Of a DNA stretch of 64,000 bases, positions 1 through 64,000 are shown piece after piece; position 1 is the stretch's first letter; each line of letters begins with the position of its first letter. The DNA is taken from NCBI RefSeq assembly GCF_021531055.1, contig NZ_JADYTL010000002.1, positions 62,001 to 126,000 on the forward strand, given 5' to 3'. The translations under genes and the position numbers were made by a program. The DNA is from Collinsella tanakaei (GTDB lineage: Bacteria > Actinomycetota > Coriobacteriia > Coriobacteriales > Coriobacteriaceae). The notes beneath the pieces were generated by a model. It was not told the origin of the DNA and made no database searches. It saw only the letters and a program-made list of their open reading frames with translations.

Positions 1-1
1 C

Positions 2-883
2 GTGATCCACTCTATCGTCAACCCCATGGGCGGCGCGGACATCCAGCTCGGGTGGATCGGCTACCCGATCACCATCGTGTACCTGGTCGCCTACAGCAAC
101 ATCATCAACCTCGTCGACGGCCTGGACGGCCTGGCATCGGGCATCTCGGCCATCGCCGGCCTCTCGATGTTCTCGTTCGCCGTGCTCGCGGGCCGCGTCG
201 ACGCCGCGGCGCTCGCCATCGCGCTCGTGGGCTGCTGTCTGGCGTTTCTGCGCTACAACTTCCATCCCGCCAGCATCTTCCTCGGCGACTCGGGATCGCT
301 GCTGCTGGGCTTCGCCCTCGGGTCGATCTCGCTGCTGAACGTCTCGCGTACGGCAGCTCTCACCTCGCTCATCATCCCGCTCATCGTGGCGGGCGTCCCC
401 ATCCTGGACACGTTCGCCGCCATCGTGCGCCGCATGCGCGGACGCGTGAGCATCGGACAGGCGGACAAGGGCCACATCCAGCACCGTCTCATCCAGGAGG
501 GCTACGACCAGCGCCAGGCGGTGCTGTTCATCTACGCGTGGTGCATCCTGCTGTCCGTCGGCGCTGCTCTGATCAACCAGGTCGCCGTGCCGTTCCGCGT
601 GGCGATCTTCATCGTGCTCACGCTCTGCTCGATCGCCTTCGCCGTGCGCCTGCACCTGTTCGAGCCGGTGCTGCGCCACCACTACAACCCCAAGACGCAC
701 CAAGACGAGCTCGTCACCCCCGACGACCCCGCCTTTGCCGAGGAGGAGCGCGCCCAGCGCGAACTCAGGCGCGAACAGCGCGAGCAGTACCGCGAGATGG
801 CCGAGAAGGTCCTGCATCCCACGCGCGGCGGCAAGCACGCGTCGCACGGCCATCGCGCACCCGACCGCAAGAAGCACCGGTAA
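2..883 (+). CDS. WecA/TagO-like polyprenyl-phosphate sugar-1-phosphate transferase, 5' partial
   Basis: Integral membrane enzyme of the MraY/WecA/TagO family. It moves a UDP-linked HexNAc-1-phosphate onto undecaprenyl phosphate, the first step of cell-wall glycopolymer synthesis. The window starts inside the gene, so the N-terminal membrane helices are missing. Seen here are the catalytic loop NLVDGLDGLA (about residue 36 of the visible part), FLGDSGSLLLGF (about 94) and HIQHRL (about 159), the last being the WecA/TagO-type histidine motif. Hydrophobic helices separate these motifs. After the last helix there is a long charged tail rich in Arg, Glu and Lys, which is longer than in typical relatives. 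The exact sugar cannot be told from sequence. It ends about 50 bases before trpS. Confidence 0.85.
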   Translation: MIHSIVNPMGGADIQLGWIGYPITIVYLVAYSNIINLVDGLDGLASGISAIAGLSMFSFAVLAGRVDAAALAIALVGCCLAFLRYNFHPASIFLGDSGSLLLGFALGSISLLNVSRTAALTSLIIPLIVAGVPILDTFAAIVRRMRGRVSIGQADKGHIQHRLIQEGYDQRQAVLFIYAWCILLSVGAALINQVAVPFRVAIFIVLTLCSIAFAVRLHLFEPVLRHHYNPKTHQDELVTPDDPAFAEEERAQRELRREQREQYREMAEKVLHPTRGGKHASHGHRAPDRKKHR

Positions 884-932
884 CACGCCTCTCACTCCCC
901 CATCCGACCCATCCGTCAAAAGGAGATCGACT

Positions 933-1982
933 ATGCCCAACGAACGCAGCTACGAAACCGCCCTCGAGCGCAGCGACAAGATCCGCGCCGACCTCACGGA
1001 GAACCCCGGCAAGTACACCATGCTGACCGGCGACCGCCCCACCGGCCGCCTGCACCTGGGGCATTACTTCGGCACGCTCAAGGGCCGCGTCGAGCTGCAG
1101 GACATGGGCGTCAAGACCAACGTCCTCATCGCCGACTACCAGGTCATCACCGACCGCGACACCACCGAGCACATCGCCGACAACGTGTACAACATGGTCA
1201 TGGACTACCTCGCCTGCGGCATCGACCCCGACAAGACCATGATCTACGCGCATTCCGCCGTGCCGGCATGCAACCAGCTCATGCTGCCGTTCCTGTCGCT
1301 CGTCTCCGAGGCCGAGCTGCAGCGCAACCCCACGGTCAAGGCCGAGATGGAGGCCTCCGGCCATGAGCTCACCGGGCTTCTGCTCACCTACCCGGTGCAC
1401 CAGGCCTGCGACATCCTGTTCTGCAAGGGCAACGTGGTGCCCGTCGGCCGCGACCAGCTGCCGCACATCGAGCTCACCCGCCTGATCGCCCGTAAGTTCA
1501 ACAACCGCTACGGCAAGGTCTTCCCCGAGGTCGACGCCCTGCTGTCCGAGACGCCGCTTCTGCCCGGCCTCGACGGCCGCAAGATGAGCAAGTCCTACGG
1601 CAACGCCATCTCGATCTCGATGACGGCCGAGGAGACCGCCAAGCGCATCAAGAAGAGCCAGACCGACTCCGAGCGCATGATCACCTTCGATCCCGAGAAC
1701 CGCCCCGGCGTGTCCGGCCTGCTGTCCACCGCCGCGATCTGCACCGGTCGCTCCGAGATCGAGATCGCCGAGGAGATCGGCATGGGCGGCTCCGGCCAGC
1801 TCAAGAAGTACGTGACCGAGGCCGTGAACACCTACTTCGCGCCCATCCGCGAGCGCCGTCACGAGTTCGAGAACAACCTCGACTACGTGAAGGACGTGCT
1901 CCACGAGGGCAACCGTCGCGCCAACGAGATCGCCGAGGCCACGCTCGCCGAGGTCCGCGAGGCCATGGGGATGGTCTACTGA
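933..1982 (+). CDS. trpS: Tryptophanyl-tRNA synthetase
   Basis: Class I aminoacyl-tRNA synthetase that charges tRNA-Trp in the cytoplasm. The protein has 349 residues. The ATG at 933 was chosen because AAGGAGA lies seven bases upstream; a longer reading frame exists but runs back into the previous gene. The HIGH-type signature appears as TGRLHLGH (about 37-44) and the second signature as GRKMSKS (about 215), which carries the catalytic lysines. Length and motifs fit a functional bacterial TrpRS of the type common in Firmicutes and Coriobacteriia. No tRNA-like leader or T-box is visible, since the gap to the upstream gene is only about 50 bases. Confidence 0.95.
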   Translation: MPNERSYETALERSDKIRADLTENPGKYTMLTGDRPTGRLHLGHYFGTLKGRVELQDMGVKTNVLIADYQVITDRDTTEHIADNVYNMVMDYLACGIDPDKTMIYAHSAVPACNQLMLPFLSLVSEAELQRNPTVKAEMEASGHELTGLLLTYPVHQACDILFCKGNVVPVGRDQLPHIELTRLIARKFNNRYGKVFPEVDALLSETPLLPGLDGRKMSKSYGNAISISMTAEETAKRIKKSQTDSERMITFDPENRPGVSGLLSTAAICTGRSEIEIAEEIGMGGSGQLKKYVTEAVNTYFAPIRERRHEFENNLDYVKDVLHEGNRRANEIAEATLAEVREAMGMVY

Positions 1983-2029
1983 CGAAACCCGTCTTTCACG
2001 CGCCCCCGATACGCACCTGAGGAGGAACG

Positions 2030-2851
2030 ATGTACCGACTCGTCGCTTCTGACATGGATGAGACGTTTCTGGGGGCGCAACATCGCGTGCCGCCCGCGAA
2101 TATCGAGGCCCTCGTACGCATGCGCGAGCTCGGCATCCTGTTCGTGCCGAGCTCCGGGCGCCCCTACGGCTCCATCATGGACAGCCTGTCGAGCATCGAT
2201 CCCGCGCTGCTCGAGGGGAGCTACGTCATCTCGTACAACGGCGGCTTCATCAACCGCGTCGGCGACCCCGAACCGCTGCTGCGCACCGTGATGGACCGTG
2301 CGAGCATCGAGCGGCTCTATCGCTACGCCGTCGCGCATCGCATCTGCATGCACGTCTACACCGAGAGCGGCACGATCTTCACGCAGTTCCTGAACGAGAC
2401 CGAGCGCCGCTACGTCGCCAACCTGTCCGGTATCGTCGAGCTCGACGACACCCAGGACGCGCTCGAGCTCGCCGGCGACGAGGAGTTCCCCAAGATCATC
2501 TTCATGGATCCCGTGTTCGACCGCGCCAAGGAGCTCGGCGAGCGCCTGAGACCCACACTCGACCCGCAGCTCGTGGACATCACCCACTCCTCCAACCGCT
2601 ACGTGGAGTTCGTCCCCCATGGCGTCGACAAGGGCACCGGCCTGGCCCATCTCGCCGACATGCTGGGCATCGGGATGGAGCAGACCGTGGGCGTGGGAGA
2701 CTCAGCCAACGACCTCGCCATGATCCGTGCGGCGGGCCTGGGCGTCGGAGTCGCCAACGCCTCGGCCGACATCCTGCCGTTTTGCGACCTCGTCCTTGGC
2801 GCGTCCGCCGATGAGGGAGCCTTTTGCGAGCTGCTGGAGCATATCATCTAG
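2030..2851 (+). CDS. Cof-type HAD superfamily hydrolase
   Basis: Cytoplasmic phosphatase of the HAD superfamily, Cof/YidA type, likely acting on a sugar phosphate or similar small molecule. It has 273 residues with a GAGGAGG ribosome site seven bases before the ATG. Motif I is DMDET near residue 8, where most relatives have DxDGT; the two catalytic aspartates are kept but Gly is replaced by Glu. The C-terminal motif GVGDSANDLAMI supplies the magnesium-binding aspartates, and a large C2 cap lies between. The substrate cannot be predicted. It follows trpS in the same direction and could be cotranscribed with it. Confidence 0.85.
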   Translation: MYRLVASDMDETFLGAQHRVPPANIEALVRMRELGILFVPSSGRPYGSIMDSLSSIDPALLEGSYVISYNGGFINRVGDPEPLLRTVMDRASIERLYRYAVAHRICMHVYTESGTIFTQFLNETERRYVANLSGIVELDDTQDALELAGDEEFPKIIFMDPVFDRAKELGERLRPTLDPQLVDITHSSNRYVEFVPHGVDKGTGLAHLADMLGIGMEQTVGVGDSANDLAMIRAAGLGVGVANASADILPFCDLVLGASADEGAFCELLEHII

Positions 2852-2906
2852 ATATCGGGACACCGACGAACCTACCTCCCCGCACACGTCTTGAAAGGAG
2901 CCGGTC

Positions 2907-3125
2907 ATGTCCGAGGTACCGTTTTGCACCTGCACCGATCACGCCTGTCCCTGTCACCCGGTGAACCACGATCGGGGCTGCACGCCGTGCATCGCCAAGA
3001 ACCTGCGGCAGCATGAGGTGCCCAGCTGCCTGTTCCGCGCCGTTTCGCCCGACAAGCTTCCCGAGGATGCCGACGACTGGTCATGGGAGAGCTTCGCGCG
3101 GCACGTCCAGGCCCATCTGGGATAG
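2907..3125 (+). CDS. Small cysteine-rich protein, DUF6485 type
   Basis: Protein of 72 residues with seven cysteines in the first 41 positions (C-x-C, C-x-C, C-x2-C and a later single Cys), a pattern that suggests metal or iron-sulfur binding. It resembles the DUF6485 family of short proteins in anaerobic Firmicutes and Actinobacteria; the function of that family is unknown. An AAAGGAG ribosome site stands just upstream. The C-terminal third is acidic and Trp-containing. It sits alone between the HAD hydrolase and a hairpin terminator. Confidence 0.7.
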   Translation: MSEVPFCTCTDHACPCHPVNHDRGCTPCIAKNLRQHEVPSCLFRAVSPDKLPEDADDWSWESFARHVQAHLG

Positions 3126-3180
3126 CCGCACGACCCGTTCCTTCGGTCCGCACCCCCCCGCCCGCGCATCACACACACGT

Positions 3181-3218
3181 GAAGGCGCCCGCCATCTGTC
3201 GGGATGACGGGCGCCTTC
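3181..3218. terminator. Hairpin terminator
   Basis: Perfect 11-bp inverted repeat (GAAGGCGCCCG with its complement, loop of 16 bases) 55 bases after the DUF6485 gene. There is no long T tract, as is common for terminators in GC-rich genomes. Confidence 0.55.
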
Positions 3219-3307
3219 GAGACACAACGATGATCGCACAGAGGGGAGGGATGCAATCATGTGACGAAGGGAGGTCTATTTCATCGCCTGTACCTCCTGC
3301 TTCGTTG

Positions 3308-3325
3308 AGTTAACTATAGTGAACT
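3308..3325. promoter_or_regulatory. Near-perfect 18-bp palindrome, candidate operator
   Basis: AGTTAACTATAGTGAACT reads the same on both strands except for one mismatched pair. It lies in an AT-rich patch about 140 bases before the MGMT-family gene. A related AAGTTAACC stands at about 3372. The bound factor is unknown. AGTTA-type half-sites recur before the DUF3793 gene at 6508-6527. Confidence 0.4.
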
Positions 3326-3426
3326 ATCCAGAGGGTGTATAGCGTTGCCGCGCGATTCACAGGCTCTCCATAAGTTAACCGACCGAAACTTATTCGCGAG
3401 TCTGACCGGCTTCCGAGGTCGTGCGC

Positions 3427-3435
3427 TGGCATAAT
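3427..3435 (+). promoter_or_regulatory. Extended -10 promoter for the MGMT-family gene
   Basis: TGGCATAAT matches an extended -10 element (TGn plus CATAAT). No clear -35 is seen. Transcription from here would give a 5' leader of about 25 bases that includes the GAAAGGA ribosome site. Confidence 0.45.
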
Positions 3436-3467
3436 GGAAGGTGCACCGCGCACCGAAAGGATTCCCC

Positions 3468-3800
3468 ATGGGCGAGACATCACAACGAGACGGCTTCTTC
3501 TCGCGCGTCTACGAGACGGTCGAGCAGATCCCCGAGGGTTTCGTGGCGACGTACGGCCAGATCGCCAAGCTCGTCGGCGAGCCGCGGCGTGCCCGATACG
3601 TGGGATATGCCCTGCATGCGAACCCCCGTCCCGGCGAGATCCCCTGTCATCGCGTCGTCTTCGCCGACGGGCGCATCTGCGAGGGTTTCGCGTTCGGCGG
3701 ACCCGAGGCGCAGCGCGCCCTGCTCGAAGACGAGGGCGTGGTCTTTCGCGACGACACGCACGTCGACCTTGCGATGAGCCGCTGGCCGGCGGGACTCTGA
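3468..3800 (+). CDS. MGMT-family DNA alkyltransferase-like protein
   Basis: Stand-alone C-terminal, DNA-binding half of O6-alkylguanine-DNA alkyltransferases, 110 residues. The PCHRVV box with the acceptor cysteine (about residue 60) is intact, unlike ATL proteins in which Cys is replaced by Trp. It may therefore still transfer alkyl groups, although single-domain members are often of uncertain activity. The N-terminal part has the usual IPEGFVATYGQIA helix-turn-helix entry. The ATG at 3468 was preferred to an upstream in-frame GTG at 3441 because GAAAGGA precedes it and the -10 element lies just before 3441. A second, longer Ogt is encoded at about 12.6-13.0 kb. Confidence 0.8.
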   Translation: MGETSQRDGFFSRVYETVEQIPEGFVATYGQIAKLVGEPRRARYVGYALHANPRPGEIPCHRVVFADGRICEGFAFGGPEAQRALLEDEGVVFRDDTHVDLAMSRWPAGL

Positions 3801-3918
3801 GCGCGGCTCGGACCATGCCGCGATTCTATGGAGAATCGCGCGCGGCCGAACGGCGCCGGCCTCCCCTCGCCTTCCCTACCGGCGGATACGAAAACGACCC
3901 GTACGTCCGCCTGCGCGT

Positions 3919-3976
3919 TTGACTTTTGTCCACGCGGCCCTCTATTATCGAACAAACGTTCCAGAACAGATGTTTG
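3919..3976 (+). promoter_or_regulatory. SOS-type promoter with two LexA-like boxes
   Basis: The -35 TTGACT (3919-3924) and -10 TATTAT (3943-3948) are 18 bases apart. Directly after the -10 is CGAACAAACGTTCC (3949-3962), a close match to the Gram-positive LexA box CGAAC-N4-GTTCG. A weaker second box, GAACAGATGTTT, follows at 3964-3975. Both would cover the transcription start, as expected for LexA repression of the polymerase gene downstream. Confidence 0.75.
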
Positions 3977-3997
3977 CTATCGAAGGAGGGTCGGGCC

Positions 3998-5512
3998 GTG
4001 AACGAGCGCAGCGACGGCAAAGTCTACCTATGCATCGACCTCAAGACGTTCTACGCGTCCGTGGAATGTGCCGATCGCGGGCGCGACACGCTGACCTGCA
4101 ACCTCGTGGTGGCCGACCCCGACCGTGGACGCACGACCATCTGCCTGGCGGTATCCGCCGCCATGAAGAAGCTCGGCGTGCGCAATCGCTGTCGCGTGTT
4201 CGACATCCCGGAGAACATCGACTACATCATGGCCAAACCGCGCATGCGCCACTACATGGAGGTGTCGGCCAAGATCTACGGCATCTATCTGGAATACGTG
4301 AGTCCCGAGGACATCCACGTGTACTCCATCGACGAATGCTTCATCGACGCCACGCCCTACCTTTCGCTCTACCACACGACGGCACGTGCGTTCGCCCGGG
4401 AGCTCATGGATGCCGTGTTCGCCCGCTGCGGTATCCGCGCCACGGCGGGCATCGGGACCAATCTGTTCCTGGCCAAGGTGGCGCTCGACATCACGGCCAA
4501 GCACGTGGACGACGGCATCGGCTACCTCGATGAGGAGCTGTTCCGCCAGCAGATCTGGCGCCACCGCCCCATCACCGATATCTGGGGTATCGGCCCGGGC
4601 ATCGCGGCGCGGCTCGCCAAGTACGGCGTGGCCGACCTCATGGGCGTGGCGGCGCTCGACGAGCGGATCTTGTACCGCGAGTTCGGCGTGAACGCGGAAT
4701 ACCTCATCGACCATGCCCACGGCGTGGAGCCCTGCACCATCGCCGAGATCCACGCGTACGTGCCCGAGGCGACCTCCATCACGAGCGGGCAGGTGCTGCC
4801 ACGCAACTACAGCTACGACGAGGCGCGCACGGTGCTGCGCGAGATGGTGGACGCCTCGGTGCTCGACCTGGTGGCGAAGCACGCGGTATGCGACGGCATA
4901 TCGCTGTATGTGGGGTATGCCAGCGACCAGCGCGACCTGGCGCGCCTGGGTGCGAGCGGCAGCGCGCGGATCACCGACAGCTGCGGCGTGGAGCATGCGA
5001 GCGACCATGGGTTGCTCCCCGATACCGTCAGTGCGCCCCATGGAGCGCAGGGCACCTCATCCTACAGCGCCGACGGCATACGCGCGCGGCAGGCCCTTCG
5101 CGACCCGGACGCCGCCTCGCCGAGCACCGTGTTCACCGGCGAGCACGGCAGGCGCACCGTCCGGGGACGCCGCGCCTATGGGTACGCCGAGGCCTCGCGC
5201 AAGCTGGGCGAGCGCACCAACTCCTTCAAGCGGCTCATGGCGCGCTTCGATGCGCTGTATACCGAGATCGTCGACCCCGCGCGGCCCATCAAGCGCGTGA
5301 ACATAGGGTTCGGCGGCCTGCTGCCCGAGGAGTTCGCGACAGTCGACCTGTTCACCGACGTGCAGGCCGAGCAAAGCGAGCGCGATCTTGCCGACGCCAT
5401 GCTCGCCGTGCGCGGCAAGTACGGCAAAAACGCCCTGCTGCGGGGCACGAGCTACAAACAGGGCGCCACGGGACGCGAACGCAACGAGCAGGTGGGAGGC
5501 CATCATGCCTGA
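3998..5512 (+). CDS. Y-family DNA polymerase (UmuC/DinB-like), SOS-type
   Basis: Error-prone translesion DNA polymerase of 504 residues. The GTG at 3998 is chosen because GAAGGAGGG precedes it; upstream in-frame codons run into the promoter. The palm carries CIDLKTFYASVEC (catalytic D14) and YSIDECFID (D112, E113), the three metal-binding acidic residues. The helix-hairpin-helix region DIWGIGPGIAARLAKYG follows, and then a little-finger domain with an unusually long variable stretch (about residues 310-400). This form, with a YolD-like partner, is the Gram-positive UvrX/YqjW-type polymerase rather than the shorter enterobacterial DinB. The gene overlaps the next by eight bases, so the two are probably cotranslated. 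Confidence 0.9.
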   Translation: MNERSDGKVYLCIDLKTFYASVECADRGRDTLTCNLVVADPDRGRTTICLAVSAAMKKLGVRNRCRVFDIPENIDYIMAKPRMRHYMEVSAKIYGIYLEYVSPEDIHVYSIDECFIDATPYLSLYHTTARAFARELMDAVFARCGIRATAGIGTNLFLAKVALDITAKHVDDGIGYLDEELFRQQIWRHRPITDIWGIGPGIAARLAKYGVADLMGVAALDERILYREFGVNAEYLIDHAHGVEPCTIAEIHAYVPEATSITSGQVLPRNYSYDEARTVLREMVDASVLDLVAKHAVCDGISLYVGYASDQRDLARLGASGSARITDSCGVEHASDHGLLPDTVSAPHGAQGTSSYSADGIRARQALRDPDAASPSTVFTGEHGRRTVRGRRAYGYAEASRKLGERTNSFKRLMARFDALYTEIVDPARPIKRVNIGFGGLLPEEFATVDLFTDVQAEQSERDLADAMLAVRGKYGKNALLRGTSYKQGATGRERNEQVGGHHA

Positions 5513-5942
5513 GAACCCGAAAACGCGACGGATGGCGTCGCCCTGGGGAAACTTGGAGTTCACGCCGGTCGAACAGCCCGCGACGGTTCCGGGCGGTGCC
5601 TCGCGCGATCGGGCCACGCGGCGCGCCGACGGGCGACCGCGCGCGAGCCGTGCGGCCCAGTTCATGCCCTTCGCGGCGTTGACCGGCTACTACGACCTCG
5701 TGCGCGAGCAGGAGCGCATCGTGGAGCCCCGCCACGAGCTCACCGATGAGGAAGGCGAGGAGCTTTCGCGCGCCATCATGCAGATGCGCCGCGGCGACCT
5801 CGTGCGCATCACCTACTACGACCGCGGGGGATACAAGACGCGCGCCGGCGTCATCCGCGCCATCGAACCCGAGCGCCGTCGGCTGTATCTGGGGGACGAC
5901 ATGATCCCCTTCGACGACATCTGGAAGCTCTGGCGGCCCTGA
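5505..5942 (+). CDS. YolD-like protein, partner of the translesion polymerase
   Basis: Protein of 145 residues with the YolD signature RAAQFMPFAAL, followed by EQERIVEPRHELTDEEGE. YolD proteins are encoded next to Y-family polymerases in many Gram-positive bacteria and have been proposed to act like UmuD; the biochemical role is not settled. The ATG overlaps the end of the polymerase gene, with GGGAGG upstream. The N-terminal 45 residues are a basic, Pro/Arg-rich extension. The C-terminal part (about 95-145) is beta-rich and ends in DDIWKLWRP. Confidence 0.8.
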   Translation: MPENPKTRRMASPWGNLEFTPVEQPATVPGGASRDRATRRADGRPRASRAAQFMPFAALTGYYDLVREQERIVEPRHELTDEEGEELSRAIMQMRRGDLVRITYYDRGGYKTRAGVIRAIEPERRRLYLGDDMIPFDDIWKLWRP

Positions 5943-6000
5943 GGCCGACGTCGCGGTCGCGGCGTCGTGGTCGCTGAAACGGGTGCGCGGGCGGCGGGTA

Positions 6001-6387
6001 CTAAGGTCGCAGGACGCGGTACCCGGCGTCCCGCACGGCGGCCTCGTAGGCGGAGATATCGATCGGTTCCTTGGAGTGGATATGCGCGGTCTTCGTCGCG
6101 AGGTCGACCGTGGCCCACGTACCGGGCACGCTGTTGAGCGCATCGGCGACGGTGGCGGCGCATCCCTGGCAGCTCATGCCCGCGATGGAAAGCTCGACCT
6201 CGAACGGATAGCGCGACTCATCGACGTCGGCGGCTGCGGGCCCACGGTGTCGGCGAGCTGTCGCGCCGTCCGAGCAGCAGCTCTGTCCCCGCATCAGCCC
6301 TGCGAGCGCTCGGCGGACCCCCACCACCAGCCCGATGGACACGATAACGAACACGATGATGTTGCCCGGTGTGAAAACGTCCTCCAT
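6001..6387 (-). CDS. Membrane-anchored heavy-metal-associated (HMA) domain protein
   Basis: Protein of 128 residues. An N-terminal membrane helix (about residues 9-27) is followed by a short segment with a CC pair, reminiscent of FeoB-associated Cys-rich proteins. A complete HMA fold then carries the metal motif GMSCQGC (about 71-77). HMA domains bind Cu(I), Zn or similar ions through the two cysteines and pass them to transporters. The start at 6387 was chosen because AAAGGGATCGCT precedes it. It is divergent from the DUF3793-flavodoxin genes. No P-type ATPase is adjacent; the one in this window is near 55 kb. Confidence 0.75.
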   Translation of the reverse strand: MEDVFTPGNIIVFVIVSIGLVVGVRRALAGLMRGQSCCSDGATARRHRGPAAADVDESRYPFEVELSIAGMSCQGCAATVADALNSVPGTWATVDLATKTAHIHSKEPIDISAYEAAVRDAGYRVLRP

Positions 6388-6507
6388 AGCGATCCCTTTC
6401 GCTCGATACGGACCTGATATGCGGCCCGGTTCCCTCACTATACTCCGAAATGCAAAAAATGTTTGCTGTGGGTTACTTTTTTCTTGACCCTGATCGTTTT
6501 CCGCTAT

Positions 6508-6527
6508 AAGTTACTTGTGGTTAACTT
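6508..6527. promoter_or_regulatory. Palindromic operator-like site before the DUF3793 gene
   Basis: AAGTTA and TAACTT arms flank an 8-base spacer. A TTGACC (6484-6489) and TATAAG (6505-6510) lie just upstream with a short 15-base gap, so the site would overlap the promoter. The factor is unknown; an iron or metal regulator would fit a flavodoxin operon but this is inference. Confidence 0.4.
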
Positions 6528-6556
6528 GTTAGTCCGCATGCGCGTCAGGAGGCCGT

Positions 6557-7234
6557 ATGACACGAACGATCGACACGCCCACCCTCGAGGGCGCACTCGT
6601 GCGTCACTGCTCCCCTACGCTCGCGGCTCTGAAACCGGCGAGCCTGTTCACGTTTCCGGGCAACTTCACCGAAGGGACGCATGGGGCGCGGAACAGGGCC
6701 GCGCTTCGCGACGCGGTCGATACATGCGCAGACCAGCTTGCACCCGCCACGATCGCGATCCGCGTCCTCGCATGGCGCGCCTGTGGAGCCTTGGTCTATG
6801 TATACCGACCGCAGGCGCTCGAAGCGTACCTGCGCGACCCACGGGCGACGAAAACGCTCGCGCGGCTCGGCTATGATACCGCTTCGCTCGAGAACAGCCT
6901 GCGCATGCTCGGCGAACAGCTGCAATCCATGCGGGAACCGAAGCGCACGAGGACGCGGACGGACAGCTCCGCCTGCCCCTGCACGAAGCGCGGATGCAGC
7001 TCGGGCTTTCCACACGAGCTGGGATTCTTCCTCGGCTATCCCTATGAGGACGTCATGGGATTCATCGAGCACCACGGGCGCGACTATCTGGCGGCGGGCC
7101 CCTGGAAGGTCTACGCGGACCTCGAAGGCGCACTGGCGACGTTCGAGCGCTTCCGGCGATGCGCGGCCGCCTACGCACGCGCCCATCAGCAGGGCTGCCG
7201 GCTCGCGCAACTCGCCGTCTCCCCCACACGGTAA
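6557..7234 (+). CDS. DUF3793 family protein
   Basis: Protein of 225 residues. The C-terminal half holds the family signature FPHELGFFLGYPYEDVMGF (about 154-172) and AAGPWKVY (about 181). DUF3793 proteins of anaerobic Firmicutes and Coriobacteriia are frequently encoded beside flavodoxins or heme- and iron-related genes; their function is unknown. The start has AGGAGGCCGT just before ATG. A short Cys motif (SACPCTKRGC, about 138) precedes the signature. The flavodoxin gene begins about 40 bases downstream in the same direction, and the two are likely one operon. Confidence 0.75.
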   Translation: MTRTIDTPTLEGALVRHCSPTLAALKPASLFTFPGNFTEGTHGARNRAALRDAVDTCADQLAPATIAIRVLAWRACGALVYVYRPQALEAYLRDPRATKTLARLGYDTASLENSLRMLGEQLQSMREPKRTRTRTDSSACPCTKRGCSSGFPHELGFFLGYPYEDVMGFIEHHGRDYLAAGPWKVYADLEGALATFERFRRCAAAYARAHQQGCRLAQLAVSPTR

Positions 7235-7275
7235 CCGTCCGACAGAGGGTCGGACTCGATAGAAAGGATCGATAC

Positions 7276-7695
7276 ATGAGCAAGATCGCAGTCGTCTTTT
7301 GGAGCGGAACCGGCAACACCGAGGCGATGGCGCAAGCCGTCGCCGACGGTGCGAGCGCCAAGAACGCCGAGGTCGACATCGTGCAGGCTTCCGATTTCGG
7401 TGCGGATGGCGTTGCCGGCTACGACGCCATCGCGTTCGGCTGCCCCGCCATGGGTGACGAGGAACTCGAGGGCGACGAGTTCCAGCCGATGTGGGACGAC
7501 GTCAAGCCGGAACTTAGCGGCAAGACGATCGCCCTGTTCGGCTCCTACGACTGGGGCACGGGCGAATGGATGGATACGTGGAAGGACGACGCGGAGGAGG
7601 CCGGCGCCTCTATCGCCGGAACCGTCATCGCCAACAACGAGCCCGACGATGAGGCCATCTCCGCCTGCAACGACCTGGGGGCCTCCCTGGCGTAA
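7276..7695 (+). CDS. Short-chain flavodoxin
   Basis: Soluble FMN electron-transfer protein of 139 residues, the usual length for short-chain flavodoxins. The FMN phosphate loop is SGTGNTEAMA (about 10-19). The later FMN-contacting regions are GCPAMGDEELEG and GSYDWGTGEWMDTW, which contain the aromatic residues that stack on flavin. The AGAAAGGA ribosome site is seven bases upstream. Flavodoxins commonly replace ferredoxin when iron is short, which would match the palindromic operator before the DUF3793 gene, but direct evidence is lacking. Confidence 0.9.
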   Translation: MSKIAVVFWSGTGNTEAMAQAVADGASAKNAEVDIVQASDFGADGVAGYDAIAFGCPAMGDEELEGDEFQPMWDDVKPELSGKTIALFGSYDWGTGEWMDTWKDDAEEAGASIAGTVIANNEPDDEAISACNDLGASLA

Positions 7696-7776
7696 CCGGC
7701 TCTCGGCACGCCGCGAAAACCGGCGTGCTCCCCGACGGTACGCCAGCTTGGCACGATACGAATAGCATCGGGAATT

Positions 7777-7816
7777 GAGATTCGCCCTGTCGCCTCGACG
7801 CGGCAGGGCGAATCTC
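7777..7816. terminator. Strong hairpin between flavodoxin and LUD genes
   Basis: Perfect 13-bp inverted repeat (GAGATTCGCCCTG and complement, 14-base loop). A second, weaker 8-bp hairpin lies at 7706-7728, directly after the flavodoxin gene. No T tract is seen. Confidence 0.55.
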
Positions 7817-7914
7817 GTCGAGGAGCCACGATACGCGGTCCATCGCTTTGGGCATCCCGTCCGCCCATCGGGGGTACAATCGACTCGATGCACGCGCGAA
7901 AGAGAGGGGAACCC

Positions 7915-8553
7915 ATGGAAGACACCAAGCACGCCTCGTACCGCACCACCGCGGCGACCGTCATCAAGAACCTCAAGCGTCGCAATATGGAGGGCTATTA
8001 CTGCGAGACCTCCGAGGAAGCCGTCGAGCTCGTGCGCAGCATGATCCCGGAAGGCGACTCCATCACCTGGGGCGGCACCTCCACCTTCACCGAGACCGGC
8101 GTGAAAGCCGCACTCGAGCAGGGCAACTGGCGCATGATCGACCGCACGACGGCGACCACGCCCGAGGAGAAGCGCGAGATGTGGCGCGACCGCACCTCGG
8201 CAGATTGGTTCTTCATGAGCGCGAACGCGCTCACCGTCGACGGCGAGCTCGTGAACATCGACGGCAACTCCGACCGCCTGTCGCTGCTCCTCCATGGACC
8301 CGAGCACGTCATCGTCCTCGTGGGCATGAACAAGCTCGTCGCCGATGTCGACGCCGGCTTCAAGCGCGTTCGCACCATAGCCTGCCCGCTCAACGCCGCA
8401 CGTCTCCATACGAACACGCCCTGCGAGGTCGCGGGTGTATGCTCCGAGTGCCATAGCGAGCGCTGCATGTGCTGCCAGATGGTCGTCACGCGCCATTCGC
8501 GTCACGAGGGGCGCATCAAGGTCATCCTCATCGGCGAGAGCCTCGGATACTAA
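7915..8553 (+). CDS. LUD domain protein (lactate-utilisation LutC/YkgG-like)
   Basis: Protein of 212 residues with the LUD (DUF162) fold. The N-terminal part has the family motif SITWGGTSTFTETGV, and the C-terminal part has a Cys cluster (PCEVAGVCSECHSERCMCC) typical of the stand-alone form in anaerobes. LutB/LutC relatives take part in lactate oxidation, but the single-domain form here has no lutA or lutB neighbours, so the substrate is open. The ATG at 7915 follows AGAGGGGA; a -10-like TACAAT is at 7875-7880. The next gene is an alcohol dehydrogenase, which points to a redox role for the pair. Confidence 0.8.
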   Translation: MEDTKHASYRTTAATVIKNLKRRNMEGYYCETSEEAVELVRSMIPEGDSITWGGTSTFTETGVKAALEQGNWRMIDRTTATTPEEKREMWRDRTSADWFFMSANALTVDGELVNIDGNSDRLSLLLHGPEHVIVLVGMNKLVADVDAGFKRVRTIACPLNAARLHTNTPCEVAGVCSECHSERCMCCQMVVTRHSRHEGRIKVILIGESLGY

Positions 8554-8608
8554 GGTCGATGGCGGCATGGGCACCGGGCCCGCCGCCATGTAAGCGAAAG
8601 GAATCCTT

Positions 8609-9850
8609 GTGAACGATTTCAAGTTCTACTCCCCCACGCGCTTCGTCTTCGGTCGCGGCGTCACCGACCGCACCGGCGAGGAGATCGCGGCCCTTGGATG
8701 GAAGCGCGCCCTGATCGTTTACGGCCAGGGCTCCGTGGTCCGCACGGGCACCCTCGACCGCGTCAAGGCGTCGCTCGACGCGGCGGGCGTGGCCCACACC
8801 GAGCTCGGCGGCGTGCGCCCCAACCCCGAGATGGCCTCGGTGCGCGAGGGCATCGCGCTCGCCCGCGAATTCGACGCCGATGTCATCGTGCCCGTCGGTG
8901 GCGGTTCGGCCATGGACGCCGCGAAGGCCATCGCGCTCGGCGCGGTATACGACGGCGACGCGTGGGATTTCTGGCGCAAGCGCGCCACGCCGACCGACCG
9001 CCTGCCGCTCGCCTGCGTGGTCACCATCCCCGCGTCGGGTTCCGAGGCGTCCAACTCGTGCGTGATCAGCAACGACGAGGAACACCTCAAGTGCGGCCTC
9101 AACACCGACCTCAACCGTCCCGTGCTCGCCATCATGGACCCCGAGCTCACGTTCACGCTTCCCCCGTACCAGACGGCCGCCGGTGTCACCGACATGATCG
9201 CCCACATCATGGAGCGCTTCTTCTCGGGCCAGCCCGCGGTCCCCGTCACCGACAACATCGCGTGCGGCATGATCCGCGCGGTGATCGAGGCCGCCCCGCG
9301 CGTGATGGAGAACCCCGAGGACTACGACGCGCGCGCCAACATCATGTGGGTGGGAACGCTCGCCCACAACGGCCTGGCCGGCCTCGGCATGGGCGTGCCG
9401 GGCGGCCGTGACGGCGACTGGACCTGCCATGGCCTGGAGCACGAGCTGTCCGCGTTCGACACGACCATCACGCACGGCGCCGGCTTGGCGGTGATCTTCC
9501 CCGCATGGATGCGCTATGTGTGGCGCGAGCACCCCGAGCGCTTCTTGGAGTTCGGCAGCCAGGTTTTCGGCATCGAGCCGGTCGACCCCGAGGTCGACGA
9601 CCTGTCCGATATCGACGAGGAGATCACCCCCGAGCGCGCCGTCGAGGATGCGGTCGAGGCCACCATCGACGAGCTGCAGGACTTTTTCGTCTCGCTCGGA
9701 ATGCCGCGCACGCTGTCCGAGTTCGGCATGACCGAGGACGATATCGAGAAGCTCATGCCCGGCCTCACCATCAACCGCGGCGAGCTGTTCGGCTCCTTTA
9801 AGAAGCTGACGCTCGACGACGCCCGCGCCATCTACCGCAGCGCCCTGTAG
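8609..9850 (+). CDS. Iron-containing alcohol dehydrogenase (butanol dehydrogenase type)
   Basis: Group III metal-dependent NAD(P)H alcohol dehydrogenase, 413 residues, related to clostridial BdhA/YqdH. The nucleotide loop is PVGGGSAMDAAKA (about 93). The metal-binding region includes TDMIAHIMERFF and, later, HGLEHELSAF and THGAGLAV with the conserved histidines. GTG is the start, with GAAAGGA upstream. The enzyme probably reduces aldehydes or ketones during fermentation; the substrate is not evident. It ends 30 bases before a clear terminator. Confidence 0.9.
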   Translation: MNDFKFYSPTRFVFGRGVTDRTGEEIAALGWKRALIVYGQGSVVRTGTLDRVKASLDAAGVAHTELGGVRPNPEMASVREGIALAREFDADVIVPVGGGSAMDAAKAIALGAVYDGDAWDFWRKRATPTDRLPLACVVTIPASGSEASNSCVISNDEEHLKCGLNTDLNRPVLAIMDPELTFTLPPYQTAAGVTDMIAHIMERFFSGQPAVPVTDNIACGMIRAVIEAAPRVMENPEDYDARANIMWVGTLAHNGLAGLGMGVPGGRDGDWTCHGLEHELSAFDTTITHGAGLAVIFPAWMRYVWREHPERFLEFGSQVFGIEPVDPEVDDLSDIDEEITPERAVEDAVEATIDELQDFFVSLGMPRTLSEFGMTEDDIEKLMPGLTINRGELFGSFKKLTLDDARAIYRSAL

Positions 9851-9879
9851 GCGCCTGCCGGCGACAACCTGCTGATCTC

Positions 9880-9911
9880 GAGGGCCCGCCGATGCGGGCC
9901 CTCGTCGTTTT
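9880..9911 (+). terminator. Rho-independent terminator
   Basis: Ten-bp GC-rich stem (GAGGGCCCGC and complement, 4-base loop) followed by GTCGTTTTA, directly downstream of the alcohol dehydrogenase. Confidence 0.8.
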
Positions 9912-10092
9912 AGGTGCGCTCGGCCTGTCAAGGCGCGGCTACGCGGTCGGACGCGCGACCCATCCACGACCGAAAAACGCACCTGTTTAAGTAACAAATC
10001 GACATACAACGGTTGAAGGACTTGCCATCGGGTGGGTGCACATGGGATGCTAAGGCACAACCGTACTCGAATCGCAGAACCTGGGAGTCAGC

Positions 10093-11331
10093 ATGTCAGC
10101 AACGAGCAAACCCATCACCCGCCGCGGCGTCCTCGCCGCCGGAACCGCCGCCGTGGCGCTGGGGCTGAGCGCATGCGGCGCATCTTCGTCCGATGGTTCG
10201 GAACCGCTGTTGGGCATCGAGCTGCCCGAGATATTCGACAAGCCGGGACAGCAGGCCGAGGAGGAGCCGTCCCGTGTCGAAAGCCTCCTGGCGACGATGA
10301 CGCTCGAGCAGAAGGTGGCACAGCTGTTCTGCGTGACGCCCGAAGGGCTCACCGGCATCGATCAGGCGGTTGCCGCCGGGGACACGACCGCGGCGGCACT
10401 GGCGAACATCCCTGTGGGCGGCTTGGCGTATTTCGGCCAGAACATCATCGGCGAGCAGCAGCTTCGTGACATGCTGAGCGCAACCTACGAGCACGCTTGC
10501 GCCGCAGGTGCCGGCATCCCACCGTTTTTGTCGGTCGACGAGGAGGGCGGTCCGCTCGTCGCGCGCGTCGCCAACTCGGGATACTTCGACGTGCCGTCGT
10601 TCCCGAGCATGATCGAGATCGGTGCGACCCAGGACACCTCGAAGGCGGCCGAGGTCGGCGAGACGATCGGCACCTACCTTGCCGACATCGGTTTCAACCT
10701 CGACTTCGCACCCGATGCCGACGTGCTCACGAACCCCGACAACCCCGTGATCGGCGAGCGTTCCTTCGGCAGCGACCCCGACCTTGTCGCGCAGATGGTG
10801 GCGGCCGAGGTCGAGGCCATGCACGAGACCGGCGTGGCGCCGTGCGTCAAGCATTTCCCCGGCCACGGGGACACCGCCGGCGATTCCCATACCGGCGCCG
10901 TCTACACCGAGCGCACGCGAGAGGAGATCGAATCCTGCGAGTTCGAGCCGTTCCGTGCCGCCATCGACGCCGGTGTACCCCTCGTCATGGTCGGCCATAT
11001 CGAGACGCCGAACTTCGCGGCGGACGGACTGCCCGCTTCGCTCTCCCCGACCATGATCGGGGATGTGCTGCGCGGCGATCTCGGTTTCGAGGGGACCATC
11101 ATCTCCGACTCGTTCGCCATGGGCGCCATCACGCAGAACTACACCGCGGATGAGGCGGCCGTGCAGTTCTTCGCCGCCGGTGGCGACATGCTCCTCATGC
11201 CGGAAGACCTCCAGCTCGCCTACGACGGTGTCCTGGAGGCCGTGAGCGCGGGAACCCTGTCCGAGGAGCGTATCGACGAAAGCGTGATGCGCATCCTCAC
11301 CGCCAAGGAAAACCTGGGGCTCCTCGACTAG
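10093..11331 (+). CDS. GH3 beta-N-acetylhexosaminidase-like lipoprotein
   Basis: Exported glycoside hydrolase family 3 enzyme, 412 residues, NagZ-like single-domain form. The N-terminus is a combined twin-arginine and lipoprotein signal: TRRGVLAAG followed by a hydrophobic stretch and the lipobox LSAC (Cys about residue 29). The protein is thus probably translocated folded and lipid-anchored outside the membrane. The NagZ motif KHFPGHGDTAGDSH (catalytic Asp-His pair) and the nucleophile region SDSFAMGAI are intact. Likely substrates are GlcNAc-containing muropeptides or glycans. The stop codon touches a palindromic repeat that lies between this gene and nfo. Confidence 0.85.
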   Translation: MSATSKPITRRGVLAAGTAAVALGLSACGASSSDGSEPLLGIELPEIFDKPGQQAEEEPSRVESLLATMTLEQKVAQLFCVTPEGLTGIDQAVAAGDTTAAALANIPVGGLAYFGQNIIGEQQLRDMLSATYEHACAAGAGIPPFLSVDEEGGPLVARVANSGYFDVPSFPSMIEIGATQDTSKAAEVGETIGTYLADIGFNLDFAPDADVLTNPDNPVIGERSFGSDPDLVAQMVAAEVEAMHETGVAPCVKHFPGHGDTAGDSHTGAVYTERTREEIESCEFEPFRAAIDAGVPLVMVGHIETPNFAADGLPASLSPTMIGDVLRGDLGFEGTIISDSFAMGAITQNYTADEAAVQFFAAGGDMLLMPEDLQLAYDGVLEAVSAGTLSEERIDESVMRILTAKENLGLLD

Positions 11332-11360
11332 GGAAAATAGGGACAGGCACTAATTTCCCA
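11331..11360. repeat. Palindromic repeat, family A
   Basis: Copy of the GGGAAAATAGGGACAGGCAC-type repeat with a TTTCCC end. It overlaps the last base of the GH3 gene and contains the TAG stop codon of nfo on the other strand. Confidence 0.8.
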
Positions 11361-12222
11361 CCTGGAGGGAGCGAAGGAGCTTGATCTCCTCCGCGTATCC
11401 CGGCAGCTCGTTGGGTGTCTCCAAGATGAACGGCAGGTCGCGCAGGGCAGGGTGCGACACGATGCGCGCAAGCACCTCGGGGCTGCCGCCGAGCTCGGGC
11501 GCCCCCAGGTAGCCCTCCCCGATCTTGGCGTGGCGATCCTTGTGGGCGCCGCGCGGATTCTTGGAATCGTTGATGTGCACGGCGTGGAGCCGCTCCAGCC
11601 CTATGACGCGATCGAGCTCGTCGAGAACGCCGTCCACGTCGTCGATGACGTCGTAGCCTGCATCGCTCACATGGCAGGTATCCAGGCACACGCCCAGGTG
11701 GTCGGCAAGTTGCGGCGCACGGTGGGCGACGCCGTCGATGATCGCCGCAAGTTCCTCGAACGAGCGGCCGACCTCGGTCCCCTTACCCGCCATCGTCTCG
11801 AGCAGCACGGTCGTGCGCTGCCCCTCGAACATCACGTGGCACAGGGTGTCGACGATGAGCTCGATGCCGCGCTCCGCCCCCTGACCCACATGTGCGCCGG
11901 GATGGAAGTTGTAGTAGTTGCCCGGCAGCACCTCCATACGTTGCAGGTCGTCGGCCATGGCCTCGAGCGCGAACTCGCGTGCACGCTCCTTTGCCGAGCA
12001 GGGGTTGTACGTGTAGGGCGCATGGGCGACGAGCGGGCCGAACGCATGGTCGTCTAAAATGCGCTGCAAGGCCGCCACATCGTCGAGATCGATCGCTTTG
12101 GCGTTGCCACCTCGCGGATTGCGCGTGAAGAAGGCGAACGTGTTCGCGCCGATGGAAAGGGCCGTCTCGCCCATGGCGGCGAACCCCTTGGACGTGGACA
12201 GATGGCAACCGATCGTGAGCAT
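11350..12222 (-). CDS. nfo: Endonuclease IV (AP endonuclease)
   Basis: Zinc-dependent apurinic/apyrimidinic endonuclease of base-excision repair, 290 residues. Conserved metal-ligand motifs are present: [32 protein letters not shown] and HAKIGEG. The start at 12222 follows GAAAGGGTCC; a longer frame upstream has no ribosome site. The last residues VGN and the stop come from the family A repeat that overlaps the 3' end, so the natural C-terminus may have been altered by repeat insertion. The neighbouring Ogt gene suggests a small repair cluster. Confidence 0.92.
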
Positions 12223-12397
12223 GGCGGACCCTTTCGCAGACGTTTTGGCGCACATCATTGTACGGCTGCCCGCGCCGCGACGGGCGATTCGACAGCGCTT
12301 TTCCGCATGTGGATAGATTAGTTCGCGCAACAGGTATTTTCTCAGGGATTGTGAATAGAAATCGCCGCGCAGCCGATTCCGAACGGACGGCACCGTT

Positions 12398-12527
12398 CTA
12401 GGGCGCGATTTTTCGGTCTCCCTTCCCCACCGCTCCGATACCCGTGAACAACGTCGCAGGAACCAACTGGGAAAACGACAGCGTTCTACCGCCGATGGGA
12501 AGATCGCACCGAAAAATCGCGCCCTAG
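12398..12527. repeat. 130-bp element with 20-bp perfect terminal inverted repeats
   Basis: The 20-base end CTAGGGCGCGATTTTTCGGT (12398-12417) is exactly inverted at 12508-12527. The 90-base interior has no ORF and some further imperfect complementarity (TTCCCC-type against GGGAA). The element fills most of the gap between nfo and ogt. It could be a MITE or a long hairpin RNA; no target duplication is obvious. Confidence 0.65.
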
Positions 12528-12579
12528 ACGTATACACGCCAAAATCGGACCGGATTCGCGCGGTCCGAAGGCGATGCGT

Positions 12580-12963
12580 CTAACGCCCGGCGCCCTCGAG
12601 CGCCAATAACGCCCGTTTGCGCTTCACCCCACCGGCGTATCCCGCGATCGAGCCATCTGTACCCAGCACGCGGTGGCAGGGCACGATAATCGATATGGGA
12701 TTACGTCCGATGGCACCACCGACTGCCCGCGCCGAGGTGCGCGAACCGAAGCGGCGCTCGTATTCGCGCGCGAGCGCACCGTACGTCGTCGTGCGACCAT
12801 AGGGGATCTCAAGCAGAAGCCGCCACACGCGCCGCTGGAACGGCGTGCCCATCAGATGGAGCGCGGGTAGCGGGAGCGGCGGCACGGCGGCAAAGTAGGA
12901 ATCGAGCCATGCACATGCCGCGAGCAGCGCGCCGGCTCGCCTCTGACGCAAACGGCTCCGCAT
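12580..12963 (-). CDS. ogt: Methylated-DNA-protein cysteine methyltransferase, 5' end possibly frameshifted
   Basis: DNA repair protein that removes O6-alkyl groups from guanine onto its own cysteine. The catalytic domain is complete: GTPFQRRVW, IPYGRTTTYG and IIVPCHRVLG with the acceptor Cys. The N-terminal part is short. In this frame the first ATG (12963) has no ribosome site, whereas in the next frame ATG at 12976 is preceded by GAGGAG at nine bases and reads MSMDDAEPFASEASRR before running out of frame near 12930. A single-base shift joining the two would give a more natural start. Either the gene is frameshifted or it uses a weak start. It lies between the DAHP synthase gene and nfo. 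Confidence 0.65.
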   Translation of the reverse strand: MRSRLRQRRAGALLAACAWLDSYFAAVPPLPLPALHLMGTPFQRRVWRLLLEIPYGRTTTYGALAREYERRFGSRTSARAVGGAIGRNPISIIVPCHRVLGTDGSIAGYAGGVKRKRALLALEGAGR

Positions 12964-13027
12964 CGTCCATGGACATATCAAGCGGCTCCTCGCGCACGTT
13001 GCGGCACATGGGCGAACGCAGCCCGCG

Positions 13028-14056
13028 CTATACGCGGTCGGCGATCTCGAGCACCAGACGTTCGGTCTTCTCCCAGCCAAGGCACGCGTCGGTGATGGAC
13101 TTGCCGTACACGCCACCGTCCACCGGCTGGTTGCCGTCCTCCAGGTAGCTCTCGACCATGAAGCCGCGCACGAGCTGGCCGATCGCCGGCGAGCGGCGGC
13201 AGGAGTCGAGCACCTCCTTCATGATGCGGATCTGCTCGAGCGGACGCTTGCCGGAGTTATCGTGGTTGCAGTCGATGATCGCCGCGGGGTTCACGAAATC
13301 GGCCTCGGTGTACTTGGTCGCCAGGCGCTCCAGGTACTCGTAGTGGTAATTCGGGTAGTTGAGCCCGTCCTCGCCGATGTAGCCGCGCAGCACCGCATGG
13401 GCGAGCTTGTTGCCCGTGGTCTCGACCTCCCAGTTGCGGAACAGGAAGGTCTGCGGCTGCTGGGCGGCATAGATGGAGTTGAGCATCACGTCGGTCGAAC
13501 CGCCGGTGGGGTTCTTCATGCCCACGGGCATGGGAACGCCGGACGCCACGAGGCGGTGCTCCTGATTCTCGACCGAGCGGGCGCCGACCGCGATGTAGGC
13601 GAGCAGGTCGATGAGGTACTGGTAGTTGGAGGGATAGAGCATCTCGTCGGCCGTGAACATGCCGGTCTCCTCCACCACGCGCAGGTGCATGCGGCGGATG
13701 GCCTTGACGCCCTCGAGCAGGTTGGGCGCACCCTCGGGGTCGGGATTGTGCAGCAGGCCCTTGTAGCCGGTACCCTTCGTGCGCGGCTTGTTGGTGTAGA
13801 CGCGCGGGACGATGACGAACCGGTCGCGCACGCGCTCGGCAAGCGCGGCCAGGCGCGAGGCGTACTCGAGCACCGAGTCCTCGCGGTCGGCCGAGCACGG
13901 CCCGATGATAAGCAAACGCCGGGAATCCTTGCCGGTGAGCACGTCGGCGACCTGCGCGTCGAACGCGGCCTTCTTTTCCGCCATCGAAGGCGAAAGCGGC
14001 ATCTCCTCGCGGATCTCCTTGGGGATGGGCAGCAGGCGCTTGAACTTCATCGACAT
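13028..14056 (-). CDS. 3-deoxy-7-phosphoheptulonate synthase (DAHP synthase), type I
   Basis: First enzyme of the shikimate pathway, condensing phosphoenolpyruvate and erythrose-4-phosphate. The protein has 342 residues. Conserved pieces include LIIGPCSADRED, the PEP-binding stretch KPRTKGTGYKGLLHNPDP, GMKNPTGGSTD and the metal region IIDCNHDNSGK. This matches AroF/AroG/AroH enzymes with the short N-terminal regulatory element; which aromatic amino acid inhibits it cannot be read. The start at 14056 follows GAGGAGCCGCCC. No other aro genes are adjacent. Confidence 0.92.
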   Translation of the reverse strand: MSMKFKRLLPIPKEIREEMPLSPSMAEKKAAFDAQVADVLTGKDSRRLLIIGPCSADREDSVLEYASRLAALAERVRDRFVIVPRVYTNKPRTKGTGYKGLLHNPDPEGAPNLLEGVKAIRRMHLRVVEETGMFTADEMLYPSNYQYLIDLLAYIAVGARSVENQEHRLVASGVPMPVGMKNPTGGSTDVMLNSIYAAQQPQTFLFRNWEVETTGNKLAHAVLRGYIGEDGLNYPNYHYEYLERLATKYTEADFVNPAAIIDCNHDNSGKRPLEQIRIMKEVLDSCRRSPAIGQLVRGFMVESYLEDGNQPVDGGVYGKSITDACLGWEKTERLVLEIADRV

Positions 14057-14240
14057 GGGCGGCTCCTCGGCATACCGGAAATAAAAGGGATAACGGCGAT
14101 TATGACGGCAACCACGCTTGCCCGCAACAGCCGACCGCTCGCCTGTTTCGAGCACGTTACCGTATCACGCCGGCACCGGAGGAGCCGTGCCGACAGGGTA
14201 CAACGGTGTGACCGACAGCTTTTGGAAAGGTTGGCAGGCT

Positions 14241-14522
14241 ATGGATAACCCTCAGATCGAGATCCACTCGAACGCGGTCCAGTACGTCGACGCGCAGGGA
14301 CGCGTGCTGGCAGAGGTCACGTTCCCGGTGCTCGACGGCGATATCGTCGAGATCAACCATACGTTCGTCGACACGTCGCTGCGCGGCCAGGGCATCGCCG
14401 GCAAGCTGCTCGAGCACGTAGCCGAGGAGCTTGAGGAGACGGGGCGCCGCGCGCACCCCACGTGCAGCTACGCCGTCTCCTGGTTCGAGAAGCACCCGGA
14501 GAAGGCCGCGCTGCTCGCGTAA
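14241..14522 (+). CDS. Small GNAT-type N-acetyltransferase (YjdJ-like)
   Basis: Protein of 93 residues of the short acetyltransferase family seen as YjdJ in enterobacteria. The acetyl-CoA loop is RGQGIAGKLLEHV (about 54-66), and the ending CSYAVSWFEKHPE is characteristic. The substrate is unknown. The ATG at 14241 has a modest GGAAAGG upstream at a rather long distance. The gene is divergent from the DAHP synthase gene and followed by two hairpins. Confidence 0.75.
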   Translation: MDNPQIEIHSNAVQYVDAQGRVLAEVTFPVLDGDIVEINHTFVDTSLRGQGIAGKLLEHVAEELEETGRRAHPTCSYAVSWFEKHPEKAALLA

Positions 14523-14544
14523 GGCGCCGCCACGGCAAAGGAGG

Positions 14545-14607
14545 TGCCCGGCGCCGCACGCCGGGCACACACGAAGGGCGACCCCGCATCCCTGCGAGGT
14601 CGCCCTC
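14545..14607. terminator. Tandem hairpin terminators
   Basis: Two perfect hairpins in a row: a 10-bp stem at 14545-14569 and a 9-bp stem at 14576-14607, the second followed by a T-rich CTTGCTCTCTATT. They would stop the acetyltransferase transcript and, read the other way, any transcript from the 14.6-14.9 kb region. Confidence 0.7.
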
Positions 14608-14757
14608 TTGCTCTCTATTAGGGTGGACTCACCTTCGATCCTCTACCGGAGGAATGGGGACTATACGTGCCTTTGGGCGGCCCTGCGGTCCCTTCATCGG
14701 TCCCATCCGACATATCGTCGGGAAACCTTGCGCTCTGACCGGGCGCCACCGGAAAAC

Positions 14758-14875
14758 CTAGCGGACCTCGGATACCTCGGAGCCGATCCCAAAGGCTTCC
14801 GCTATCTGCTCTGTGCCCATTGGACTCGCCTCCTTACCTCGGTCGCTTCCTCGTTGCGACTGCCTGTCTTTTCAT
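14758..14875 (-). other. Two coupled tiny ORFs in a 580-bp gap
   Basis: On the minus strand a 13-residue ORF (MKRQAVATRKRPR, 14834-14875) ends exactly where AGGAGG precedes a second ATG. The second ORF has 20 residues (14758-14820, MGTEQIAEAFGIGSEVSEVR). The ribosome site is as good as any in the window. The two hairpins at 14545-14607 would end such a transcript. A 9-bp complementarity (GCCTTTGGG near 14795 with CCCAAAGGC near 14670) suggests RNA folding. No homologue is recognised; it may be a leader, a small peptide operon or a structured RNA. Confidence 0.3.
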
Positions 14876-15106
14876 TGCTATATATGCCCATCCACCCCCG
14901 TTTTATACAGTTCGGTGAAATTACGTCCGACGTTTTTTCACGCCGCACGCCAGCGGTGAGACGGTGCCTGCCGTTATTTCACGTCGGCCCATCGACCGTC
15001 GCGTACGTGATGATGGTGTCGGGGTCGGCCGCGCGCGAGTCTCTTGCGCTAGGATAGACGACGTTGCACGTTCGCCGCGCATCGCGGCTGGCGAAAGAGG
15101 ATATCC

Positions 15107-16330
15107 ATGCGCACCGACGATTTCGATTACAACCTCCCCGAGGAACTCATCGCCCAGGCTCCCGCCGAGCCGCGCGACAGCTGCCGCCTGCTCGTGCTCG
15201 ACCGCCGCGGCACGGCACACGAGGGCGACGGACGCGTCGCGCTTGCGCACGGCGGCACCGTCGAGCACAAGATCTTCCGCGACATCATCGACTACATCGA
15301 GCCGGGCGACGTGCTCGTCATCAACAAGACCCGCGTCATGCCCGCACGCCTCATCGGCCGCAAGGCCAAGACGGGCGGCGTCGCCGAGACGCTGCTGCTG
15401 CGTCGCCGCGAGGACATCGATCCTCTCGGACACGTATGGGAATGCCTGGTCAACCCCGGCAAGCGCCTGAAACCCGGCGCGGTCATCGAGTACCGCGCGG
15501 GCGGCGCGCATGCGCCCGAATCGTCGCCGGTCGTGCTGACCGGCGAGGTCACCGATTTCGTGCCCGAGAGCCGCGGCGGCCGTCTCGTGCGCTTCACGCC
15601 GGCAGGCGAGGGCCCGACGGGCGAGTCCCGCACGCTCGACGAGGCGATCCATGCCGCGGGCCATGTCCCCCTGCCGCCCTACATCACCGATTACGCAGGC
15701 GACCCTGAGAAGTACCAGACCGTCTACGCCATGAAGGAGGAGCACTCCGCCGCGGCACCGACGGCGGGCCTGCACTTCACGCCCGAGCTCATGGAGCGCA
15801 TCGAGGCCAAAGGCGCGCGCTTCGTCGCCGTCGAACTCGAGGTCGGTATCGACACGTTCCGCCTCGTGGAGGAGGACGACCCCACGCAGCACGTCATGCA
15901 CACCGAGCGCTACCACGTGCCGGCCGAGGTCGTCGACGCCGTGCACGAGGCCAAGGCATCCGGCCATCGCGTCATCGCGGTGGGCACCACGGCGGTCCGC
16001 TCGCTCGAAAGCGCTTTCGATGCCGACGCGCCCGCGGCGAACCCGCCTGTGTGCGCACGCTACTTCGAGGGCCGCACGGACGGCGCCGACACCTTGCGCC
16101 GCGGCGACATCTGCGTGCGCGCCGACGCGACCACGAACCTCTACCTGATGCCCGGCTCGACCTACCACGTGGTCGACGCCCTCATCACGAACTTCCACGT
16201 GCCGCGCTCCACGCTCATGATGCTCGTCTCGGCCTTCGCCACGCGCGACCAGATCATGGACGCCTACGCCGAGGCCGTCTCGCAGCGCTACCGCTTCTTC
16301 AGCTTCGGCGATGCGATGCTCATCCAGTAA
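15107..16330 (+). CDS. queA: S-adenosylmethionine:tRNA ribosyltransferase-isomerase
   Basis: Makes epoxyqueuosine in tRNA by transferring and isomerising the ribose of S-adenosylmethionine, in the cytoplasm. Family stretches are clear: FDYNLPEELIAQ at the start, VLVINKTRVMPARL, YQTVYA, SAAAPTAGLHFT and NFHVPRSTLMMLVSAF. At 407 residues it is longer than the roughly 350-residue norm; the extra length lies in the middle (about 130-190), a feature seen in actinobacterial forms. An AAAGAGGATATCC ribosome site precedes the ATG. tgt, often the neighbour, is not in the window. Confidence 0.93.
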   Translation: MRTDDFDYNLPEELIAQAPAEPRDSCRLLVLDRRGTAHEGDGRVALAHGGTVEHKIFRDIIDYIEPGDVLVINKTRVMPARLIGRKAKTGGVAETLLLRRREDIDPLGHVWECLVNPGKRLKPGAVIEYRAGGAHAPESSPVVLTGEVTDFVPESRGGRLVRFTPAGEGPTGESRTLDEAIHAAGHVPLPPYITDYAGDPEKYQTVYAMKEEHSAAAPTAGLHFTPELMERIEAKGARFVAVELEVGIDTFRLVEEDDPTQHVMHTERYHVPAEVVDAVHEAKASGHRVIAVGTTAVRSLESAFDADAPAANPPVCARYFEGRTDGADTLRRGDICVRADATTNLYLMPGSTYHVVDALITNFHVPRSTLMMLVSAFATRDQIMDAYAEAVSQRYRFFSFGDAMLIQ

Positions 16331-16358
16331 ACATCGCGGCTTGCGCGCCTTATGAATA

Positions 16359-16395
16359 CGCCGCCGGACCCATCGCGGGTCCGGCGGCGTTCTTT
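16359..16395 (+). terminator. Rho-independent terminator after queA
   Basis: Perfect 13-bp GC stem (CGCCGCCGGACCC and complement, 5-base loop) followed by TTCTTTGT, located between the convergent queA and prfC genes. Confidence 0.8.
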
Positions 16396-16425
16396 GTATG
16401 GCGAAACGGTGGAACAGGCTGGCAC

Positions 16426-18036
16426 CTAGAACGTCACGTTGCCGAACTCCGACAGCTTGAGCGTCGGGTTGTGGTCGGTCGCCCAGTCGACGTTCCACGG
16501 GCTCGTGAACAGCAGGAGCTTGCCGCCGCGCATGTCCTCGACGCGCAGGGTGTCGCGCGTGAGGTTGAGGGCCGCCACATCCACCTCGCCCGGCTCGTTG
16601 GCGACCCAGCGGATATCCGTGTAGCCGAGCGGCTGGCGGCGCACCTCCACGCGGTACTCGCTTTTGAGGCGCTGCTCGAGCACGTCGAACTGCAGCGTGC
16701 CCACCACGCCCACGATGACGCTTTCCATGCCGGCGCCGAGCTCGCGGAAGATCTGGATGGCACCCTCTTGGGCGAGCTCCTCCATGCCCTTCACGAACTG
16801 CTTGCGCTTCATGGTGTCAACCTGGGACACACGCGCGAAGTGCTCGGGCGCGAACGTCGGGATACCGGAGAACTGCACGCGCTTCCTGCCGCTGCAGACG
16901 GTATCGCCGATGGAGAAGATGCCCGGATCGAACAGGCCCACGATGTCGCCGGCGAAGGCCTCGTCCACCGTAGCGCGGTCGTCGGCCATCATGGCGGTGC
17001 CGGTCGCGAGCTTGATCTTGCGGTTGCCCTGCACGTGGAAGGCGTCCATGCCGCGCTCGAACTTGCCCGAGCAGATGCGCAGGAAGGCGATGCGGTCGCG
17101 GTGGTTGCGGTCCATGTTGGCCTGGATCTTGAAGACGAAGCCGGAGAAGTCATCGGTCGGCTCCACGGGCTCGCCCGTGAGCGCATCGGTGTGGGCGGAC
17201 GGCGCGGGCGCGAGGCGCAGGAAGTCCTTGAGGAAGGGCTCGACGCCGAAGTTGGTGAGCGCCGACCCGAAGAACACCGGGGACAGCTTGCCTGCGCGCA
17301 CAGCCGCGAGGTCGAACTCGTCGGCGGCGCCGTCGAGCAGCTCGATGTCGTCCATGAGGTTGCGGTGGTTCTCGGCGCCGATGAGCTCGTCCAAGGCGGC
17401 GTCGCCCAGCTCCGCCTCGATCTCGTTCACCTTCTTGGAGGCGTTGGCGCGGCCGTCGCCCTCGAAGGCGAGCACGTGGCGGCTCGCGCGGTCGAAGACG
17501 CCGCGGAAGTTGCGACCCGAGCCGATCGGCCAGTTCATGGGGCACGTGCCGATGCCCAGCACGTTCTCGATCTCCTCCATGAGCTCGAAGGGATCGCGGA
17601 TCTCGCGGTCGAGCTTGTTCACGAAGGTGAAGATGGGGATGCCGCGAAGCGCGCATACGCGGAACAGCTTGACGGTCTGCGCCTCGACGCCCTTGGCGCC
17701 GTCGATGACCATGACCGCGGCGTCGGCGGCCATGAGCGTGCGGTAGGTGTCCTCGGAGAAGTCCTGGTGGCCCGGGGTGTCGAGGATGTTCACGCAGCAG
17801 CCGCCGTAGGTGAACTGCAGCACCGAGGAGGTAACGGAGATGCCGCGCTGCTTTTCGATGTCCATCCAGTCGGACACCGCGTGCTTGGAGCTGCTCTTGC
17901 CCTTGACCGACCCGGCGGACTGGATGGTGCCGGTGTAGAGCAGGAGCTTCTCGGTGAGCGTGGTTTTACCCGCGTCCGGGTGCGAGATGATGGCGAAGGT
18001 GCGACGCGAAGCGATCTCGTCGGCGATGCTTGGCAT
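16426..18036 (-). CDS. prfC: Peptide chain release factor 3
   Basis: Translational GTPase that recycles RF1/RF2 from the ribosome after termination. It has 536 residues, the usual length. G motifs are SHPDAGKTTLTEK (G1), DTPGHQDFSEDTYRTL (G3) and NKLD (G4), with RGISVTSS as switch I. The start at 18036 has AAGGGGGATATCC before it, and a longer upstream frame overlaps the repeat at 18.15 kb. It is convergent with queA, with a terminator between them. Confidence 0.93.
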   Translation of the reverse strand: MPSIADEIASRRTFAIISHPDAGKTTLTEKLLLYTGTIQSAGSVKGKSSSKHAVSDWMDIEKQRGISVTSSVLQFTYGGCCVNILDTPGHQDFSEDTYRTLMAADAAVMVIDGAKGVEAQTVKLFRVCALRGIPIFTFVNKLDREIRDPFELMEEIENVLGIGTCPMNWPIGSGRNFRGVFDRASRHVLAFEGDGRANASKKVNEIEAELGDAALDELIGAENHRNLMDDIELLDGAADEFDLAAVRAGKLSPVFFGSALTNFGVEPFLKDFLRLAPAPSAHTDALTGEPVEPTDDFSGFVFKIQANMDRNHRDRIAFLRICSGKFERGMDAFHVQGNRKIKLATGTAMMADDRATVDEAFAGDIVGLFDPGIFSIGDTVCSGRKRVQFSGIPTFAPEHFARVSQVDTMKRKQFVKGMEELAQEGAIQIFRELGAGMESVIVGVVGTLQFDVLEQRLKSEYRVEVRRQPLGYTDIRWVANEPGEVDVAALNLTRDTLRVEDMRGGKLLLFTSPWNVDWATDHNPTLKLSEFGNVTF

Positions 18037-18143
18037 GGATATCCCCCTTGCGTGCGATTGACCGTGGGTATTGTAGCCGCAAGCACCGCCGCGCGCGAAT
18101 CCCTCACGCGAAAACCGCGGGTCCGCCCCGTTCGGAGCTCGCC

Positions 18144-18207
18144 GTGGGAAAATAGTGCCTGTCCCCATTTCCCCGTGGGAAATTGGGGACAGGCACTATT
18201 TTCCCAC
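18144..18207. repeat. Inverted pair of family A repeats
   Basis: Two copies face each other: GTGGGAAAATAGTGCCTGTC and its complement, separated by a short spacer, forming a long hairpin. The right copy contains the TAG that ends the broken MFS gene. Confidence 0.8.
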
Positions 18208-18970
18208 GCGGGCGGCGAGGACCGTGAGGACGGCGCCGGCAAGCGACAGCGCGGCGAACACGGAGAACGCGAACGCGAAGCCCTGACCGAATAGCTCCGC
18301 CCCGCCCTGCGCATAGGAGGCGATCGGACGACCCGCGAGTGCGCTCATGTGGCCGTACAGCAACGCCGTGCCGCCGGTCACGCCCACGGATATCCCCAGG
18401 TAGCGCACGAGCGACACCACGCTGCCGGCAAAGCCCAGGTGCTCGCGTCCGACCGAGCCCATGACGAGCGAGTTGTTGGGCGACTGGAACAGGCCGGTCC
18501 CGACCGCCATGACGAGCATGCCGCCCACGATGACGGCAAGCGGTGCCGTCGTCGGCAGGTATCCGGTACATGCGATGCCCACCGCATAGATCACCAGGCC
18601 CACGCAGCATGGCAGCGCGCTGCCGATACGATCGGACAACGTGCCGCGACGAGGGCAGGCAGGGTCGAGGAGAGACCGCACAGCGCAGAGCCCGCGGTAA
18701 AGAGCGCCACGCCGGCCTGAAACAGACGCACCTTGCCGAACGTGTCGCCCATACGCCCGAAGATGAGCACCGTGGCACAGCAGACCAGCAGGTAGACGGT
18801 CGACACCCATTGGATACCGGCGGCCGTCGCCGCAAGCTCGCGCTGCATGACGGGCAACGCGATGTTGACGATGCTGCTGTCGAGCGTGGACATGAACGTC
18901 ATGGCACGACGGTGAGGGGAACCACCCATTTGTTGGGGTGACGAGCGTCGGTTGCGACTTGAGGGCGCAC
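18196..18970 (-). pseudogene. MFS drug-efflux transporter, internally deleted and frameshifted
   Basis: Remnant of a DHA2-type (EmrB/QacA-like) proton antiporter, related to the intact gene at 27.9-29.3 kb. A GTG at 18970 with GGGAGG upstream starts the frame, which breaks by a one-base shift just before AMTFMSTLDSS. The first helices (to STLPALVAAR) are then joined directly to GTLSDRIG and the last helices ending FQSPNNSLVMG and beyond. By comparison with the intact paralogue, about 230 residues are missing from the middle. The join lies in a short GGCACG-like stretch near 18640 and also changes frame. The stop comes from a family A repeat. It cannot make a working transporter. Confidence 0.8.
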
Positions 18971-19092
18971 GCGAAACCTCCCAGGAGAGCGCGGACAGAT
19001 CCACGCGCCTGGAAACGCGCCTCCTCGACGTGCAACGCCGGACGCTATCGCGGCGGACAGGGCAGCCGCGATGGGCCCGCCCATCATACCAC

Positions 19093-19159
19093 CGACAAGA
19101 TGGTGCCAGGTACAAACTTGTCGGCTGCGACAAGTTGGGGCCGTGTTCAATCTTGTCGC
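19093..19159. repeat. Two family B palindromic repeats
   Basis: Two head-to-tail copies of the CGACAAG...CTTGTCG repeat (core TGGTGCCAGGTACAAA and TGGGGCCGTGTTCAAT) downstream of the peptidase gene. The gap of 218 bases between the two flanking genes holds nothing else. Confidence 0.8.
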
Positions 19160-19188
19160 AAACCTGTCGAAGCGCCCGCTGGGCGAGG

Positions 19189-20679
19189 CTATCGCACGAA
19201 CGCGGCGAGGTCGCGACCGAGGACCTCGAGCGTCGGCTCGTCGACGTACGCCATATGGCCGCAGCTGTAGAGCTTGAGCTCCACGCGCCGCTTGAGCTCT
19301 TCCGGCAAAAACAGGCACGACAGGTCGCGCACCACGTTCCAATACGGTGTGGCGGCGTCGTAGCGGCCGCCGATCACCAGCATGCGCATGGTCGGGTTGT
19401 GCTTGAGCGCCGCGGCGATGTCATAGGCAACGTTGGGCGCGGCCGCCCTCATGCCCGAGTCCGGGGCCGCATGCGAGCGATCCCACGTGATGCCGATCTT
19501 GGGGAAGTTGCTCAGCGGGTAGATCGGCGCGCCCGCGAACCCGATTTCCTGCAGATGCCGACGGAACGCCGCGTTCCACGCCGGCTCCACGGCATCGGAG
19601 GAGGCGTCGCTCATGATCGGCGTGGTCCCACCCAGCGACGTACAGGGCGCATGCGTGGTGAAGCGCGTGTCGAAGCGGCCCGTGACGAGCCCCTCGTCCG
19701 CCAGCAGCGTGCGGCGGAACGTGTCAAGATCGATACGCAGGTTGTTGCGCTCGATGATTTCCGCCGAAAGCCCGATGCGCTGCGACATCTCCGCCGCCAA
19801 GGAGGTTTTCTCCTCCGGCGTCAGGCGGTCGCCGCGCAGCAGCGCCGGTCCGTACACGCGCTCGGAGAAGTCCATCGCCTCGTCGAACCATGAGGCCTCG
19901 TCCGTGCCTTCGCCCGCCTTGCCGAAGTGGCGCGCGGTCGCCGCGTAGGTAGGAAACAGCCCCATGAAACCCAAGTCGGAGCCGGGCATCTTCTGGACCC
20001 AGTCGAACACCGACGAGAGCATGATGACACCGGTGACCGGTATGAAGCGTTCGGCAAGTACGCGCATGAGCACGGCGTTGCGGACCGTACCGTAGGACTC
20101 GCCGAACAGATAGACCGGATCGCCCCAACGGCCGTTATCGGTCAGCCACGCCGCGATCGCCCGTGCGAACGTGTCGGCATCGCCGTCGACGCTCCACATG
20201 TCCTGCGCGTGGGTATCCTCGGCGATCACCGAGTAGCCAGTGCCAAGCGCGTCGAGGAACACCAGGTCGCTTTGGCGCAGCAGCGTCGCAGGGTTGTCCT
20301 CGACACGGGGCGTTGCAGGCAGATGGTCCAGACCGTCGGTCACGACGCGACGAGGCCCGATGCCGCCCACGTTGATGGGGACCGACGCACTGCCCGGACC
20401 GCCGTTGTAGCAAAAGGTGACCGGGCGGACCGCGGCGTCCTGAGGTCGCTTTGCCACGTATGCCAGCGAGAACATCTTGCCCATGAGAGCGCCCGTGTCC
20501 GTGCGGACATCGATATAGCCCGCGGTGGCAGTGTAGTCGATATGCTCGCCTGCGCACTCCCACACCATGTCCGCGCTCGCCGCGTCAGGCAGGGGCAACC
20601 GACGCTCGGCATCAACCGTATACGCCACATCCGGCGTGCCCGCGCTCCCCTGCCGCTCGACACCCTGTTGCTCTGCCAT
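19189..20679 (-). CDS. Serine carboxypeptidase-like protein (peptidase S10 family)
   Basis: Alpha/beta-hydrolase peptidase of 496 residues. The oxyanion region FCYNGGPGSAS and the nucleophile elbow GESYGT (Ser about 195) are clear. The later Asp (GGRYDAATP) and His (SCGHMAYV) complete the triad. S10 enzymes remove C-terminal amino acids. There is no signal peptide, so unlike most S10 members it appears cytoplasmic, and it may process internalised peptides. The start at 20679 follows AAGGAGGTCCG. The gene is isolated between repeat clusters, and no transporter is directly attached. Confidence 0.85.
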   Translation of the reverse strand: MAEQQGVERQGSAGTPDVAYTVDAERRLPLPDAASADMVWECAGEHIDYTATAGYIDVRTDTGALMGKMFSLAYVAKRPQDAAVRPVTFCYNGGPGSASVPINVGGIGPRRVVTDGLDHLPATPRVEDNPATLLRQSDLVFLDALGTGYSVIAEDTHAQDMWSVDGDADTFARAIAAWLTDNGRWGDPVYLFGESYGTVRNAVLMRVLAERFIPVTGVIMLSSVFDWVQKMPGSDLGFMGLFPTYAATARHFGKAGEGTDEASWFDEAMDFSERVYGPALLRGDRLTPEEKTSLAAEMSQRIGLSAEIIERNNLRIDLDTFRRTLLADEGLVTGRFDTRFTTHAPCTSLGGTTPIMSDASSDAVEPAWNAAFRRHLQEIGFAGAPIYPLSNFPKIGITWDRSHAAPDSGMRAAAPNVAYDIAAALKHNPTMRMLVIGGRYDAATPYWNVVRDLSCLFLPEELKRRVELKLYSCGHMAYVDEPTLEVLGRDLAAFVR

Positions 20680-20765
20680 GTCGGACCTCCTTGTAGATCG
20701 ATCTGCTATCGACACCTTAACACCGATTCGGCGCAACGGCCCTTGCGATGAGATCGCCGCAGGTT

Positions 20766-20875
20766 TGGGAAAATGGGGACAGGCACTTTTTTCCCAAACC
20801 AAGTGGGAAAAAAGTGCCTGTCCCCATTTTCCCGGTGCCTGTCCCCATTTTCCCGGTGCCTGTCCCCATTTTCCC
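20766..20875. repeat. Family A repeat cluster with three 21-bp tandem units
   Basis: A face-to-face pair forms a long hairpin, then the half-unit GTGCCTGTCCCCATTTTCCC repeats three times in tandem with a 21-base period. The array stops one base before the TAA of the LysR gene. Confidence 0.85.
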
Positions 20876-21718
20876 TTAGCTGGACTGGACCCAGGAGAAC
20901 AGGCGCGCGGCGATGTCCGCCGCGTCGGCGCGAGCGACAAGGTGGAACACGGCATGGGCGCCTTCGTCCACGATGGGCACGACGGCACGACCGGGCACCG
21001 GATCGCTTTGAAAGGGGGCGTCGGTGATGAACGTGCAATATGGCGTCGAATAGGAGAGCTGCGTGAAGACCACGCGGTCGCGCTGCTCGATGTAGGTGGC
21101 GTCCGGAATTTCGCGGTCGACGATATCGCGCCAAAATCCGATCTCGGTCATGATGAGGAAAGTCTCGCCGGCAAGGTCGGCGAAGGTCACCTGGCGGCGC
21201 GCCGCGAGCGGGTGGTTCGGAGGCAGCGTCACCGAGAGGTTCTCGCGCATGAGCTCGCACGATACAAGACCCGGCCGATGTGGCGGGTCGAGCACGATGC
21301 CGAAGTCGAAAGCCCCCTCCACCACGCCGCGCCGCACTGCGTCCTCGTCGACGATCTCCGAGGTAAGCGTCTCGCGCGGAAAGCGCTCGACCATAAGCCC
21401 CGTCAAGCGCCACACGGGCGCCGGCGCCACCGACGCCACGCGCAGGGCGTGCGCGCGCTGGGCCGTAGCCGCCACCGCTTCGCGCATAAGGCGCTCGTCG
21501 CGCAACAGCTCGCGTGCCCAATCCACGGCAACACGGCCGACGTCGTTCAGCACGACGCGCCTGCCCTCGCGCTCGAACAGCGAGCAGCCGAGTTCCGTCT
21601 CGAGCCGCTGGATGGAGCGGCTGAGCGCCGGTTGCGATATATGCAGCTCCTCGGCCGCGGCGGACATGGTGCCTAGGCGCTCGATCGCCTCGAGCTGTCG
21701 CATCTGCTCAAGCTCCAT
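20876..21718 (-). CDS. LysR-type transcriptional regulator
   Basis: DNA-binding regulator of 280 residues. The winged HTH at 1-60 reads MSAAAEELHISQPALSRSI, and a substrate-binding domain follows (about 90-280). The gene is divergent from an aldo/keto reductase gene, and a perfect dyad in the shared promoter region is a likely operator. The ligand is unknown; control of the reductase is the simplest reading. The start at 21718 follows GGAGGGGGCGCA. The stop lies next to the family A tandem repeats. Confidence 0.88.
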   Translation of the reverse strand: MELEQMRQLEAIERLGTMSAAAEELHISQPALSRSIQRLETELGCSLFEREGRRVVLNDVGRVAVDWARELLRDERLMREAVAATAQRAHALRVASVAPAPVWRLTGLMVERFPRETLTSEIVDEDAVRRGVVEGAFDFGIVLDPPHRPGLVSCELMRENLSVTLPPNHPLAARRQVTFADLAGETFLIMTEIGFWRDIVDREIPDATYIEQRDRVVFTQLSYSTPYCTFITDAPFQSDPVPGRAVVPIVDEGAHAVFHLVARADAADIAARLFSWVQSS

Positions 21719-21760
21719 TGCGCCCCCTCCTTCAAGTCGCCTGCTCAGTCATGTGTTATT

Positions 21761-21777
21761 TATGCGTTTAACGCATA
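21761..21777. promoter_or_regulatory. LysR operator dyad
   Basis: TATGCGTT-T-AACGCATA is a perfect 8-bp inverted repeat around one base, in an AT-rich patch between the divergent lysR and reductase genes. It contains the T-N11-A pattern typical of LysR sites. Confidence 0.65.
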
Positions 21778-21865
21778 TAAATAGCGCCACTATGCATTGT
21801 ACTTCTCAACGAATGTGCAGGACACTTGCATTGTAAGCAATACCGCGCAGAAAGGAATACCGCAT

Positions 21866-22774
21866 ATGGCTGCATCAGTTCCCACCTTTGCCCTCGCAAA
21901 CGGACGTGCGATTCCCGCCATGGGCTTCGGCGTCTATATGATGAGCTCCGAGGAGGTGCGCGAGTATCTGCCCCAGGCGCTCGAACTCGGCTACCGCCAC
22001 ATCGATACGGCGAACGCCTACTTCAACGAGGTCGCCGTGGGCGAGGTCATCCGCGGCTGCGGCATTTCGCGCGAGGAGCTGTTCGTGACCACGAAACTCT
22101 TCCCGCAGAGTTACCCGTACGAGCAGTGCGCCGCCGACATCGACGCCACGCTCGCGCGCTTGGGCCTCGACTACGTCGACCTGCTGCTCTTCCACCAGCC
22201 CTATGGCGACTACGTCTCGGGCTGGCGCGCCATGGAGGAGGCAGTCGCCGCCGGCAAGGTTCGCGCCATCGGCCTCTCTAACTTCCCGGTGCACAAGATC
22301 GACGAGATCCTCGAGGTCGCGACCATCAAGCCCGCGGTACTGCAGGTCGAGATCAACCCCTACTGGAACCAGCACGAGCTCAAGGCGGCGATGGCCGAGA
22401 GCGGGCTTTCCGACATGGTGTACGAGGGCTGGTACCCCCTCGGCCACGGCGACGCCGCCCTGCTCGCCGAGCCCGTCTTTGCCGAACTCGCCGCTGCACA
22501 TGGCAAGACGCCCGCGCAGATCGTCCTACGTTGGAGCTACCAGGAGGGCAACGTCACCTTCCCCAAGACGCTCAACCCCGCGCACATGGCCGAGAACCTC
22601 GACATCTTCGACTTCGAGCTGAGCGAGGCCGAAATGGCACGCATCGGTGCCCTGCCGCAGCGCCCCTACTACGAGGTGCCTGAGAAACCGCCCGCGTTCG
22701 TGCTGACGGTCAACGACTACAGCAAGCAGGCGACGTCCGGCCCCCGCTCGCCGATGCGACCGGACGGCGAGTAG
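21866..22774 (+). CDS. Aldo/keto reductase (AKR family)
   Basis: NAD(P)H-dependent carbonyl reductase, 302 residues, TIM barrel. The catalytic tetrad is visible: Asp in HIDTANAY, Tyr in AYFNE, Lys in TTKLFP and His in LLLFHQP. Family signatures GLSNFPVHKI and PKTLNPAHMAENL are also present. It resembles the AKR5-like 2,5-diketogluconate and methylglyoxal reductases. The ATG at 21866 follows AGAAAGGAATACC. It is divergent from the LysR gene and is followed 48 bases later by a second reductase, likely in one operon. Confidence 0.88.
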   Translation: MAASVPTFALANGRAIPAMGFGVYMMSSEEVREYLPQALELGYRHIDTANAYFNEVAVGEVIRGCGISREELFVTTKLFPQSYPYEQCAADIDATLARLGLDYVDLLLFHQPYGDYVSGWRAMEEAVAAGKVRAIGLSNFPVHKIDEILEVATIKPAVLQVEINPYWNQHELKAAMAESGLSDMVYEGWYPLGHGDAALLAEPVFAELAAAHGKTPAQIVLRWSYQEGNVTFPKTLNPAHMAENLDIFDFELSEAEMARIGALPQRPYYEVPEKPPAFVLTVNDYSKQATSGPRSPMRPDGE

Positions 22775-22822
22775 CGGCGCCCGTACGATACGCGGCCCCG
22801 TTTCAGGAAGAAAGGATCACCC

Positions 22823-23701
22823 ATGCTCTACAAGACCCTCAACAACGGCGTGAAGATGCCCGTGCTCGGCTTCGGCGTGTACCAGACGCCGCCGGAGGAC
22901 ACCGAGCGCTGCGTGGCGCAGGCGCTTGATGCCGGGTACCGCCTGATCGACACCGCACAGGCCTACGGCAACGAGGAGGGCGTCGGTGCCGCGGTGGCGG
23001 CCAGCGACGTCCCGCGCGACGAGATCTTCATCACATCCAAGATCTGGGTGTCGAACATGAACTACGAGCGCGCCGCCGCCTCGATCGACGAGACGCTCGC
23101 CAAGCTCGACACCGACTACATCGACCTCATGCTGCTCCATCAGATGATGGGCGACTATCCGGGCGCCTACCGCGCGATGGAGGACGCCTACCGCGCCGGC
23201 AAGATCCGCGCGGTCGGCGTGTCCAACTGCTACCCGGAGCGCCTCGTGGACCTCTGCGCGCTCGCCGCGGTGCCGCCCGCGGTGAACCAGATCGAGACAC
23301 ACCCGTTCCGCCCGCAACGCGAGGCGCATGAGCTGATGGAGCGGCTCGGCGTGGCGCACGAGGCCTGGGCACCGTTCGCCGAGGGGCAAAACGGCATCTT
23401 CACGAACGAGGCGCTCGCCGGCATCGCCGCCAAGCACGGCAAGACGCCTGCACAGGTCGTGCTGCGCTCGCTGCTGCAGCAGGATGTGATCGTCATCCCC
23501 AAGACCGTGCACGCCGAGCGGATGGCGGAAAACATCGACCTCTTCGACTTCGAACTCGACGCAGACGACATGGCCGCCATCGCCGCGCTGGAGGACCCCA
23601 GCTTCCCCAAGATCTTCGACCACTTCGATATCGATACCGTAAGCTGGCTCTTGAACGACCTCGTGAAGACCCAGCAGCTGGGCGGTGCCACCCTGTACTA
23701 G
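22823..23701 (+). CDS. Aldo/keto reductase (AKR family), second copy
   Basis: NAD(P)H-dependent reductase of 292 residues. The tetrad is seen in LIDTAQAYGNE (Asp, Tyr), TSKIW (Lys) and LMLLHQMM (His). It differs enough from its neighbour (for example AVGVSNCYPERL) to be a paralogue rather than a recent duplicate. The ATG follows AAGAAAGGATCACC. The final codons abut a family B repeat. Confidence 0.88.
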   Translation: MLYKTLNNGVKMPVLGFGVYQTPPEDTERCVAQALDAGYRLIDTAQAYGNEEGVGAAVAASDVPRDEIFITSKIWVSNMNYERAAASIDETLAKLDTDYIDLMLLHQMMGDYPGAYRAMEDAYRAGKIRAVGVSNCYPERLVDLCALAAVPPAVNQIETHPFRPQREAHELMERLGVAHEAWAPFAEGQNGIFTNEALAGIAAKHGKTPAQVVLRSLLQQDVIVIPKTVHAERMAENIDLFDFELDADDMAAIAALEDPSFPKIFDHFDIDTVSWLLNDLVKTQQLGGATLY

Positions 23702-23774
23702 CGACAAGATGGGGCCGGGTACAAACTTGTCGGGCTTGATCGAAAGGGAGAATAGCGGCTGTCCCCATTCTCCC
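23701..23774. repeat. Family B repeat followed by a divergent family A repeat
   Basis: GCGACAAGATGGGGCCGGGT with a CTTGTCG end at 23701-23733, then a variant family A unit (GGGAGAATAGCGGCTGTCCC and CTCCC end) at 23746-23774. The second unit shows compensatory changes in both arms (GGGAG with CTCCC), which indicates that pairing is conserved. Confidence 0.75.
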
Positions 23775-23775
23775 G

Positions 23776-24396
23776 CTAGCCGTAGTAGTGGATATCGCGC
23801 TCAAGGTAGCGACGGCGCGTGACCGTCGGGTTCGCGTCGCTGATCTGCCGGTAGCGCGGGCAGTCCTCGGCGTGGTCGTTGATGATGCCGCAGGCTTGCA
23901 GGTGCGAGTAGACGACCACCGGCCCCAGGTACTTGAAGCCGCGGCGCTTGAGATCTTTCGAGATCTTCGCCGAAAGCCCGTTGCTCACCGGAATGTAACC
24001 CTGGGCGTGTTTGTGGTAGAGGATCGTCTTATTATCCGAAAAGCCCCACAGGTAGGCCGAGAAGCTGCCGAACTGCTCGCGCACCTCGAGAAAGCGCCGC
24101 GCGTTGTCGATGATGGCCTCGACCTTGCGGCGCGACCGAATCATCCCCGGCGTCGCCAGGATGCGCTCGATGTCGCCCTCGCCGTACGCCGCTACGCGTT
24201 CGTAATCGAAGCCGTCGAAGCACCCGCGCAGAATCTCGCGCTTCTGCATCATCATGTTCCAGTTGAGCCCGCACTGCATGACCTCGAGCGAGAGGAATTC
24301 GAACTGCCCGACGTCGTCGTGCAGCGGCACGCCCCACTCCTCGTCGTGGTAACGGCGCGTGATCTCGCTCGATCTATCCCAATCGCAATAGGACAT
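23776..24396 (-). CDS. tag: DNA-3-methyladenine glycosylase I
   Basis: Base-excision repair enzyme that removes 3-methyladenine, 206 residues. Signatures include MSYCDWD at the start (zinc-binding Cys), YHDEEWGVP, FLSLEVMQCGLNW with the catalytic Glu region, ATPGMIRSRRKVEAIIDNA (helix-hairpin-helix) and YSHLQACGIINDH with the later zinc ligands. The ATG at 24396 is preferred over one two codons upstream because GGAGG is then six bases away. A truncated second copy fused to an MFS relic lies at 54.2-54.6 kb. Confidence 0.92.
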   Translation of the reverse strand: MSYCDWDRSSEITRRYHDEEWGVPLHDDVGQFEFLSLEVMQCGLNWNMMMQKREILRGCFDGFDYERVAAYGEGDIERILATPGMIRSRRKVEAIIDNARRFLEVREQFGSFSAYLWGFSDNKTILYHKHAQGYIPVSNGLSAKISKDLKRRGFKYLGPVVVYSHLQACGIINDHAEDCPRYRQISDANPTVTRRRYLERDIHYYG

Positions 24397-24406
24397 CGTC
24401 ATCCTC

Positions 24407-24523
24407 CGACAAGATCGAGTCCGACAAGATTGTACCTGGCACCATCTTGTCCGGTCGGGTGGGAAAATAAGTGCCTGTCCCCATTTTCCCGCCTGGGAAA
24501 ATGGGGACAGGCACTTATTTCCC
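24407..24523. repeat. Family B repeats followed by an inverted pair of family A
   Basis: At 24407-24452 there is a partial plus a full family B unit (GACAAGATTGTACCTGGCAC with an end of CTTGTCC). At 24461-24523 two family A copies face each other around GCCT. Confidence 0.8.
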
Positions 24524-24524
24524 G

Positions 24525-25325
24525 TTACTTCTCGGCGCAGGTGGCCCAGAAGGTGGGGATGTCGAGCTCATGCAGCCTGCCCTCGCCGTTCGTGTCCTCG
24601 TACAGGTCGAGCAGGCGGAAGCCCGCCTGGATCTGCCCGCGAATCTGCTCGTCGAGCGTGTGCGAGAACTGCATGCCCCACTCGGCGAGCTCGCCCTCAG
24701 GAATGAGCGAGGGGCTGCGCAGCGGATTGAACGGCAGAGCGCGCACGATGCGCTCCTCGTCATCATCCACCACGTAGTTGAAGCCGTTGTCGAGGCCGGC
24801 GAGCAGGCGTCCTCCCGGCGCCAGCACGCGGAAGCACTCGCGCCAGACCGGCAGGACCTCCTCGATGTAGCAGTTGGAGACCGGGTGGAAGATCAGGTCG
24901 AACTCTCCGTCCTCGAACGGCAGCGGACGCGTCATATCGGCGCGTACGCAGCGAATCTCATAGCCCTCGCGCTCCGCCATCGCCCGCTCCGAGGCGATCT
25001 GCTTCTCGGAGTAGTCGAGCACCGTGCATGCAGCGCCCATCGCGGCGAAAATCGGCATCTGCTGACCGCCGCCCGCCGCGAGGCCGAGCACGCGCTTGCC
25101 GCGCATGTCAGGGAAAAACCAGCTGCGCGGCACCTCGCGCGTCGCTGTGAGCAGCATGGACCAGTCACCCGCGAGTGCCGCCTCGTAGCGCTCGTGCGAG
25201 ATGGGCGTTCCCCACTGCCAGCCGTCTTCAATCCACTGGTCGATGATCCGTGCGTTGAAGTCGGTATACGAGTCAGCGGGCACGGCTTCTTCCGCGCCCG
25301 TACCTCCGTGTTTCTGTAATCCCAT
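24525..25325 (-). CDS. SAM-dependent methyltransferase, class I
   Basis: Protein of 266 residues with a Rossmann-type methyltransferase core. Motif I is VLGLAAGGGQQ (about 81-91); motif II region TVLDYSEKQIASE, then FDLIFHPVSNCYIE and LAPGGRLLAGLDN. It is similar to small-molecule methyltransferases of the UbiE/Methyltransf_11 type; no substrate can be named. The ATG at 25325 has AAGGAG five bases upstream. Family B repeats flank it upstream and family A downstream, with the stop only two bases from the latter. Confidence 0.82.
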   Translation of the reverse strand: MGLQKHGGTGAEEAVPADSYTDFNARIIDQWIEDGWQWGTPISHERYEAALAGDWSMLLTATREVPRSWFFPDMRGKRVLGLAAGGGQQMPIFAAMGAACTVLDYSEKQIASERAMAEREGYEIRCVRADMTRPLPFEDGEFDLIFHPVSNCYIEEVLPVWRECFRVLAPGGRLLAGLDNGFNYVVDDDEERIVRALPFNPLRSPSLIPEGELAEWGMQFSHTLDEQIRGQIQAGFRLLDLYEDTNGEGRLHELDIPTFWATCAEK

Positions 25326-25340
25326 ATCCACTCCTTATGG

Positions 25341-25418
25341 CCGACAAGATGGGGCCGGGTTCGATCTTGTCGCGACAAGATGGGGTCAGGTTCGATCTTG
25401 TCGGGTTCGATCCCGTCG
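25341..25418. repeat. Tandem family B repeats
   Basis: Two complete units (CGACAAGATGGGGCCGGGTT and GCGACAAGATGGGGTCAGGT, each ending CTTGTCG) and part of a third. They fill the space between the acetyltransferase and methyltransferase genes. Confidence 0.8.
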
Positions 25419-25865
25419 CTACCGGCGCATGAACAGCAGCGGGTACGGCGCACCCTCGCCGTCGGTGTCGGTGCGGCGGTAGGTCGTAAAGCCCATGCGC
25501 TCGTAGAACCCGACTGCCTGCGGGTTCTGCTCGTTAACGGAGACCTCGGTCGCCCCGTAGCCGGCAACCGCACGCTCAATCAGACTGCGGCCGATGCCCT
25601 GTCCGCAGCACGCAGCGGAGACGAAGAGCATCTCGATAAAGGAGCCGTCCATGCCGAGGAACCCGACCGGCTCGTCATCGCGCGTGCACACGAGCAGCGT
25701 GGGCACACCGGCAATGGCCTGCGGGACCATCGCGCCGATGCGCTCGACCTCGCCCTCCGGCAAAAAGTCGTGCGTCGCGCGGACGGATCCCTCCCATACC
25801 GCGACGAGCGCCTCCACAAGCTCGGACGTACGATCGACCGCTTCGATCTCAACGATACACAGCAT
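25419..25865 (-). CDS. GNAT family N-acetyltransferase
   Basis: Acetyl-CoA dependent acetyltransferase of 148 residues. The CoA loop CGQGIGRSLIERA (about 93-105) and the C-terminal NPQAVGFYERMGF are typical of the YjaB/PhnO-like group. The substrate is unknown. The start at 25865 is used because the frame upstream consists of a family B repeat. The gene is bracketed by repeats on both sides. Confidence 0.82.
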   Translation of the reverse strand: MLCIVEIEAVDRTSELVEALVAVWEGSVRATHDFLPEGEVERIGAMVPQAIAGVPTLLVCTRDDEPVGFLGMDGSFIEMLFVSAACCGQGIGRSLIERAVAGYGATEVSVNEQNPQAVGFYERMGFTTYRRTDTDGEGAPYPLLFMRR

Positions 25866-25891
25866 AGACCTGCTTCTTTCAACAACAGGAT

Positions 25892-25924
25892 GCGACAAGA
25901 TTGAGCCCGGCCCCATCTTGTCGG
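25892..25924. repeat. Family B repeat
   Basis: GCGACAAGATTGAGCCCGGC with end CATCTTGTCGG, ending directly at the stop codon of the MFS gene. Confidence 0.78.
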
Positions 25925-27160
25925 TTACTCTTCAATCGTGCGGATGCTGGGGATCGCCCAAGTCGCCATAGCGAGCAGCGCCATGGCGATGCCCGCGCCC
26001 GCAAACCAGGCCGGCGCGCCCACGGCATCGGCGAACAGCGACGAGACCGTAAGTCCCACGGGCATCGCCCACGACATGATGGCGCCGTACAGACCGAACA
26101 CGCGACCCAGGTACTCGGGAGGGATCTTCTCCTGCATGAGGGCGGTCTGCGGGCCGGAATAAAACGGCGAGCTCAGACCCATAAGGAAGCTCATCGCCAA
26201 AATCAGTAGGTAGCCATTTGCACCGAGTATGCCCGCCACGAACGTCGCCACGCCGTAGAGGGACGTGGCTGCCACCACGGTGAGCGCGCGGTTCTTGAAG
26301 CCGCCCGTCGAGGCGAGCAGCGCCGAGCCAGCAATCATGCCCACCGAGAACACGATCTCGGCCGTCGCGGCATCGGTCGTGGTGCCGCCGAAGTGATCGA
26401 GCGTCATGAGCGGGAAGAGCGCCGCAATGGGCGAGAACACGAGCGTGAACACGAATCCGCACCACAGCAGCGCGAACAGACCCCGATAGCCGCGCAACAC
26501 GCGATATCCGGCAGCTGCCTCGCCAACGAGCGCACGGACCTGCGCTGCGATACCGATACGTCCCTCCCCCGACGGAGTCTGTGCCCCGCCCACGTCGAGC
26601 CGCGCTACAAGCACGGCCGCCGTGGCGAACAGCGCGCCGACAACATCGAGGGCAATCATGGCCGTAAGGCCCCACAGCGGGTAGATGACCGCCGCGATGG
26701 CCGCTCCCAGAATGTAGCCGCCCGACTGCACCGCCTGCGTGACGCCCGCCAAGCGAGTCAGGTACTCGGCCGGCGCCACGAGCGGCGTCAGCGCCTGGAA
26801 CGCCGGTGTGTGGAAGGCGCTGCCAATGGCGCGGAAGAACAGCGCCACGATGACTACCCAAACCGGCAACGCGCCCGTCATCGATACGAGCGCCACGATG
26901 GCGCTCACCGCAGCGATGAACAGGTCAGCGCCGATGAGCACCCGCTTGAGCGGCAACCGATCCACGATGGCACCGGCGAAGGCACCGAACAGCGCCAGCG
27001 GCAGAAAGCCCGCAAGCGAAGCCAGCGACAGCATGCTTGCGGAATTGGTCGCAAGCGTGATGTGCCATATGAAGCCCATCTGCAAAAAGGAGCTCGTAAG
27101 CACCGAGACGAGCTCGCCGCCCCACACGCAGGCGAGCTTTGCCTGCCATGACCGATTCAT
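25925..27160 (-). CDS. MFS transporter (multidrug or macrolide efflux type)
   Basis: Membrane protein of 411 residues with about 12 predicted helices, related to the MefA/enterobactin-exporter-like branch of the major facilitator superfamily. Between helices 2 and 3 is the loop AGAIVDRLPLKRVLIGAD; the C-terminal half has SSPFYSGPQTALMQEKIPPEYLGRVFGLYG. The cargo is unknown. The start at 27160 follows GGAGGGCACAG. A decayed paralogue is present at 53.2-54.2 kb. It is divergent from the nitroreductase gene. Confidence 0.87.
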   Translation of the reverse strand: MNRSWQAKLACVWGGELVSVLTSSFLQMGFIWHITLATNSASMLSLASLAGFLPLALFGAFAGAIVDRLPLKRVLIGADLFIAAVSAIVALVSMTGALPVWVVIVALFFRAIGSAFHTPAFQALTPLVAPAEYLTRLAGVTQAVQSGGYILGAAIAAVIYPLWGLTAMIALDVVGALFATAAVLVARLDVGGAQTPSGEGRIGIAAQVRALVGEAAAGYRVLRGYRGLFALLWCGFVFTLVFSPIAALFPLMTLDHFGGTTTDAATAEIVFSVGMIAGSALLASTGGFKNRALTVVAATSLYGVATFVAGILGANGYLLILAMSFLMGLSSPFYSGPQTALMQEKIPPEYLGRVFGLYGAIMSWAMPVGLTVSSLFADAVGAPAWFAGAGIAMALLAMATWAIPSIRTIEE

Positions 27161-27210
27161 CTGTGCCCTCCCTTTCAACTCGGAACACATCATATCCGAT
27201 GTGCACACGA

Positions 27211-27243
27211 CCAAAAGTGACCTGCCCCCCTTTTGGCTACAAT
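27211..27243 (+). promoter_or_regulatory. Promoter with inverted repeat before the nitroreductase gene
   Basis: CCAAAAG (27211-27217) and CTTTTGG (27230-27236) form a 7-bp inverted repeat with a 12-base gap, directly next to an extended -10 (TGGCTACAAT, TACAAT at 27238-27243). A repressor bound here would block the promoter. Confidence 0.5.
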
Positions 27244-27277
27244 CGAAGTGCCACCCCCATAAAGAAAGGAAGCGCAT

Positions 27278-27793
27278 ATGGAATTCAGCGATGTGATCAA
27301 GAACCGGTATTCCTGCAAGAAGTACGACACTGCGCGTCAGGTGACGCCCGAGCAGCTCACAGCAATCTTCGAGGCGGGTCGCGTGGCGCCCACGGCCAAG
27401 AATCTGCAGGAGCAGCACGTCTACGTGCTGCAGAGCGAGGCCGACCTCGCGCTCATCGACGAGCTCACCCCGTGCCGCTACGGCGCGCCGACGGTGCTCG
27501 TCGTGGCCTTCGACACGAAAAACGTCTACACCTACCCGGGCGACGAGCGCGATTCGGGCTTCGAGGACGCGGCGATCGTGGCGACACACATGATCCTCGC
27601 CGCCACGAACGAGGGCGTCGACAGCTGCTGGCTCAACCGCTTCGACCCGGCCGAGGCCAAGGCGAAACTCGGCCTGCCGGAAAACGAAGAAATCCTCATG
27701 CTGCTCGACCTGGGCTTTGCCGCCGAGGGCACAGGCCCGCTCGCGAACCACGCCAGCCGCAAGCCGCTCGAGGAAACCGTCACCTACCGCTAA
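27278..27793 (+). CDS. Nitroreductase family protein
   Basis: FMN-dependent oxidoreductase of 171 residues, a short member of the nitroreductase fold. FMN-binding features are NRYSCKKYD near the start, GRVAPTAKNLQ (about 34-44) and later the GVDSCWLNRF region with DLGFAAEG. It may reduce nitro compounds, quinones or flavins. An AAGAAAGGAAGCGCAT ribosome site precedes the ATG. The stop is next to family B repeats. Confidence 0.85.
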   Translation: MEFSDVIKNRYSCKKYDTARQVTPEQLTAIFEAGRVAPTAKNLQEQHVYVLQSEADLALIDELTPCRYGAPTVLVVAFDTKNVYTYPGDERDSGFEDAAIVATHMILAATNEGVDSCWLNRFDPAEAKAKLGLPENEEILMLLDLGFAAEGTGPLANHASRKPLEETVTYR

Positions 27794-27794
27794 A

Positions 27795-27857
27795 TGACAA
27801 GAAGGGGCCAGGTCCAAACTTGTCGCGACAAGATCGTACCTGGCCCCAACTTGTCAC
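27795..27857. repeat. Two family B repeats, head to head
   Basis: TGACAAGAAGGGGCCAGGTC and an inverse copy (GATCGTACCTGGCCCCAACT) separated by CGCGA. The right end supplies the TGA stop codon of the convergent MFS gene. Confidence 0.8.
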
Positions 27858-29281
27858 CTCCGGTCTATCACCAGGGTGCGCACGAGCGAGATGACGAGCG
27901 CGACGGCGACGAGTGCCGCCAGCAGGTGGAACACCGTCGCCAAGCCGTGCATGAAGAGCTCGGGCCGGTCCGCCACGAAGCTCGACACGCGATAGCCCGC
28001 CTCGGCGCTCATGGTTCCGTACAGCACGCCCGTGGAGATGGTGATGCCGAGCGACTGGCCCAGGTAGCGCATGAGATTGCCGAGCGACCCCACGAAGCCG
28101 AGCATCTCGGGTTCAGCATGACCCATGATCAGCGAGTTGTTGGGACTCTGAAACATGGCGCTGCCAAGCGAGGTGAACATGAGCATGGGCACGATCCGCG
28201 CAATCGGCGTGTCGAGCGCGAGCGTCGAGAGCCCGAGCAGGCCAAGGGCGAAGACGACCTGTCCGGCAAGCGTCGGCTTGATGCAGCCGATCCTGTCGGA
28301 CAGGGCGCCCGAGAGCGTGCCGATCGTCGCGTTAACAAGCGGATAGCACGCCATCACGAGGCCCGCCACACCGGGCTCGAGGCCAAGCGCGCTCTGCAGG
28401 TAGAACGGCATGATGATCGTCACGCCGGAGAGCCCCAAGAACACGAGCACCATCGCGATGAGGTCGATGTCGAAACTCGCGTTGTGAAAGACCCGCAGCT
28501 GCACGAGCGGCTCTGGCACGCGACGCTCCACCGCGATGAATGCCGCGGCCAGCGCCAGCCCGCCCGCGAGCATGCCGAACTCCAACGGACCGGCACCGCC
28601 CTCCATAAACGTGATAGCGGCGAACACGAGCAGGATGGCGGGCACGACGAGCAGCGCTCCCGGCACATCGAGCGCATGCTTCTCAACGGGTCGACGGTTG
28701 GGCAGCGCGAACGCTCCGATCGCAAACGACAAGATGCCAATGGGGATGTTGATCACGAAAATCGACTCCCAGGGGAACATCGATACCAGCACGCCGCCGA
28801 CCGTGGGGCCCGCCATGGCACCGAGTGCCGTGAACGTTGCCACGAGACCCAGCGCGCGTCCGCGGCGTTCAGCGAAAAGCTCCGTGATGATGCCCTGGTT
28901 GTTGGCGAGGCTGCATGCCACGCCGAGCGCCTGCACCGCACGCGCCGCCACGAGCAAGGGCAGCGTCGACGACAGCGCGCAAAGCGCCGAGCCTGCCGTG
29001 AACAGCATGACGCCCGCCTGAAAGACGCGCGCCTTGCCGACCATATCGCCCAGTCTGCCGAACACGAGCAGAAACGCGCAGGTCACCACCAGAAACGCAC
29101 TCGACACGAGCTGGATTTCGGTCGCCTCGACGCCGAGTTCCGCCTGCATGGTGGGCAACGCCACGTTGACGATGGTACCGTCGAGCACCTCCATGAAGGT
29201 CATGCAGAGGATAGCGAACAACGCCAGACCGCGGCGCGGCGTGCGTATAGGTTGGTTCCCGTCGGACAAGCGGTCGGTCAT
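27854..29281 (-). CDS. MFS transporter, DHA2 family (14-helix drug antiporter type)
   Basis: Membrane efflux protein of 475 residues. DHA2 features are TFMEVLDGTIVNVALP in helix 1, FGRLGDMVGKARVFQAG in loop 2-3 (motif A) and GPTVGGVLV (motif C, antiporter signature). The second half contains MFQSPNNSLIMGHAEPE. Substrates are likely lipophilic drugs or detergents, but this is family inference. The ATG at 29281 has GAAAGGGG upstream. The stop codon overlaps a family B repeat. The broken gene at 18.2-19.0 kb is a paralogue. Confidence 0.88.
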   Translation of the reverse strand: MTDRLSDGNQPIRTPRRGLALFAILCMTFMEVLDGTIVNVALPTMQAELGVEATEIQLVSSAFLVVTCAFLLVFGRLGDMVGKARVFQAGVMLFTAGSALCALSSTLPLLVAARAVQALGVACSLANNQGIITELFAERRGRALGLVATFTALGAMAGPTVGGVLVSMFPWESIFVINIPIGILSFAIGAFALPNRRPVEKHALDVPGALLVVPAILLVFAAITFMEGGAGPLEFGMLAGGLALAAAFIAVERRVPEPLVQLRVFHNASFDIDLIAMVLVFLGLSGVTIIMPFYLQSALGLEPGVAGLVMACYPLVNATIGTLSGALSDRIGCIKPTLAGQVVFALGLLGLSTLALDTPIARIVPMLMFTSLGSAMFQSPNNSLIMGHAEPEMLGFVGSLGNLMRYLGQSLGITISTGVLYGTMSAEAGYRVSSFVADRPELFMHGLATVFHLLAALVAVALVISLVRTLVIDRR

Positions 29282-29404
29282 CGACCCCACCCCTTTCCAT
29301 CACGACACACTGAGGCACCACTTTACCACCCTCTTTTGCTGCCGATAGGCATGCGTCATAGCGAAGCGGTGCGACCCCTGTCTCTCGCTTCCCGGCAACC
29401 TGCC

Positions 29405-29452
29405 GCGACAAGAATGAACCCGGCCCCATCTTGTCACGGTGCCATCTTGTCA
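29405..29452. repeat. Family B repeat plus half unit
   Basis: GCGACAAGAATGAACCCGGC with CATCTTGTCAC, then a half unit (GTGCCATCTTGTCAG). The last bases contain the TGA stop of the next gene on the minus strand. Confidence 0.75.
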
Positions 29453-30316
29453 GCGCGGGCGACGGCCGATGCGGAAACGCAGCTCGTCGTCGCGGCGCTC
29501 GACAAGACGACCGGTCGCCGCCAGTGCAAGCCACAGGCCCATGACCAGCAGGAACAGGCAGACCAAGCTGCCGAGCGAGCCCTCGACGACGTCGCGCGAG
29601 ATGCCCTCGGGAAGGCGCTCCCATGCCACGCGCGAAAGCAGCACCGTCTGTAAGGCGAAAATCGAGATCAGCGCGCTTGCCAAATTGAGGGCGCGGACAC
29701 CTTTCACCGCGAGCGTCTCGAGCCTGCGGGCGCGCGCCAAGTTGACGATCGCGAGCACGATCATGACGAAGGCGTAGCCCGCGTACCCGTAGATGAGCGC
29801 GCCGGGATAGACCGCCCCGCTCCCCTGCAGCACGAGCCGCGCGACTGTACCCGACATGGCCATGACCGCCAGCACGAGCACCACGCCAACTTGACGGCAG
29901 CGCCTGAGCGAGTCGATGGTCTCGAGGCGGTCCTCGGCGGCAACGCTCATGAGCGCCCCGGAGGCAAGATAGGATTTGCACATGTTGAGTACGGCCATCA
30001 CGACGCCCACCGAGATCGTCCAGATCGAACGGGCGAAAAGTCCGGCGACGATGCTCACGACGGCGAATGCCACGTGCAGCGCGCCGATCAGCAGCCCGAT
30101 CGTCATGGCGCGAGCTTCGGGGTTGTCGATGAGCGGATGGGGAACCACGCTGCGCACGACGGCGCCGACGCGCGAGACCCGACGAAACGTGACGGCACCG
30201 GCATGATCGGCGACGGGCACGCCGGCCAACCGGCACAGCAGACGCGACACGCGACGCTTAAGACGCGTGCGGAGGCGAGCGCGCACGCGACTATGCGTCT
30301 CGACGATGATGCGCAC
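29450..30316 (-). CDS. Conserved membrane protein of unknown function
   Basis: Protein of 288 residues. The first 70 residues are basic (eight Arg in the first 28) and soluble. Six hydrophobic helices follow from about 71 to 270, and a short Arg-rich tail ends it. No catalytic motif is recognised. GTG starts the gene with GAGGAGG six bases upstream. A TIGLLIGALHVAFAVVS-type first helix and a central LETIDSLRRCRQVG loop may help to identify relatives. The stop lies within a family B repeat. It is downstream of the AI-2E transporter gene and probably cotranscribed with it. Confidence 0.6.
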   Translation of the reverse strand: MRIIVETHSRVRARLRTRLKRRVSRLLCRLAGVPVADHAGAVTFRRVSRVGAVVRSVVPHPLIDNPEARAMTIGLLIGALHVAFAVVSIVAGLFARSIWTISVGVVMAVLNMCKSYLASGALMSVAAEDRLETIDSLRRCRQVGVVLVLAVMAMSGTVARLVLQGSGAVYPGALIYGYAGYAFVMIVLAIVNLARARRLETLAVKGVRALNLASALISIFALQTVLLSRVAWERLPEGISRDVVEGSLGSLVCLFLLVMGLWLALAATGRLVERRDDELRFRIGRRPR

Positions 30317-30333
30317 GTCGCACCTCCTCGCCT

Positions 30334-30355
30334 ATCGGTTGGTTGGGGACGTGTT
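30334..30355. repeat. Family C repeat fragment
   Basis: GGTTGGTTGGGGACGTGTTC matches, apart from one G, the left arm of the hairpin at 41378-41411. Here the closing arm is not preserved. Confidence 0.5.
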
Positions 30356-30414
30356 CGCCTCATCCCCTTCCCCATCGTCATCATACCCGCAACGTGCGGG
30401 CTCGCCGAGGCGCC

Positions 30415-31521
30415 CTACCGGGACGGCCCGGTGCCGTACACGTCGTTTCGCAGCAGGCGATAGGCGACCGCGGCCAGCGGCACGCCCACGAACATGCCTG
30501 CGATGCCGAATGCGCCGCCACCGACCGTCACCGCCGCGAGCACCCAGATTCCCGGCAGCTGGATGGACGAACCCACCACATGCGGATAGATCAGGTCGCC
30601 CTCGAGCTGCTGAAGCACCACGATGAAGATGAGGAAGATGAGCGCCTGCACGGGCGAGACCATCAGGATCAAAAACGCGCCGATCGCTCCGCTGATGAGC
30701 GCGCCGACGATGGGAATCAGCGCCATGAACGCCGTGAGCGCCCCGATCATGAGCGGATACGGCAACCCGAGGATGAACATACCCACCGCGCACAGCACGC
30801 CGAGCACGACCGCCTCGGTGCACTGGCCCACCAGGAATCGATGGAAGCAATCGTCCGCGATCCCGAGCACGTAGCGGACGCGCATGAGGACGTCGGCGCT
30901 CAGATAGCGCTCCATGATCAGGTCGCGCTGGACGGCAAGGCGCTCCTTGTTGAGCAGCACGAAAAGCGCGAAGATGACCCCGAGGAAAAACGTCGCCGTG
31001 CCGGAGACCACGCCCGACACCGCCCCGACCACACCGGACATGACCGCGCCGGCAAGATCGCTCACGTGCGACTTCCAATCGAAGGCCTCGAGCGACGCGT
31101 TCACGCTGTTCACCAGATCGGGCGTGATGAGGTCGCTCTCCTCGAGCCAATCGAACAGCGTGACGGTCGCCACGGGAACCTCGTCGATCAGCAGGCGCAC
31201 GCAATCGATGAGCTGGGGCACCACGAGCCACAGCACCGCCGTGGCCACGACGACGAGCGTGAACAACGCCGCGATCAGGCTGATCGCCGGCCGCAGCCGG
31301 CATATGATGAGGCCGTCGTTTCCGGGCAGAAGATGCCGCTCGTAGAAGCTCATGAGGATGTTCAGCGGATACGCGAGCACGAGCCCGAGCACGAGCGGCG
31401 CCACCGCGCTCACGATCAGCCCGACGAAGCCGGCGATGTTCGGCCAGTAGTAGATGCCGAGGTACACCGCGAAAGCGGCAAGGGCGATCAGGGCGATCGT
31501 GCGTCCTGTCGGTTGGTTCAT
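30415..31521 (-). CDS. AI-2E family transporter (PerM/YtvI-like)
   Basis: Membrane protein of 368 residues with about eight helices. Features of the AI-2E/UPF0118 family are the two N-terminal helices, a periplasmic or outside-facing middle domain (about 100-190) and the C-terminal LIPIVGALISGAIGAFLILM and QQLEGDLIYPHVVG. Members export small molecules or ions; autoinducer-2 export is shown only for some. GAGGGGGTTTC precedes the ATG at 31521. A family A repeat lies 15 bases upstream. Confidence 0.85.
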   Translation of the reverse strand: MNQPTGRTIALIALAAFAVYLGIYYWPNIAGFVGLIVSAVAPLVLGLVLAYPLNILMSFYERHLLPGNDGLIICRLRPAISLIAALFTLVVVATAVLWLVVPQLIDCVRLLIDEVPVATVTLFDWLEESDLITPDLVNSVNASLEAFDWKSHVSDLAGAVMSGVVGAVSGVVSGTATFFLGVIFALFVLLNKERLAVQRDLIMERYLSADVLMRVRYVLGIADDCFHRFLVGQCTEAVVLGVLCAVGMFILGLPYPLMIGALTAFMALIPIVGALISGAIGAFLILMVSPVQALIFLIFIVVLQQLEGDLIYPHVVGSSIQLPGIWVLAAVTVGGGAFGIAGMFVGVPLAAVAYRLLRNDVYGTGPSR

Positions 31522-31535
31522 GAAACCCCCTCGCA

Positions 31536-31566
31536 TGGGAAATAAGTGCCTGTCCCTATTTTCCCA
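31536..31566. repeat. Family A repeat
   Basis: TGGGAAATAAGTGCCTGTCC with TATTTTCCCA end, located in the promoter region between the AI-2E transporter and the divergent hypothetical gene. Confidence 0.75.
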
Positions 31567-31679
31567 TAGCCGAGCGCGATGCAAGGCGGTACATATGCCG
31601 AATCGCTGCAACCGAAGCCGTCTGAACCGCCGCAGCGCAGCTATCATGCAAACAAGACGGCTCGCGCAAGGGGGACATC

Positions 31680-32804
31680 ATGAACGAAAACGTCACGAGG
31701 AATGAGCGGCTGCTCATCCAGTGGTACTACGCCATGGTGCCGCTCGCGCAACGCGGTTTCAGGTACATCATCGTCGTGATGGCCGAATTCCTCTTGCTCA
31801 GCATGCTCGACGACCTCGTGTTCCACAATCCGGGCATGTACCTCGTCGGGCTCATCGCCATGCTCGCCATCGTGATCGCATTCACCTTCGTGAAGTGCTA
31901 CGCCCTGCTCGCCTCCCGCGTGGACCTCAACAGGAAAACGTGGAACTCCGTCACCGGCAAGGCACGGGCGGCAAGGCGTCGCAAGACGGAAGTCGCCCAA
32001 GACGACGACTTGGACGACGGCAAGCGCCGCGCGAAAATCGGTCGGCGCGGAACGCAATCGGTCTTCACCTTCCGCGAGGACACCGACGGCCTCATGCGCG
32101 CCGCGTGGAGGATCGCCGAGCCCCTCGGCATACCGCTGCCCGACCCCAAGCGCTTCCGCCGGGTCGTCCTTGCCGCAGCCCTCGTCCTGCTCGCGGCCGT
32201 CTACGTGCCCCATTACATCGGACGTGCCGCGACCATGCAGCGGCAGACTGAGGTCGCAGCCCAGACGACGCGCGCGATCGCGGCATCGTTCGAGGAGGCC
32301 GGGCTCGACACCTTTGCGCCCGATCCTACCGACGAACATGAAAAGGTCAGCTACTACGTCACCGGCGATATCGTCGACGAGATGGGCACCGAAACCGGCT
32401 CCGTGCGGGTGGATGTCGACAACGCTGGCCGCGTCATCGAGGTTTGGTACTCGATCGACCTCGACCCTGCGGCAAGCGCCGCCGACAACCTTGCACGCAT
32501 CGAAAGCGACCTTGCGCTCATGCACGGCGCGGTTGAGGCGGCCGAACCGGCGGCCCTTGTCCCCGGACTCGTGACCGCCGGCGAGCTGCCCCGGGAATTC
32601 GAGGACGCCTTCATTGCGGCAGACATGAAGGAGGGCTTCTCCCTCGACCACTACGACGTCGAATCCGCTATCGTCGATGACGCCGAGCTGCGTTTTATGT
32701 TCGTCGCCGGCGCCGAAGACACTTGGGACGGAAGCGACGAGTGCTATGTCTCGCTCACCGTCGAGGTTGACGACGAGTTTCTCATGGAGTCGCTTCCCCG
32801 GTAA
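31680..32804 (+). CDS. Hypothetical membrane protein with a large soluble C-terminal domain
   Basis: Protein of 374 residues, not recognised. Two adjacent hydrophobic helices (about 25-48 and 55-78) are followed by a basic cytoplasmic linker (KARAARRRKTEV, then DDDLDDGKRR). A third helix (about 160-180, VVLAAALVLLAAVYVPHY) follows, then an acidic domain of about 190 residues ending at LPR. The final domain contains VDVDNAGRVIEVWYSIDLD and EFEDAFIAADMKEG, a pattern of a secreted or periplasm-like beta domain. Ribosome site AAGGGGGACATC. It is convergent with the histidine kinase gene. Confidence 0.55.
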   Translation: MNENVTRNERLLIQWYYAMVPLAQRGFRYIIVVMAEFLLLSMLDDLVFHNPGMYLVGLIAMLAIVIAFTFVKCYALLASRVDLNRKTWNSVTGKARAARRRKTEVAQDDDLDDGKRRAKIGRRGTQSVFTFREDTDGLMRAAWRIAEPLGIPLPDPKRFRRVVLAAALVLLAAVYVPHYIGRAATMQRQTEVAAQTTRAIAASFEEAGLDTFAPDPTDEHEKVSYYVTGDIVDEMGTETGSVRVDVDNAGRVIEVWYSIDLDPAASAADNLARIESDLALMHGAVEAAEPAALVPGLVTAGELPREFEDAFIAADMKEGFSLDHYDVESAIVDDAELRFMFVAGAEDTWDGSDECYVSLTVEVDDEFLMESLPR

Positions 32805-32831
32805 CGGGCACCGAAAAGGCGCTATCGGACG

Positions 32832-33737
32832 TTACCGGGACGCGCGCATGGCAAGCGTGATGGTAAGGATACCGTCCCTCACCTCGGCCGCGATGTCCAT
32901 CCCCATGGCCCGGGCCAAGTTCGCACAGATCGCAAGCCCCAAACCGCTGCCGGCAGCGCCTCGTGTCGCATCCGCCTGGTAGAAGCGATCGAACAGCCGC
33001 GCCGCTTCGATGGACTCCGGATTCGCGACAGCGTTCGAAACGCTCAGCTCAACGCGATCGCCCTCGCGCCGTGCCGAAACCCTCGGGGCTGCCGAGCCGT
33101 GCCTCAGGGCATTCACCACGAGATTCGTGAGGACGCGAGCGAGCGCGTCGCGGTCTGCCTCGACGGCTGCAACGGTGTCTTCGAAGATAACCTGCGGCTC
33201 CCATCCTCGCTCCTCGAAGGTCGGATACTGCCCCAGCAAGACCTCCTCCACGAAGGGCTTGAGCGCCACGGGTTCCAGCGTGAGCGCAAGGTCCGGATCG
33301 GTCGACTTCGTGTAGGCGAAGAGCTGGTCGAGCAGCTCCGTCGTGGCGTCGATGCGCGCCGCCGCAGCGTCCAGATGCCGCGCACGCTGGACGGCATCCG
33401 CCTCGTCGCACGCAAGCTGCAGATAACCCTTAGCCCCCATGAGCGGCGTGCGGATGTCGTGGGAAAGCGCCGAGAGGTCACGTTGGAACTCCTGCTGATG
33501 TCGCAGCGCCTCGATATGCGCCTGCGCGCTGCGGTCGAGCTCGGTGTTGATAGCGTCCGCCAGATCCGTGACGCCCGGCGCGCCACCCGCCGTCACGCGC
33601 ATGTTGCTCTGCGGGCCGCGCTCGCGCAGAAAGCGCGCGATGCGGCGCACCTCACCCACGTAACGTGCCCCGGCGAGCAACGATCCCATGCCCAACCCGA
33701 TCACGACCAAGGCGATAGCGACCAGACCGGTATCCAT
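32832..33737 (-). CDS. Sensor histidine kinase
   Basis: Membrane histidine kinase of 301 residues. One N-terminal helix (about 4-24) leads to a short linker. The dimerisation helix has LSHDIRTPLMGAKGYLQL (phospho-His about residue 93), and the ATPase domain has LTNLVVNALRHG (N box) and GAAGSGLGLAI (G box). The lack of an outside sensing domain is typical of intramembrane-sensing kinases tied to peptide-antibiotic ABC pumps. The ABC and response-regulator genes lie upstream on the same strand, beyond a terminator and a MITE-like element. The ATG at 33737 follows GGGAGGGTTC. Confidence 0.85.
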   Translation of the reverse strand: MDTGLVAIALVVIGLGMGSLLAGARYVGEVRRIARFLRERGPQSNMRVTAGGAPGVTDLADAINTELDRSAQAHIEALRHQQEFQRDLSALSHDIRTPLMGAKGYLQLACDEADAVQRARHLDAAAARIDATTELLDQLFAYTKSTDPDLALTLEPVALKPFVEEVLLGQYPTFEERGWEPQVIFEDTVAAVEADRDALARVLTNLVVNALRHGSAAPRVSARREGDRVELSVSNAVANPESIEAARLFDRFYQADATRGAAGSGLGLAICANLARAMGMDIAAEVRDGILTITLAMRASR

Positions 33738-33906
33738 GAACCCTCCCAACACATCGCCTTTTCGTTGCACCTGGTGCCATTGTGCCGAAAACGATCGGTT
33801 ATGACCATCTGCCGATGTCATGACGCGGCGAACGGCGGACGATCCGGCGTCCGCATGGCGGCCTTACGTGACTCGCACGACTCAACATGGGCCCTTCCAT
33901 CCCAAT

Positions 33907-34122
33907 CTGGACAATCTGTTCAGATATGAAGGTCCAGGAGTGCGGCTGATCGCATCTGACCGCCAAAAGAGCCGTAAATATTGTCATGAGCCCTTTTGTT
34001 TTGGCCGTTCTGTATGATATGTCCGTTTGAATTCGCCATTTTTCTCATATGGACACCGTCATATCGAGCGCGAAGCCCCGCTTGGCGCCAGAGAAACCTT
34101 CATATCTGAACAAATTGTCCAG
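33907..34122. repeat. 216-bp MITE-like element with 27-bp terminal inverted repeats
   Basis: CTGGACAATCTGTTCAGATA plus ATGAAGGT (33907-33933) is inverted at 34096-34122 with a single mismatch. The interior is AT-rich compared with its surroundings and has no ORF. It lies between the ABC permease and the histidine kinase in a 495-bp gap that otherwise holds only a terminator. No target duplication is clear. Confidence 0.65.
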
Positions 34123-34164
34123 TCACAGCGGATACCCATCCCGCACATCCCAAAATCCCGGCAG

Positions 34165-34204
34165 CGGCCGCCCCGCAGACGCCACAGCATCCGCGGAGCG
34201 GCCG
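34165..34204 (-). terminator. Terminator after the ABC permease
   Basis: On the minus strand an 18-bp RNA stem can form (15 Watson-Crick and 3 G-U pairs) with a TGTG loop, shortly followed by GATTTTGG. It lies about 30 bases after the permease stop and separates the ABC operon from the kinase gene. Confidence 0.65.
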
Positions 34205-34232
34205 TAAAACGCCCGACAGGCGCGCATGCCAT

Positions 34233-35117
34233 CTAGATATCGCGCTTGCGGGAGATGAAGAGCACGACGGCGCCCGCGGCGACGATCCAGATGATACCTG
34301 TGAGAACGGCCTGAATACCCGGGTCGACGGTAAAGGCACGGCTTGCCTCTCCCCAGATATCGATCGACGCGTTGAAGAACAGCTGCCCACCCTGGCTCAG
34401 GTTGTTGAGCGCGGTGGAGGGCATCCATGTGGCGAGCGTCTCGAAGACGGGTGCCAGCGGCTCGAGGAAGCGCAGCACACCGCCGGAAGAATACGCGAGA
34501 CCCATGAGCATCTGCGGCACGACCGAAGCGGTGAAGCAGAAAGCGCCGATATAGCTCACCGGGCTCACGCGGGTCGCATACACAAGGATGAGCGAGCACG
34601 CGGAAAGCGCCCAGGTGTTGAGCCAAAAGCCCAGGAACCAGCCGATGACCTCGACGGGACCCTCCGACGCGGCGAACTCCGGATGACCCGCTGTCATGAT
34701 CGGCAGAAACGCCAGCGCGACGACGGTGGCGAACAGGATGACCAGCGCGGACAGCACGCCCGCGAACAGCAGCTTGCCGACGATATATGAAAGCCTGCCC
34801 GAACGTGCCGAGAGCACGGACTTGATGTAGCCGCACTTGAACTCGGCCAGGGAATGCTCCACGACCATGAACGCCACGCAAAGCGGCACGAGGCCGTTCA
34901 GCATGTCGGCGAAATACACCGTGAGCGAGGTCTTGGTCACCACGTTGCCGATGGTGCTGCCGGTCATGTCGACATACATCTGGCTGTTCGCAAAGGCCAC
35001 CAGGGCCATGACGATACCATAGGCGGCGAGGATCGCAATGCCGTACTGCCAAAAGCTACCGCGCAGGCCGCGCGGGCGGGTGATGCGGTACAGGTCGGAT
35101 TTGATGAGGTTCAGCAT
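34233..35117 (-). CDS. ABC-2 type permease, peptide-antibiotic resistance type
   Basis: Membrane component of an ABC exporter, 294 residues, six or more helices. Its N-terminus (MLNLIKSDLYRITRPRG) and the EHSLAEFKCGYIKSVLSAR segment after helix 2 are typical of LanE/LanG- and BcrB-like permeases that remove lantibiotics or bacitracin-type peptides from the membrane; the ligand here is unknown. GGAAGG, which precedes its ATG, lies within the end of the 23-codon ORF just upstream, so translation of the two is likely coupled. Confidence 0.8.
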   Translation of the reverse strand: MLNLIKSDLYRITRPRGLRGSFWQYGIAILAAYGIVMALVAFANSQMYVDMTGSTIGNVVTKTSLTVYFADMLNGLVPLCVAFMVVEHSLAEFKCGYIKSVLSARSGRLSYIVGKLLFAGVLSALVILFATVVALAFLPIMTAGHPEFAASEGPVEVIGWFLGFWLNTWALSACSLILVYATRVSPVSYIGAFCFTASVVPQMLMGLAYSSGGVLRFLEPLAPVFETLATWMPSTALNNLSQGGQLFFNASIDIWGEASRAFTVDPGIQAVLTGIIWIVAAGAVVLFISRKRDI

Positions 35118-35121
35118 GGTC

Positions 35122-35193
35122 TTACCTTCCTTTGCGGCGGGGGAACAAAGCGGGAACGAGTTCGACGAGCAGGTCGATCAGGCAGTCGAGCAT
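35122..35193 (-). CDS. 23-residue hydrophobic peptide between ABC ATPase and permease
   Basis: Tiny ORF that begins four bases after the ATPase stop, with GGGAGGTAGGACG directly before its ATG. It ends four bases before the permease ATG. The product starts MLDCLIDLLVELVPALF and ends in a basic PRRKGR. It has alternating Asp/Glu and Leu/Val/Ile, so a short amphipathic or membrane-surface helix with a positively charged end is likely. Position and ribosome site argue for real translation. It may be a small regulatory subunit of the pump, a signal for the nearby kinase, or only a device that couples translation. No homologue is recognised. Confidence 0.55.
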   Translation of the reverse strand: MLDCLIDLLVELVPALFPRRKGR

Positions 35194-35197
35194 CGTC

Positions 35198-36226
35198 CTA
35201 CCTCCCTGCTCGCATATGCGATGGCGTGTAGGCAACCTGGCCGGCGCCGCCGTCCATAAGCTCCACGAAATAGTCCTCGATATCGCGCTCGAGCACCGAA
35301 AGCTCCAGTACCACCTGGTCGGCTTCGTGCAGGATGTGCGAGACATCCTCGACCGACGGCGCACCGGATGCCGCGGGGTCGGTCGCCGCACCGCCGAAAG
35401 CCGCGGTGGCACGACGTGCTCCCCCTCCGATCACGATGGCCTGATCGGGCTCCACGCGAAACGTCGAGGCCGGCAGGCGCTCCTCGAGGATCGCCAGTGC
35501 GCGGGCGGGGTCGGCTGTCCGCACGCGCACCGAGCTTCCGCAGGTGGCGTGCAGCTCCTCGTCGGTGAACTCGCGCACCATGCGACCGGCCGCGATGACG
35601 CCGAAGCGCGTGCACACGCGCATGAGCTGGTCGAGCACGTGGCTCGAGATGACGATGGTCACGCCGCGTTCCCGGTTGAGCCTCACGAGCGAGCGGCGCA
35701 GGTCGCGCGTGGTCTCGGGGTCCATGCCGTTGAACGGCTCGTCGAGCAGCAGCAGGTCGGGCGAGCCCACGAGCGCGAGCGCGAGGCCCAGGCGCTGCTT
35801 CATGCCCTGCGAGAACTTTTTGACCTTGCGCGCACCCGCCGCCTCGAGACCCACGAGCTGAAGCAGTTCGCCCACCCGCTCGCGTGGACGCACCACGCCC
35901 ATCGCGAGCGCCTTCATCATGAGGTTCTCGCCTGCGGAGAAGTTGGGCATGACGCCCGGCTCCTCGATGAGCGCGCCGATGCGCGAGGACCCGCCCGAGA
36001 AGCTGCCGGCGCGACCAGCGCCCGTCTCGCCGCTGCCGAACAGCGCGAGCTCGCCTGAGGTCGGGGTCGTGAGGCCGGCGATCATCTTCATGGTCGTCGA
36101 CTTGCCGGCGCCGTTCTTGCCGACGAAGCCGTAGATGTCGCCTTGGGCCACCTGCATATCCAGGTGGTCGACGGCAAAGGCCTTCCCGTATCGCTTGGTG
36201 AGGCCGCGGATATCGATCACGTTCAT
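35198..36226 (-). CDS. ABC transporter ATP-binding protein (BcrA/LanF-like)
   Basis: Cytoplasmic ATPase of 342 residues that would pair with the permease downstream. Walker A is GKNGAGKSTTM (about 36-46), the signature is KFSQGMKQR and Walker B LLLLDEPFNGMDP, with the H-loop in SSHVLDQ. The C-terminal extension of about 120 residues, with DPARALAILEERLP and a Gly/Ala-rich stretch, is usual for drug-resistance ATPases of the BcrA kind. The start at 36226 has GGGAGCAACC before it; an in-frame ATG at 36238 is possible. The operon order is response regulator, ATPase, small peptide, permease. Confidence 0.85.
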   Translation of the reverse strand: MNVIDIRGLTKRYGKAFAVDHLDMQVAQGDIYGFVGKNGAGKSTTMKMIAGLTTPTSGELALFGSGETGAGRAGSFSGGSSRIGALIEEPGVMPNFSAGENLMMKALAMGVVRPRERVGELLQLVGLEAAGARKVKKFSQGMKQRLGLALALVGSPDLLLLDEPFNGMDPETTRDLRRSLVRLNRERGVTIVISSHVLDQLMRVCTRFGVIAAGRMVREFTDEELHATCGSSVRVRTADPARALAILEERLPASTFRVEPDQAIVIGGGARRATAAFGGAATDPAASGAPSVEDVSHILHEADQVVLELSVLERDIEDYFVELMDGGAGQVAYTPSHMRAGR

Positions 36227-36374
36227 GGTTGCTCCCATCTGCTGCGTCCGCGGGCGGACCGCCGTTGTCGGCACCCGTTCCCGCTTGTCGCCTATGAGTA
36301 TGGGAGGCGACCTTTGAGCATGTCTTATCTGAAGTTTAAGAAAGGTTAAAGGATGCGCGGCGAACCGCTTCCGA

Positions 36375-37102
36375 TCAGCCTTCCTGCAGTTTGAAGCCCA
36401 TGCCCCACACCGTCTTGATGTAGCTGTCGGTGCCGCTCGCCTTGAGTTTGGCGCGGATGTTGGACACGTGCACGTTCACCGTGTTGTCGTCGGCCGCGTA
36501 CGGTTCGCCCCATGCCCGCTCAAACAGCTCCTGCTTGGAGAAGACACGCTTGGGATGGGAGATGAGCGCCTGGAGGATGTTGAACTCGATGCGCGTGAGC
36601 TCCACCGGCTCGCCCGCCACCGTAAACGTGCGCGCCTCCGGATCGAGTTCCCACGTGCGGAAACGCAACGCACTCGAAGACTCGCTGTTCGCCGTGCCGT
36701 CTGCTACGTCGCCACCCGTGCCGGCAAGCCCGCGATGCCGCAGCTGCACCTCGATGCGCACCACGAGCTCGTCAAGGTCGAACGGCTTGGTGAGGTAGTC
36801 GTCCGCCCCGAGCTTGAGCAGGTCGATGCGGTCGGAGGCCGCCGTGCCGCCGAGATGACGATGATAGGCACGCGCGCATCCCGCTCGCGGATGAGGGAGA
36901 CGAGTTCCTCCCCGTTGAGACCCGGCAGCATGAGATCGGAGACCACAATGTCGAACGGGAACACGTCGCCGCTGGCGAGCAACCGCGCCTCGCTGCCGGA
37001 GAAGGCCTGGGTGCACTCCATGCCATGCCGCGCCAGATGCGTGGCGACGATCTGGTTGATATCGGCATCGTCCTCGACGAGCAACACGCGCACCGCGCCC
37101 AT
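36375..37102 (-). pseudogene. OmpR-family response regulator, frameshifted
   Basis: DNA-binding two-component regulator. The receiver domain starts at 37102 (GGAGGAG upstream) with VRVLLVEDDADIN (acidic pair) and DIVVSDLMLPGLNG (phospho-Asp). After VPIIVISA the frame is lost near 36848 and resumes in another frame with TAASDRIDLLKLGADDYLTKPF, then an intact winged HTH ending VWGMGFKLQ. Restoring one base (for example GCGCGCACG for GCGGCACG) would join the two halves perfectly. Either the gene is newly inactivated, or the shift is a sequencing error or a programmed event. It is the obvious controller of the ABC genes downstream. Confidence 0.8.
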
Positions 37103-37174
37103 ACCCAACTCCTCCATAACCATGAGAACGGCTCAGTTGTCACCATTTTGCCTCATGACCCAAAGCCATGACAG

Positions 37175-37217
37175 TGACAAGATTGTACCTGGCACCATCT
37201 TGTCGCCATCTTGTCGA
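37175..37217. repeat. Family B repeat plus half unit
   Basis: TGACAAGATTGTACCTGGCA with CATCTTGTCG, then a second CATCTTGTCG end. It lies between the response regulator and the divergent small gene. Confidence 0.75.
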
Positions 37218-37223
37218 GGCGTA

Positions 37224-37243
37224 AAATAACCCCTGGGGTATTT
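37224..37243 (+). promoter_or_regulatory. AT-flanked palindrome before a small Cys-containing protein
   Basis: AAATAACCCCTGGGGTATTT is an imperfect dyad centred 39 bases before the ATG at 37273. It is a possible operator; no factor can be named. Confidence 0.3.
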
Positions 37244-37272
37244 TTACATGTTGAACGCCGCGAAGGAGCACG

Positions 37273-37647
37273 ATGATCGGCAAGACGCTGGAGAAAGCCG
37301 CGGCTGCTGGAGCTGCGACGATGTGGATCTGTCCCACCTGCGCGTGGGCCGACATGGGCCTTGTGCAGAAGACCACACCGGAGGGGACGATCGCCTACTT
37401 CGATTTCGACGGTATCGGCTACGCGCTCATCATCGTCATCGCGCTCGTTTTGATCTTCCGCGGGCAGCGCAAAGCGCTGAAGCGCATGGCTGCGGGTAAG
37501 CGGCGCGCCCGGCGCGGCGAAGCGGCCTCTGGAGAACCCGCCGACCCCGGCGCGGAAGCCCTTGCCGCCGTCGAACGCCTCAAGCAGGCCGAGCAGGCCG
37601 CCCGCGCACCCAAGAAGCGCGTCATGCGACACAAAACGGGAAAATAG
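37273..37647 (+). CDS. Hypothetical single-pass membrane protein
   Basis: Protein of 124 residues, not recognised. An N-terminal Ala-rich helix leads to the motif WICPTCAWADMG (about 18-29). Next is a short segment, a hydrophobic helix (about 48-63, YALIIVIALVLIF), and a long basic then Ala/Glu-rich tail that may form a coiled coil (about 90-115). The CPTC pair could be a redox or metal site. AAGGAGCACG precedes the ATG. Its last codons (TGK) and TAG stop come from a family A repeat. Confidence 0.5.
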   Translation: MIGKTLEKAAAAGAATMWICPTCAWADMGLVQKTTPEGTIAYFDFDGIGYALIIVIALVLIFRGQRKALKRMAAGKRRARRGEAASGEPADPGAEALAAVERLKQAEQAARAPKKRVMRHKTGK

Positions 37648-37666
37648 GGACAGTCCCCATTTTCCC
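37638..37666. repeat. Family A repeat, short form
   Basis: GGGAAAATAGGGACAGTCCC with CATTTTCCC end. It supplies the TAG stop codon of the gene before it. Confidence 0.78.
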
Positions 37667-37677
37667 AACGCCAATCG

Positions 37678-38487
37678 TCACCCGATATCCGCGACGAATC
37701 GCTCGATCAGCATGTTCACATACTCCGGCGCATCGGTGTTGGCGTTATGACCCGCACCTTCGATCCATCTCATGGGAAGGCCCGTGCGCCTTTCCCATGC
37801 TCGGTTGTAGCGCTTGGCCGAACCCGCAGCGTCATGATCGCCGCACATGAGAAGTGCGGGGCAGTCGATTCGATACGGCCGATCCGCTAGTACGGCTTCT
37901 GCAAGTGCCCGGTAGCCGCAAACGGCAAGATCGATGTACTCCCGTTTAGAGTAATCGCTCATCATCTGACGCATCAGCTTCTGCCCGTACGCGCTGGTCG
38001 CACAACCGCGCGAGCCGATATCGAGCAGCATCTTCCAGGGAATCGACTGGTAGATTGCGCGCGTGTGCTTAAGCGCCCACAGCTCCGCCGCCGTGTAGTA
38101 TGCGCGCTGCAACGGACAGGAATCGATGGAGATGAACCCGGCGGCCTCACCTGGATACAAATCGAGATACGCCTGCGCCACGTAGCCGCCCATCGACTGC
38201 CCGATGAGCACGGGTTGCGTGAATCCCTCACGCTGCAGGATCGCGCGCAGTAATTGGGCAAGATCGGCCATGCCCCATCCGAGCTTGAACGGTCGCGACG
38301 ATCCATGCGAGGGAGGATCCCACACCAGACAGCTCATATGCGGTACGAAATGCTCGATCTGCTTGTCGAAAAGCCGATGGTCCGCTGTAAGTCCCGGAAG
38401 GAACACGAGTTGCGGCGCTTTCGCGCGACCGCATGACGTCCAATAGCGGACGATTCCGCCGTCGGCCGAAAACTCCTGCCCGAGCAT
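37678..38487 (-). CDS. Alpha/beta-fold hydrolase
   Basis: Protein of 269 residues. The oxyanion region is LPGLTADHRLFD, and the nucleophile elbow is IGQSMGGYVAQ (Ser about 97). The acid (MCGDHDAAGS) and the His (GAGHNANTD) complete the triad. It belongs to the epoxide hydrolase/esterase-like group of soluble hydrolases; the substrate is unknown. GAGAGGTTC precedes the ATG. Family A repeats lie on both sides. Confidence 0.85.
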   Translation of the reverse strand: MLGQEFSADGGIVRYWTSCGRAKAPQLVFLPGLTADHRLFDKQIEHFVPHMSCLVWDPPSHGSSRPFKLGWGMADLAQLLRAILQREGFTQPVLIGQSMGGYVAQAYLDLYPGEAAGFISIDSCPLQRAYYTAAELWALKHTRAIYQSIPWKMLLDIGSRGCATSAYGQKLMRQMMSDYSKREYIDLAVCGYRALAEAVLADRPYRIDCPALLMCGDHDAAGSAKRYNRAWERRTGLPMRWIEGAGHNANTDAPEYVNMLIERFVADIG

Positions 38488-38501
38488 GAACCTCTCCTAT
38501 C

Positions 38502-38534
38502 GTGGGAAAATAGGGACAGTCCCCATTTTCCCAC
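38502..38534. repeat. Family A repeat, short form
   Basis: GTGGGAAAATAGGGACAGTC with the inverse CCATTTTCCCAC, a 33-base hairpin between two divergent genes and thus in their promoter region. Confidence 0.78.
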
Positions 38535-38547
38535 ACAGGAGCACATC

Positions 38548-39039
38548 GTGAGTGACATCATCATCATCCGGCAGATCACGGCCGACGACGACGCGGCCAT
38601 CGCTGCCATCATACGCGCGAATCTCGAGGCATACCGTCTGAACATCCCTGGGACGGCGTATTTCGACCCGGAGCTCGACCATCTGAGCACCTACTACGAT
38701 GCCGCTCCAGACCGCCGCGCCTATTTCATACTGACCGATGCCGCAGGCACCGTGCTGGGCGGTGCCGGCCTAGCGGAGTTTTCCGGGTTGGACGCATGCG
38801 CCGAACTGCAGAAAATCTACCTGACAGATTCCACCAAGGGCAAGGGGCTGGGATATGCCCTCGCCCGTGCCGTAGAAACGCGTGCCCGCGAGCTCGGCTA
38901 TCGCCGCCTCTACTTGGAAACCCACACCGCGCTCGACGCCGCCATCCACCTCTACGAGCGCCTCGGTTACCAGCGTATCGAGCAGCCTGTGCCCACCGTC
39001 CACACCACCATGGACCGTTTCTACCTCAAAGAGCTGTAA
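38548..39039 (+). CDS. GNAT family N-acetyltransferase
   Basis: Protein of 163 residues. N-terminal strand IIIIRQITADDDAAIAAII, CoA loop TKGKGLGYALARAVE (about 96-110) and C-terminal ALDAAIHLYERLGYQRI are all standard for the PhnO-like group. GTG appears to be the start, with AGGAGCACATC upstream. The substrate is unknown. It is followed at once by the longest perfect palindrome in the window. Confidence 0.83.
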   Translation: MSDIIIIRQITADDDAAIAAIIRANLEAYRLNIPGTAYFDPELDHLSTYYDAAPDRRAYFILTDAAGTVLGGAGLAEFSGLDACAELQKIYLTDSTKGKGLGYALARAVETRARELGYRRLYLETHTALDAAIHLYERLGYQRIEQPVPTVHTTMDRFYLKEL

Positions 39040-39042
39040 CGG

Positions 39043-39122
39043 CAACCGACAACTTGGGGCCAGGTCCAATCTTGTCGCCCACGCGGGCGACAAGATTGGA
39101 CCTGGCCCCAAGTTGTCGGTTG
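39043..39122. repeat. Perfect 38-bp inverted repeat (two family B units)
   Basis: Left arm 39043-39080 and right arm 39085-39122 are exact complements with a 4-base loop. The arms carry CGACAACTTGGGGCCAGGTC and CAATCTTGTCGCCC. The right end overlaps the -35 of the GntR promoter. Confidence 0.9.
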
Positions 39123-39175
39123 CACCTGTGTATAGGTGAGTATATACTGTGCTTGTCTGGTATATACACTATACC
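39120..39175 (+). promoter_or_regulatory. Promoter and operators of the gntR-ABC operon
   Basis: TTGCAC (39120-39125) and TATACT (39143-39148) are 17 bases apart. GTATATAC occurs twice (39140-39147 and 39160-39167), the second inside the dyad GGTATA-N5-TATACC (39159-39175). This suits autoregulation by the YtrA-type repressor encoded downstream. Confidence 0.65.
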
Positions 39176-39289
39176 CAAGGGGATGCGATGCCGACGTCAG
39201 TCGCCTCCCCGCGCGTGCACGGGGACGCCCGTGGACGCGGCACCCCGGCTGAGGGACGCCTTGCCGGGCGGCACGAAAGGAAACCGATC

Positions 39290-39658
39290 TTGGAAATCAT
39301 CATCTCGAACGCAAGCAGCAAGCCCATCTACGAGCAGATCACGGACAGCATCAAAACCGCGATCCTCTCGGGCGAGCTCGCTGAAGGCGAGCAGCTCCCC
39401 AGCATCCGAGCGCTCGCCAACAGCTTGCGCGTGAGCGCCATCACCACCAAACGCGCCTACGCCGACCTCGAGGCCGCCGGCTTCATCGAGACGGTGCAGG
39501 GCAAGGGCAGCTTCGTCGCCGGTGGCAACGCCGAGCTCATCCGCGAGGAGCAGCTCCGCCAAGTGGAGGCGCACATGGCCCGCGCGATCGACGCCGGCCG
39601 CGCCATGGGGCTCACCGACACCGAGCTCACCGAGATGTTCGCGCTCGAACTGGAATAG
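39290..39658 (+). CDS. GntR family regulator, YtrA subfamily
   Basis: Repressor of 122 residues with an N-terminal winged HTH (SKPIYEQITDSIKTAIL, GEQLPSIRALANSLRVS, GFIETVQGKGSFV) and a short helical dimerisation tail, the YtrA size. TTG at 39290 was chosen as start since GAAAGGA precedes it at eight bases and MEIIISNASSKPIYEQI is the usual family beginning; an ATG at 39188 would add 34 unlikely residues. YtrA-type proteins repress ABC genes that respond to cell-wall antibiotics. The two ABC genes follow immediately. Confidence 0.82.
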   Translation: MEIIISNASSKPIYEQITDSIKTAILSGELAEGEQLPSIRALANSLRVSAITTKRAYADLEAAGFIETVQGKGSFVAGGNAELIREEQLRQVEAHMARAIDAGRAMGLTDTELTEMFALELE

Positions 39659-39697
39659 GCGCCCGCCGCAGGCGAACGCCGCAAGAAAGGACCGGCC

Positions 39698-40618
39698 ATG
39701 TCAGCTATGGCATCCGATATCACCTCCGGCACACCCCTCATCGAGGCGCACGGACTCACCAAGCACTACCAGGACTTCTCGCTTCAAGGTGTCGACCTCA
39801 CCGTGAATGAGGGCGAGATCGTGGGGTTCGTCGGCCAGAACGGCGCCGGCAAGTCCACGACCATCAAGGCGCTCCTGGGCCTTACCGCCCTCGACGGCGG
39901 CATCGCCCGCATCCTGGGCACCGACGTCAACGACCTCGCACACGGCACCGCCGCCGCGAGCATCAAGGAGCAGATCGGCGTCGTCTTCGATACCGTGTCG
40001 ATGCCCGGCCACCTGTGCGTGGCGGACGTCGGCCGCGTGCACGCCCGCGCGTTCGGCCAGTGGAGCCAGCACGTATTCGACCAGCTCGTGCGCGAGTTCG
40101 GCCTTGCCCCCGACAAGCAGGTGAAGGACCTGTCGCGCGGTATGGGCATGAAGCTCAGCCTCGCGTGCGCCCTTTCCCACGGTGCCCGCCTGCTCGTGCT
40201 CGACGAGGCCACGGCAGGACTCGACCCCATGGCGCGCGACGAGATCCTCGACCGTCTGCGCACCTTTGTGGAGGAACCCGGTCGTGCCGTCCTCATGAGC
40301 AGCCACATCACGAGCGATCTCGAGAAGATCGCCGACCGCGTCCTGTGCATCGAGGACGGCCGCATCGTGTTCGACCTTGCCAAGGACGAGATCACCGACG
40401 AGATGGGTATCGCCCGTTGCCGTGTGGCGGAGTTCGAGGCGGTCGCCGCATCGGGCATCATCCCCGAGCGCGAGCTGCGCTACCGCAGGCACGACTACGG
40501 CATCGACCTGCTCGTTCCCGACCGCTTCGCGTTCGCGCGGCAGTTCCCGAACATCCCCGTCGACCACATGACCATCGACGACTACATGACGCTGACGCTG
40601 AAAGGTGGTGTGCGATAG
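39698..40618 (+). CDS. ABC transporter ATP-binding protein (YtrB-like)
   Basis: ATPase of 306 residues. Walker A GQNGAGKSTTIK, signature LSRGMGMKLSL, Walker B LLVLDEATAGLDP and H-loop SSHITSD are present. The ATPases of YtrA operons have this short C-terminal extension (about 80 residues). AAAGGACCGGCC precedes the ATG. It is followed without gap by the permease gene, and the pump probably senses or relieves cell-envelope stress; the ligand is unknown. Confidence 0.85.
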   Translation: MSAMASDITSGTPLIEAHGLTKHYQDFSLQGVDLTVNEGEIVGFVGQNGAGKSTTIKALLGLTALDGGIARILGTDVNDLAHGTAAASIKEQIGVVFDTVSMPGHLCVADVGRVHARAFGQWSQHVFDQLVREFGLAPDKQVKDLSRGMGMKLSLACALSHGARLLVLDEATAGLDPMARDEILDRLRTFVEEPGRAVLMSSHITSDLEKIADRVLCIEDGRIVFDLAKDEITDEMGIARCRVAEFEAVAASGIIPERELRYRRHDYGIDLLVPDRFAFARQFPNIPVDHMTIDDYMTLTLKGGVR

Positions 40619-41344
40619 ATGAAGCGCGCATACCTGATTGAAATGACCGTTATCCGCGACTACGCCCGTCAGCTCTTCGGCCTGGGTATCTTCGTCGGCT
40701 TGTGCACGAGCCTGGGCATGCAGAGCATCGTCGCCATTCCCGGTGTGCTCACCTGCATGTACTTCATCATGGGGACCATCGCCGGCTCGGCATACGACGA
40801 GCAGAACAACTGGGGGCTTTACCGACTCACCATGCCCATCAGCCGCCGCGACGTGGTGCTCGGGCGCTACGGCGTCATCGTGACGCTCGGGCTTCTGGGC
40901 ATGCTCGCGGGCTTCATCGCCACGATCGCGCTCTCGTTGATCGCCGGCGTGGTCCCGCTGCCGGGAGATCTCTCGAGCTCGCTCGGACTCACACGGGACA
41001 ACGTGCAGGCGATGGTGTTCTCCTGCGCGGTCTGCACGATCATCGGCTCTGCCGTCGCGAGCATCGAGACGCCGGTCTATTTCCGCCTGGGCCAGACGAA
41101 GGCGACCCAGTGGATCCCGATGATCTCCGTGTTCCTGTTCATCGGCCCCATGGTCATCCTGGGTGCCACCGGCGGACTCGACAACTTCGCCGGTATCGCC
41201 GACGCGGTCCGGGGCCTGTTCGCCTTCATCGAAACGCCCGTCGGCGTGGTGACGAGCATGGCGGTCGCCATCGCGCTCGCGTGCATCATCCTCGGCATCT
41301 CCGCCGCCGTCTCGCTCAAGTTCTACGAGCAGCGCGAGCTGTAG
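40619..41344 (+). CDS. ABC-2 transporter permease
   Basis: Membrane protein of 241 residues with about six helices and the ABC-2 family pattern SAYDEQNNWGLYRLTMPISRR after helix 2. Its ATG directly follows the stop codon of the ATPase gene, and AAAGGTGGTGTGCG in that gene serves as ribosome site. It likely forms the channel for the YtrB-like ATPase. The stop codon touches a family B repeat. Confidence 0.8.
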   Translation: MKRAYLIEMTVIRDYARQLFGLGIFVGLCTSLGMQSIVAIPGVLTCMYFIMGTIAGSAYDEQNNWGLYRLTMPISRRDVVLGRYGVIVTLGLLGMLAGFIATIALSLIAGVVPLPGDLSSSLGLTRDNVQAMVFSCAVCTIIGSAVASIETPVYFRLGQTKATQWIPMISVFLFIGPMVILGATGGLDNFAGIADAVRGLFAFIETPVGVVTSMAVAIALACIILGISAAVSLKFYEQREL

Positions 41345-41411
41345 CGACAAGTTGGGGCCAGGTACAATCTTGTCGCTGGGTTGGTTGGGGGACGTGTTCC
41401 ATCCAACCCAT
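41344..41411. repeat. Family B repeat followed by a complete family C hairpin
   Basis: GCGACAAGTTGGGGCCAGGT with CTTGTCGC (41344-41376). Next to it is TGGGTTGG...CCAACCCA (41378-41411), an inverted repeat enclosing GTTGGGGGACGTGTTCCAT-type sequence. Confidence 0.75.
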
Positions 41412-41774
41412 TTAGTTCAGATAACACCGTCCGCCGTGCAGCCATCCGGTAAGCACGGCGGAAGCCTCTGACAAATTGGCCAGACTCAAACCTGTCGCCT
41501 CCGAAACTTCACCCGATGCCCTATGAATTCGATGCCGTCGAGACCGCCAACGGCAGTCGGTCCCCGACCGATTCCAGTCAATGTTTCCAATTTGCAGATA
41601 ATGCAAATTACTCAACTGACCAGCCATATTCCAAAAGACATCACCAATAGGACGTGCGCCAACTTGCCAAGCCACAAGTTGGCGCCGGATTCAATTATGT
41701 CAGCCCCATCTCAGCGCAGCCCTCCCCTTGCACGAGACCCCGGCGCAACAATCGGGTACCATAAAACCAACAAT
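41412..41774. other. Gene-free stretch with decayed repeats
   Basis: No gene is supported here. It holds a 9-bp hairpin (41431-41461), two degenerate family B units (41469-41500 and 41674-41702) and one family D repeat (41589-41632). Base composition is lower in GC than the surroundings, as expected for decaying sequence. Confidence 0.5.
41589..41632. repeat. Family D repeat, copy 1
   Basis: AATTTGCAGATAATGCAAAT hairpin followed by TACTCAACTGACCAGCCATA and TTCC. It matches the copy at 42303-42352 in the hairpin layout and in CTGACCAGCCAT. Confidence 0.55.
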
Positions 41775-41880
41775 CGTTCTTGCGTGGACGGAGCTGCATC
41801 GAGATGAGCTCATGCAGAACTGGGAACTCGTCGCCTCCGATCGACCGCTCCTTCAGATTCCACCGCTCATGCAGGAGGTA
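41770..41880 (+). pseudogene. C-terminal remnant of a DUF4160-type protein
   Basis: The frame reads IVLAWTELHRDELMQNWELV and IPPLM. This is the usual C-terminal part of DUF4160 proteins, which are normally encoded just before DUF2442 genes. The N-terminal half is absent, and the frame runs on into the next gene without its own stop. It is probably what is left of a two-gene module. Confidence 0.45.
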
Positions 41881-41887
41881 AAAGCAC

Positions 41888-42184
41888 ATGGAGTACATTC
41901 CCTCTGTGGTGCAGGCGATTCCTGGCGACAACCATACGGTCTTCGCCTACTTTTCCGATGGATCGATTCATCACGTCGACGTGAGCCCTCTTATCGCTCG
42001 AGGGGGAGTGTTTTCGCAACTGAATGACGAGAAGCTGCTCCGCGATACCCTTACCGTTCTTAACGATACTGTAGCTTGGGACATCTCCGGGAACAGGGAT
42101 GAGACCACCTGCATCGATCTGGACCCTTGGAACATTTACGAGAATTCTCCCGTCGTCGCCGACCCTTTAGAGTTCGTCGCGTAA
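41888..42184 (+). CDS. DUF2442 domain protein
   Basis: Protein of 98 residues. The DUF2442 pattern is seen in NHTVFAYFSDGSIHHVDVSPLI (split here: NHTVFAYF, then DGSIHHVDVSPLI) and DTVAWDISGNRDETTCIDLDP. The family is often paired with DUF4160 proteins and discussed as a possible toxin-antitoxin-like module; activity is not proven. AGGAGGTAAAAGCAC precedes the ATG. The upstream partner is only a fragment here, so the gene is an orphan. A 16-bp hairpin follows. Confidence 0.75.
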   Translation: MEYIPSVVQAIPGDNHTVFAYFSDGSIHHVDVSPLIARGGVFSQLNDEKLLRDTLTVLNDTVAWDISGNRDETTCIDLDPWNIYENSPVVADPLEFVA

Positions 42185-42221
42185 AGGAGCAGATTGGCTC
42201 CAAGTACCAGCTTGCCACCCT

Positions 42222-42264
42222 ATCGGGGGCAGTTGTCGCATTATTTGAGACAACTGCCCCCGAT
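42222..42264 (+). terminator. Hairpin after the DUF2442 gene
   Basis: Perfect 16-bp stem (ATCGGGGGCAGTTGTC and complement) with an 11-base loop, about 40 bases after the stop codon. Confidence 0.65.
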
Positions 42265-42297
42265 GCCAAATACATGTGCATCAATCGAGACTGCAGG

Positions 42298-42352
42298 AGG
42301 TGGTAATATGCAGAAAATGCATATTACCACCTCTGACCAGCCATCTTCTGAA
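42298..42352. repeat. Family D repeat, copy 2, with a 15-bp hairpin
   Basis: AGGTGGTAATATGCA and its complement enclose GAAAA (42298-42332); CTGACCAGCCATCTTCTGAA follows. The copy at 41589 shares the layout with different stem bases. Confidence 0.6.
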
Positions 42353-42408
42353 CTTCAGTGTTGAGCGACAAGCCGGTATCAAGTGCACGCCCCGCCCCAA
42401 TTCTCTTC

Positions 42409-42442
42409 GCGACAAGTTCGTGCCAAGTCCAACCCTGTCACC
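42409..42442. repeat. Degenerate family B repeat
   Basis: GCGACAAGTTCGTGCCAAGT with CCTGTCACC, at the 3' edge of the broken esterase gene. A more decayed unit starts at about 42364. Confidence 0.6.
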
Positions 42443-42828
42443 TACGCTGACGGCCTCAGCTTCGCCGCAAGCTCCGCGAAGTCCATGCGGCTCTGGGCGA
42501 AGGCGGTCATATCGAGGTTCAGCTGCTCGGCCCGCGTGAGAACATGCCGGTTGATGCACGCGTCAAGCTGGTCGTCCTCATCCGGAAGGGCGGAGGTCAC
42601 GTTGCGGCACTCCATGAACGCACGGAAATAGCGGACTCCGAAGCGGCGCTGCGACACGGCGTCGGTGTGGATGCCGTCGGGGTTGCACGACAGCCCCTCG
42701 GCGGACACGAGATAGCACCTGGGCTCATCCTCGACGAACCGGCGCATCTCGTCGTTGATCTGCTCGTACTCCACGGCACTGAGACCGAATCCGCTTTTGC
42801 CCAGAAAACCGGGCAGCTCTCCCATCAC
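42442..42828 (-). pseudogene. C-terminal fragment of a SASA-type carbohydrate esterase
   Basis: Only the last part of a sialate O-acetylesterase/acetylxylan esterase-like protein is present. It shows VMGELPGFL, VSAEGLSCNPDGIHTDAVSQ (the region with the catalytic Asp and His, here D-x2-H) and FGVRYFRAF, then a short extra tail. The N-terminal domain with the catalytic Ser is missing. The 5' break point is directly followed by two family B repeats, so repeat insertion or repeat-mediated deletion may have removed it. Confidence 0.65.
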
Positions 42829-42832
42829 GAAG

Positions 42833-42897
42833 ACAAGTTGGTGCCAGGTACAAACTTGTCAGAAGGCGACAAGTTGGTGCCAGGTTCAAACTTGGCG
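42833..42897. repeat. Two family B repeats
   Basis: AGACAAGTTGGTGCCAGGTA with CAAACTTGTC, then GCGACAAGTTGGTGCCAGGT with TCAAACTTGGCGC. This is the last copy of the family in the window. Confidence 0.8.
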
Positions 42898-42909
42898 CCC
42901 CGACACGGG

Positions 42910-43737
42910 TCACGCGCACGCGTAAATCGCGTCGCGCAGGAACTGTGCCGCTCCTGGCGCCACCTTCTCGTAGTAGGCGCGGAACCGTTCGTCGGAGACG
43001 TAGCCGTCCGCCAGGCCCTTGTGGGCCTCGGGCGTGTAGAGCCCATCCGGCCAGTACATGCGCAGCCAGTGGCCGTGCATCGCCACGAGCTTGCGCGCCT
43101 CCGGGCCCGCCGGGTCCCCCGTCTCCATCGCGCGGCGCAGCTGCTCGTTGATGGCGAGCTCGAGCTCGTCGGCCCGCAGGTGCGCTGCCTCGCCCATTGC
43201 CACGTACTTCTCGTTGGCGGCGTCCACCACCTCGTCGCCGTAGGCAGCACGAGCCTCCTCGCCGTAGGTCTCCTCGTTTTCGGCTACCTCACGCCAGCGC
43301 TTGAGGTGTGGCAGTAGCGTCGCCATGAGCGACACCGCCTCGTCGAGGGAGACGCCGAGGGCCTTGGCCTCCATGGGGGCCGTGGCCTCGATGAACTCGT
43401 CCATCGTCATGCCCTTGGCGGTGAAGTCGCCGTGGTCGTAGCAGTACTTGCAGAAGTCCGCGCTCTTGGAGCCGTCCGCCTCGGTGCCGTGCAGCTCCTC
43501 GTCGGGGATGGGCATACTGCAGCACTGGCAGTAGTAGCTCATGGGCATGTCGAAGAAGCGCTCGAGCGGCACGCCGAAGGTGACGCAGATGAGCTTGACC
43601 ATGTCGATCCCGGGTGTCGTCTCACCTTGCTCCCAGCGACTTATCGCCTGCCGCGTCACGTAGAGTCGGCGCGCCATCTCTTCCTGCGTGATACCCGCCT
43701 CCTTGCGGATGGTCGCGATAGTGTCCTTCATGGGCAT
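42910..43737 (-). CDS. HTH regulator with zinc ribbon and TipAS-type ligand domain
   Basis: Protein of 275 residues in three parts. Residues 1-62 are an XRE-type HTH (TQEEMARRLYVTRQAISRWE). Residues about 69-105 are a zinc ribbon (YCQCC and CKYC pairs). Residues about 130-275 resemble the TipAS domain, which in Streptomyces TipA binds thiopeptides and other antibiotics; the ending has AHKGLADGYV, FRAYYEKVAPGAAQFLRDA. In TipA the domain is joined to a MerR-type HTH, so here the DNA-binding part is different. The ATG at 43737 follows GGAGGACCCC. A fragment of a second TipAS end lies at 54.65 kb. Confidence 0.82.
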   Translation of the reverse strand: MPMKDTIATIRKEAGITQEEMARRLYVTRQAISRWEQGETTPGIDMVKLICVTFGVPLERFFDMPMSYYCQCCSMPIPDEELHGTEADGSKSADFCKYCYDHGDFTAKGMTMDEFIEATAPMEAKALGVSLDEAVSLMATLLPHLKRWREVAENEETYGEEARAAYGDEVVDAANEKYVAMGEAAHLRADELELAINEQLRRAMETGDPAGPEARKLVAMHGHWLRMYWPDGLYTPEAHKGLADGYVSDERFRAYYEKVAPGAAQFLRDAIYACA

Positions 43738-43918
43738 GGGGTCCTCCTTGCTCGGGGTTTGCCTCGGCTTCTCTTGCAAGCCCATTGTCCCGAGCAGCCC
43801 CGCGCCGCACAAGAAACAGCCTGTTGCGCGACCACCCACCTGCAAACGCGCGACATACCGCCCCGGTTATCGCGCACCCCCGATGCCCGCTTGCCCGTCC
43901 GCAAGCAGGGGGCTTCAA

Positions 43919-46420
43919 TCAGGCCGAGAGCAGGCTTGGGTCGATGTAGTCGGAGAGCAGCGTGTCGGCCATCCAGGACGAATTGTACGAGCGGCCCTGG
44001 AGCGCCGGGTCGTCCTGGGCGAGCATCAGGTACTCGTCGGACGAGGTGGTGTTGGACTGGTCGCCCGGGTCGTTCCAGGTCGGGTCGACCACGACCCAGC
44101 TGCCGTCGATGTTCACGAGGTTCCAGGCGTGGTCGGTCGCGTAGACGCCGGGCTGCGGTGGCACGTTGCCGGACGCGTACACCGACTCGAGCCCGGCGCG
44201 GTCAGCGAGGAGCTTGAAGGTCTGCGCGTAGCCGGAGCAGATCGAGCCGCCGTCGAGGATGAGCGTGCGCACGGTGGACGGGTCCTGGGTCGCGGCGTCC
44301 ATCGAGAAGCTCCCGGAGCTGATGGCGTCGTAGTTGTACCAGAGGTTCTCGGCGATGTAGTCGTTGATGGCGCGCACCTTCTCGGCGTCGGACATGCCGT
44401 CGTCGATGATATCCGCGACGATCTCGTCGGCCTTGTCGCTCACCTGCTGGCGCTGCTCGTTCAGGACGTCCTGGTCGTTGACTTGCTCCCACGGGGTCAG
44501 GCTGGTGACGGTGAGGAGCATCCTGCCGTCGCGGCGCGTCACCTGGTAGGTGGGGTTGCCGTTGAAGATGAGCGGGTTCTGGGCGCACGCCTCGAAGAGC
44601 GCGTCCGCGACGTTCGTGGTGCCGGCCGCGTTGGCGTAGTCGGTGACGTCGATGAAGGTGTTGCCCGCGAGCAGGTTGGCCGCGATGTAGCGCACGAGGT
44701 CGGAGGAGGCGTTGACCTCGTAGGGCACGTCGGGCATCGTAGTGGAGGGCTGCTGGCTCGCCTGGACGGCGTCCCAATCGATGCCGTCCTCGGCGTCGAT
44801 GCGCGTGGGGATGCCCGACGGCGAGTTCTCGCGCTGGAGCTCGTCGAGCGCCTGCGTGGCCGCCTGCTTGACCGACTCGATACCGCCCGGCCAGTACGGT
44901 GCGAGCACGCCCAGCTCACCGGAGAGCGCGGTGCCCGGCACCGTGTAGGGGATCACGTACATGTCGACGTTGCCCGTGGTGAGGTGCTGCTCGTCCGGGC
45001 CGTACGTGAGGTGCTCGTTGTCGGTCCGCGCGTTGTCGTAGTCGAGCTGGAGGCGCTGGATGCCCACCGTGCCGTCGGCCATGGAGACGTACTCGAACAG
45101 GCGCCACTTCATGTAGCCCACCGGGTCGGTGGCCTGGTCGGGCTCGGTGTCCGATCCCTGGTATATGAGCGCGGTGTAGGTCGCCGAGTCAATCGGCATC
45201 CTGCCCAGGAGGTCGTTTATGTTCCGGAAGTCGAAGGGCGACTGCTCGTCGTCGGGGCCGACCGCGATGACCGAGACGGACGCGTCCTTGACGTGCTCGG
45301 CGTTGGGAACGTAGTCGGCGACCTCGAGGCCCTGCTGCCCGGCGGCGGCGTCCTGGCGGTTCTCGAGGATCTCGTCCTCGGATTCGCCGACGAGCAGCTC
45401 GTCGAAGCGGCTGTTCTGCTGGAAGGTCCCGGCGACGCCGTCGTCCTGCATCATTTGGTTGAACTCGGCGGAATCGGCGTCGTAGTCGGCCGTGTCGATC
45501 GAGGTGTCCTGCGTCGAGGCGAGCAGGTCGTAGATGTAGCGGTCGAGGGAGCTCGTCGACGTCTCGTCAACGGCCGACAGGTAGACCTCGTAGTGGTCGG
45601 CCCCCTCGACCGGGTCCCACGAGACCGAGAGCGTGCCGGTCCCGGTCACGCTGATCTGCACGTTATCCGGCTCGGCGAGCGCGTCCTCGTCCTTGTCGAC
45701 GTCGTTGGCGACCGTGAAGTAGGTGACCTCGGGCTTGTCGAGCTTCTCGCCGTCCGAGCCTATGTAGCGGACCAGGTAGTAGCCGCCGAAGCCGTACCAG
45801 CGCCCGAGCGGGACGAACTCGTCGGACTCGGCATCGTCGAGGTGGAAGATGTCGATCGCGTCGGTGTCGTTGCCGTTCTCGTCGCGCACGCGGGGGTCGG
45901 CGGGCGACACGTAGAGGGCGTTCTCCCCGTCGTCGCTCTCGAACATCGAGACCGTCGTCGGGAACTCGTGCGAGAACGAGCTGTCGGTGTAGACGCGCAC
46001 GGCGTCGTAGGGGTTCGTGTTGCCGATCTGGTCGAAGCTGTCGAAGGTCATGTCGATGCCGTCGTCGAGCGGGAACTCGAACTCATAGCAGTCGTCGAGG
46101 TCGAGCTGGGCCTCCTGCAGGCTGTACTTATCGGGGTCGAGGGCGCTGTAGTACGCCGGCCCGCCCGACGCTCCCGCGCCGCCACCGGAGCCACCGGAAC
46201 CGCCCGAGACCATGGGGAGGACGACGAAAATGCCGAGCGCGGCGACCAGCACGACCACGACCGCTACCGCCACGGCGATCGGCAACACGCGCCGCTTGGG
46301 GCCAGGGGGCGTCGGAGATGCGGGCGCCTTGTCGGAGCTGGGGTCGTCGAGCTTGGCTCCGCACGCCGGGCAAAATCTCGCATCGTCGGAGATGGGCTGG
46401 TTGCAGTGAGGGCAGAGCAT
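43919..46420 (-). CDS. Membrane-anchored transglutaminase-like protein with N-terminal zinc ribbon
   Basis: Protein of 833 residues. It starts with a zinc ribbon (CPHC and CPAC, residues 3-21) and a Pro-rich linker. One membrane helix (about 45-70) and a Gly/Ser-rich spacer follow. A long acidic outside region contains a fibronectin-III-like segment (VSVTGTGTLSVSW type, about 255-285). The C-terminal transglutaminase-like core has Cys728 (GGSICSGYAQTF), His764 (TDHAWNLVN) and Asp779 (VVDPTWND). Such proteins may crosslink or cleave peptides at the cell surface. The zinc ribbon would be cytoplasmic. GGAGGCAAC precedes the ATG. It stands alone, with no clear operon. Confidence 0.78.
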   Translation of the reverse strand: MLCPHCNQPISDDARFCPACGAKLDDPSSDKAPASPTPPGPKRRVLPIAVAVAVVVVLVAALGIFVVLPMVSGGSGGSGGGAGASGGPAYYSALDPDKYSLQEAQLDLDDCYEFEFPLDDGIDMTFDSFDQIGNTNPYDAVRVYTDSSFSHEFPTTVSMFESDDGENALYVSPADPRVRDENGNDTDAIDIFHLDDAESDEFVPLGRWYGFGGYYLVRYIGSDGEKLDKPEVTYFTVANDVDKDEDALAEPDNVQISVTGTGTLSVSWDPVEGADHYEVYLSAVDETSTSSLDRYIYDLLASTQDTSIDTADYDADSAEFNQMMQDDGVAGTFQQNSRFDELLVGESEDEILENRQDAAAGQQGLEVADYVPNAEHVKDASVSVIAVGPDDEQSPFDFRNINDLLGRMPIDSATYTALIYQGSDTEPDQATDPVGYMKWRLFEYVSMADGTVGIQRLQLDYDNARTDNEHLTYGPDEQHLTTGNVDMYVIPYTVPGTALSGELGVLAPYWPGGIESVKQAATQALDELQRENSPSGIPTRIDAEDGIDWDAVQASQQPSTTMPDVPYEVNASSDLVRYIAANLLAGNTFIDVTDYANAAGTTNVADALFEACAQNPLIFNGNPTYQVTRRDGRMLLTVTSLTPWEQVNDQDVLNEQRQQVSDKADEIVADIIDDGMSDAEKVRAINDYIAENLWYNYDAISSGSFSMDAATQDPSTVRTLILDGGSICSGYAQTFKLLADRAGLESVYASGNVPPQPGVYATDHAWNLVNIDGSWVVVDPTWNDPGDQSNTTSSDEYLMLAQDDPALQGRSYNSSWMADTLLSDYIDPSLLSA

Positions 46421-46655
46421 GTTGCCTCCCTAGGTCGTCTGGCTGTTCCCATTGTATTCCGCCGTCGCGAGCTCCCCCGCGTGTTTTGGAAACCTTTACG
46501 CAGCGTTCCGCATGGGAAGCAGACACCCTACTCGCAGATATGGCGAACGTAATGGCATCGCCACGATATGGGTACCGGGAGAGCCTTACCTCTATACCCG
46601 CATCACGATCAGGCACGGATTGCGTCGCGCAGGATACGGGCGCCGAATCGGCCCA

Positions 46656-47000
46656 TTAGAGAACAGCGGCAACCTGCGACCAGGGCTTGATCTTCTTAAG
46701 CTCAGGCTCTAGCTTACGCCGAGCAGCCTCGATGTCGTATGCCGCCTGAGCGCGAAGCCAGTATCCATCAGAGAGCCCGAAGAAGCGGCACAGCCGAAGA
46801 TCGGTGTCCGCGGTAACAGAGCGCCGTCCTAGCACGATCTGTCCGATGCGCTGCGCAGGGATGCCCGTCTCCTTCGCTAGGCGATACTGGGAGATTCCCA
46901 TGGGGTCAAGAAACTCTTCTTTAAGGAGCTCCCCCGGAGTAACAGGGGTAAGCAAGCTGTCGCTCTTCCGTTGCTCAGTGATAGTCGACGATCTCGACAT
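46656..47000 (-). CDS. higA: HigA-type antitoxin
   Basis: XRE-family antitoxin of 114 residues. The VapI/HigA pattern is seen in TPGELLKEEFLDPMGISQYRLA, RIGQIVLGRRSVTADTDLRL and FFGLSDGYWLRAQAAYD. It should neutralise the RelE-like toxin encoded before it and repress the shared promoter. The ATG at 47000 lies inside the end of higB (26-base overlap), with GGAGGTGTCGAAG upstream. Toxin-first gene order is standard for higBA. Confidence 0.85.
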   Translation of the reverse strand: MSRSSTITEQRKSDSLLTPVTPGELLKEEFLDPMGISQYRLAKETGIPAQRIGQIVLGRRSVTADTDLRLCRFFGLSDGYWLRAQAAYDIEAARRKLEPELKKIKPWSQVAAVL

Positions 47001-47253
47001 CTTCGACACCTCCCTCGACCCAGCGGAAGCAGATTCTGTACTGGTCGTTGATGCGAATGCTGTACTGTCCATCCCTATCACCCGCCAACGCTTCCAATCG
47101 ATTTCCCGGAGGAACACGCAAATCCGAGAGCAGCTGCGCAACCTGTAGCTGCCGCACCTTGCGCAGGGCAACGCGCTCGAATGCCGCAAACCGCGGTACG
47201 CGGAACCCATTGGCAAGTCTCTCCGCATCCGCATCTTTGAACGACCGTATCAT
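46975..47253 (-). CDS. higB: HigB/RelE-type toxin
   Basis: mRNA interferase-type toxin of 92 residues, the normal length. The family pattern is complete: IRSFKDADAERLANG at the start, KVRQLQVAQLLSDLRVPPGNRLEAL in the middle and YSIRINDQYRICFRW with the conserved basic residues near the end. GAGGCG precedes the ATG at 47253. Its promoter holds a LexA box, so the pair appears to be DNA-damage inducible. Confidence 0.87.
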   Translation of the reverse strand: MIRSFKDADAERLANGFRVPRFAAFERVALRKVRQLQVAQLLSDLRVPPGNRLEALAGDRDGQYSIRINDQYRICFRWVEGGVEDVEIVDYH

Positions 47254-47292
47254 AGTATCGCCTCGCGTTACTAGTGTCAATAGCGCGTTCAT

Positions 47293-47321
47293 AGTATAGA
47301 ACATATGTTCGTCTATATCAA
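47293..47321 (-). promoter_or_regulatory. higBA promoter with a LexA box in the spacer
   Basis: On the minus strand, -35 TTGATA (47316-47321) and -10 TATACT (47293-47298) are separated by exactly 17 bases. Inside the spacer, adjoining the -10, is CGAACATATGTTC (47299-47311), a perfect Gram-positive LexA palindrome. Confidence 0.8.
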
Positions 47322-47475
47322 GAAACGAGATACTCCATGATGCGATGCCTGCGCATGCCCGGCTTCCGTCCTGCCCTTCGGACGCGTACGAAGGTGCGGA
47401 GCTGATGCATTACCTTGTGATTATGAGAATCCGGCACCAGGTACTGGATCCTCGCTGGAAGCGCTCTCGGTGCAC

Positions 47476-47808
47476 CTACTCCTCGATGCTGGAGATGCCC
47501 TCCAAGCGCACGGCAACGAACTGCGTGCCATCTCCCTGCTTGAACGGGCGCTCCACGAGCACCCACTCGTCATCCACATCGACAACGGTCCCGTCGAGCA
47601 CCGCAGAGCCGACGGCGGGATTGGCTTCGTCGAGCATGAGCTTGCACGAGGTGCCCCGCCGCCGCTTGAGCTGCTCGCGCAAGCCGCTCGAAAGAGCACC
47701 CTCGCGCGCTGCCAGGCGGCGCAGGTCGCGCTTCGTGGGCATCCACACATAGAGTGCGATGACGAAGCCGAAGGTCAGCATGGTGATGACTTGGTAAAAC
47801 GTATCCAT
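47476..47808 (-). CDS. Small membrane protein paired with an XRE regulator
   Basis: Protein of 110 residues: one N-terminal membrane helix (about 5-24), a basic segment (KRDLRRLAAREG), and a C-terminal beta-type region. Its stretch SAVLDGTVVDVDDEWVLV resembles SALLDAEVLDVSDGWLRV in the regulator encoded immediately upstream (10 of 18 positions identical), so the two genes share a domain. It starts three bases after the regulator stop. No family name is recognised. Confidence 0.6.
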   Translation of the reverse strand: MDTFYQVITMLTFGFVIALYVWMPTKRDLRRLAAREGALSSGLREQLKRRRGTSCKLMLDEANPAVGSAVLDGTVVDVDDEWVLVERPFKQGDGTQFVAVRLEGISSIEE

Positions 47809-47811
47809 GGC

Positions 47812-48270
47812 TCACACTCCCGTCGTCGCGATGCCGTCGATATCGCGCAGGTCGATCAGGCGGACGACACGCTCCTCATCGACCTTGAGCGACCCCAGGC
47901 GAGGGCGCTTGACCGTGCAGGCCACGCGCAGCCAGCCATCGGAAACGTCGAGCACCTCGGCGTCGAGCAGGGCGCTCCCATCACCCGCGTACGCCACCGT
48001 GACCGTGCGACCAATGAACGCGCGCGGCACATGGATGTCGCACGTGCGCCTCTGCCCGCCCGAGCTCACCACGTCCACCTCGTCGCTCACCAAATCGTCC
48101 AAGGTGACACCGTAAAGCCGGGCGAGCTCCGCGGCCTTGTCGAGCGCGGGCGACCCCTGACCCAGCTCCCAGTTGCTGATCGTTTGACGCGACGTACCGA
48201 TGGCAGACGCCACCTCTTGCTGGCTCATGCCGGCTCGGCGTCGGAGCGCCGCGAGCTTATCGCCGATCAT
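47812..48270 (-). CDS. XRE-family regulator with a C-terminal beta domain
   Basis: Protein of 152 residues. The HTH (MSQQEVASAIGTSRQTISNWE, about 17-37 when split) occupies the first 65. The rest (about 75-152) is beta-rich and contains SALLDAEVLDVSDGWLRV, similar to the C-terminal region of the membrane protein encoded downstream. The start at 48270 has AAGGAGGCGGGC upstream. The pair looks like a regulator and a membrane-bound partner, but the signal is unknown. Confidence 0.7.
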   Translation of the reverse strand: MIGDKLAALRRRAGMSQQEVASAIGTSRQTISNWELGQGSPALDKAAELARLYGVTLDDLVSDEVDVVSSGGQRRTCDIHVPRAFIGRTVTVAYAGDGSALLDAEVLDVSDGWLRVACTVKRPRLGSLKVDEERVVRLIDLRDIDGIATTGV

Positions 48271-48328
48271 GCCCGCCTCCTTGCGTAGGGAAGCCTGTAT
48301 CACCAGCTATTGTTCCTCATGTTGGGGC

Positions 48329-48418
48329 TTAGCGCGAGCAAATTCCTTGGGCAATGCCGCAAATGACCTTGGCGATGCCGTCGGGGACCGAGCAGCATCC
48401 CCAGCTGCCATATGGCAT
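48329..48418 (-). CDS. Small Cys-rich peptide next to the ABC resistance operon
   Basis: ORF of 29 residues starting MPYGSWGCCSVPDG and ending ICGIAQGICSR, with four cysteines. GAGGGG stands four bases before the ATG. An open frame continues upstream for about 53 more codons without ribosome site, so a leader-containing precursor is also possible. It follows the second permease of an ABC operon of the lantibiotic-resistance kind on the same strand. No modification enzyme is nearby. A 21-base stretch encoding CCSVPDG also occurs, with one mismatch, at the end of that permease gene. It may be a bacteriocin-like peptide or a chance ORF. Confidence 0.35.
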   Translation of the reverse strand: MPYGSWGCCSVPDGIAKVICGIAQGICSR

Positions 48419-48518
48419 CGCGCCCCTCAGCTCCGTTGACCTGACCACCTTGATCGAGGCAAACGCCCTGCAGGATGGGTTCGCCAGCACGTTACGCGAC
48501 GGGGATGCCTGCGCGGGC

Positions 48519-49301
48519 CTACCGCGCGCGCCGGCCGCGCGAGACGCGTTGGCGACCGCTCCGTGCCTTGCCACCACCGTCGGGAACCGAGCAGCAGGCG
48601 ATCGCTACCGTCACCGCCACGCACACGGCAAGCACCGCCGCGCCGACGACCGGGTTATACGAAACGATGCCCGACCCATCGATTGGCACGTAACCGATGA
48701 GTCCAAACGCTGCCGAGGGCGGGTACACGTCGGCGAGGTTTTGACCAGCGACGAAGATGCCCACAAAGCCGTAGCAGAAGGCAACGAGCACCCCGATGAA
48801 GAACTTGCCGCGCCACCGGGCAAAGAGCGCGATGATAGGCGCGAGCGCCAGGAACTGCAGCGCATTCAAGCCGATGATCTGCGCCGCCCCGCGCACGAGC
48901 GTCGCCGCCGTGAAATCCGCCGGATGCACCCATGCAACCGACAACGTCACCGAGCACAGGAGGCTAAACACCCCGAACGCGATGGCGGCGAGCCATGCAA
49001 CAACGAGCTTCGCGGCAAGCAGGCGCCGCCAGCTCACCGGAACGCAGAAGAGCGATTTCAGCGTATCGTCCGTATACTCGCGATCGATGATGAAGCCGCC
49101 GATGAGCGTGACGGTGAACGGCATGATGTAGGAGAAGTTTGCCCAGATAAGGTTCGAGACGTAATCGGCGTAGGTGCACGCCCCGTCAAAAAGGCTCGTC
49201 GAGGCCGCATACGCCGCACCCAGCACCACGGTCACCGCGCCGAACCACAACACGTTGTAACGCTTGAGCTTCATGAACTCGCACAGAATGAGCGCACCCA
49301 T
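48519..49301 (-). CDS. ABC-2 permease of a peptide-resistance transporter (second subunit)
   Basis: Membrane protein of 260 residues with six helices. The segment DREYTDDTLKSLFCVPVSWRR after helix 2 is characteristic of LanE/LanG/MutE-like immunity permeases. The C-terminus is odd: after the last helix it reads ACCSVPDGGG followed by a basic Arg/Gly-rich tail, and the DNA coding CCSVPDG recurs in the small ORF downstream. GGAGGTTCAC precedes the ATG. The pump would move or expel a membrane-active peptide. Confidence 0.8.
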   Translation of the reverse strand: MGALILCEFMKLKRYNVLWFGAVTVVLGAAYAASTSLFDGACTYADYVSNLIWANFSYIMPFTVTLIGGFIIDREYTDDTLKSLFCVPVSWRRLLAAKLVVAWLAAIAFGVFSLLCSVTLSVAWVHPADFTAATLVRGAAQIIGLNALQFLALAPIIALFARWRGKFFIGVLVAFCYGFVGIFVAGQNLADVYPPSAAFGLIGYVPIDGSGIVSYNPVVGAAVLAVCVAVTVAIACCSVPDGGGKARSGRQRVSRGRRAR

Positions 49302-49310
49302 GTGAACCTC

Positions 49311-50156
49311 CTACTCCCGCGCCCGACCATAGAGCCACACCGCAGCGGCGCAACATATAGCGCCTTCGGCAACGAGCAGCACTGCGGCCACGACGGGCGA
49401 AAACGGCAGCGCCAACAGCTCACCGAGATACCCCAGAAACGATGCGTGCTGCACCACGCCGAGAAACCAAGTTCCCACGAGCGGCACGGGTAGGAGCGCG
49501 AGCGGCATGGGCACGCCCCGGATGTTCACGTACCAGATCATCCACCCGATGAGCGCGTAGAGTACGATCGCGATGATGGTGAACACGTAGCCGCGGTTCA
49601 TCGCAACGAGCACCACGATCACGGGCAGCGTCGCGAGGAAGATCAGCACACCCACCCCGAAGGCGAGCGCGCACGCAAGCGACACGTCGGAGTAGACGTT
49701 GACGATGAGTCCGCCCACGAGCGATCCCGCGAGGTTCATGAGCGAGTAGGCCATCGACAGGATGAAGATGCATATAAGCTTCGCCGCAAGCAGCCGCGAG
49801 CGCGAAATAGGCACGGCGAGCAGGTTCTTCATGGTGCCATTGTCCTCCTCTTGGAAGAAGAGCATCACCGCCACCACACCGAGCACCGCCGGATGGAAGA
49901 GCAGCTCGCTGAAATACACGTTTGCTGAGAAGAGCTGCAAGAAGACCTGCTGGTCGCGCGACATGACCGCCGTGAGCGGCAACGGGAAGAGGAGCGCCAG
50001 CGCGAGCACCGCAAGCACGAGCTTCTTGCGCTTGAGCTTGGCGAACTCGCAGGCTACGAGCGTGGCGATGCCCGACGCCGAGACAGGCGTGCGATACGGG
50101 TTGGCAACTGTCGGGCGCCCTGTGCCACTTGAACGCGTGCTAGGCAATGCCCTCAC
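49311..50156 (-). CDS. ABC-2 permease of a peptide-resistance transporter (first subunit)
   Basis: Membrane protein of 281 residues, six helices, paralogous to the next gene. FFQEEDNGTMKNLLAVPISRSR is the family segment. The reading frame overlaps the end of the ATPase gene by 17 bases. The start is uncertain: GTG at 50156 lies directly on the GGGAGG ribosome site, and a TTG at 50147 is better spaced. LanFEG-type pumps have one ATPase and two such permeases. Confidence 0.8.
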   Translation of the reverse strand: MRALPSTRSSGTGRPTVANPYRTPVSASGIATLVACEFAKLKRKKLVLAVLALALLFPLPLTAVMSRDQQVFLQLFSANVYFSELLFHPAVLGVVAVMLFFQEEDNGTMKNLLAVPISRSRLLAAKLICIFILSMAYSLMNLAGSLVGGLIVNVYSDVSLACALAFGVGVLIFLATLPVIVVLVAMNRGYVFTIIAIVLYALIGWMIWYVNIRGVPMPLALLPVPLVGTWFLGVVQHASFLGYLGELLALPFSPVVAAVLLVAEGAICCAAAVWLYGRARE

Positions 50157-51114
50157 CTCCCGTGACCCGCTTGAAGTAATCCTCGAGCGTCGCTTCGTAG
50201 AGCGTCACCTCGCGTACGCCCACAGCCTCGGCGACGAGCTCCGCCACGAGCGACTCCACGGCGAGCGTCGTGTCGAACACGCGAATCTCGCCATCGCGCA
50301 AGATGCGGTAGGCACCCGCCGCAACATGCCGGTCGAGCACGAGCGCCGCGCGCCCCGTATCGCCCACCTTGAGACGCAGGTAGCGGGTGTTCTTCTCCTC
50401 AAGATCGCCCAGGCTCTCCTCCTCAAGCAGATGACCGTGGTCGATGATGCCGATATCGTCGGCCAGAAGCTCGATCTCGGAGAGGATGTGACTCGACACG
50501 ATGATGGTCTTGCCCTGCTCGGTGGAGAGCCGCTTGATGAACGCGCGCACCTCGGCGATGCCGATGGGATCAAGACCGTTGATAGGTTCGTCCAAGATGA
50601 GCAGCTCCGGATCGTGCATGATGGCGAGCGCGATGGCAAGCCGCTGCTTCATGCCGAGCGAATACTGGCTGAAAAGCTTCTTGTCGCGGTAGGGCAGCCC
50701 CACGACCTCGAGCGCCCGCATCACCGCATCGGGTCCGGGGATGCCGCGCAGCCGCGCGAAGATGCGCAGGTTCTCGGTACCGGTGAGATTGGGGTAGAAC
50801 CCCGGGCTCTCGATGAGCGAGCCCACACGCGGCAGCACCTCCGCGGCATGGCTGGGCATCGAGAGCCCGAACACCTTCGCCTCCCCCGCCGTGGGCGACG
50901 TGAGCCCCAAGAGCACCTTCATCGTGGTGGTCTTGCCCGCGCCGTTGCGACCGAGCAGCCCGTAGATGCGCCCACGCCGCACGTGCAGGTCGATGCCATC
51001 GACCGAGCGCTGCTCGCCGTAGACCTTCGTAAGCCCGTGCGTCTCGATCACCAGGTCGTTCGCCGCTTTAAACCGACGGCCACTCGAAGCCACCCGTCGT
51101 GCATGCTGTGCCAT
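50140..51114 (-). CDS. ABC transporter ATP-binding protein (LanF/BcrA-like)
   Basis: ATPase of 324 residues. Walker A GRNGAGKTTTMK, the Q-loop region SLIESPGFYPNLTG (typical of lantibiotic-immunity ATPases), signature YSLGMKQR, Walker B LLILDEPINGLDP and H-loop SSHILSE are all intact. The C-terminal third ends YEATLEDYFKRV, as is usual for the family. AGGAGGTTTGT precedes the ATG at 51114. It is transcribed after the two-component genes, although a 217-bp gap without recognised features separates it from the kinase. Confidence 0.87.
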   Translation of the reverse strand: MAQHARRVASSGRRFKAANDLVIETHGLTKVYGEQRSVDGIDLHVRRGRIYGLLGRNGAGKTTTMKVLLGLTSPTAGEAKVFGLSMPSHAAEVLPRVGSLIESPGFYPNLTGTENLRIFARLRGIPGPDAVMRALEVVGLPYRDKKLFSQYSLGMKQRLAIALAIMHDPELLILDEPINGLDPIGIAEVRAFIKRLSTEQGKTIIVSSHILSEIELLADDIGIIDHGHLLEEESLGDLEEKNTRYLRLKVGDTGRAALVLDRHVAAGAYRILRDGEIRVFDTTLAVESLVAELVAEAVGVREVTLYEATLEDYFKRVTGGEGIA

Positions 51115-51331
51115 ACAAACCTCCTTGTCACGCATCTGTGCGTACAAGAAGATTCTCGGGCACCGGTCTTACGGCAACCTTGCGGAGAAACGCATGCAAG
51201 CTAACGCTTTTGAAAGGTTGGGCGCTTTCGACCGAGCTTCCCGGCATGCAGGGTGCGCGTTGACGGATGCATTCCGCGCGGCACCCACGCGCGGCACGGT
51301 AACATCGAACGTCGCGTTCGCCCTGCGGAGC

Positions 51332-52279
51332 TCAACCGCGCGGCGTCTCAGGTAGATGCGGGAGCACGATGCGAAACGTCGTACCCTTCCCTACGCAGCT
51401 CGCAACCATGATGTCGCCGCCTCCGGCGCGCGCGAGTTCGCGGGCGATGGAAAGACCGAGACCCGAGCCCGACCGTCGCGATGCATCGGCTGTGTAGAGC
51501 CTCTCAAAAATGTGCGCGCAGTCATGCGGCGCGATGCCGACGCCATCATCTGCGACCTGAATCGTTACAAGGCCGGCGCCCGCGCGCTGCAACGAGACCG
51601 TCACTTGGCGCGCCCGCGCATGCTCGAGCGCGTTGCCCAGCACGTTCGAGACGATCCGTTCGAGGGCGCGCGCATCCGCCAGAGCGCAGCACGGGCCATC
51701 AGGGATGTCTGCCACCAGCTCAACCCCCGCTTCCTCGAAGCGCACGACCCAGCCCGCCAGAATGCGCCGCACCTCCTCGGCAACGTCGAACTCCGCAACG
51801 GCAAGCGGAAACTCACCCGCCTCCAGCCGGCAATACTCGAAGAGCTCGTCGGTATACCGTTTGAGGTCGCGCGCCTTGGCAACCGCCGTTGCCACATAGG
51901 CACCAGCATCCGTGCCGAGCTCGCCCGCAAAGCGCCGCTCGAGCGCATCGAGGTAGCCTATGAGCGAGGTAAGCGGCGTGCGCACATCGTGCGACAAACT
52001 TGCCATCACACGCTGGCCTGCAGCCTCATGCCGCGCCAGCTCCGTCAAACGCTGCTCGTAGCTCGCCACCACCCCGTTAGCGGCAAAGACCGCTGGCGCC
52101 AGCACGTCACCGGGGCGGGCCAGAAGGCGACGGTTGCCGTTGCCCACGGCGACCTCTGCAAGCGTAGCGGCGAGCGCCTTCGCCTGCTGATGCGCCCGAT
52201 ACAGGCACGCCGCAAGCACCGCAGTCGCCGTTGCCAGCAGAGCGCACAGGGCGCCGAGCGCCCACGCAAGCGGCGTCAC
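51332..52279 (-). CDS. Sensor histidine kinase of the ABC resistance locus
   Basis: Membrane kinase of 315 residues. One clear N-terminal helix (about 3-27) is followed by a HAMP-like linker, the H box LSHDVRTPLTSLIGYLDAL, the N box VSNVLGNALEHA and the G boxes DDGVGIAP and GSGLGLSIA. It has almost no extracellular domain, as in kinases that sense through an ABC transporter. The GTG start overlaps the TGA of the regulator gene by two bases (GTGA), so the two are translationally coupled. Confidence 0.87.
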   Translation of the reverse strand: MTPLAWALGALCALLATATAVLAACLYRAHQQAKALAATLAEVAVGNGNRRLLARPGDVLAPAVFAANGVVASYEQRLTELARHEAAGQRVMASLSHDVRTPLTSLIGYLDALERRFAGELGTDAGAYVATAVAKARDLKRYTDELFEYCRLEAGEFPLAVAEFDVAEEVRRILAGWVVRFEEAGVELVADIPDGPCCALADARALERIVSNVLGNALEHARARQVTVSLQRAGAGLVTIQVADDGVGIAPHDCAHIFERLYTADASRRSGSGLGLSIARELARAGGGDIMVASCVGKGTTFRIVLPHLPETPRG

Positions 52280-53031
52280 CGGCCTCGCCCCTCGCCGGAA
52301 GGAAGAACCGCAACGCGTGCCGTGCGGGCAAACCGGTACCCGATGCCGCGCAGCGTCTCGATCGCGTCGGGCACGCCCGCGCCTGCGAGCGCGCGACGCA
52401 GTCGGCTCACCGCAACCGTCACCACCTCGCCATCGACCTGCGCTTCGTCTCCCCACACCGCATCGAGCAGCTGCGCCTTGGTTCGCACGACGCCGGGATG
52501 CGCCGCAAGCGTGATGAGCACGTCGAACTCGCGGCGCGTGAGGGCGAGCTCCGTCCCGCCCACCGCAACGCGGCGGCGCGCTGGGTCGACCACAAGGCCC
52601 GCTTCCGCAGGCTGCCCATGAAAGGACGCCGCAGCCCCCAGCGTGCGCCAACCCGCATAGCGGCGCACCAAGGCGTAGACGCGCGCGAGAAACTCGTCGG
52701 GGTAAAACGGCTTCATGAGGTAGTCATCTGCCCCGGCGCGCAGCATCCGCACCAAGAGGTCGTGCTCGTCGCGCGCGGTCAAGATGAGCACCGGCACGTC
52801 GCTTACCTGTCGAATCCGTTCGAGCACCTGCTCGCCGGACAGCCCGGGCAGCATCATATCGAGGACAACGAGCTGGAACTCCCGCCCCGCAAGCGCGGCA
52901 AGTCCTTCCTCACCGCAGGAGCTGCGCACAGCGCCAAACCCCTCGCGCGCAAGCTCATCGGCGAGCAGGCGCGTCAGGTCCCCATCATCGTCGATCAGCA
53001 ATACCCGATACTGCGATACGCTCTCAATCAT
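52276..53031 (-). CDS. OmpR-family response regulator
   Basis: Regulator of 251 residues. Receiver: VLLIDDDGDLTR with the acidic pair, LVVLDMMLPGLSG with the phospho-Asp and LMKPFYPDE with the Lys. The C-terminal winged HTH has LTRREFDVLITL and VSRLRRALAGAG, ending GIGYRFA. The ATG at 53031 is used; an adjacent GTG would add one residue. It should control the ABC genes downstream. Unlike the frameshifted regulator at 36.4 kb it is intact. Confidence 0.88.
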   Translation of the reverse strand: MIESVSQYRVLLIDDDGDLTRLLADELAREGFGAVRSSCGEEGLAALAGREFQLVVLDMMLPGLSGEQVLERIRQVSDVPVLILTARDEHDLLVRMLRAGADDYLMKPFYPDEFLARVYALVRRYAGWRTLGAAASFHGQPAEAGLVVDPARRRVAVGGTELALTRREFDVLITLAAHPGVVRTKAQLLDAVWGDEAQVDGEVVTVAVSRLRRALAGAGVPDAIETLRGIGYRFARTARVAVLPSGEGRGR

Positions 53032-53241
53032 CACGCGCCCCCAGAAGCATCGTCACAGCCGCCTGAGTCAAGCATACCCCGTAAACCTTGCGACAACCTT
53101 ACGCGGAGCGCTTGAACCCTAGCAGCAGGTACCAGATTCCCAAGGTGTGACATTCCGTCAAACCAAGCGGATTCGAGCCACCGTGCATGAGCAGCTCGCC
53201 TGAGGCGGTGCAGGGCGTACGCCGTGCCGTCGAAGAGCATC

Positions 53242-54183
53242 ATCGATATGCCGAATGCTTGGAATCATCCATGTGATCACGGCAAGCACAACCATCGACG
53301 TCCCCGCGCCCACAAACCAAGCCGGAGCCCCAACGACATCTGCAAAAAGCGATGATCCGGCGAGGCCGAGCGGCAGCGCCCATGACATGATGGCTCCGTA
53401 CAGGCCAAATACGCGGCCGAGAAACTCGGGCGGTATCTTCTCCTGCATGAGCGCCGTTTGCGGGCCGGAATAAAATGGCGAGCTCAGTCCCATGAGGAAG
53501 CTCGCAACAAGAAAGAGCAGAAACCCGATCGCACCGAGCATGCCCACCCCGAGCGTCGCCGCCCCATAGAGAGCCGTCGTCGCCACCACCGTAAGCGTGC
53601 GGTTCTTGAACCCGCCCCATGAGGCAAGCGTGCGGAGCCCACGATCATTCCTACCGAGAACACGATCTCCGCCGTCGCTACATCGCCGGTGGTACCACCG
53701 AAGTAATCGAGCGTCATGATGGGAAAGAGCGCGGAGATGGGTGAGAGCACGAGCGTGAAGGCAAATCCGCTCCACAGAAGCGCGAATAGACCGCGGTAGC
53801 AGCGCAAGACGCGATAGCCCGCAGCCGTCTCGGAGGCGAGGGAGCGCGCTTGGGCGAGTAGGCCGACCGCATCGGAAGATACCCCGGTGGAACCATCTGC
53901 CGCCGCCCCGCCCACATCGAGCCGCGCCGCGACAATCGCTGCGGTGGCGAACAGCGCGCCCGCCACATCGAACGCGATCATGGCGGTGAGTCCCCATAGC
54001 GGGTAGATGATCGCCGCAATCGCCGTTCCCAAGATGTAGCCGCCCGACTGAACCGCCTGCGTCACGCCCGCGAGCCGCGTGAGGTGCTCGGGCGGAGCTA
54101 GGAGCGGCGTAAGCGCCTGGAATGCCGGCGTGTGAAACGCGTTGCCAATGGCGCGGAAGAAAAGCGCCACCATGACCACCCGT
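53242..54183 (-). pseudogene. MFS transporter, truncated and frameshifted
   Basis: Decayed paralogue of the MFS gene at 25.9-27.2 kb. The first roughly 105 residues are missing: homology begins at VVMVALFFRAIGNAFHTP, exactly where a tag fragment ends. A frameshift near 53635 (between VGMIVGSA and LASWGGFKNR) breaks the rest, and the normal stop after SIRHID is lost. The C-terminal block SSPFYSGPQTALMQEKIP is well kept, so decay is recent. Confidence 0.82.
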
Positions 54184-54565
54184 TATAGAGAATCGTCTTG
54201 CCGTCCGAGAAGCCCCAGAGGTACGCGTCGAAGCTGCCGAACTCCGCGCGCACGCGCTGGAAGCAGCAAGCGTTGTTGATGATGGCCTCGATCTTGCGGC
54301 GTGAGCGGATCATCCCCGGTGTCGCAAGGATTCGCTCGACGTCCTCCGAGCCAAACGCCGCGACGGTGTCAAAGTCAAAGCCCGCAAAGCACGTACGAAA
54401 CACCTCGCGCTTGAGCAGCATCATGGTCCAATTGAGACCGCACTGAATAACCTCGAGCGAGAGGAACTCGAACTGCCCGCGGTCGTCGTGCAGGGGCACG
54501 CCCCACTCCTCATCGTGGTAGCGCAGGCAGAGCTCGTCGACGGTATCCCAATCGCAATAGGACAT
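54181..54565 (-). pseudogene. DNA-3-methyladenine glycosylase I, 3'-truncated
   Basis: The first 128 residues of a Tag protein are intact (MSYCDWD, RYHDEEWGVP, ATPGMIRSRRK, YLWGFSDGKTILY). The remaining 80, with the later zinc ligands, are replaced by an out-of-frame MFS sequence. It cannot be active. It is a paralogue of the full gene at 23.8 kb. The order of tag and MFS is reversed relative to that region. Confidence 0.85.
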
Positions 54566-54650
54566 GCTCTCCCCCGTTCTTACCGATTGGCATCAAATCC
54601 ATTATCTGACACGGAGGGAGGTTTCGACCAGAAGAGGTTCGAACGCACCA

Positions 54651-54730
54651 TCATGCGCATGCATGGATGGCATCCCGAAGGAACTGCGCCGCGCCCGGCC
54701 CCACCTTCTCGTAGTAGGCGCGGAAACCGT
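54651..54730 (-). pseudogene. C-terminal fragment of a TipAS-domain protein
   Basis: Reads FRAYYEKVGPGAAQFLRDA, then IHACA and a stop, nearly identical to the end of the TipAS-type regulator at 42.9 kb (which has VAPG and IYACA). Nothing upstream belongs to it. The rest of the 419-bp gap (54566-54984) holds no gene, only the promoter region of the metal ATPase operon. Confidence 0.7.
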
Positions 54731-54952
54731 ACTCGAGTTTCTCGAGAAAGCCGGTCTCGAGGTAAATCGAAGTCGACGGACCGACATCACCTTCCATCCA
54801 GCATGAGTCGAGTTAACGGCTCTGGACGAAACCCGGTTCCGACTCGGCACCAACATGTTCCCGCACGCATCCTTGCGGAGAAATCCGTTCCCAGAAAACC
54901 CCTTTCTTTCTCAGAAAAGTGAGCTAAAGTAAACTTGGATTTGTTTAAGTCG

Positions 54953-54969
54953 GTGTACTTTTGGTACAC
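54953..54969 (+). promoter_or_regulatory. Dyad before the metal ATPase operon
   Basis: GTGTAC-N5-GTACAC is a perfect 6-bp inverted repeat centred 24 bases before the DUF6110 ATG, in an AT-rich stretch. It is a possible metal-sensor operator; the factor is not in the window. Confidence 0.45.
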
Positions 54970-54984
54970 ACGAAGGGAGCCGCA

Positions 54985-55275
54985 ATGAGCGCATTGAAAT
55001 TGCTCAAAGGGACGCATGGTCTGTTGCTGGGGGCAGGCGTGGTTATCGGATCGGTCGGCATCAAGATGCTGACGAGTGACTCCGCCAAACGCGTCTACGT
55101 CAAAGCCGTCGCCGCAGGAATGCGCGCCAAGCACGCATGCGAGGACACATTCGAGAGTGCACGCGCCGAGGTGGACGATATCGTCGCCGAAGCGGCCTAC
55201 CTCAACGAGACCGCCTACGGTTCCGAAGCAGAGTCGGACGTCGAATCCGGCGAGCCTGCCCCCACGGAAGCGTAA
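54985..55275 (+). CDS. DUF6110-type small membrane protein, partner of a metal ATPase
   Basis: Protein of 96 residues. A Gly-rich N-terminal hydrophobic helix (HGLLLGAGVVIGSVGIKML, about 11-29) is followed by a basic-to-acidic amphipathic helix (AKRVYVKAVAAGMRAKHACE) and an acidic end (EAESDVESGEPAPTEA). The plan is like that of mycobacterial PacL1 (DUF1490), a chaperone of the P-type ATPase CtpC, but the C-terminal metal motif of PacL1 is replaced by acidic residues. AAGGGAGCCGC precedes the ATG. The ATPase gene begins eight bases after its stop. Confidence 0.65.
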   Translation: MSALKLLKGTHGLLLGAGVVIGSVGIKMLTSDSAKRVYVKAVAAGMRAKHACEDTFESARAEVDDIVAEAAYLNETAYGSEAESDVESGEPAPTEA

Positions 55276-55283
55276 ACAAGACC

Positions 55284-57359
55284 GTGAGGTACACCATAGA
55301 CCACGAGCTGCCGCGACGAGTACGGCTGACCCTTGCCGACCGCGTCTCCGTATCCGACGCTGCCGTCTTGGAGCCGATGCTCGCGTCTTGGGCCGACGTG
55401 GAGCGCGTTCGCGTCTATCCGCGCATACGCTCCGTTGCCATCTGGTGCCGCAGCGAACTAGCAAAAGCCGCCCTGCTCGGAAGGCTTGATGCGCTCACGC
55501 CCGCGCAGCTTGACGCCGCACGTGCCCAGACGTCGGGCACCTTGCCACCCGTCGATACGCCCGTCGTCCGCAACATCGCCCGCCTTGCCGGTGCCCACCT
55601 CTTGCGACGCTGGTTCATGCCTCCCGCGCTCCGGACAATCTGGGCAGCCATGCACTACCTTGGGTTTTTGCGCGCGGGACTGGCGTCACTCGCTCGCGGC
55701 AAGCTCGACGTACCGGTGCTCGACGCCTCGGCGATAGGCCTTTCGTTCGTCAAGCGTGACCCCAAAACCGCCGCGAGCACCATGTTCCTGCTCGATCTGG
55801 GCGATGCGCTCGAGGAGGCGACCCGCGCGAAATCCGAGCACGAGCTCATTCGCTCGCTTATGGCGATCCCCCAGAACGCGCGGCGTCTAGAGGATGGCGA
55901 AGAGGTCATCGTGCCCGCGCAGAGCCTCCGCGCGGGCGACCTCGTCGTGGCGCGCACCGGTATGCCGGTGTGCGTGGACGGCGTGGTGGAGCACGGCTTC
56001 GCCCTTATCAACCAAGCGGCGCTCACCGGTGAGCCGCTCGCCGTGGAGCGCACTGTTGGCGACGACGTCTTCGCCGGAACCGCGGTGGAGGAAGGCGAGA
56101 TCCTCATCCGCGTGGGCGCCGAGCCCGCCTCGACCAAACTGCGCTCCATCGTAAGCCTCGTCGAGGCGTCCGAAGCGCTCAAAAGCGGGGTGCAGACGCG
56201 CCGCGAAAACCTCGCTGACCGCTTCGTGCCATGGAACTTCCTGCTCGCGGGCATCGTCGCGGCAACGACCCGCAGCCTCACCAAGTCCTCCGCCGCCCTC
56301 ATGGTCGACTACTCGTGCGCGCTCAAGCTGACCTCGTCCATCAGCGTGCTCGCGGCCATGCGGCAAAGCGCGCAGGAGGGTATGACCGTGAAGGGGGCCA
56401 AGCACTTCGAGGCGATCGCCGCCGCCGACACCATCGTGTTCGACAAGACGGGTACGCTCACCGAGGCCACGCCGCGTGTGGCGCAGGTGCTCGCCTTGGA
56501 GCCCCACTGGACGCAAGACGAGGTTCTGCGCGTATCCGCCTGCTTGGAAGAGCATTTCCCCCATCCTGTGGCGCGTGCCGTAGTTGCCGCCGCGGCGGCA
56601 CGCAGCCTCGAGCACCGTGAACGCCATGCCGAAGTTGCCTACATCGTGGCACACGGCATCGCCTCCGAGCTCGATGGCAAGCGCATCGTCATCGGGAGCA
56701 GGCATTTCGTGATGGAAGACGAGCACATCGGCGTCTCTCCCGAGACGGAAGAACTCGTCGAGCGCGAGCTCGAGGGCCTCTCCCCGCTCTACCTTGCTCA
56801 AGACGGCAAACTGGTAGGCGCCATCGGCATCGAGGACCCCCTGAAGTCCGGCGCATCCGAGGCGGTCGCCGCCCTGCGCGCGCAGGGCATACGCCACGTC
56901 ATCATGCTCACCGGCGACAACGAGCGCACCGCCGCCCGCATCTCCGCCGAAGCGGGCATCACGGAGTTTCGCGCCAACCTCCTTCCCGAGGACAAGCACG
57001 CCTATGTGGAGGAGCTCGTGCGCCAGGGACGACACGTGATCATGGTGGGCGACGGCGTCAACGACGCCCCGGCGCTTTCAGCCTCCGATGTCGGCATCGC
57101 CATGGGCACAGGCACCGCCATCGCCCAGGAGGTAGCCGACATCACGCTCGCAACGGGCGACCTGAGTGCCGTCGTGCGCCTCCGCGAGCTGAGCTGCGCG
57201 CTCATGGGCCGCCTCGACCGCTCGTTCGCCGCCATCATGGGAATCAACTCCGCCCTGCTTGCAGCGGGTATCGCCGGCATCATCCAGCCCCAGACCTCCG
57301 CGCTGCTGCACAACGGGAGCACCATCGCGCTCGCCGCAAAGAGCGCTTGCCGGCTCTAA
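55284..57359 (+). CDS. P1B-type heavy-metal-transporting ATPase (CtpC-like)
   Basis: Ion-pumping membrane ATPase of 691 residues. Motifs: TGEPLAVER (actuator), DKTGTLTEATPR (phosphorylated Asp), HFPHPVARAV (HP motif) and GDGVNDAPALSASDVGIAMG (hinge). The intramembrane metal site reads DYSCALKLTSS in place of the CPC of copper pumps, which points to another metal such as Zn or Mn. The N-terminal 130 residues form a divergent domain without a CxxC. The GTG at 55284 is inferred from the N-terminal homology; the ribosome site is weak and translation is probably coupled to the DUF6110 gene. Confidence 0.85.
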   Translation: MRYTIDHELPRRVRLTLADRVSVSDAAVLEPMLASWADVERVRVYPRIRSVAIWCRSELAKAALLGRLDALTPAQLDAARAQTSGTLPPVDTPVVRNIARLAGAHLLRRWFMPPALRTIWAAMHYLGFLRAGLASLARGKLDVPVLDASAIGLSFVKRDPKTAASTMFLLDLGDALEEATRAKSEHELIRSLMAIPQNARRLEDGEEVIVPAQSLRAGDLVVARTGMPVCVDGVVEHGFALINQAALTGEPLAVERTVGDDVFAGTAVEEGEILIRVGAEPASTKLRSIVSLVEASEALKSGVQTRRENLADRFVPWNFLLAGIVAATTRSLTKSSAALMVDYSCALKLTSSISVLAAMRQSAQEGMTVKGAKHFEAIAAADTIVFDKTGTLTEATPRVAQVLALEPHWTQDEVLRVSACLEEHFPHPVARAVVAAAAARSLEHRERHAEVAYIVAHGIASELDGKRIVIGSRHFVMEDEHIGVSPETEELVERELEGLSPLYLAQDGKLVGAIGIEDPLKSGASEAVAALRAQGIRHVIMLTGDNERTAARISAEAGITEFRANLLPEDKHAYVEELVRQGRHVIMVGDGVNDAPALSASDVGIAMGTGTAIAQEVADITLATGDLSAVVRLRELSCALMGRLDRSFAAIMGINSALLAAGIAGIIQPQTSALLHNGSTIALAAKSACRL

Positions 57360-57388
57360 GCACAAGCATTTACCCCGTCCCACCAAAC

Positions 57389-57433
57389 GCCCGGTCGCGC
57401 GCATGACACATAGCGTCATACGTGCGACCGGGC
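57389..57433. terminator. Hairpin between convergent genes
   Basis: GCCCGGTCGC (57389-57398) pairs with GCGACCGGGC (57424-57433), with an inner ATGAC/GTCAT stem. It lies between the metal ATPase and a convergent membrane protein gene. Confidence 0.65.
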
Positions 57434-57487
57434 CATTCTGAAAGCTTCCCGGAGAACAGCTCGATGCGGAATTGAGGGCGGGGCGCC

Positions 57488-58129
57488 TCACGAACCGGCA
57501 GCCATCAAGAAGAAGAGCATCGCGGCGAACATGATGGTGAAGACCAGGTTGCTCCATCCGCCGAAAAGCACGCAGCGCGCCGGCTGCGGCACGTGCATCC
57601 ACACGAGCCCGAAAAACGACATGACAATGGGCGTGAAGACCACGAACCATGCCGGAAACACCGTCTGCCCCAGCACGATGGCAATACCGAGCACAACAAA
57701 ACCGAGGTACATCGGGGCGGTGGCTAGTCGCATGATGAGCATGATGTTGGAAGAAACCTCGTCATAGAGATCCTCGCGCCCCGCCCTGGCGATAATGGGG
57801 AGATAGACGTACTGCGCGTGATAGGCGCCCCCGCAGACGAGCGCGAAGGCGAGCAGCGCCGCGGCGATCCAGACAAGCCATGCATACGCGCCCTGGGCCG
57901 TGAAGGGAAGCGCTGCGAAGCCCGCAACATAGAGCGCCGCGGCAACGGGGCCGAGCGCACCCCCCGCTTTGATACGGCCGGCGGGCATATCGCGCATGAT
58001 GCGCATATACGGCCTAAGCGAGCCGTCCATATCATACGTTCCGGTCGTGAAGTAAAGCAGCATATCGCCTGCGAACATCAAAAGCGAAGCGACGAAGCCG
58101 AGAACCAAAAGCAGGTGCAACAAGGGCAT
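57488..58129 (-). CDS. Membrane protein, possibly DUF6796
   Basis: Protein of 213 residues with about seven helices. The first helix carries FVASLLMFAGDMLLYF, with an Asp in the membrane, and the middle has AGRIKAGGALGPVAAALYVAGF. It resembles the DUF6796 group, but the assignment is uncertain and no function is known. The ATG at 58129 follows TAGGAGGCGCC. It is convergent with the ATPase gene and lies downstream of nothing else on its strand within 120 bases. Confidence 0.55.
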   Translation of the reverse strand: MPLLHLLLVLGFVASLLMFAGDMLLYFTTGTYDMDGSLRPYMRIMRDMPAGRIKAGGALGPVAAALYVAGFAALPFTAQGAYAWLVWIAAALLAFALVCGGAYHAQYVYLPIIARAGREDLYDEVSSNIMLIMRLATAPMYLGFVVLGIAIVLGQTVFPAWFVVFTPIVMSFFGLVWMHVPQPARCVLFGGWSNLVFTIMFAAMLFFLMAAGS

Positions 58130-58264
58130 GGCGCCTCCTACCGCGAGAGCTCGCGCTCCTCTAGAGTAAGTCAAGCCTAACATACATCGGAAAACATGCG
58201 GGTTCTGGACGTCATCGAATCCCGCAACGTTCAGAACCCGCGCATTCATTGAGCGATGGCCCGC

Positions 58265-59998
58265 CTACAGCGCCCAGCTCGCGCTCTCGGTCTGCAGGCG
58301 CACCATACGGGCGAAAAGTCCGTCGCGCGCCAGGAGCTCCGCGGGACTCCCCTGCTCGGCCACGCGGCCGCCTTCGAGCACCACGATCTTGTCCGCCGCC
58401 TGAACCGTGCGCATGCGGTGGGCGATCACGATGACGGTCTTGCCGGCGAGCAACCGGGAGAGCGCCTCCTGGACCTTCGTCTCGTTCTCAACATCCAAGC
58501 TCGCCGTCGCCTCGTCGAGCAACACGATCGGCGCATCCTTGAGCAGCGCGCGGGCGATGGAGATGCGCTGCCGCTCACCACCGGAGAGCTTGGAGCCGTT
58601 CTCACCGATCATCGTGTCGTAGCCTTCCGGCAGCCTGCTCACGAACTCGTCGCAATTGGCGGCACGGGCGGCAGCCAGCACCTCCTCGTCGGTGGCGCCA
58701 CGCCTACCCAGGCGGATATTGCCCATCACCGTATCGTCGAAGAGCAGCACGTCTTGGAAGACCACGGCAAAATCGCGCAGCAGGACCTCCGGGTCTATGG
58801 TAGCCACATCCACACCGCCAACGGTGACACGACCCGCATCGGCATCCCACAGGCGCGCCGCCAGACGCGCGCAGGTGGACTTGCCGGAACCGGAGGGCCC
58901 CACGAGCGCCGTGACCTCGCCCTCGCGCGCGGTAAACGTCACGTCGTCGAGCACCTTCTCGCCGCCGCCGTAGGAGAACGACACGTCCTCGAAGCGGATG
59001 TCATGGCCTGCCGGATCATAGGCCTCCGAGCCCTGCGCGAGCGGCTCCTCGAAAAAGCTCTTCATGCGCGCCGCCGCCGTCTTTGCCGAGAAAAGCTCCG
59101 CGATGAGCATGAGGCACTGGTCGAAAGGCGCGTAGATGCGACTCACCACGATGAGGAAGGCGAACAGCGTCATGAACGTGCAGGAGCCCTCCAGGATGAA
59201 GGCGGCGCCGGCGAGAACCGTCGTCGCAAGGCCCAGACGCAACACGATCTGCGCGCCGTTCACGCAGACGCCGCAGGCGATCTCGGAGCGGGCCGCCTGA
59301 CGCTCGGCGGCGTCTACGTCGGCGTGGATGTGCTCGAGGTAGCGGTCCTCCTGGTTGGTGGCCCGCACCTCACGCACGCACTCGAGCGCCTCCTGGATGT
59401 CCTCAGAGGTGGCAAGGCCGCGCATGCGCGTCTTCTCCATCATGGGCTGAAGCGTGCGGCGCGCGCCGAACAGGATCGCCAGACCCACCGGGCAGCTCCA
59501 CAGCGACGCCACCGCGAGCCGCCAATCGAACGCAAAAAGCCCCACCGCTGCCACGACGAGCGTGACGTAGGCTCCGTAGAGCTCGGGCAACACGTGGCTG
59601 TAGGCGTGCTCGGTGGTCTTGACGTCGGTCATGAGGGTCTCGGTGAGGTCCGCCAGGTCGCGGCGGCCGAAGAAACCCAGGGGCAGCTTGCGCAGGCGCT
59701 CCGCCAGGCCGATGCGCTGCCGGCCGCTCTCCTTGTAGATGACGCCGTACTGGTAGTAGTAGGCCCAGTACTCGGTCACGAAGAGCACGACGGCGAAGAC
59801 CGCGACGGCAAGCACGTAGGGTGCCGACGCGGGCAGTGGTGCGCCTTGCGTAAGGTGCGCCACGAGCGCCTCCATAAGCTGATAGATGATGCCCACCCCG
59901 CCGAAGATGACGAGATTCGAGGCCGCCGTCCACACGGTACCGAGCTTGACGTTGTGCATGCCCTCGTCGGTGAGGGCGTATTTCTCCTGGATACTCAT
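58265..59998 (-). CDS. ABC exporter half-transporter, second gene of a pair
   Basis: Fused membrane and ATPase protein of 577 residues. Six helices fill about 20-310, and the ATPase has Walker A GPSGSGKSTCARL, signature LSGGERQRI and Walker B IVLLDEATASLD. Its start directly follows the stop of the first exporter gene, so a heterodimer is likely. Pairs of this type (IrtAB/YbtPQ-like) beside an AraC regulator are known for siderophore or small-peptide transport; the direction and ligand are open. Confidence 0.87.
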   Translation of the reverse strand: MSIQEKYALTDEGMHNVKLGTVWTAASNLVIFGGVGIIYQLMEALVAHLTQGAPLPASAPYVLAVAVFAVVLFVTEYWAYYYQYGVIYKESGRQRIGLAERLRKLPLGFFGRRDLADLTETLMTDVKTTEHAYSHVLPELYGAYVTLVVAAVGLFAFDWRLAVASLWSCPVGLAILFGARRTLQPMMEKTRMRGLATSEDIQEALECVREVRATNQEDRYLEHIHADVDAAERQAARSEIACGVCVNGAQIVLRLGLATTVLAGAAFILEGSCTFMTLFAFLIVVSRIYAPFDQCLMLIAELFSAKTAAARMKSFFEEPLAQGSEAYDPAGHDIRFEDVSFSYGGGEKVLDDVTFTAREGEVTALVGPSGSGKSTCARLAARLWDADAGRVTVGGVDVATIDPEVLLRDFAVVFQDVLLFDDTVMGNIRLGRRGATDEEVLAAARAANCDEFVSRLPEGYDTMIGENGSKLSGGERQRISIARALLKDAPIVLLDEATASLDVENETKVQEALSRLLAGKTVIVIAHRMRTVQAADKIVVLEGGRVAEQGSPAELLARDGLFARMVRLQTESASWAL

Positions 59999-61834
59999 CT
60001 ACTCCACCTCCTGGGCACTCGTGATGCGCCAGCTCACGGACCGCTCGTAGTCCGCCCACATGCGGGCGTACAGGCCGCCTGCGCGCAGCAGCTCGTCATG
60101 CGTGCCCTGCTCGACCACGCGGCCGGCGTCCAGCACCACGATCTTGTCGGCGTTCCGCACCGTGGAGAGACGGTGGGCGATCATGAGCACCGTGCGGGGC
60201 TCGCCATCGCGTCCACGTGCAAGCCGCCTGAAGGCCGCCTGGATCTTGACCTCGTTCTCAGGATCGGCGAAGGCGGTCGCCTCGTCGAGCACCACGATGG
60301 GCGCGTCCTTCAAAATCGCGCGGGCGATCATGAGGCGCTGCACCTCGCCTCCGGAAAGATGTGCTCCGCCGGTGCCCACAAGCGTGTCGACGCCCTGCGG
60401 TAGCTTTTCCAGAATGTCGGAGCACTGGGCCGCCTCGAGAGCGGCGAGCACCTCGTCGCGCGTCGCTTCGGGGCGCGCAGCGCGCACGTTTTCCAGCACC
60501 GTTTGCTTGAACGGCCTGTTCGCCTGAAATACGAACGCCACGCGGTCCATGAGGTCATGCGGATCCATATCGCGCACGTCCACGCCGCCGAGCTCAACAC
60601 GCCCAGAGCTGACATCCCAGAAGCGCGGGACAAGGCTCGCCGCCGTGGTCTTGCCGCCGCCGGAGGGCCCCACGAGCGCCACGGTGGCGCCCGCCGGAAC
60701 ATCGAAGCTCACGCGATAGAGCGCGGGCGCCTCCGCGCCCTCGTAGGTGAAGGAGACGTCCGCGAAGCGGATAGCGTTGCCCTGGGGCGTGCAGGGGTGC
60801 GCGGGCGCCGAGATGACGGGCGCGGCGAGCACCTCCTCCACGCGGGAGACCGCGTCAGCTGCGGACTGGAAGGCCTCGGACATGAACATCACGCGCGTGA
60901 CCGCGGTGGGGATCACCGCCGCGAAGATCGCGTAGAACGCGAAGTTAGCGACGAAGCGCGCGAAGTCCCCCTCGCCCGGGGCGAGCAGAATCGCCGCGGG
61001 CACAAGGAAGATTGCGACGCCGTTGATGACCGTGAGCGAGAGCGACTGCGGCGTCTGGCACCATTTGACCGCATAGTCCTGCGCGAGGCGGGTGAACTCG
61101 TCGATGGCGTCGTGAAACGCCTTGAACGAATAGACTGTCTGCTGGAACACCTTGACCACGGGGATGCCGCGCACGTATTCGGTGCCTGTCTTGTTCATCT
61201 TGACGAGCGACTCCATGTAGCGCGTCATGAAGTCCATGCCGCGACCGCCCATCATGTAGAAGATGCAGCCGAGCGAAACGACCACCGACGCCAGGCACGC
61301 AAGACCGAGCCGCCAATCGAACACGAAGAACAGGGCCAGCATGCCGAGGATCATGGCCACGGACCCCGCCGTATCCGGCAGCTTGTGGGCGAGCAGGCCC
61401 TCGGTCTCCGCGGCGCAGCCGTCCACGACACGTCGCAGCGCGCCGCTCGCATGGGTATCGAAATACCCCAAGCTCGCGTGCATGAGGTGGTCCGTGGTGC
61501 GTTTGCGCATGTTGGACGCGCAGCGGAACGCCGCGAGATGCGTGCACATGAGTCCCGCGAAGTACAGCAGGATACTCGCGACCGAAAGCCCGAACGCCCA
61601 CCAGCCGTAGACGGCGATTCCCGTGGCGGCGCTCCAGTCGGGCGCCACGGCTATCAGGTCGCGCGCCACGAGCCAGATGCAGATGTACGGACCGAAGCTT
61701 ATGAGCATCGACGCCGCCGAGAGCGCGCACCCGATGTAGGTGAGCGCGCGGCGCGGGCCTGCGAACGAAAGCAGCCGTCCGATGGCGCCCTTGCTGCGCG
61801 CGTTACCCGCGGTGGCAGCCTGCGAATCAGACAT
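59999..61834 (-). CDS. ABC exporter half-transporter, first gene of a pair
   Basis: Fused membrane and ATPase protein of 611 residues. Membrane domain about 20-320, then Walker A GPSGGGKTTAASL, signature LSGGEVQRL and Walker B IVVLDEATAFADPENE. TAFADPENE in place of the usual TASLDPENE is typical of one half of such heterodimers. The GTGGAGTAGATG junction couples it to the next gene. It is divergent from the AraC-type regulator, which probably controls both. Confidence 0.87.
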   Translation of the reverse strand: MSDSQAATAGNARSKGAIGRLLSFAGPRRALTYIGCALSAASMLISFGPYICIWLVARDLIAVAPDWSAATGIAVYGWWAFGLSVASILLYFAGLMCTHLAAFRCASNMRKRTTDHLMHASLGYFDTHASGALRRVVDGCAAETEGLLAHKLPDTAGSVAMILGMLALFFVFDWRLGLACLASVVVSLGCIFYMMGGRGMDFMTRYMESLVKMNKTGTEYVRGIPVVKVFQQTVYSFKAFHDAIDEFTRLAQDYAVKWCQTPQSLSLTVINGVAIFLVPAAILLAPGEGDFARFVANFAFYAIFAAVIPTAVTRVMFMSEAFQSAADAVSRVEEVLAAPVISAPAHPCTPQGNAIRFADVSFTYEGAEAPALYRVSFDVPAGATVALVGPSGGGKTTAASLVPRFWDVSSGRVELGGVDVRDMDPHDLMDRVAFVFQANRPFKQTVLENVRAARPEATRDEVLAALEAAQCSDILEKLPQGVDTLVGTGGAHLSGGEVQRLMIARAILKDAPIVVLDEATAFADPENEVKIQAAFRRLARGRDGEPRTVLMIAHRLSTVRNADKIVVLDAGRVVEQGTHDELLRAGGLYARMWADYERSVSWRITSAQEVE

Positions 61835-61859
61835 ATCGTCCCCCTAACCTATCGGTTTC

Positions 61860-61888
61860 TTGATTGGCAATCCCGTGCACCGTATCAT
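61860..61888 (+). promoter_or_regulatory. Promoter of the AraC-type regulator
   Basis: TTGATT (61860-61865) and TATCAT (61883-61888) are 17 bases apart, placing the start of transcription about 30 bases before the ATG, in the 88-bp gap shared with the divergent ABC genes. Confidence 0.5.
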
Positions 61889-61922
61889 GTTGTACGTACT
61901 GTGTTAGTCTTGGTTAACTGCA

Positions 61923-62951
61923 ATGAGACGAACTCGCAAAAGGGGTGGACGTTTCCTCAAGATGATCGGCGTGAAGGACATGCCCCGTGAGCTCATCGCG
62001 CTCTTCGAACCGCAAGCGGAGCAACTTGGCATACAGCTCGAACAACATGGCGGCATCTGGACGGGAGCCGCCACAGGCGGTGCCGCGCGCGGGACGATGT
62101 GGCTCCACGCGCCCTCACCGTACTGCCTCGTGCTCAGCCACGACGTCACGCCATGCAACGACATGCCCCTGTTCGAAGGGTCGTTAGGGCCCTACGCCTG
62201 CGTCTGCATGCTGGGCGAGGACGCGCTCGCCTGCTCGAAGGACTGCGGCCTTGCCATCAGGCCCATCGGACGCGCGCTCCACGGTTGTCACACGCTGACC
62301 GAGCTTGCCACGTTCGTCGAGCTCGAGCCCCGCTCGCTATCAAGCAGCTTGGTTGCGGGGCATACGTATCGCTCGCAATCCATTATCATGCTGCCCGAAT
62401 TCTTCGACGAGCTGGACCGGCGCTACCCCGGGGAGTACCGGGGGCTCTTCCCCCTGTTCGACGGGGCATGGGGTGCAGCCGCCGAGCGCGCCATCAGACG
62501 CGCCCTCGCCGACATACCCGCACGCCCTCCCCTTCATCCCGGCGGCGAACTGGGACTCCTGTCGACCGTCACCGCCCTGATTTCCTCGCTTTCGGCGGAC
62601 CGCCCCCCTGCTGCTGCCGAACCCGAAACGGAAGCGCTCGCGCTGCGCGCACAGGAACTCATTTCCGAGGCAATCGAAGCAGGCAATGCGCCGCCATCCA
62701 TCGATAGCGTGGCGAAGAGACTGTATGTAAGCCGCTCCCGACTCTGCGAGACGTTCCGGCACGTGACCGGGCAGAGCATGGGTTCATACGGTCGGCAGCT
62801 AAGGCTGGAGCGCGCTTGCCGTCTCCTCGAGGACGAACGTCTCACTATCGGTGAGGTCGCAGGGCTTCTCGGCTACCCGACTCCATCCGCGTTCTGCCAC
62901 GCATTCTCGAGCGCCATGGGGACATCTCCGCAAAAGTGGAGAGAGTCCTGA
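61923..62951 (+). CDS. AraC-family transcriptional regulator
   Basis: Regulator of 342 residues. The N-terminal 220 residues form a ligand domain with several Cys (CVCMLGEDALACSKDCG), possibly able to bind metal or heme. The C-terminal pair of HTH motifs has SIDSVAKRLYVSRSRLCETF and TIGEVAGLLGYPTPSAFCHAF, ending SPQKWRES. The start is not certain: ATG at 61923 gives the full frame, and ATG at 61962 begins MIGVKDMPREL; neither has a good ribosome site. The gene is divergent from the ABC exporter pair and is their likely regulator. Confidence 0.82.
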   Translation: MRRTRKRGGRFLKMIGVKDMPRELIALFEPQAEQLGIQLEQHGGIWTGAATGGAARGTMWLHAPSPYCLVLSHDVTPCNDMPLFEGSLGPYACVCMLGEDALACSKDCGLAIRPIGRALHGCHTLTELATFVELEPRSLSSSLVAGHTYRSQSIIMLPEFFDELDRRYPGEYRGLFPLFDGAWGAAAERAIRRALADIPARPPLHPGGELGLLSTVTALISSLSADRPPAAAEPETEALALRAQELISEAIEAGNAPPSIDSVAKRLYVSRSRLCETFRHVTGQSMGSYGRQLRLERACRLLEDERLTIGEVAGLLGYPTPSAFCHAFSSAMGTSPQKWRES

Positions 62952-63073
62952 GTGTCGTCGAGCAGAAAGCGCCCACGCCCTTCCTCATCTGAATGACAGA
63001 CGCACTTGAGCGTTTCTGAATACATGAGCGCCATCATCTGTAATGGCACAGCAGCTTCACCCAGCTCAAATCG

Positions 63074-63110
63074 TTTTACCGCCATTGGCGGTATAATAGT
63101 GGCGGTAAAA
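63074..63110 (+). promoter_or_regulatory. Promoter with three half-sites before the Fic gene
   Basis: TTTTACCGCCA (63074-63084) and TGGCGGTAAAA (63100-63110) are perfect inverted repeats. Between them is a third half-site TTGGCGGTA and the -10 TATAAT (63092-63097). AAAGGAGGA follows for ribosome binding. A repressor bound here would fully cover the promoter. Confidence 0.65.
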
Positions 63111-63119
63111 GGAGGAAGC

Positions 63120-64000
63120 ATGGCCTATACGCCACCCTTTGAGCTAACAACTGAAATCAGCAACCTTTGCCTTGAAATCGCTGAACTTGTTGGGGCGCTC
63201 CATCCGAACTCTGAGCTCAGCACCAACCCGACGCTGCATCGGAAGCTTCGAATTCGCACCATCCGCTCGTCGCTCATGATCGAAGGAAACACGCTCTCAG
63301 AGGAAGCAGTGACCGCCATCATGGACGGTAGGCGTGCGCTCGGTCCCGCCAAGGACATCCTCGAGGTCGAAAACGCCCAGCGCGCCTACGCTTTGGCACC
63401 CACACTCGACCCCTACCGTGTGGACGACCTGCTTCATGCGCATCGCATCATGATGGAAGGGCTTGTCGAGGGCGCCGGGTGCTTCCGCGCAAATAACGTC
63501 GGCGTTTTCGATGGGGACGATCTTATCCACGCGGGGACACCGGCGAGCTATGTTCCCAACGTCATCGCCGACCTCTTCGAATGGCTCTCCTCAACCGACC
63601 TCCATCCGCTACTCTCCTCCTGTATCTTTCATTACGAATTCGAGTTCATACACCCGTTCGCCGACGGAAACGGCAGAACGGGCAGGTTGTGGCACACGAT
63701 GCTTCTGGCCCGGTGGCGACCCGTACTCGCATGGCTGCCCATCGAAAGCGTCATCCGAGAACGTCAGCAAGGTTACTACGCAGCGCTCTCCCAATCGAAC
63801 CGCGACGGTTCATCGGAGGCGTTCGTGTTGTTCATGCTGGATATTATCCGTGACACGCTGCTTCCCTTCGCACATCCGGGCGGAAAAGCGGATATACAGA
63901 GACGACAGGCGCTCTCTTTCTTCGCAGAAAACTCGACGGGAACGGTCTCCGAACTGGCAGAGGCACTCGGTTGCTCCAAGCGCTCAGCCGAGCGCATCGT
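63120..64000 (+). CDS. Fic-domain protein, 3' partial
   Basis: The gene runs past the end of the window; 293 residues are visible. The Fic motif HPFADGNGRTGR (about 178-189) is complete, predicting AMP or other nucleotide transfer to target proteins. The N-terminal part has the inhibitory motif SLMIEGN (S-x3-E-G, about 56), so this is a class II Fic protein that restrains itself. At the visible end a winged-helix segment begins (GTVSELAEALGCSKRSAERI), often found in such proteins and fitting the operator-like promoter. The ATG at 63120 follows GGAGGAAGC. Confidence 0.87.
   Translation, partial: MAYTPPFELTTEISNLCLEIAELVGALHPNSELSTNPTLHRKLRIRTIRSSLMIEGNTLSEEAVTAIMDGRRALGPAKDILEVENAQRAYALAPTLDPYRVDDLLHAHRIMMEGLVEGAGCFRANNVGVFDGDDLIHAGTPASYVPNVIADLFEWLSSTDLHPLLSSCIFHYEFEFIHPFADGNGRTGRLWHTMLLARWRPVLAWLPIESVIRERQQGYYAALSQSNRDGSSEAFVLFMLDIIRDTLLPFAHPGGKADIQRRQALSFFAENSTGTVSELAEALGCSKRSAERI

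Follow-up and report, generated by a model that had tools for sequence, protein, structure and literature searches.

Within the window (the whole 64,000-nucleotide stretch of Collinsella tanakaei DNA that we analysed), a minus-strand operon encodes a response regulator, an ABC transporter ATPase, a permease and a histidine kinase, and a 23-codon open reading frame (ORF) lies between the ATPase and permease genes. Its features are the following.

32832-33821, minus strand: histidine kinase with HisKA and HATPase_c domains, likely start at about 33737.
34233-35117, minus strand: ABC-2-type permease, 294 aa, a largely helical membrane domain (AlphaFold model, pLDDT 82.7).
35122-35193, minus strand: microprotein ORF, 23 aa, MLDCLIDLLVELVPALFPRRKGR, of the acidic-stripe "E" type (translation; purifying selection in relatives; site-specific profile match).
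35125-35130, minus strand: GGAAGG-type ribosome-binding site of the permease inside the final microprotein codons, read from the sequence.
35198-36226, minus strand: ABC transporter ATPase, 342 aa (PF00005, E 1.1e-27; nearest NCBIfam model TIGR03740, below its cut-off).
35201-35206, minus strand: GGGAGG, ribosome-binding site of the microprotein inside the final ATPase codons, read from the sequence.
36375-37102, minus strand: OmpR-type response regulator (Trans_reg_C, E 3.7e-26; frames and alignment to the related loci L041 and L042).

The junction and its operon

On the minus strand, the ATPase stop codon (TAG, 35200-35198) is followed by four bases (GACG) and then by the microprotein reading frame, which runs from an ATG at 35193 to a TAA at 35124-35122; another four bases (GACC) lead to the permease ATG at 35117. 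The GGAGG core of the upstream ribosome site stands 7 bases from the microprotein ATG. When the sequence was re-read, the layout given in the initial annotation, with its 23 codons, 4-base gaps on both sides, GGGAGG and internal permease ribosome site, proved correct to the base. The product had also been described as an amphipathic peptide with regular acidic residues and a basic end, and we indeed obtained a hydrophobic moment of 0.40, with acidic residues spaced by 40 degrees around the helix. Since 155 ORFs of at least 20 aa occur within 12 kb of this GC-rich sequence, a 23-codon open frame is weak evidence by itself, and the case rests on conservation in relatives.

The pump likely exports peptides or drugs. 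The ATPase is nearest to a lantibiotic-protection subfamily (TIGR03740, 191 bits, E 2.3e-56), which agrees in part with the earlier naming of a "resistance" operon, but the score falls short of the 309.75-bit cut-off, so that this assignment holds as a family-level inference only. The permease has no Pfam match, and the solved folds nearest to its model are the membrane domains of PmtCD and NosDFY, a weak and generic similarity (TM-score 0.55-0.59, E 3e-3). The histidine kinase has a single membrane helix, at its N-terminus, and lacks an extracytoplasmic sensor domain; all relatives have this layout (e.g., L042, 6358-7284), which merits study for itself. Compared with L041 and L042, the response regulator lacks one base between 36847 and 36848, so that its receiver domain is broken in this assembly, through either an assembly error or a real regulatory loss. 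Between the permease and kinase genes lie 27-base inverted-repeat arms (33907-33933 and 34096-34122; 96% complementary, 162 bases apart), and similar arms, which often come in pairs about 140-160 bases apart, give 56 matches at many other sites of the genome, the pattern of a dispersed palindromic element.

Distribution of the microprotein gene

Relatives were collected by searching the permease (P0003) in the genus and family, and a permease profile in the class. Among the 32 Coriobacteriaceae permease loci compared (L009-L040), 27 carry an ORF of 23-30 codons (longer in three) directly upstream of the permease. In most genomes, it begins no more than about 10 bases from the ATPase stop, ends 3-5 bases before the permease and contains the permease ribosome site. 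Two loci (L022, L023) have, before the permease, a hydrophobic ORF that is longer and whose kinship is doubtful, one (L021) has a broken ORF whose tail runs on into the permease, and no microprotein ORF was present at the permease junction of the other two (L024, L040). Four genomes (L036-L039) differ in spacing: their ORF stops short of the permease by 36-146 bases and retains the hydrophobic core and basic tail, with the pattern MGxLILDxxxxGAIAYLLxxGRRR in three of the four. Among loci, the peptide start lies -8 to +10 bases from the ATPase stop, in varying frame, and a programmed frameshift from ATPase into peptide was accordingly rejected.

Outgroup operons from Eggerthellaceae, Atopobiaceae, Bifidobacterium and Clostridia have ATPase and permease genes that overlap by 1-23 bases or are separated by at most 11 bases, leaving no space for such a gene. 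The microprotein ORF is thus an addition specific to Coriobacteriaceae. Two divergent Coriobacteriaceae paralogues (L116, L117), checked separately, have gaps of 65-97 bases at this junction and no microprotein ORF.

Strong matches to the microprotein profiles were confined to these junctions (Y type, described below: 396 genomes of the class; E type: 65 genomes of the family), while weak matches elsewhere were at chance level. As the matches include training sequences, the informative part of this result is the absence elsewhere. In Pfam we obtained three matches only, all at chance level (E 0.03-0.36, one member each) and to unrelated families, with no subunit family among them, short profiles having little power in such searches. 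NCBIfam, PHROGs and PDB gave no significant match to the microprotein, tblastn with a single query per collection found no plasmid or phage copies, and a defence-system library returned generic ATPase matches only. The microprotein family is absent from the libraries and literature searched.

Selection on the amino acids

Across eleven independent pairs of sequences, the pooled pN/pS of the microprotein frame was 0.36 (binomial P 4e-9), compared with 0.85 and 2.21 in the control frames, and differences at codon positions 1, 2 and 3 numbered 39, 15 and 56. The pN/pS was 0.41 (P 2.6e-6) when the comparison excluded the five terminal codons that the permease ribosome site overlaps. Simulations with transition bias and stop avoidance (2000 runs) gave a neutral expectation of 68.2 +/- 4.0 amino-acid differences for all trimmed pairs against 46 observed, and 15.1 +/- 2.1 against 6 for the subtype found in the window; none of the 2000 simulations was as low in either case. 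Identity of the microprotein exceeds that of the permease in deeper pairs (L009/L015, 78% vs. 57%; L015/L016, 91% vs. 66%). Conservation arising purely from the ribosome site is ruled out by the trimming and by the spaced ORFs of L036-L039, since an ORF that keeps its core and tail 36-146 bases from the permease must be more than a ribosome site.

Taken together, these comparative patterns make it very probable that the ORF is a microprotein gene, translated and under selection. The initial annotation had proposed an unrecognised gene that stops, frame changes or a lack of amino-acid selection in relatives would argue against; relatives were examined for all three, and the proposal survived. 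The gene has stayed beside the permease in evolution, and conservation, selection, profile confinement and operon context all mark it as a protein-coding gene kept next to its transporter partner.

Two types of helix share the same slot

Microproteins at these junctions fall into two types. The Y type (xINVAVIGALVYLLSSGRKGR) forms a uniformly hydrophobic single-span helix, with a moment of 0.02-0.09 and a mean hydrophobicity of 0.69-0.87. The E type, which includes the window (LDCLIDLLVELVPALFPRRKGR and LDLIxDAxxAxIEIVFSxRKKGR), is amphipathic (hydrophobicity 0.51-0.61, moment 0.38-0.44), with its acidic residues on one helix face at 200, 240 and 280 or 220 degrees. Leave-one-clade-out profiles recovered the Y clades withheld from them with E-values between 1e-13 and 0.007, one member, L064, reaching only E about 1, and their best match off the junctions was at E about 5 or worse (284 kb); the E subclade of the window was not recovered by such profiles built from the other clades. 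An hhalign comparison of Y and E types gave 95% (E 2.8e-8) for the whole sequences and 40% without the tail. This support comes partly through the shared tail, which makes common descent of the two types likely from their sequences, not proven. Descent of the peptide from the kinase membrane helix (hhalign 0.4%) or from permease helix 1 (0.9%) was considered and rejected.

The Y type, long forms included, occupies the early branches of the permease tree that have a clear peptide, and is the ancestral and more widespread of the two. E and Y types alternate within the crown group, where a Y locus (L012) and an E locus (L013) with 92%-identical permeases are sisters, and in one genome (G055; L026, equivalent to L047, at about 3411-3574 of the latter) a Y and then an E microprotein stand in tandem between ATPase and permease. 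This tandem suggests that the present pattern may stem from a two-peptide ancestor with differential loss, or from cassette exchange. No permease column follows the peptide type, so co-evolution with the permease is not seen.

Gene rearrangements point to the permease as partner

The order response regulator, ATPase, peptide, permease, histidine kinase is found in nearly all loci that extend far enough. Strain YIT 12063 of C. tanakaei (L062) has the order peptide, permease, ATPase, permease, histidine kinase, with no ATPase upstream of the peptide. In a metagenome assembly (G064; L052, equivalent to L034; 4577-5001), an internal deletion has left a short remnant of the ATPase gene, and response regulator, microprotein, permease and histidine kinase remain. 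Because the peptide is kept before the permease in both, the permease is the partner that it follows. A hint of a physical link comes from one further genome (G056; L165 at about 5470-5615, record 294469 onward), in which a permease is immediately preceded by a 47-residue ORF, an in-frame fusion of a permease N-terminus and a microprotein-like helix. Its permease part scores 36 bits against the permease profile, the score of its helix is equalled by 1 of 2000 shuffled decoys, and the ORF ends in a KGDGR tail; two tandem permeases and a kinase follow it, and the ATPase and response regulator form a separate cluster on the opposite strand.

A proposed role and its alternatives

On balance, and by analogy with small subunits of other transporters, we favour the reading that the ORF product is a membrane microprotein that serves this ABC exporter as a dedicated accessory and would bind the permease to tune or stabilise the pump. 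The initial annotation had suggested a small subunit of the pump or a signal to the nearby kinase, both of which stay hypotheses here. Translation of the microprotein from the operon mRNA would start at a ribosome site of its own and would probably be coupled to that of the upstream ATPase and the downstream permease; the product would adopt one helix inserted in, or lying along, the membrane, with the basic tail at the cytoplasmic face. By binding the permease, it could stabilise the complex or tune its substrate range. An Eggerthellaceae relative (L067) has the order response regulator, ATPase, permease, histidine kinase without the peptide, and this and the other outgroups show that the peptide cannot be essential to this kind of pump.

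The compact junction could also be read as a translational bridge, the ORF conveying ribosomes across the gap between the ATPase stop codon and the permease start codon, with its amino acids irrelevant, as its closeness to both genes and the enclosed permease ribosome site in most genomes would suggest. We regard a mere bridge as very improbable and close to excluded from the sequence comparisons, since amino-acid selection remains without the last five codons, the ORFs of L036-L039 are conserved at a distance from the permease, and outgroups link the two genes by plain overlap. Position and composition are equally what one might expect of a regulatory nascent peptide that sets the amount of permease by stalling near its basic tail, dependent on membrane insertion or a drug. 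MifM-type leaders are regulatory nascent peptides that act by such ribosome stalling, and here a conserved hydrophobic segment and basic end directly precede the permease, with its ribosome site in the last codons. This mechanism nevertheless seems improbable for a peptide encoded mid-operon, found 36-146 bases from the permease in four genomes, existing in versions of 38-67 codons and belonging to either of two physically different helix types in the same slot.

Two other readings place the peptide in a signalling context. The window's 23-aa amphipathic helix (moment 0.40) might be exported by the pump as its cargo, with the role of a signal or of a bacteriocin and with the kinase as a possible sensor, and the permease model is indeed nearest to the membrane domain of PmtCD, an exporter of phenol-soluble modulins. 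That fold match is weak and generic (E 3e-3), however, and the ancestral type, whose transmembrane helix is uniform and carries a positive end, suits retention in the membrane; as the kinase lacks an extracytoplasmic domain for sensing and outgroups retain pump and kinase without the peptide, we hold export of the peptide to be improbable. Alternatively, the microprotein could pass the state of the pump to the single membrane helix of the sensor-less kinase. The conserved operon and the kinase, which has a single membrane helix and lacks an extracytoplasmic loop, are compatible with such a relay, which we still consider unlikely given the equal kinase layout without a peptide in the Eggerthellaceae relative and the dissimilarity of peptide and kinase helix (hhalign 0.4%). 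A broader speculation, to which we likewise give little weight, is that the junction is a Coriobacteriaceae-specific slot where transmembrane and amphipathic micro-helices swap or coexist and couple the pump to the sensor-less kinase, with the 23-residue peptide as sensory relay.

For the preferred permease-bound accessory as for its alternatives, orthologous operons with a membrane-spanning, an amphipathic, both, a broken or no peptide mean that function could be read by comparing pumps, and this spread of states is an unusually good natural experiment. Since such genes fall under the size limit of the usual gene callers, similar subunits may hide in other ABC operons.

Comparison with known small subunits and pumps

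Among the closest parallels is VraH of the staphylococcal VraDEH system, a small membrane protein whose C-terminus is positively charged and which partners an ABC peptide-detoxification pump under two-component control (PMC5786555). The window peptide likewise has a basic tail and sits beside an ABC pump and a two-component system, and its relatives include clear single-span helices, whereas the window's own type is amphipathic (hydrophobicity 0.57, moment 0.40). VraH works with a Bce-type permease that has 626-651 aa and ten helices, as opposed to 294 aa and an ABC-2-like fold here, the VraH motif YYKRREEKGK is absent (tails are RRKGR, RKGR, RRR or RTR), and, unlike VraH, the peptide has 23-30 aa and is encoded between the ATPase and permease genes. 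Lantibiotic-resistance pumps with two-component regulators, such as CprABC and LanFEG (PMC5786555), resemble this operon in the nearest NCBIfam model of the ATPase, the short permease and the adjoining two-component system. They have one ATPase and two different permeases, whereas the window's operon has one permease, with adjacent response regulator and histidine kinase, and it differs further in an ATPase below the family cut-off, a sensor-less kinase and the extra microprotein.

Within other complexes, KdpF is a single-helix subunit encoded beside its large partner. The same is described for CydX (PMC4325964, PMC6005532), and the second of these papers asks how much sequence change such a subunit tolerates and reports plasticity; this would fit interchangeable E and Y types. 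Both resemble the microprotein as very short, hydrophobic, sequence-plastic subunits within the operon of their complex, but they belong with an ion ATPase and an oxidase, and the microprotein matches neither family in Pfam. AcrZ, likewise small and with a membrane helix, tunes the drug efflux pump AcrB (PMC7267776). AcrB is an RND pump, in contrast to the ABC pump here, and the microprotein gave no family match. The AcrZ gene is located outside its pump operon. By analogy, the microprotein would most likely work like VraH or AcrZ while belonging to neither family, and would bring a family absent from the libraries searched to the short list of transporter-tied microproteins, among which we found none described in gut Actinomycetota.
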